A program made the position numbers and the translations under genes. Below, in pieces: positions 1 through 8,593 of a DNA stretch of 8,593 nt. Origin of the DNA: DASVDK01 sp036562265 [NCBI: Thermodesulfobacteriota bacterium]. Lineage in GTDB: Bacteria; DASVDK01. The stretch lies in NCBI GenBank assembly GCA_036562265.1, contig DATCKS010000372.1, positions 1 to 8,593 of the forward strand, given 5' to 3'. The stretch's first letter is position 1; each line of letters begins with the position of its first letter. Below the pieces are notes generated by a model. It was not told the origin of the DNA, did no database searches, and worked only from the letters and a program-made list of their open reading frames with translations.

Positions 1-126
1 GGCACGGTCGGCACGACCATCGTCGGCATGTGGCTGTTCGGCGAGCCGGCGAGCGCCGCCCGGCTCGCCTGCATCGGGCTCATCGTCGCCGGCATCCTCG
101 GGCTCAAGCTGGTCACCCCGTCGTGA
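1..126 (+). CDS. SMR-family efflux transporter (SugE/Gdx-like), C-terminal fragment
   Basis: The reading frame is open from the first base of the window to a TGA at 124-126 and gives 41 residues, so the start and roughly the first two thirds of the protein lie upstream. The visible part reads as the last loop and fourth membrane helix of a small multidrug resistance protein. It has a [18 protein letters not shown] segment, followed by a hydrophobic helix ending in [10 protein letters not shown]. The FGEPAS loop and the GLKL ending resemble the SugE/Gdx branch, which exports guanidinium or quaternary ammonium compounds in exchange for protons across the inner membrane, more than EmrE. That subfamily call is inference from a short tail. 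The gene appears to end its own transcription unit, because leuA has its own promoter downstream. Confidence 0.8.
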
Positions 127-138
127 CCGGGCGCTCCG

Positions 139-156
139 GCCCCGGCTTCGCGGGGC
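139..156 (+). terminator. GC hairpin after the SMR gene, possible weak terminator
   Basis: GCCCCG (139-144) pairs perfectly with CGGGGC (151-156) around a 6-base loop, 12 bases after the SMR stop codon. No T tract follows, so this is at best a weak or factor-assisted terminator. Short GC stems of this kind arise easily by chance in such GC-rich DNA. I see nothing else supportable between here and the leuA promoter at 242. Confidence 0.25.
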
Positions 157-241
157 ACGGGGGCCCGCCGCCTCGTCTCGGCTGCCGCCCTCTCGAGGAC
201 CGGCGTCGCGGGGGTACCGCCCGCTCCGGCACCGGGGGCGC

Positions 242-270
242 TTGACAGGCTGGACGCGTGCCACTAGACT
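242..270 (+). promoter_or_regulatory. Housekeeping-sigma promoter of the leuA leader transcript
   Basis: A consensus -35 hexamer TTGACA (242-247) is followed, after exactly 17 bases, by TAGACT (265-270), which matches four of six positions of the TATAAT consensus. In DNA this GC-rich a perfect -35 with ideal spacing is unlikely to be chance. The expected transcription start is about 277-279, right at or next to the ATG of the leader ORF at 279. The leader peptide would therefore be translated from an essentially leaderless transcript. It is the only convincing promoter ahead of leuA. Confidence 0.75.
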
Positions 271-278
271 GCCGGGCA

Positions 279-398
279 ATGTACGAGCGCCGGTCCCTTC
301 GCACCCTAGCGCTAGGCCTTACCCGGCTCGCCGCGGCGGAGCTAGCCGCGAGCGAGCGCGTTCGGCCGGCGGTGCGGGGGCACCGGGCGGCCCGGTAA
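279..398 (+). CDS. Leucine-rich leader peptide of the leuA attenuator (39 aa)
   Basis: This small ORF runs from ATG at 279 to TAA at 396-398. It begins MYERRSLRTLALGLTRLAAA and has six leucines in its first 22 residues, at 7, 10, 12, 14, 17 and 22. Their codons are CTT, CTA, CTA, CTT, CTC and CTA, and I noticed no in-frame CTA in leuA, where leucine is CTC or CTG. Rare leucine codons clustered in a short ORF between a promoter and a terminator ahead of a leucine-biosynthesis gene are the hallmark of a ribosome-mediated attenuator. The peptide itself probably has no function. There is no Shine-Dalgarno sequence before the ATG, and the predicted transcription start lies 0-2 bases upstream, so initiation is probably leaderless. 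The second half is Arg/Ala-rich and may matter only as RNA. The ORF is too short and too atypical to be supported by homology here. Confidence 0.65.
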   Translation: MYERRSLRTLALGLTRLAAAELAASERVRPAVRGHRAAR

Positions 399-490
399 CG
401 GGAAGACCCGAACCCGGCAGACCAGCCGGCGGGCGCCCACCGGGTCCCCCGGCGCGACATCCCAGGGACCACACGAACCCACCGACGGCC
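364..490 (+). promoter_or_regulatory. Candidate antiterminator pairing in the leuA leader
   Basis: GGCCGGCGGTG at 364-374, within the leader ORF just after the leucine codons, can pair with CACCGACGGCC at 480-490, which is part of the 5' arm and inner stem of the terminator. Ten of eleven positions match, with one G-A mismatch at 369/485. This pairing and the terminator hairpin exclude each other. The upstream arm can also fold locally, with CGGTGC (370-375) against GCACCG (380-385). A ribosome stalled on the leucine codons at 297-344 would leave 364-374 free, while one that reaches the stop at 396 would cover or refold the region. The base pairing is seen; the mechanism is inference. Other GC-rich pairings between the arms are also possible (for example 412-417 with 440-445, and 443-448 with 465-470). 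Confidence 0.45.
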
Positions 491-517
491 GAATGGCCCG
501 GTGGGTTTTTCGTTTTT
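476..517 (+). terminator. Intrinsic terminator (attenuator) upstream of leuA
   Basis: AACCCACCG (476-484) pairs perfectly with CGGTGGGTT (499-507). Inside, GGCC (487-490) pairs with GGCC (495-498) around a GAAT loop, with a two-base AC bulge. A TTTTT run at 506-510 and a second one at 513-517 follow directly. These are the only T runs of this kind seen in the window, so this is a convincing Rho-independent terminator. It lies about 200 bases downstream of the promoter and ends some 20 bases before the leuA ribosome-binding site. It must therefore be read through for leuA to be expressed, as in attenuation. Confidence 0.85.
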
Positions 518-535
518 GGGCGCAAGGCGAGTTGC

Positions 536-543
536 GAGGAGGT
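536..543 (+). promoter_or_regulatory. Ribosome-binding site of leuA
   Basis: GAGGAGGT is a full Shine-Dalgarno match lying 8 bases before the ATG at 552. It fixes the leuA start. It lies beyond the terminator T tract, so only read-through transcripts carry it. Confidence 0.85.
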
Positions 544-551
544 AAGGAACG

Positions 552-2105
552 ATGCCCCGACGCGTATGGATCTTCGACACGACGCTCCGCGACGGCGAGC
601 AGGTACCGGGCGCGAGCCTCCGGCTGCGCGAGAAGGTCGAGATCGCGCACCAGCTCGCGCGGCTCGGTGTGGACGTCATCGAGGCCGGCTTCCCGATCTC
701 CTCGCCGGGCGACTTCGAGGCGGTCCGCACCATCGCCCGCGAGGTGAAGGGCCGCGTCATCACGGGCCTCGCCCGTGCGGTCCAGGGGGACATCGAGTGC
801 CTCTACGAGGCGGTCAAGGACGCGGAGGCCCCCCGCCTCCACATCTTCCTCGGCTCCTCCGACATCCACATCGAGAAGAAGTTCCGCAAGGACCGCGAGC
901 AGGTGCTCGAGCAGGGCGTCTCGGCGGTCAAGTTCGGCAAGAAGCTCTGCTCCGAGATCGAGTACTCCACCGAGGACGCCTCCCGCACCGACTTCGACTA
1001 CCTCTGCCGCACGCTCGAGGCCGTGATCGACGCCGGCGCCACGGTCGTGAACATCCCCGACACCGTCGGCTACGCCTACCCGACGCAGTGGTTCGAGCTG
1101 ATCACGAAGATCCGCGAGCGGGTGCCGAACATCCACAAGGCGAAGATCAGCGTCCACTGCCACAACGACCTCGGGCTCGCGACCGCCAACAGCCTGGCCG
1201 CCGTCCTCGCCGGCGCCGACCAGGTGGAGTGCACCATCAACGGCATCGGCGAGCGGGCGGGCAACGCCTCCATGGAAGAGATCGTCATGGCGATGAAGAC
1301 CCGCAAGGACATCTTCTCGGACGTGGAGGTCAACATCAACACGACCGAGTTCATGCGGACCTCGAAGCTCGTCTCGACCCTCATGGGGATTCCGGTGCAG
1401 CCGAACAAGGCGATCGTCGGCAGCAACGCCTTCGCCCACTCCTCGGGCATCCACCAGGACGGCATCCTCAAGGACCGCTCGACCTACGAGATCATGCGTC
1501 CCGAGTCGGTCGGCGTGACGGAGCACAAGTTCGTGCTCACGGCGCGCTCGGGCCGGCACGCGCTCAAGCACCGCCTCCACGAGCTCGGCTACACGGTGGA
1601 GGAGGGGCCGAAGTTCGACAAGATCTACGAGCGGTTCATCATGATCGCCGACAGGAAGAAGCAGGTCTACGACGCCGACCTCGAGACGATCATGAAGGAC
1701 CAGATCTCGGCGGGCGAGGGGGAGTTCGATCTCGAGGCGATCGAGGTCGTGAGCGGGACCAACGCCGTGCCGACCGCGCGCGTCCGCCTCGTCAAGGGGG
1801 ACCAGCGGTTCGAGGACAGCGGCACCGGCGACGGTCCGGTGGACGCGGCCTTCAAGACGATCGACAAGGTCACCGGCGCCCGCGTGGAGCTGGCCGACTT
1901 CGCGGTCCGTGCGGTCACCAAGGGCCGCGAGGCGCTCGGCGAGGCGACCGTGGTCGTCAAGGCCGACGGCCAGGCCTTCACCGGCCGCGGCTCCTCCACC
2001 GACATCATCGAGGCGTCGGCCCGCGCCTACGTCGACGCGATCAACAAGGTCTTCGGCGCCGAGCAGCGCAACCTGGCGGCCGCCGAAGCCCGCATGGCCG
2101 TCTAA
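552..2105 (+). CDS. leuA: 2-isopropylmalate synthase (LeuA, type 1)
   Basis: The 517-residue product condenses acetyl-CoA with 2-oxoisovalerate to give 2-isopropylmalate, the first committed step of leucine synthesis in the cytoplasm. The N-terminal HMGL-like TIM barrel (about 1-270) begins with FDTTLRDGEQ (8-17), carrying the catalytic Arg and metal-binding Asp. It also contains SDIHIEKKF (103-111), HCHNDLGLATANS (202-214) with two metal-ligand histidines, and GIGERAGNAS (231-240) with the metal-ligand Asn. The linker contains SNAFAHSSGIHQDGILK (291-307), typical of isopropylmalate synthases. The C-terminal part (about 390-505) is the LeuA allosteric domain, with GRGSSTDIIEASARAYVDA (478-496), so leucine feedback inhibition is expected. 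Length is normal for the bacterial type-1 family. The paralogues homocitrate and citramalate synthase are less likely given this motif set. The ATG at 552 is fixed by a strong Shine-Dalgarno. Transcription is probably controlled by the leader attenuator upstream. Confidence 0.95.
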   Translation: MPRRVWIFDTTLRDGEQVPGASLRLREKVEIAHQLARLGVDVIEAGFPISSPGDFEAVRTIAREVKGRVITGLARAVQGDIECLYEAVKDAEAPRLHIFLGSSDIHIEKKFRKDREQVLEQGVSAVKFGKKLCSEIEYSTEDASRTDFDYLCRTLEAVIDAGATVVNIPDTVGYAYPTQWFELITKIRERVPNIHKAKISVHCHNDLGLATANSLAAVLAGADQVECTINGIGERAGNASMEEIVMAMKTRKDIFSDVEVNINTTEFMRTSKLVSTLMGIPVQPNKAIVGSNAFAHSSGIHQDGILKDRSTYEIMRPESVGVTEHKFVLTARSGRHALKHRLHELGYTVEEGPKFDKIYERFIMIADRKKQVYDADLETIMKDQISAGEGEFDLEAIEVVSGTNAVPTARVRLVKGDQRFEDSGTGDGPVDAAFKTIDKVTGARVELADFAVRAVTKGREALGEATVVVKADGQAFTGRGSSTDIIEASARAYVDAINKVFGAEQRNLAAAEARMAV

Positions 2106-2117
2106 CCCTTCCCACGA

Positions 2118-2157
2118 GCCCGCGGGGCGGTATGGTGAGTCGTACCGTCCCGCGGGC
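2118..2157 (+). terminator. Long near-perfect hairpin after leuA, probable terminator without a T tract
   Basis: The 15-base arms at 2118-2132 (GCCCGCGGGGCGGTA) and 2143-2157 (TACCGTCCCGCGGGC) pair throughout, with one G-U wobble in RNA and a 10-base loop. The hairpin starts 12 bases after the leuA stop. No T run follows, so it is not a textbook intrinsic terminator. It may still stop polymerase, protect the 3' end of the leuA mRNA, or act on both strands. Apart from this and the repeat at 2281-2307, the 2106-2344 gap shows no gene and no convincing promoter. Confidence 0.5.
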
Positions 2158-2280
2158 GGCCGCGGCCCGGCACCGGCGTGCCCGGGGCGGGCGGCCGTAC
2201 CCGCATCCCGCATGATACCCTGTCGATGGCGTAAGGCTCGGTGCCACGGGCGCCGGTGCGACGCTCGGGGCCTGACCGCG

Positions 2281-2307
2281 CGCCGGTCCGGCGGCACGCC
2301 GGTCCGG
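2281..2307. repeat. Pair of 11-bp direct repeats upstream of the ABC operon
   Basis: CGCCGGTCCGG occurs at 2281-2291 and again at 2297-2307, a 16-base period, about 38 bases before the GTG start of the ABC ATPase. Two identical direct copies close to a gene start can be a regulator-binding site. In DNA this GC-rich it could also be chance, and no promoter elements were found near it to support an operator role. Confidence 0.3.
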
Positions 2308-2344
2308 GGCGCGCGGGTGCGGAGGATCGGGAGGAGGGGTCGAT

Positions 2345-3133
2345 GTGAAGCCGCTTGTCGAGGTCGACAGGGTTTCCAAGGTCTTCGAGAAGGACGGCCG
2401 GACGGTCGAGGCGCTCCGCGAGGTGAGCTTCGACGTCCGCCGCGGCGAGCTGCTCGCGCTCATCGGCGCGTCGGGATGCGGCAAGTCGACGCTCCTCAAC
2501 CTCATGGGCGGGCTCCTCATGCCGTCCGCGGGCGAGATTCGCTACGACGGGGCGCCGGTGCGCGACGTGAACACCCGCATGGGCTACATCACGCAGCACG
2601 ATACGCTGCTGCCCTGGCGCACCGTCGAGGGCAACGTGCGGATCGCCCTCGAGCTGAAGGGGCTTTCGGCCGCCGAGCAGGCGGAGCGGGCGCGGGCCAT
2701 GATCCGGCGGGTGGGGCTCGCCGAGTTCGAGCGTCACTACCCGCACGAGCTGTCGGGCGGCATGCGCAAGCGGGTGGGGCTCGCGCGCGCCCTCGTCTAC
2801 GACCCGGAGGCGCTCCTCATGGACGAGCCCTTCGGCGCGCTCGACGCCCAGCTCCGCGTCGTCATGCAGGGCGAGCTGCTCCGGATCTGGGAGGCGAGCG
2901 GCAAGACGATCGTCTTCGTCACGCACGACCTCGACGAGGCGCTGGTGCTGTCGGACCGCATCGTCGTCCTCTCGCGCCGCCCGGGCCGGCTCAAGGCGAT
3001 CGTCGACGTGGCGCTGCCGAGGCCGCGCGACATCAACGGCGTCCGGTACCTCCCCGAGTACCGCGACCTCCACGCCCGGCTCTGGGACCTCCTCAAGGAC
3101 GACGTCCTGGCGGCCGCGGAGACGGACCGATGA
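2345..3133 (+). CDS. ABC transporter ATP-binding protein, NitT/TauT (SsuB/TauB-like) type
   Basis: This 262-residue nucleotide-binding subunit powers import through the permease encoded next to it, at the inner face of the membrane. The visible motifs are Walker A GASGCGKST (41-49), the Q-loop ITQHDTLLPWRTVEGN (82-97), signature LSGGMRKRVGLARAL (136-150), Walker B ALLMDEPFGALD (156-167) and the H-loop THDLDEAL (193-200). All catalytic residues are present. The LLPW after the Q-loop and the LSRRPGR segment (209-215) are typical of the nitrate/sulfonate/taurine importer class, but substrate cannot be read from them. The start is GTG at 2345, preceded by GAGGAGG (2331-2337) with a 7-base gap; the ATG at 2343 is followed at once by TGA and cannot be the start. 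The stop codon overlaps the permease ATG (ATGA at 3130-3133), so the two are translationally coupled. Confidence 0.92.
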   Translation: MKPLVEVDRVSKVFEKDGRTVEALREVSFDVRRGELLALIGASGCGKSTLLNLMGGLLMPSAGEIRYDGAPVRDVNTRMGYITQHDTLLPWRTVEGNVRIALELKGLSAAEQAERARAMIRRVGLAEFERHYPHELSGGMRKRVGLARALVYDPEALLMDEPFGALDAQLRVVMQGELLRIWEASGKTIVFVTHDLDEALVLSDRIVVLSRRPGRLKAIVDVALPRPRDINGVRYLPEYRDLHARLWDLLKDDVLAAAETDR

Positions 3134-3900
3134 GGCTCTGGATCACGCGGGGCATCCTGGCCGTGGCGTTCGTCCTCGCCTGGGAGGCGGCGGGCCTCTG
3201 GGTCATCGACCCGTTCTTCATCAGCCGCCCGAGCCTCGTCGCGGCGGTGCTCGTCGAGTGGACCCTGAACGGCCGGCTCATCCACCACACCTGGATCACC
3301 GTCCAGGAGATGCTCCTGGGCCTCGCGCTCGGCTCCCTGGTCGGCATCGTCGTGGGGCTCGCCCTGGGACTCCGGCCGGGACTGGCGCGACTCCTCGACC
3401 CGTTCGTCATGGGCGCCTACGCCCTGCCGAAGGTCGCCCTGGGCCCGCTCTTCATCCTCTGGTTCGGCATCGGCATCACGATGAAGATCATGCTCTCGGC
3501 GGTGATCGTCTTCTTCCTGGTCTTCTTCAACACGCTGGCCGGGGTGCGGGCGGTCGACCGCAGCCTCGTGGCGGTCATCCGGATGATGGGGGCGACGCGC
3601 GCGCAGGTCGTGCGCAAGGTGGTGATCCCCTCGGCGCTGGTCTGGATCTTCCTCGGCCTGCGGGTCTCGGTCCCCTACGCGCTGATCGGCGCGGTCGTGG
3701 GCGAGATCATCGCCTCGAATCGGGGACTCGGCTTCCTCCTCTCGAGCGCGGCGGGGTACCTGGATACCCCGGGCCTCTTCGCGGCGCTCATCGCCCTCAT
3801 GGTTCTGGCGATCCTCGTGAACGGGGGGGTGGACCTGCTCGAGCGGCGCTTCCTCAAGTGGCGGCCGGCCGAGGCGGCCGGCGACGGAGGGGGACTGTGA
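3130..3900 (+). CDS. ABC transporter permease, NitT/TauT (SsuC/TauC-like) type
   Basis: The 256-residue inner-membrane subunit has about six hydrophobic helices, at roughly 7-24, 60-82, 95-115, 118-138, 170-192 and 213-233. Its BPD_transp_1 core carries the cytoplasmic EAA-type loop around MMGATRAQVVRKVVIPSALV (152-171), which docks on the ATPase. WFGIGITMKI (111-120) and GEIIASNRGLG (191-201) are familiar from the taurine/sulfonate/nitrate/pyrimidine-precursor permeases. The length is normal for this subfamily. The start ATG overlaps the ATPase stop, and its own TGA overlaps the GTG of the next gene, so the three genes form one unit. No substrate-binding protein is encoded in the window, so the ligand is unknown; it may be encoded elsewhere or act from a distant locus. 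Confidence 0.92.
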   Translation: MRLWITRGILAVAFVLAWEAAGLWVIDPFFISRPSLVAAVLVEWTLNGRLIHHTWITVQEMLLGLALGSLVGIVVGLALGLRPGLARLLDPFVMGAYALPKVALGPLFILWFGIGITMKIMLSAVIVFFLVFFNTLAGVRAVDRSLVAVIRMMGATRAQVVRKVVIPSALVWIFLGLRVSVPYALIGAVVGEIIASNRGLGFLLSSAAGYLDTPGLFAALIALMVLAILVNGGVDLLERRFLKWRPAEAAGDGGGL

Positions 3901-4871
3901 GCACGACGGGTGCCACGCACGCGTCGGGCGAGGCCTCGACGCCGCCGTCGGCCGAGGCGATACGGCTCGGGCTCGGGGCGATCCGTCGCAACCGGCACCG
4001 GCGACTGCACCTCTACGGCCACTTCCTCGAACTCGGCTGGCACGTCGTGCGGCCGGGGACCGTGCGCGCCACGCTGCCCGTGACCCGACGGCTCTGGGAC
4101 GACCGGGGCGTGGTGGCCGCAACACCGATCGCGACCCTGGCGGACGTCGCCATGGGGCTCGCGCTCCGCTCGCGCCGGCAGGCAACCGGCATGCGCTTCG
4201 CGACGGCGAGCCTCGACATCCACCACGCGGAGGCGCCCCGGTCGGGCCGCGTGACGGCGGTCGCGACCGTCTTCGCGGCCGAGGGGTCGCTGGGACTCGT
4301 CCGCTGCGAGGTGACCGCGCCGGGCGCGCGCCCGGTGGCCCTGGCCACGGGCGCCTTCCTCTGCCGGCCGCTCCCGGCGGGCATCGAGGCGCCGGACCTT
4401 AGGGTCGTCAAGCGGATGGCGACCCGTCCGCCGGCCGAGGGCCCGTGGGACGCCGGCCTGTCGGCCGAAGAGCGGCGGTTCGTCGTCGACCTCGGCCGGG
4501 CGCTCGAGCGGCAGCTGGGCGCCGCGGACCCGTTCGCGGCCTACCTCGGCATCGAGGTCCTCGACGCGCCGCAGGGCGAGGCGCGGATACGGCTGCCGGC
4601 CGCCGCGACGGTCGCCAACCGGGTCGGTCACGTACAGGACGGCGTCCTCCACGGCCTCGCCGCGCTCGCCTGCGGCCGCGCGGCCGGCGGGCGGCCGCGC
4701 GGGGTGTCCGTGCGGTTCCTCCGTCCCGCCGCCACGGGGACCGTGACGGCGGCCGCCCGCGTCGTCCACACCGGGCGAGAGGTGGCGGTCGTGCAGTGCG
4801 ACCTCACCGACGACGAGGGGCGGCTCGTCGCCACCGCGACGGCCAGCGTGCAGCGCGCGACCGAGGGCTGA
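3897..4871 (+). CDS. Tandem hotdog-fold protein, putative acyl-CoA thioesterase
   Basis: The 324-residue product looks like two PaaI/4HBT-type hotdog domains in one chain. The first spans about 38-157, with a WHVVRPGTVRATLPVT strand, an IATLADVAMGLAL helix (78-90) and an ATGAFLCRP end. The second spans about 210-320, with YLGIEVLDAPQGEARIRLP (216-234), a central helix segment GHVQDGVLHGLAAL (244-257) and final strands VAVVQCDL and VATATASVQ. Hotdog proteins usually hydrolyse acyl-CoA thioesters, some act as hydratases, and two fused domains can form the dimer-like active site within one polypeptide. The usual HGG motif with a helix Asp/Glu is not clear in either half, so activity is uncertain. 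The start is GTG at 3897, overlapping the permease TGA (GTGA), which implies coupling to the transporter. A role in handling an imported carboxylic acid after CoA activation is inference only. Confidence 0.7.
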   Translation: MSTTGATHASGEASTPPSAEAIRLGLGAIRRNRHRRLHLYGHFLELGWHVVRPGTVRATLPVTRRLWDDRGVVAATPIATLADVAMGLALRSRRQATGMRFATASLDIHHAEAPRSGRVTAVATVFAAEGSLGLVRCEVTAPGARPVALATGAFLCRPLPAGIEAPDLRVVKRMATRPPAEGPWDAGLSAEERRFVVDLGRALERQLGAADPFAAYLGIEVLDAPQGEARIRLPAAATVANRVGHVQDGVLHGLAALACGRAAGGRPRGVSVRFLRPAATGTVTAAARVVHTGREVAVVQCDLTDDEGRLVATATASVQRATEG

Positions 4872-4879
4872 GGCGAGGT

Positions 4880-4925
4880 CCGGGCCCCTTCGCGGTGGTC
4901 GGTCGCCTGCATGGCGAGGGCCCGG
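4880..4925 (+). terminator. Hairpin after the ABC/hotdog operon, possible terminator
   Basis: CCGGGCCC (4880-4887) and TCGC (4890-4893) pair with the continuous arm GCGAGGGCCCGG (4914-4925). This gives 12 pairs with a two-base bulge and a 20-base loop, starting 8 bases after the hotdog gene stop. No T run follows. Its position between the operon end and a new promoter suits a transcription stop, but the evidence is structural only. Confidence 0.35.
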
Positions 4926-4994
4926 GAAGCATCGCGTCGGCGCGGCCCGAGTCTGGCAGCGCTCGCGCGTGGGCGGCGGTGCGGCTGCTGGACT

Positions 4995-5003
4995 TGCTAT
5001 ACT
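4995..5003 (+). promoter_or_regulatory. Extended -10 promoter of the DHH phosphoesterase gene
   Basis: TGCTATACT contains the extended -10 TGn motif followed by TATACT (4998-5003), five of six matches to consensus. No good -35 hexamer lies 16-18 bases upstream, which is common for extended -10 promoters. Transcription would start near 5010, leaving about 20 bases of leader before the ATG at 5032. It would exclude the in-frame upstream GTG at 4969 as the start. Confidence 0.55.
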
Positions 5004-5031
5004 GATCGGCTTGGCTACAGCAGGGGGATCC

Positions 5032-5994
5032 ATGGCATTGCTCTCGCCCGAAGACCTGGACCGACGACCGGTGCGGGTCATCACGCACAACGCCTGCCTC
5101 GACGGCTCCGCGGCGGCGGCCATGGTACGGCTCGCCCTGCCGGGCGGGCCGTTCGAGGTGCACTTCGCCGAGCACCCGGAGATCCCCGACCTGCTCGCGA
5201 AGGCCCATCCGGGCGGGCTCCTGTTCTTCCTCGACCTCTCGACGCCCGACCCGGGCGCGCTGGCGCGCCTGGCCGAGCTGAACGCGAAGGGGACGCGCGT
5301 GATCTGGCTCGACCACCACCAGAGCGCCATCCCCCTCCGCTCGAAGGTGCCGGGGCCGCTCTTCCACGTGGAACTGGTCGAGGGCGTTTCGGCGACGCGC
5401 CTCACGTTCGACTACCTGCGCCAGGTGGTCCCGTCGCTCGAGTCGGCCCGGATCCTGGCGGACCTTGCCGACGACCGCGACCTCTGGCGCAACACCGACC
5501 CGCGCAGCGAGGCGCTCTCCGACGCCATCGGGCTCCTCGGCAGCGAGGCGACGTTCGACGACCTCTGCCAGATGCCGGCGCTCGGCCGCGTCCCGGACCG
5601 CCTCGCCCAGGCGGCGGCCAAGGCGCAGGCACGCAAGCAGGAGGCGATCGCCCAGGCGAAGGCCGGACTCGTCGTGCGGCCGGTCGACGGCACCGGCATC
5701 GAGGTCGCCGTCGCGCCGTGCGACCGCTACGCGAGCGACGTGGGACACGCGCTCGGCGCGCCGAACCGTCTCGTCGTGCTCGCCTCGCCCTCGCGCAAGC
5801 GGTTCTCGATGCGCGGGCCGGGCGAGCCGCCGCTCAACGCCGCGACGCTCACCGCGCGACTCGGCGGCGGCGGCCACCCGCAGGCGGCCGGCGCTCCCTG
5901 GCCGAACCCGACGACGCTCGAGGATCTCGCGGACACGATCGTCGCGCTCGTGCGCGAGGAGATGGCGCGCGACGGCTCGGACCGGAAGTCGTAG
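5032..5994 (+). CDS. DHH/DHHA1-family phosphoesterase (NrnB-like)
   Basis: The 320-residue protein belongs to the DHH superfamily of manganese-dependent phosphodiesterases, whose members cleave short oligonucleotides, cyclic dinucleotides or related phosphoesters in the cytoplasm. In order it shows THNACLDGSAAAAM (18-31, motif I of the HxxCxDG type), FLDLSTPD (66-73, motif II), WLDHHQSA (92-99, the DHH motif) and LADDRDLW (145-152, motif IV). The C-terminal DHHA1 glycine motif LGGGGHPQAAGA (277-288) binds the nucleic acid or nucleotide. Motif I is the form seen in NrnB-type proteins rather than in RecJ or NrnA/PAP phosphatases, so an oligoribonuclease or cyclic nucleotide role is plausible but not proven. 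ATG 5032 is preferred because it follows the promoter at 4995-5003 and an AGGGGG at 5022-5027, though the 4-base spacing is short. It appears to be transcribed on its own or to lead the genes that follow. Confidence 0.85.
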   Translation: MALLSPEDLDRRPVRVITHNACLDGSAAAAMVRLALPGGPFEVHFAEHPEIPDLLAKAHPGGLLFFLDLSTPDPGALARLAELNAKGTRVIWLDHHQSAIPLRSKVPGPLFHVELVEGVSATRLTFDYLRQVVPSLESARILADLADDRDLWRNTDPRSEALSDAIGLLGSEATFDDLCQMPALGRVPDRLAQAAAKAQARKQEAIAQAKAGLVVRPVDGTGIEVAVAPCDRYASDVGHALGAPNRLVVLASPSRKRFSMRGPGEPPLNAATLTARLGGGGHPQAAGAPWPNPTTLEDLADTIVALVREEMARDGSDRKS

Positions 5995-6139
5995 GACGGA
6001 CCTCGACCGGTTCGTCCGCGAGCGGCGCGGGCCGGCAGGTCCGGGACGCATGCGACGCGGCCGCCGCCCGGCGGCTCGCGCGAGACGCATCGAACACCGT
6101 GCTCGACCTCCTCGAGGCCGAGCGGACAGGAGGTCAGTG

Positions 6140-7306
6140 ATGGAGCGGTTCTCGGGCGTCGACTACTACGCCCTGGACGCGTTGCTGAGCGACGAGGAGC
6201 GACTGGTCCGCGACACGGTCCGGGCGTTCGTGGACGCCGAGGTGCTCCCCGTCATCGAGCAGGCCACGCGCGAGGCGACGTTCCCGCGGCCGCTCGTGAA
6301 GAAGATGGCCGAGCTCGGCCTCTTCGGCGCGAACCTCACCGGCTACGGGCTGCCCGGCCTGTCGAACATCGCCTACGGCCTCATCATGCAGGAGCTCGAG
6401 CGGGGCGACAGCGGCGTGCGGTCGTTCGCGTCGGTGCAGGGCGCCCTCGTGATGTACCCGATCCACCGCTACGGCTCGGAGGCGCAGAAGGCGCGGTGGC
6501 TGCCGGCCCTCGCCTCCGGCGAGGCCATCGGCTGCTTCGGCCTCACCGAGCCCGACTTCGGCTCGAACCCGGGCGGCATGCGCACCCGCGCGCGGCGCGA
6601 CGGCCAGGACTGGGTGCTCAACGGGACGAAGCGGTGGATCACCAACGGCAGCCTGGCCGACGTGGCGGTCGTCTGGGCGCGGGCGGACGAGGGGATCCTC
6701 GGCTTCCTCGTCGAGCGCGGGACGAAGGGCTTCACGACGATCGAGATGACGGGGAAGTGGAGCCTCAGGGCCTCGGTGACGAGCGAGCTGATCCTCGAGG
6801 ACGTGCGGGTTCCCGACAGCGCGCGGCTCCCCGAGGCGCAGGGGCTCAGGGCGCCGCTGTCGTGCCTGACGCAGGCGCGCTACGGCATCGCCTGGGGGGC
6901 GATCGGCGCGGCGATGGCCTGCTACCACACCGCGCTCGAGTACGCGAAGAGCCGCGTGCAGTTCGAGCGGCCCATCGCCGGCTATCAGCTCGTGCAGCAG
7001 AAGCTGGTGGAGATGCTGACCGGGATCACGACGAGCCAGCTCCTCGCCTTCCGGCTCGGCCAGCTCAAGGACCAGGGGCGGATGACGCCGCAGCAGGTCT
7101 CGATGGCCAAGCGGCACAACGTGGCGCACGCGCTCTGGACCGCCCGTGCGGCGCGGGACATCCTCGGCGCCAACGGGATCGTCGACGAGTACCCGGTGTT
7201 CCGCCACCTCGCGAACCTCGAGACGGTCTACACATACGAGGGGACGCACGACATCCACACCCTGATCCTCGGACAGGACATCACGGGCCTCAACGCCTTC
7301 AGCTAG
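6140..7306 (+). CDS. gcdH: Glutaryl-CoA dehydrogenase-like acyl-CoA dehydrogenase
   Basis: This 388-residue FAD enzyme resembles glutaryl-CoA dehydrogenase along its whole length. The family oxidises and usually decarboxylates glutaryl-CoA to crotonyl-CoA in lysine, tryptophan and aromatic-acid breakdown, passing electrons to ETF. Visible matches are ELERGDSGVRSFASVQ (85-100), CFGLTEPDFGSNP (132-144), LNGTKRWITNG (160-170), a QARYGIAWG segment (245-253), KSRVQFERPIAGYQLVQQKL (270-289) and the C-terminal YTYEGTHDIH (364-373). Glu367 aligns with the catalytic base. Arg94 and Glu87, which bind the substrate carboxylate and assist decarboxylation in the human enzyme, are both present at the same numbers, as is the Tyr before the catalytic Glu. 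The start is ATG 6140 after AGGAGGT at 6128-6134 with a 5-base gap. Another dicarboxylyl-CoA substrate remains possible. hslO follows after 7 bases. Confidence 0.9.
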   Translation: MERFSGVDYYALDALLSDEERLVRDTVRAFVDAEVLPVIEQATREATFPRPLVKKMAELGLFGANLTGYGLPGLSNIAYGLIMQELERGDSGVRSFASVQGALVMYPIHRYGSEAQKARWLPALASGEAIGCFGLTEPDFGSNPGGMRTRARRDGQDWVLNGTKRWITNGSLADVAVVWARADEGILGFLVERGTKGFTTIEMTGKWSLRASVTSELILEDVRVPDSARLPEAQGLRAPLSCLTQARYGIAWGAIGAAMACYHTALEYAKSRVQFERPIAGYQLVQQKLVEMLTGITTSQLLAFRLGQLKDQGRMTPQQVSMAKRHNVAHALWTARAARDILGANGIVDEYPVFRHLANLETVYTYEGTHDIHTLILGQDITGLNAFS

Positions 7307-7313
7307 GAGACCC

Positions 7314-8285
7314 ATGGCCGACTCCCTCGCCCGCGCCATCGCGGCGGGCGGCCGCCTGCGCGGGATCGCCGCCGTCACCACCGACACCGTCGACGAGGCG
7401 CGGCGCCGCCACGGGACCTACCCCGTCGCCAGCGCCGCCCTCGGCCGCGCGCTCACCGCCGCGCTCCTCCTCGGCTCGACGCTCAAGGGGGACGAGCGGG
7501 TGAGCCTGCAGTTCAACGGGAGCGGTCCCCTGCGGGAGGTGTACGCCGAGGCCGACGCGCACGGGCGCGTCCGCGGCTACGTGCGGCGGCCGGAGGTCCT
7601 CCTGCCGTCGCGCAACGGCAAGCTCGACGTGGGGGGCGCGCTCGGTCCGACCGGGACCCTCCAGGTCATGCGCTGGTCGCCCGGCGGGCAGCCCTACCAC
7701 GGCGTGGTCCCGCTCGTCTCGGGCGAGATCGCCGAGGACCTCGCCTCCTACCTCACGGTGTCCGACCAGATCCCGTCGGTCGTGGCGCTCGGCGTCTTCG
7801 TGGAGCCCGACGGCCGCGTCTCGGCGGCCGGCGGGTTCATGGTGCAGCGGATGCCGCTCGACGGGGCGCACGCGTGGAACGGCGCCGCCGACGCGCCGCT
7901 CACGGCCGAGGAGTCGCGGATCATCGAGCGCGTCGAGCAGAACCTCGCGCCGCTGCCGGGCGTGAGCGCCCTGGTGCGGGGGGGCGCGACGCCGCGGGCG
8001 CTCCTCGACACGGCCCTCGCGGGACTCGAGCCGCAGGTCGTGGCCGAGGGGCCGGTCGAGTTCTTCTGCCCCTGCTCGCAGGAGCGGGTCATCCGGACGC
8101 TGGTCACGCTCGGCGCGGACGACCTCGAGCGTCTCGCACGCGACCACGGCGGCACGACCGCCACCTGCCACTTCTGCAACACCGACTACCGGTTCGAGGC
8201 CGACGACCTCCTCCGGCTCGCGGCCGACCTGCGGCTCGGTCGCGGGCAGCCCGCCGGCGGCGTCTCGCCGAACGGCCACGGCTAG
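7314..8285 (+). CDS. hslO: Redox-regulated chaperone Hsp33
   Basis: The 323-residue product is an Hsp33 holdase. Under oxidative stress this family loses zinc, forms disulfides, partly unfolds and holds unfolding cytoplasmic proteins. The N-terminal core runs from about 1 to 230, with LGRALTAALLLGSTLKGDER (43-62), SLQFNGSGPL (64-73), GALGPTGTLQV (108-118) and YHGVVPLVSGEIAEDLASYL (128-147). The C-terminal redox switch has its four zinc cysteines in the expected CxC plus CxxC arrangement: Cys252 and Cys254 (FCPCSQERV), and Cys285 and Cys288 (CHFCNTDYRF). The switch therefore looks functional. Length is slightly above the usual 290 or so because of a short Gly-rich tail. The GGAG ahead of the ATG overlaps the stop codon of the dehydrogenase gene, so the two are likely cotranscribed, though no functional link is evident. 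Confidence 0.95.
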   Translation: MADSLARAIAAGGRLRGIAAVTTDTVDEARRRHGTYPVASAALGRALTAALLLGSTLKGDERVSLQFNGSGPLREVYAEADAHGRVRGYVRRPEVLLPSRNGKLDVGGALGPTGTLQVMRWSPGGQPYHGVVPLVSGEIAEDLASYLTVSDQIPSVVALGVFVEPDGRVSAAGGFMVQRMPLDGAHAWNGAADAPLTAEESRIIERVEQNLAPLPGVSALVRGGATPRALLDTALAGLEPQVVAEGPVEFFCPCSQERVIRTLVTLGADDLERLARDHGGTTATCHFCNTDYRFEADDLLRLAADLRLGRGQPAGGVSPNGHG

Positions 8286-8303
8286 AGGAGGCGAGGCTGC
8301 GGC

Positions 8304-8593
8304 CTACGCTCGTTCCCTCGGGAAGCCGAGTTCGAGCACGACGGCGCCGCCGGGGCCTGCCGTGGGCGCGTCCCGAACCTCCCCCGGCTCGACGAACACA
8401 CAGGACCAGGCGCCGAGCGATCGACCCTCGTGGACCAGGCTCCCCTCGAGCACGAGGAGGTAACGGCCGACATCCGTCCCGGGGCCGAGGGCGAGCGCGG
8501 ACTCTCCGGCCGTGAGACTCGTGGTCTGCGCGAACAGCCCGTCGGGCTCGTCGAGGACGCGGACGCCGGGACGATCGAGGGGCCCGGCAAGCC
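8304..8593 (-). CDS. Cupin-like domain protein, C-terminal fragment
   Basis: On the minus strand an open frame enters from the window end and runs 95 codons to a TAG (8306-8304). Its third codon positions are almost all G or C, unlike the overlapping frame that opens with ATG at 8590. It contains VRVLDEPDGLFAQTTSLTAG, then GRYLLVLEGSLVHEG, a short GAWSCVFVEPGE strand pair and AVVLELGFPRERA at the end. This strand pattern, with a VLEGSL turn and a later VEPGE, fits the beta-barrel half of a cupin. The usual HxH metal ligands of the first cupin motif are not seen in this part, so it may be a metal-free cupin or have a degenerate site. The start is outside the window. It converges on hslO with only 18 bases between the stop codons, and I see no terminator there. 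Confidence 0.6.
   Translation of the reverse strand, partial: LAGPLDRPGVRVLDEPDGLFAQTTSLTAGESALALGPGTDVGRYLLVLEGSLVHEGRSLGAWSCVFVEPGEVRDAPTAGPGGAVVLELGFPRERA

Follow-up and report, generated by a model that had tools for sequence, protein, structure and literature searches.

The window, by which we mean the whole analysed stretch of 8,593 nucleotides, contains a leuA gene preceded by a promoter, a short leucine-rich ORF with a marked codon bias, an intrinsic terminator and two complementary strands, all of which can be read directly from the DNA. The features are as follows.

242–270, + strand: sigma-70-like promoter, −35 TTGACA at 242–247, 17-nt spacer, −10 TAGACT at 265–270
277–279, + strand: predicted transcription start, 0–2 nt before the ATG, deduced from the position of the −10 box
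279–398, + strand: leader ORF of 39 codons, ATG 279–281, TAA 396–398, MYERRSLRTLALGLTRLAAAELAASERVRPAVRGHRAAR
287–386, + strand: predicted leader hairpin (“1:2”, anti-antiterminator), e.g. 290–305 with 371–386
297–344, + strand: putative control codons CTT 297, CTA 306, CTA 312, CTT 318, CTC 327 and CTA 342
361–374, + strand: antiterminator 5′ strand, inside the ORF directly past the last Leu codon, 13 of 14 positions Watson-Crick paired with 480–493
476–517, + strand: intrinsic terminator, stem arms 476–484 and 499–507, followed by TTTTTCGTTTTT
480–493, + strand: antiterminator 3′ strand, overlapping the terminator 5′ arm
536–543, + strand: leuA Shine-Dalgarno sequence GAGGAGGT, 8 nt before ATG 552
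552–2105, + strand: leuA, 2-isopropylmalate synthase with a LeuA_dimer domain

The LeuA_dimer domain occupies residues 371–500 of the protein. Farther downstream, positions 4969–5994 encode a DHH/DHHA1-type phosphoesterase-like protein with a weak family match.

Promoter, leader ORF and leucine codons

A preliminary description of this DNA had proposed a TTGACA/TAGACT promoter with a 17-base spacer placing the transcription start within about 2 nt of an ATG, and these elements are present where they were said to be. The promoter is the sole sigma-70-like site in positions 1–1000 on both strands (shuffle mean 0.0), and a search of the entire window for TTGACA-N17-TANNNT with up to two mismatches returned this one site, with no mismatches, at a chance expectation of 1.56. 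The start is predicted 0–2 nt before ATG 279 because the −10 box ends 8 nt upstream of that codon; the first T of TANNNT lies 14 nt upstream of the ATG, compared with about 12 nt in the accessible text of PMC3160421. No Shine-Dalgarno sequence precedes ATG 279, as the same description had it, in contrast to the strong one in front of leuA. Three in-frame starts exist in the leader frame, of which GTG 258 lies in the promoter spacer and GTG 372 past the Leu codons, and therefore only ATG 279 gives a reading of the Leu codons from this promoter. Three observations thus speak for a leaderless ORF: the spacing between −10 box and ATG, the lack of a Shine-Dalgarno sequence, and leaders of like construction that are conserved in the nearest Chloroflexota class (see below).

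The control codons of the ORF are for leucine, the amino acid whose synthesis leuA serves. Six Leu codons occur among its first 22 (codon 7 CTT, 10 CTA, 12 CTA, 14 CTT, 17 CTC and 22 CTA), so that the earlier counts of six leucines and three CTA codons were exact, and five of the six are rare: CTA and CTT make up 5/6 of the leader Leu codons (CTA 3, CTT 2) versus 5/267 in the seven large genes of the window, where CTT accounts for all five and CTA for 0/267. CTA had been suspected to be missing from leuA, and it is indeed absent from all 31 Leu codons of that gene. No ORF that starts at ATG and has six Leu among codons 1–22 arose in 5000 dinucleotide shuffles of 271–475, and a single shuffle (1/5000) had three CTA in the fixed frame, both tests being run after the ORF had already been picked out. 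The Leu codons are scattered and form no run, and the window leader fails the filter of six L/I/V residues in ten that the leaders of its relatives pass. The first two CTA codons are spanned by a perfect 12-nt palindrome, CCTAGCGCTAGG, at 305–316, and four of the six CTAG sites in the window fall within 264–345.

The strong intrinsic terminator that stands between the leader ORF and leuA was not mentioned in the preliminary description, nor was the antiterminator strand inside the ORF. According to folding of the ribosome-free RNA, this strand (361–374) is sequestered by pairing with the Leu-codon region in the leader hairpin. As calculated, the leader hairpin, the antiterminator and the terminator compete with one another as the three pairings in a trp/leu-type attenuator do.

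Ribosome position and the competing RNA structures

The switch was quantified as the cost of opening the terminator 5′ arm for each ribosome position in RNA made to position 492, where the 3′ arm is not yet present. In a simple model this cost was 2.8 kcal/mol without a ribosome and 8.5–14.8 kcal/mol with the ribosome front edge at 308–362; from 374 on it was mostly 2.3–4.9 kcal/mol, with a stray value of 6.7 at 386. A full-footprint model, in which the ribosome covers 30 nt and the RNA behind it is free to fold, gave 10.5–12.9 kcal/mol at codons 9–11, with the maximum of 12.9 when the first CTA (codon 10) was in the A site, and 8.9 kcal/mol for the second CTA (codon 12). The other Leu codons were weaker at 3.5–6.7 kcal/mol (5.1 for codon 14, 6.1 for codon 17 and 3.5 for codon 22), and the non-Leu codon 24 gave 9.3 kcal/mol, which we count against the attenuator reading. 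From codon 26 on the cost was at most 4.4 kcal/mol, and at the stop codon it was 2.7.

For control, the leader was shuffled 300 times with the terminator arm kept, the state past the codons being taken at 392, 400 and 408. The observed switch of 5.0 was matched by none of these dinucleotide shuffles (mean −4.2, best 1.3), while the mean stall-state cost alone was as high as observed in 6/300. The Escherichia coli leuL leader, included as a positive control, gave 8.2–8.3 with the front edge at 44–50 nt, where the ribosome is on the CUA run, and at most 4.2 elsewhere.

In the full-length ensemble the terminator was more stable by 25–29 kcal/mol at every ribosome position, and an equilibrium test with the terminator forced or forbidden in the full-length RNA showed no dependence on ribosome position. 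Only the calculation preceding synthesis of the terminator 3′ arm shows the switch. Since the terminator always wins at full-length equilibrium, the switch must be kinetic and depend on which strands pair first as the RNA is made, in line with the accepted view of classical attenuators. Dependence on ribosome position is in this sense a calculated property: an antiterminator that excludes the terminator according to where the ribosome stands is obtained in the nascent RNA, and not at full-length equilibrium.

In the mechanism we propose, RNA polymerase would start no farther than about 2 nt from ATG 279. A ribosome would load straight onto the 5′ end of the transcript and translate the ORF. 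When charged leucyl-tRNA for CTA and CTT is scarce, the ribosome would wait at codons 10–14 and open the leader hairpin, releasing 361–374, which could then pair with 480–493 as soon as these are made and be kinetically trapped as the antiterminator. With its 5′ arm occupied the terminator would not form, and the polymerase would continue into leuA. When leucine is ample, the ribosome would proceed to the TAA and the leader hairpin would re-form behind it; if no ribosome has loaded, that hairpin should already be present. In either case the terminator would be expected to form and leuA to be off.

Probable kinship of the window and leaders in the nearest class

In a quick LeuA tree, which left out 33 Paenibacillus and related rows, the window fell in a group with 12 rows; one Chloroflexota class (referred to as the nearest class) contributed 11, and the twelfth came from a single genome belonging to another class. 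The group had an SH-aLRT of 98, no bootstrap and a long branch of 0.58, and other LeuA rows of the nearest class fell elsewhere in the tree. The downstream acyl-CoA dehydrogenase, compared over 44 genomes, was also closest to the nearest class (67% and 66%), followed by other Chloroflexota (65% and 63%) and Ignavibacteriota (61%). From these protein comparisons the window, whose source is an uncultured bacterium, probably belongs to the Chloroflexota, in or near the nearest class, and probably not to the Actinobacteria.

No close relative of the window LeuA was found in the collections compared. Its top identity against genome contigs was 59% (among the best 80 of 149 matches), against 201 and then 400 evenly drawn Chloroflexota genomes it was at most 57% over the full length, and against 64 genomes of a Latescibacterota-like phylum at most 59%. 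Among 110 genomes of the nearest class, complete hits reached at most 62% over residues 2–386, and one LeuA piece at a contig end matched at 65% over residues 1–309. At five of the loci found (L112 and L114–L117, in genomes G315, G318, G320, G209 and G317) the 62% match covers only residues 1–386, and these proteins may lack the feedback domain or have another one. Queries with LeuA and Hsp33 against viral contigs gave no match. With the leader DNA as query, the 110 nearest-class genomes gave no homologue spanning the leader; short matches of 20–85 nt on both strands appeared in 43 of them (best E 3.4e-6), and we read these as chance similarities in G+C-rich DNA.

In the nearest class leuA mostly lies behind ilvB and/or ilvC in ilv-leu operons, and therefore that class offers no directly orthologous counterpart to the window leader. 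The starts of these operons were analyzed instead of a wider and looser leader scan, which had given many matches in ordinary coding DNA. From 86 LeuA matches 77 upstream regions were analyzed and nine left out, and 53 operon heads were counted, namely 52 in which a near-complete ilvB start was preceded by 250 nt or more and one, L214, before leuA (loci L142, L145, L146, L148, L149, L162, L163, L167, L168 and L173–L219). An ORF with at least six branched-chain residues in ten, followed by a terminator, was present in 39 of the 53. Among these 39, 28 had TANNNT 8–11 nt before an in-frame ATG (24 cases) or GTG (4 cases), versus 2.9 expected from shuffling, so that 28/53 heads carry a leaderless-type branched-chain leader with a terminator; the members of the class are related, and therefore the counts are not independent. 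A Shine-Dalgarno-like sequence was seen for 2 of the 39. A −35 box with five of six bases was found in 8/28, and none was recognisable in the other 20. In 27 of the 28 the calculated stall-dependent cost exceeded both other states by at least 2 kcal/mol. In other Chloroflexota classes, where a head could be examined in 38 of 43 regions and the terminator limits were slightly laxer than within the nearest class, an ORF with a terminator was seen in 4/38 and a −10 box in 0/38.

Examples of the nearest-class leaders are MTYGVVVLVLLVGLLLIRSGAARLRPRRVHK and MATSARTLVLLLGLLGLIGFGRTGARAN, and L214 is exceptional in the class by having its own leaderless leader, MTSSARSLVLISDLLAIVQAGARAT, directly before leuA. 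Like the window leader they have the −10 box 8–11 nt before an ATG or GTG, no Shine-Dalgarno sequence, a terminator and a calculated stall-dependent switch. Unlike it they have branched-chain runs (LVLLLGLLGLIG...), an antiterminator strand near the stop codon, and no CTA; their 188 Leu codons are CTC (71), CTG (57), CTT (57), TTG (2) and TTA (1), with CTA at 0/188. An alignment of 21 members showed an invariant GGGGGC strand after the control codons and a nearly invariant GCCCCC partner; it gave no net covariation support (covariation term +0.47) because the antiterminator pairs CGGGGG/CCCCCG hardly vary. As the window peptide is different and its matches are short and scattered, we do not call it a homologue of the Chloroflexota ilv leaders. 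The window leader shares their build, which does not prove descent from a common leader.

Known attenuators and alternative readings

In E. coli, leuL has four consecutive CUA codons and a transcribed 5′ UTR. With the leuL leaders of E. coli and Salmonella typhimurium the window shares Leu control codons that include the rare CUA, and an antiterminator and an intrinsic terminator before leuA; the calculated profile of terminator-arm blocking along the stall positions is also the same as for E. coli leuL. It differs by its six dispersed Leu codons and by an ATG at the predicted 5′ end. The preliminary description had set classical enterobacterial leaders, with their own ribosome-binding sites, against a leaderless leader sensing rare codons. 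The rare codon is no part of that distinction, as CTA also marks the enterobacterial leu leader, with four CTA codons in E. coli leuL; changing CUA to CUG in the S. typhimurium leu leader lowers its sensitivity (Carter et al. 1986, as described in the part of PMC1183508 at hand).

Leaderless amino-acid attenuators had further been held to be better known from Actinobacteria, and this stands for Streptomyces and Corynebacterium glutamicum; they are not confined to that phylum, as in Sinorhizobium meliloti trpL the leader ATG forms the very start of the attenuator RNA (available portion of PMC7298713). This non-actinobacterial case resembles what is predicted for the window, and it differs in having Trp codons and in preceding trpE. 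Streptomyces lividans LeuL1, MRFGLLLLSCRGEGL, is a leaderless leader ahead of leuA without a typical terminator (excerpts of PMC8079986), and the actinobacterial LEU element has been modelled as a pseudoknot with pairing to the leuA Shine-Dalgarno sequence (excerpts of PMC1262725). With these the window has in common a Leu-rich leader peptide directly before leuA, which in LeuL1 is likewise transcribed leaderless; unlike them it has a terminator and an antiterminator, no pairing to the Shine-Dalgarno sequence, and a longer peptide. For the C. glutamicum ilvBNC operon, as in the calculations for the window, three competing hairpins, anti-antiterminator, antiterminator and terminator, are given in the accessible sections of PMC11857589. 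That leader belongs to another operon and another phylum, and differs from the window in its short peptide and few control codons. It was reportedly described by Morbach in 2000 as a leader peptide without a ribosome-binding site.

For the Chloroflexi, leaderless genes were earlier predicted at about 4.7% in 4/12 genomes (the portion of PMC3160421 consulted). Among the open-licence matches listed we found no description of leader-peptide attenuators or leaderless attenuation in Chloroflexi or Chloroflexota. The mechanism is thus known from the leu operon of E. coli, and leaderless leaders ahead of leuA from Streptomyces, and it is the combination in Chloroflexota that we have not found in print among those matches. 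As a mechanism the proposed attenuator is ordinary and well supported by calculation, and the host group is new as far as the literature searches reach.

Leu-rich ORFs before leuA were also noted elsewhere. Five loci of Thermoleophilia (L034, L035, L040, L072 and L076) have Leu-run leader ORFs, with TANNNT 7–10 nt before the start codon in 4/5 and a Shine-Dalgarno sequence in 0/5, and the ORFs of L034, L035 and L072 end in RGE. Four loci of Planctomycetota (L007, L013, L021 and L024) have Leu-rich ORFs all ending in LALRG; in E. coli leuL, too, the Leu run is followed by LRG. A G-rich antiterminator strand may be the reason why the RG recurs. In L012 (Kiritimatiellia) a Leu-rich ORF follows TTGACC-N18-TAGAAT, with an ATG 10 nt later and a terminator, making it a candidate leaderless leuA attenuator.

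Taken as it stands, the window is in our judgement likely to hold a trp/leu-type ribosome-mediated transcription attenuator with a leaderless leader peptide, a reading that comes from one sequence for which no homologous leader was found. The proposal of a leaderless leucine attenuator is in this way well supported by computation, in that a terminator and mutually exclusive pairings tied to ribosome position are present and leuL behaves alike. Against it count the dominance of the terminator at full-length equilibrium, the scattered Leu codons, the stray 6.7 kcal/mol at front edge 386, and, among the relatives, the absence of CTA, the 20/28 leaders with no recognisable −35 box and the missing covariation support. 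It is unlikely that the attenuator is genuine and its leader peptide not leaderless, the RNA starting farther upstream or arriving by read-through and the ORF being initiated without a Shine-Dalgarno sequence on a longer 5′ UTR. The transcription start in the window is a prediction, and no T-rich terminator was reported between the end of the upstream ORF at 126 and position 242, which would suit such a transcript; against it, the only promoter match in 1–1000 places the start at the ATG, and the conserved leaders of the nearest class keep their −10 box 8–11 nt before the start codon. We give considerably less weight to a DNA operator, in which the palindrome CCTAGCGCTAGG and the clustered CTAG sites would bind a leuA repressor and the CTA codons would be a by-product. 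The perfect 12 nt at 305–316 and the gathering of 4/6 CTAG sites in 264–345 are what one would look for in an operator, but all three CTAG sites within the ORF share their frame with the CTA codons, both CTT codons are equally rare and yet lie outside the palindrome, and the geometry of terminator and antiterminator goes unexplained.

Slightly less probable again is a chance ORF, where the terminator belongs to the upstream region, leuA is driven from elsewhere and the Leu codons are meaningless. ORFs of 39 codons are common at such a G+C content and there is a single sequence to judge from, but codon bias, promoter position, antiterminator match and the outcome of the shuffle controls would all have to coincide, and the interval from the terminator to leuA yielded no further promoter. 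T-boxes occur before leucine or branched-chain genes in other phyla. A leucine T-box, or an actinobacterial LEU element whose Leu run pairs with the leuA Shine-Dalgarno sequence in the absence of a terminator, is nevertheless hardly credible here: the LEU element does precede leucine or branched-chain genes in another phylum (PMC1262725, in part), but the window gave no Rfam match at gathering scores and no bacterial family at E up to 10, and a terminator is present before leuA. The search for a T-box or another Rfam leader family returned nothing but a mir-341 match that stayed below the cut-off and is put down to chance, and the LEU element was rejected for want of a Leu run and of any CCTCC, CTCCT or ACCTC in 279–398 to pair with the leuA Shine-Dalgarno sequence.

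The class-wide set of leaderless branched-chain attenuators is a more interesting finding than the window leader. We lean towards the view that the whole Chloroflexota class runs its branched-chain operons by leaderless-transcript attenuators in which the distance between −10 box and start codon is part of the sensor, the window being a leucine-only, CTA-reading offshoot in which leuA became separate from the ilv operon and acquired, or retained, a leaderless leader for itself. Terminator-based leaderless amino-acid attenuation would then extend to Chloroflexota, and offer a natural case where initiation free of a Shine-Dalgarno sequence must keep up with RNA polymerase from the first nucleotides. 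The class would supply many switches that can be compared with one another for the co-evolution of start-site spacing, control codons and antiterminator, and in the window a high-G+C genome appears to reserve CTA almost only for sensing leucine.
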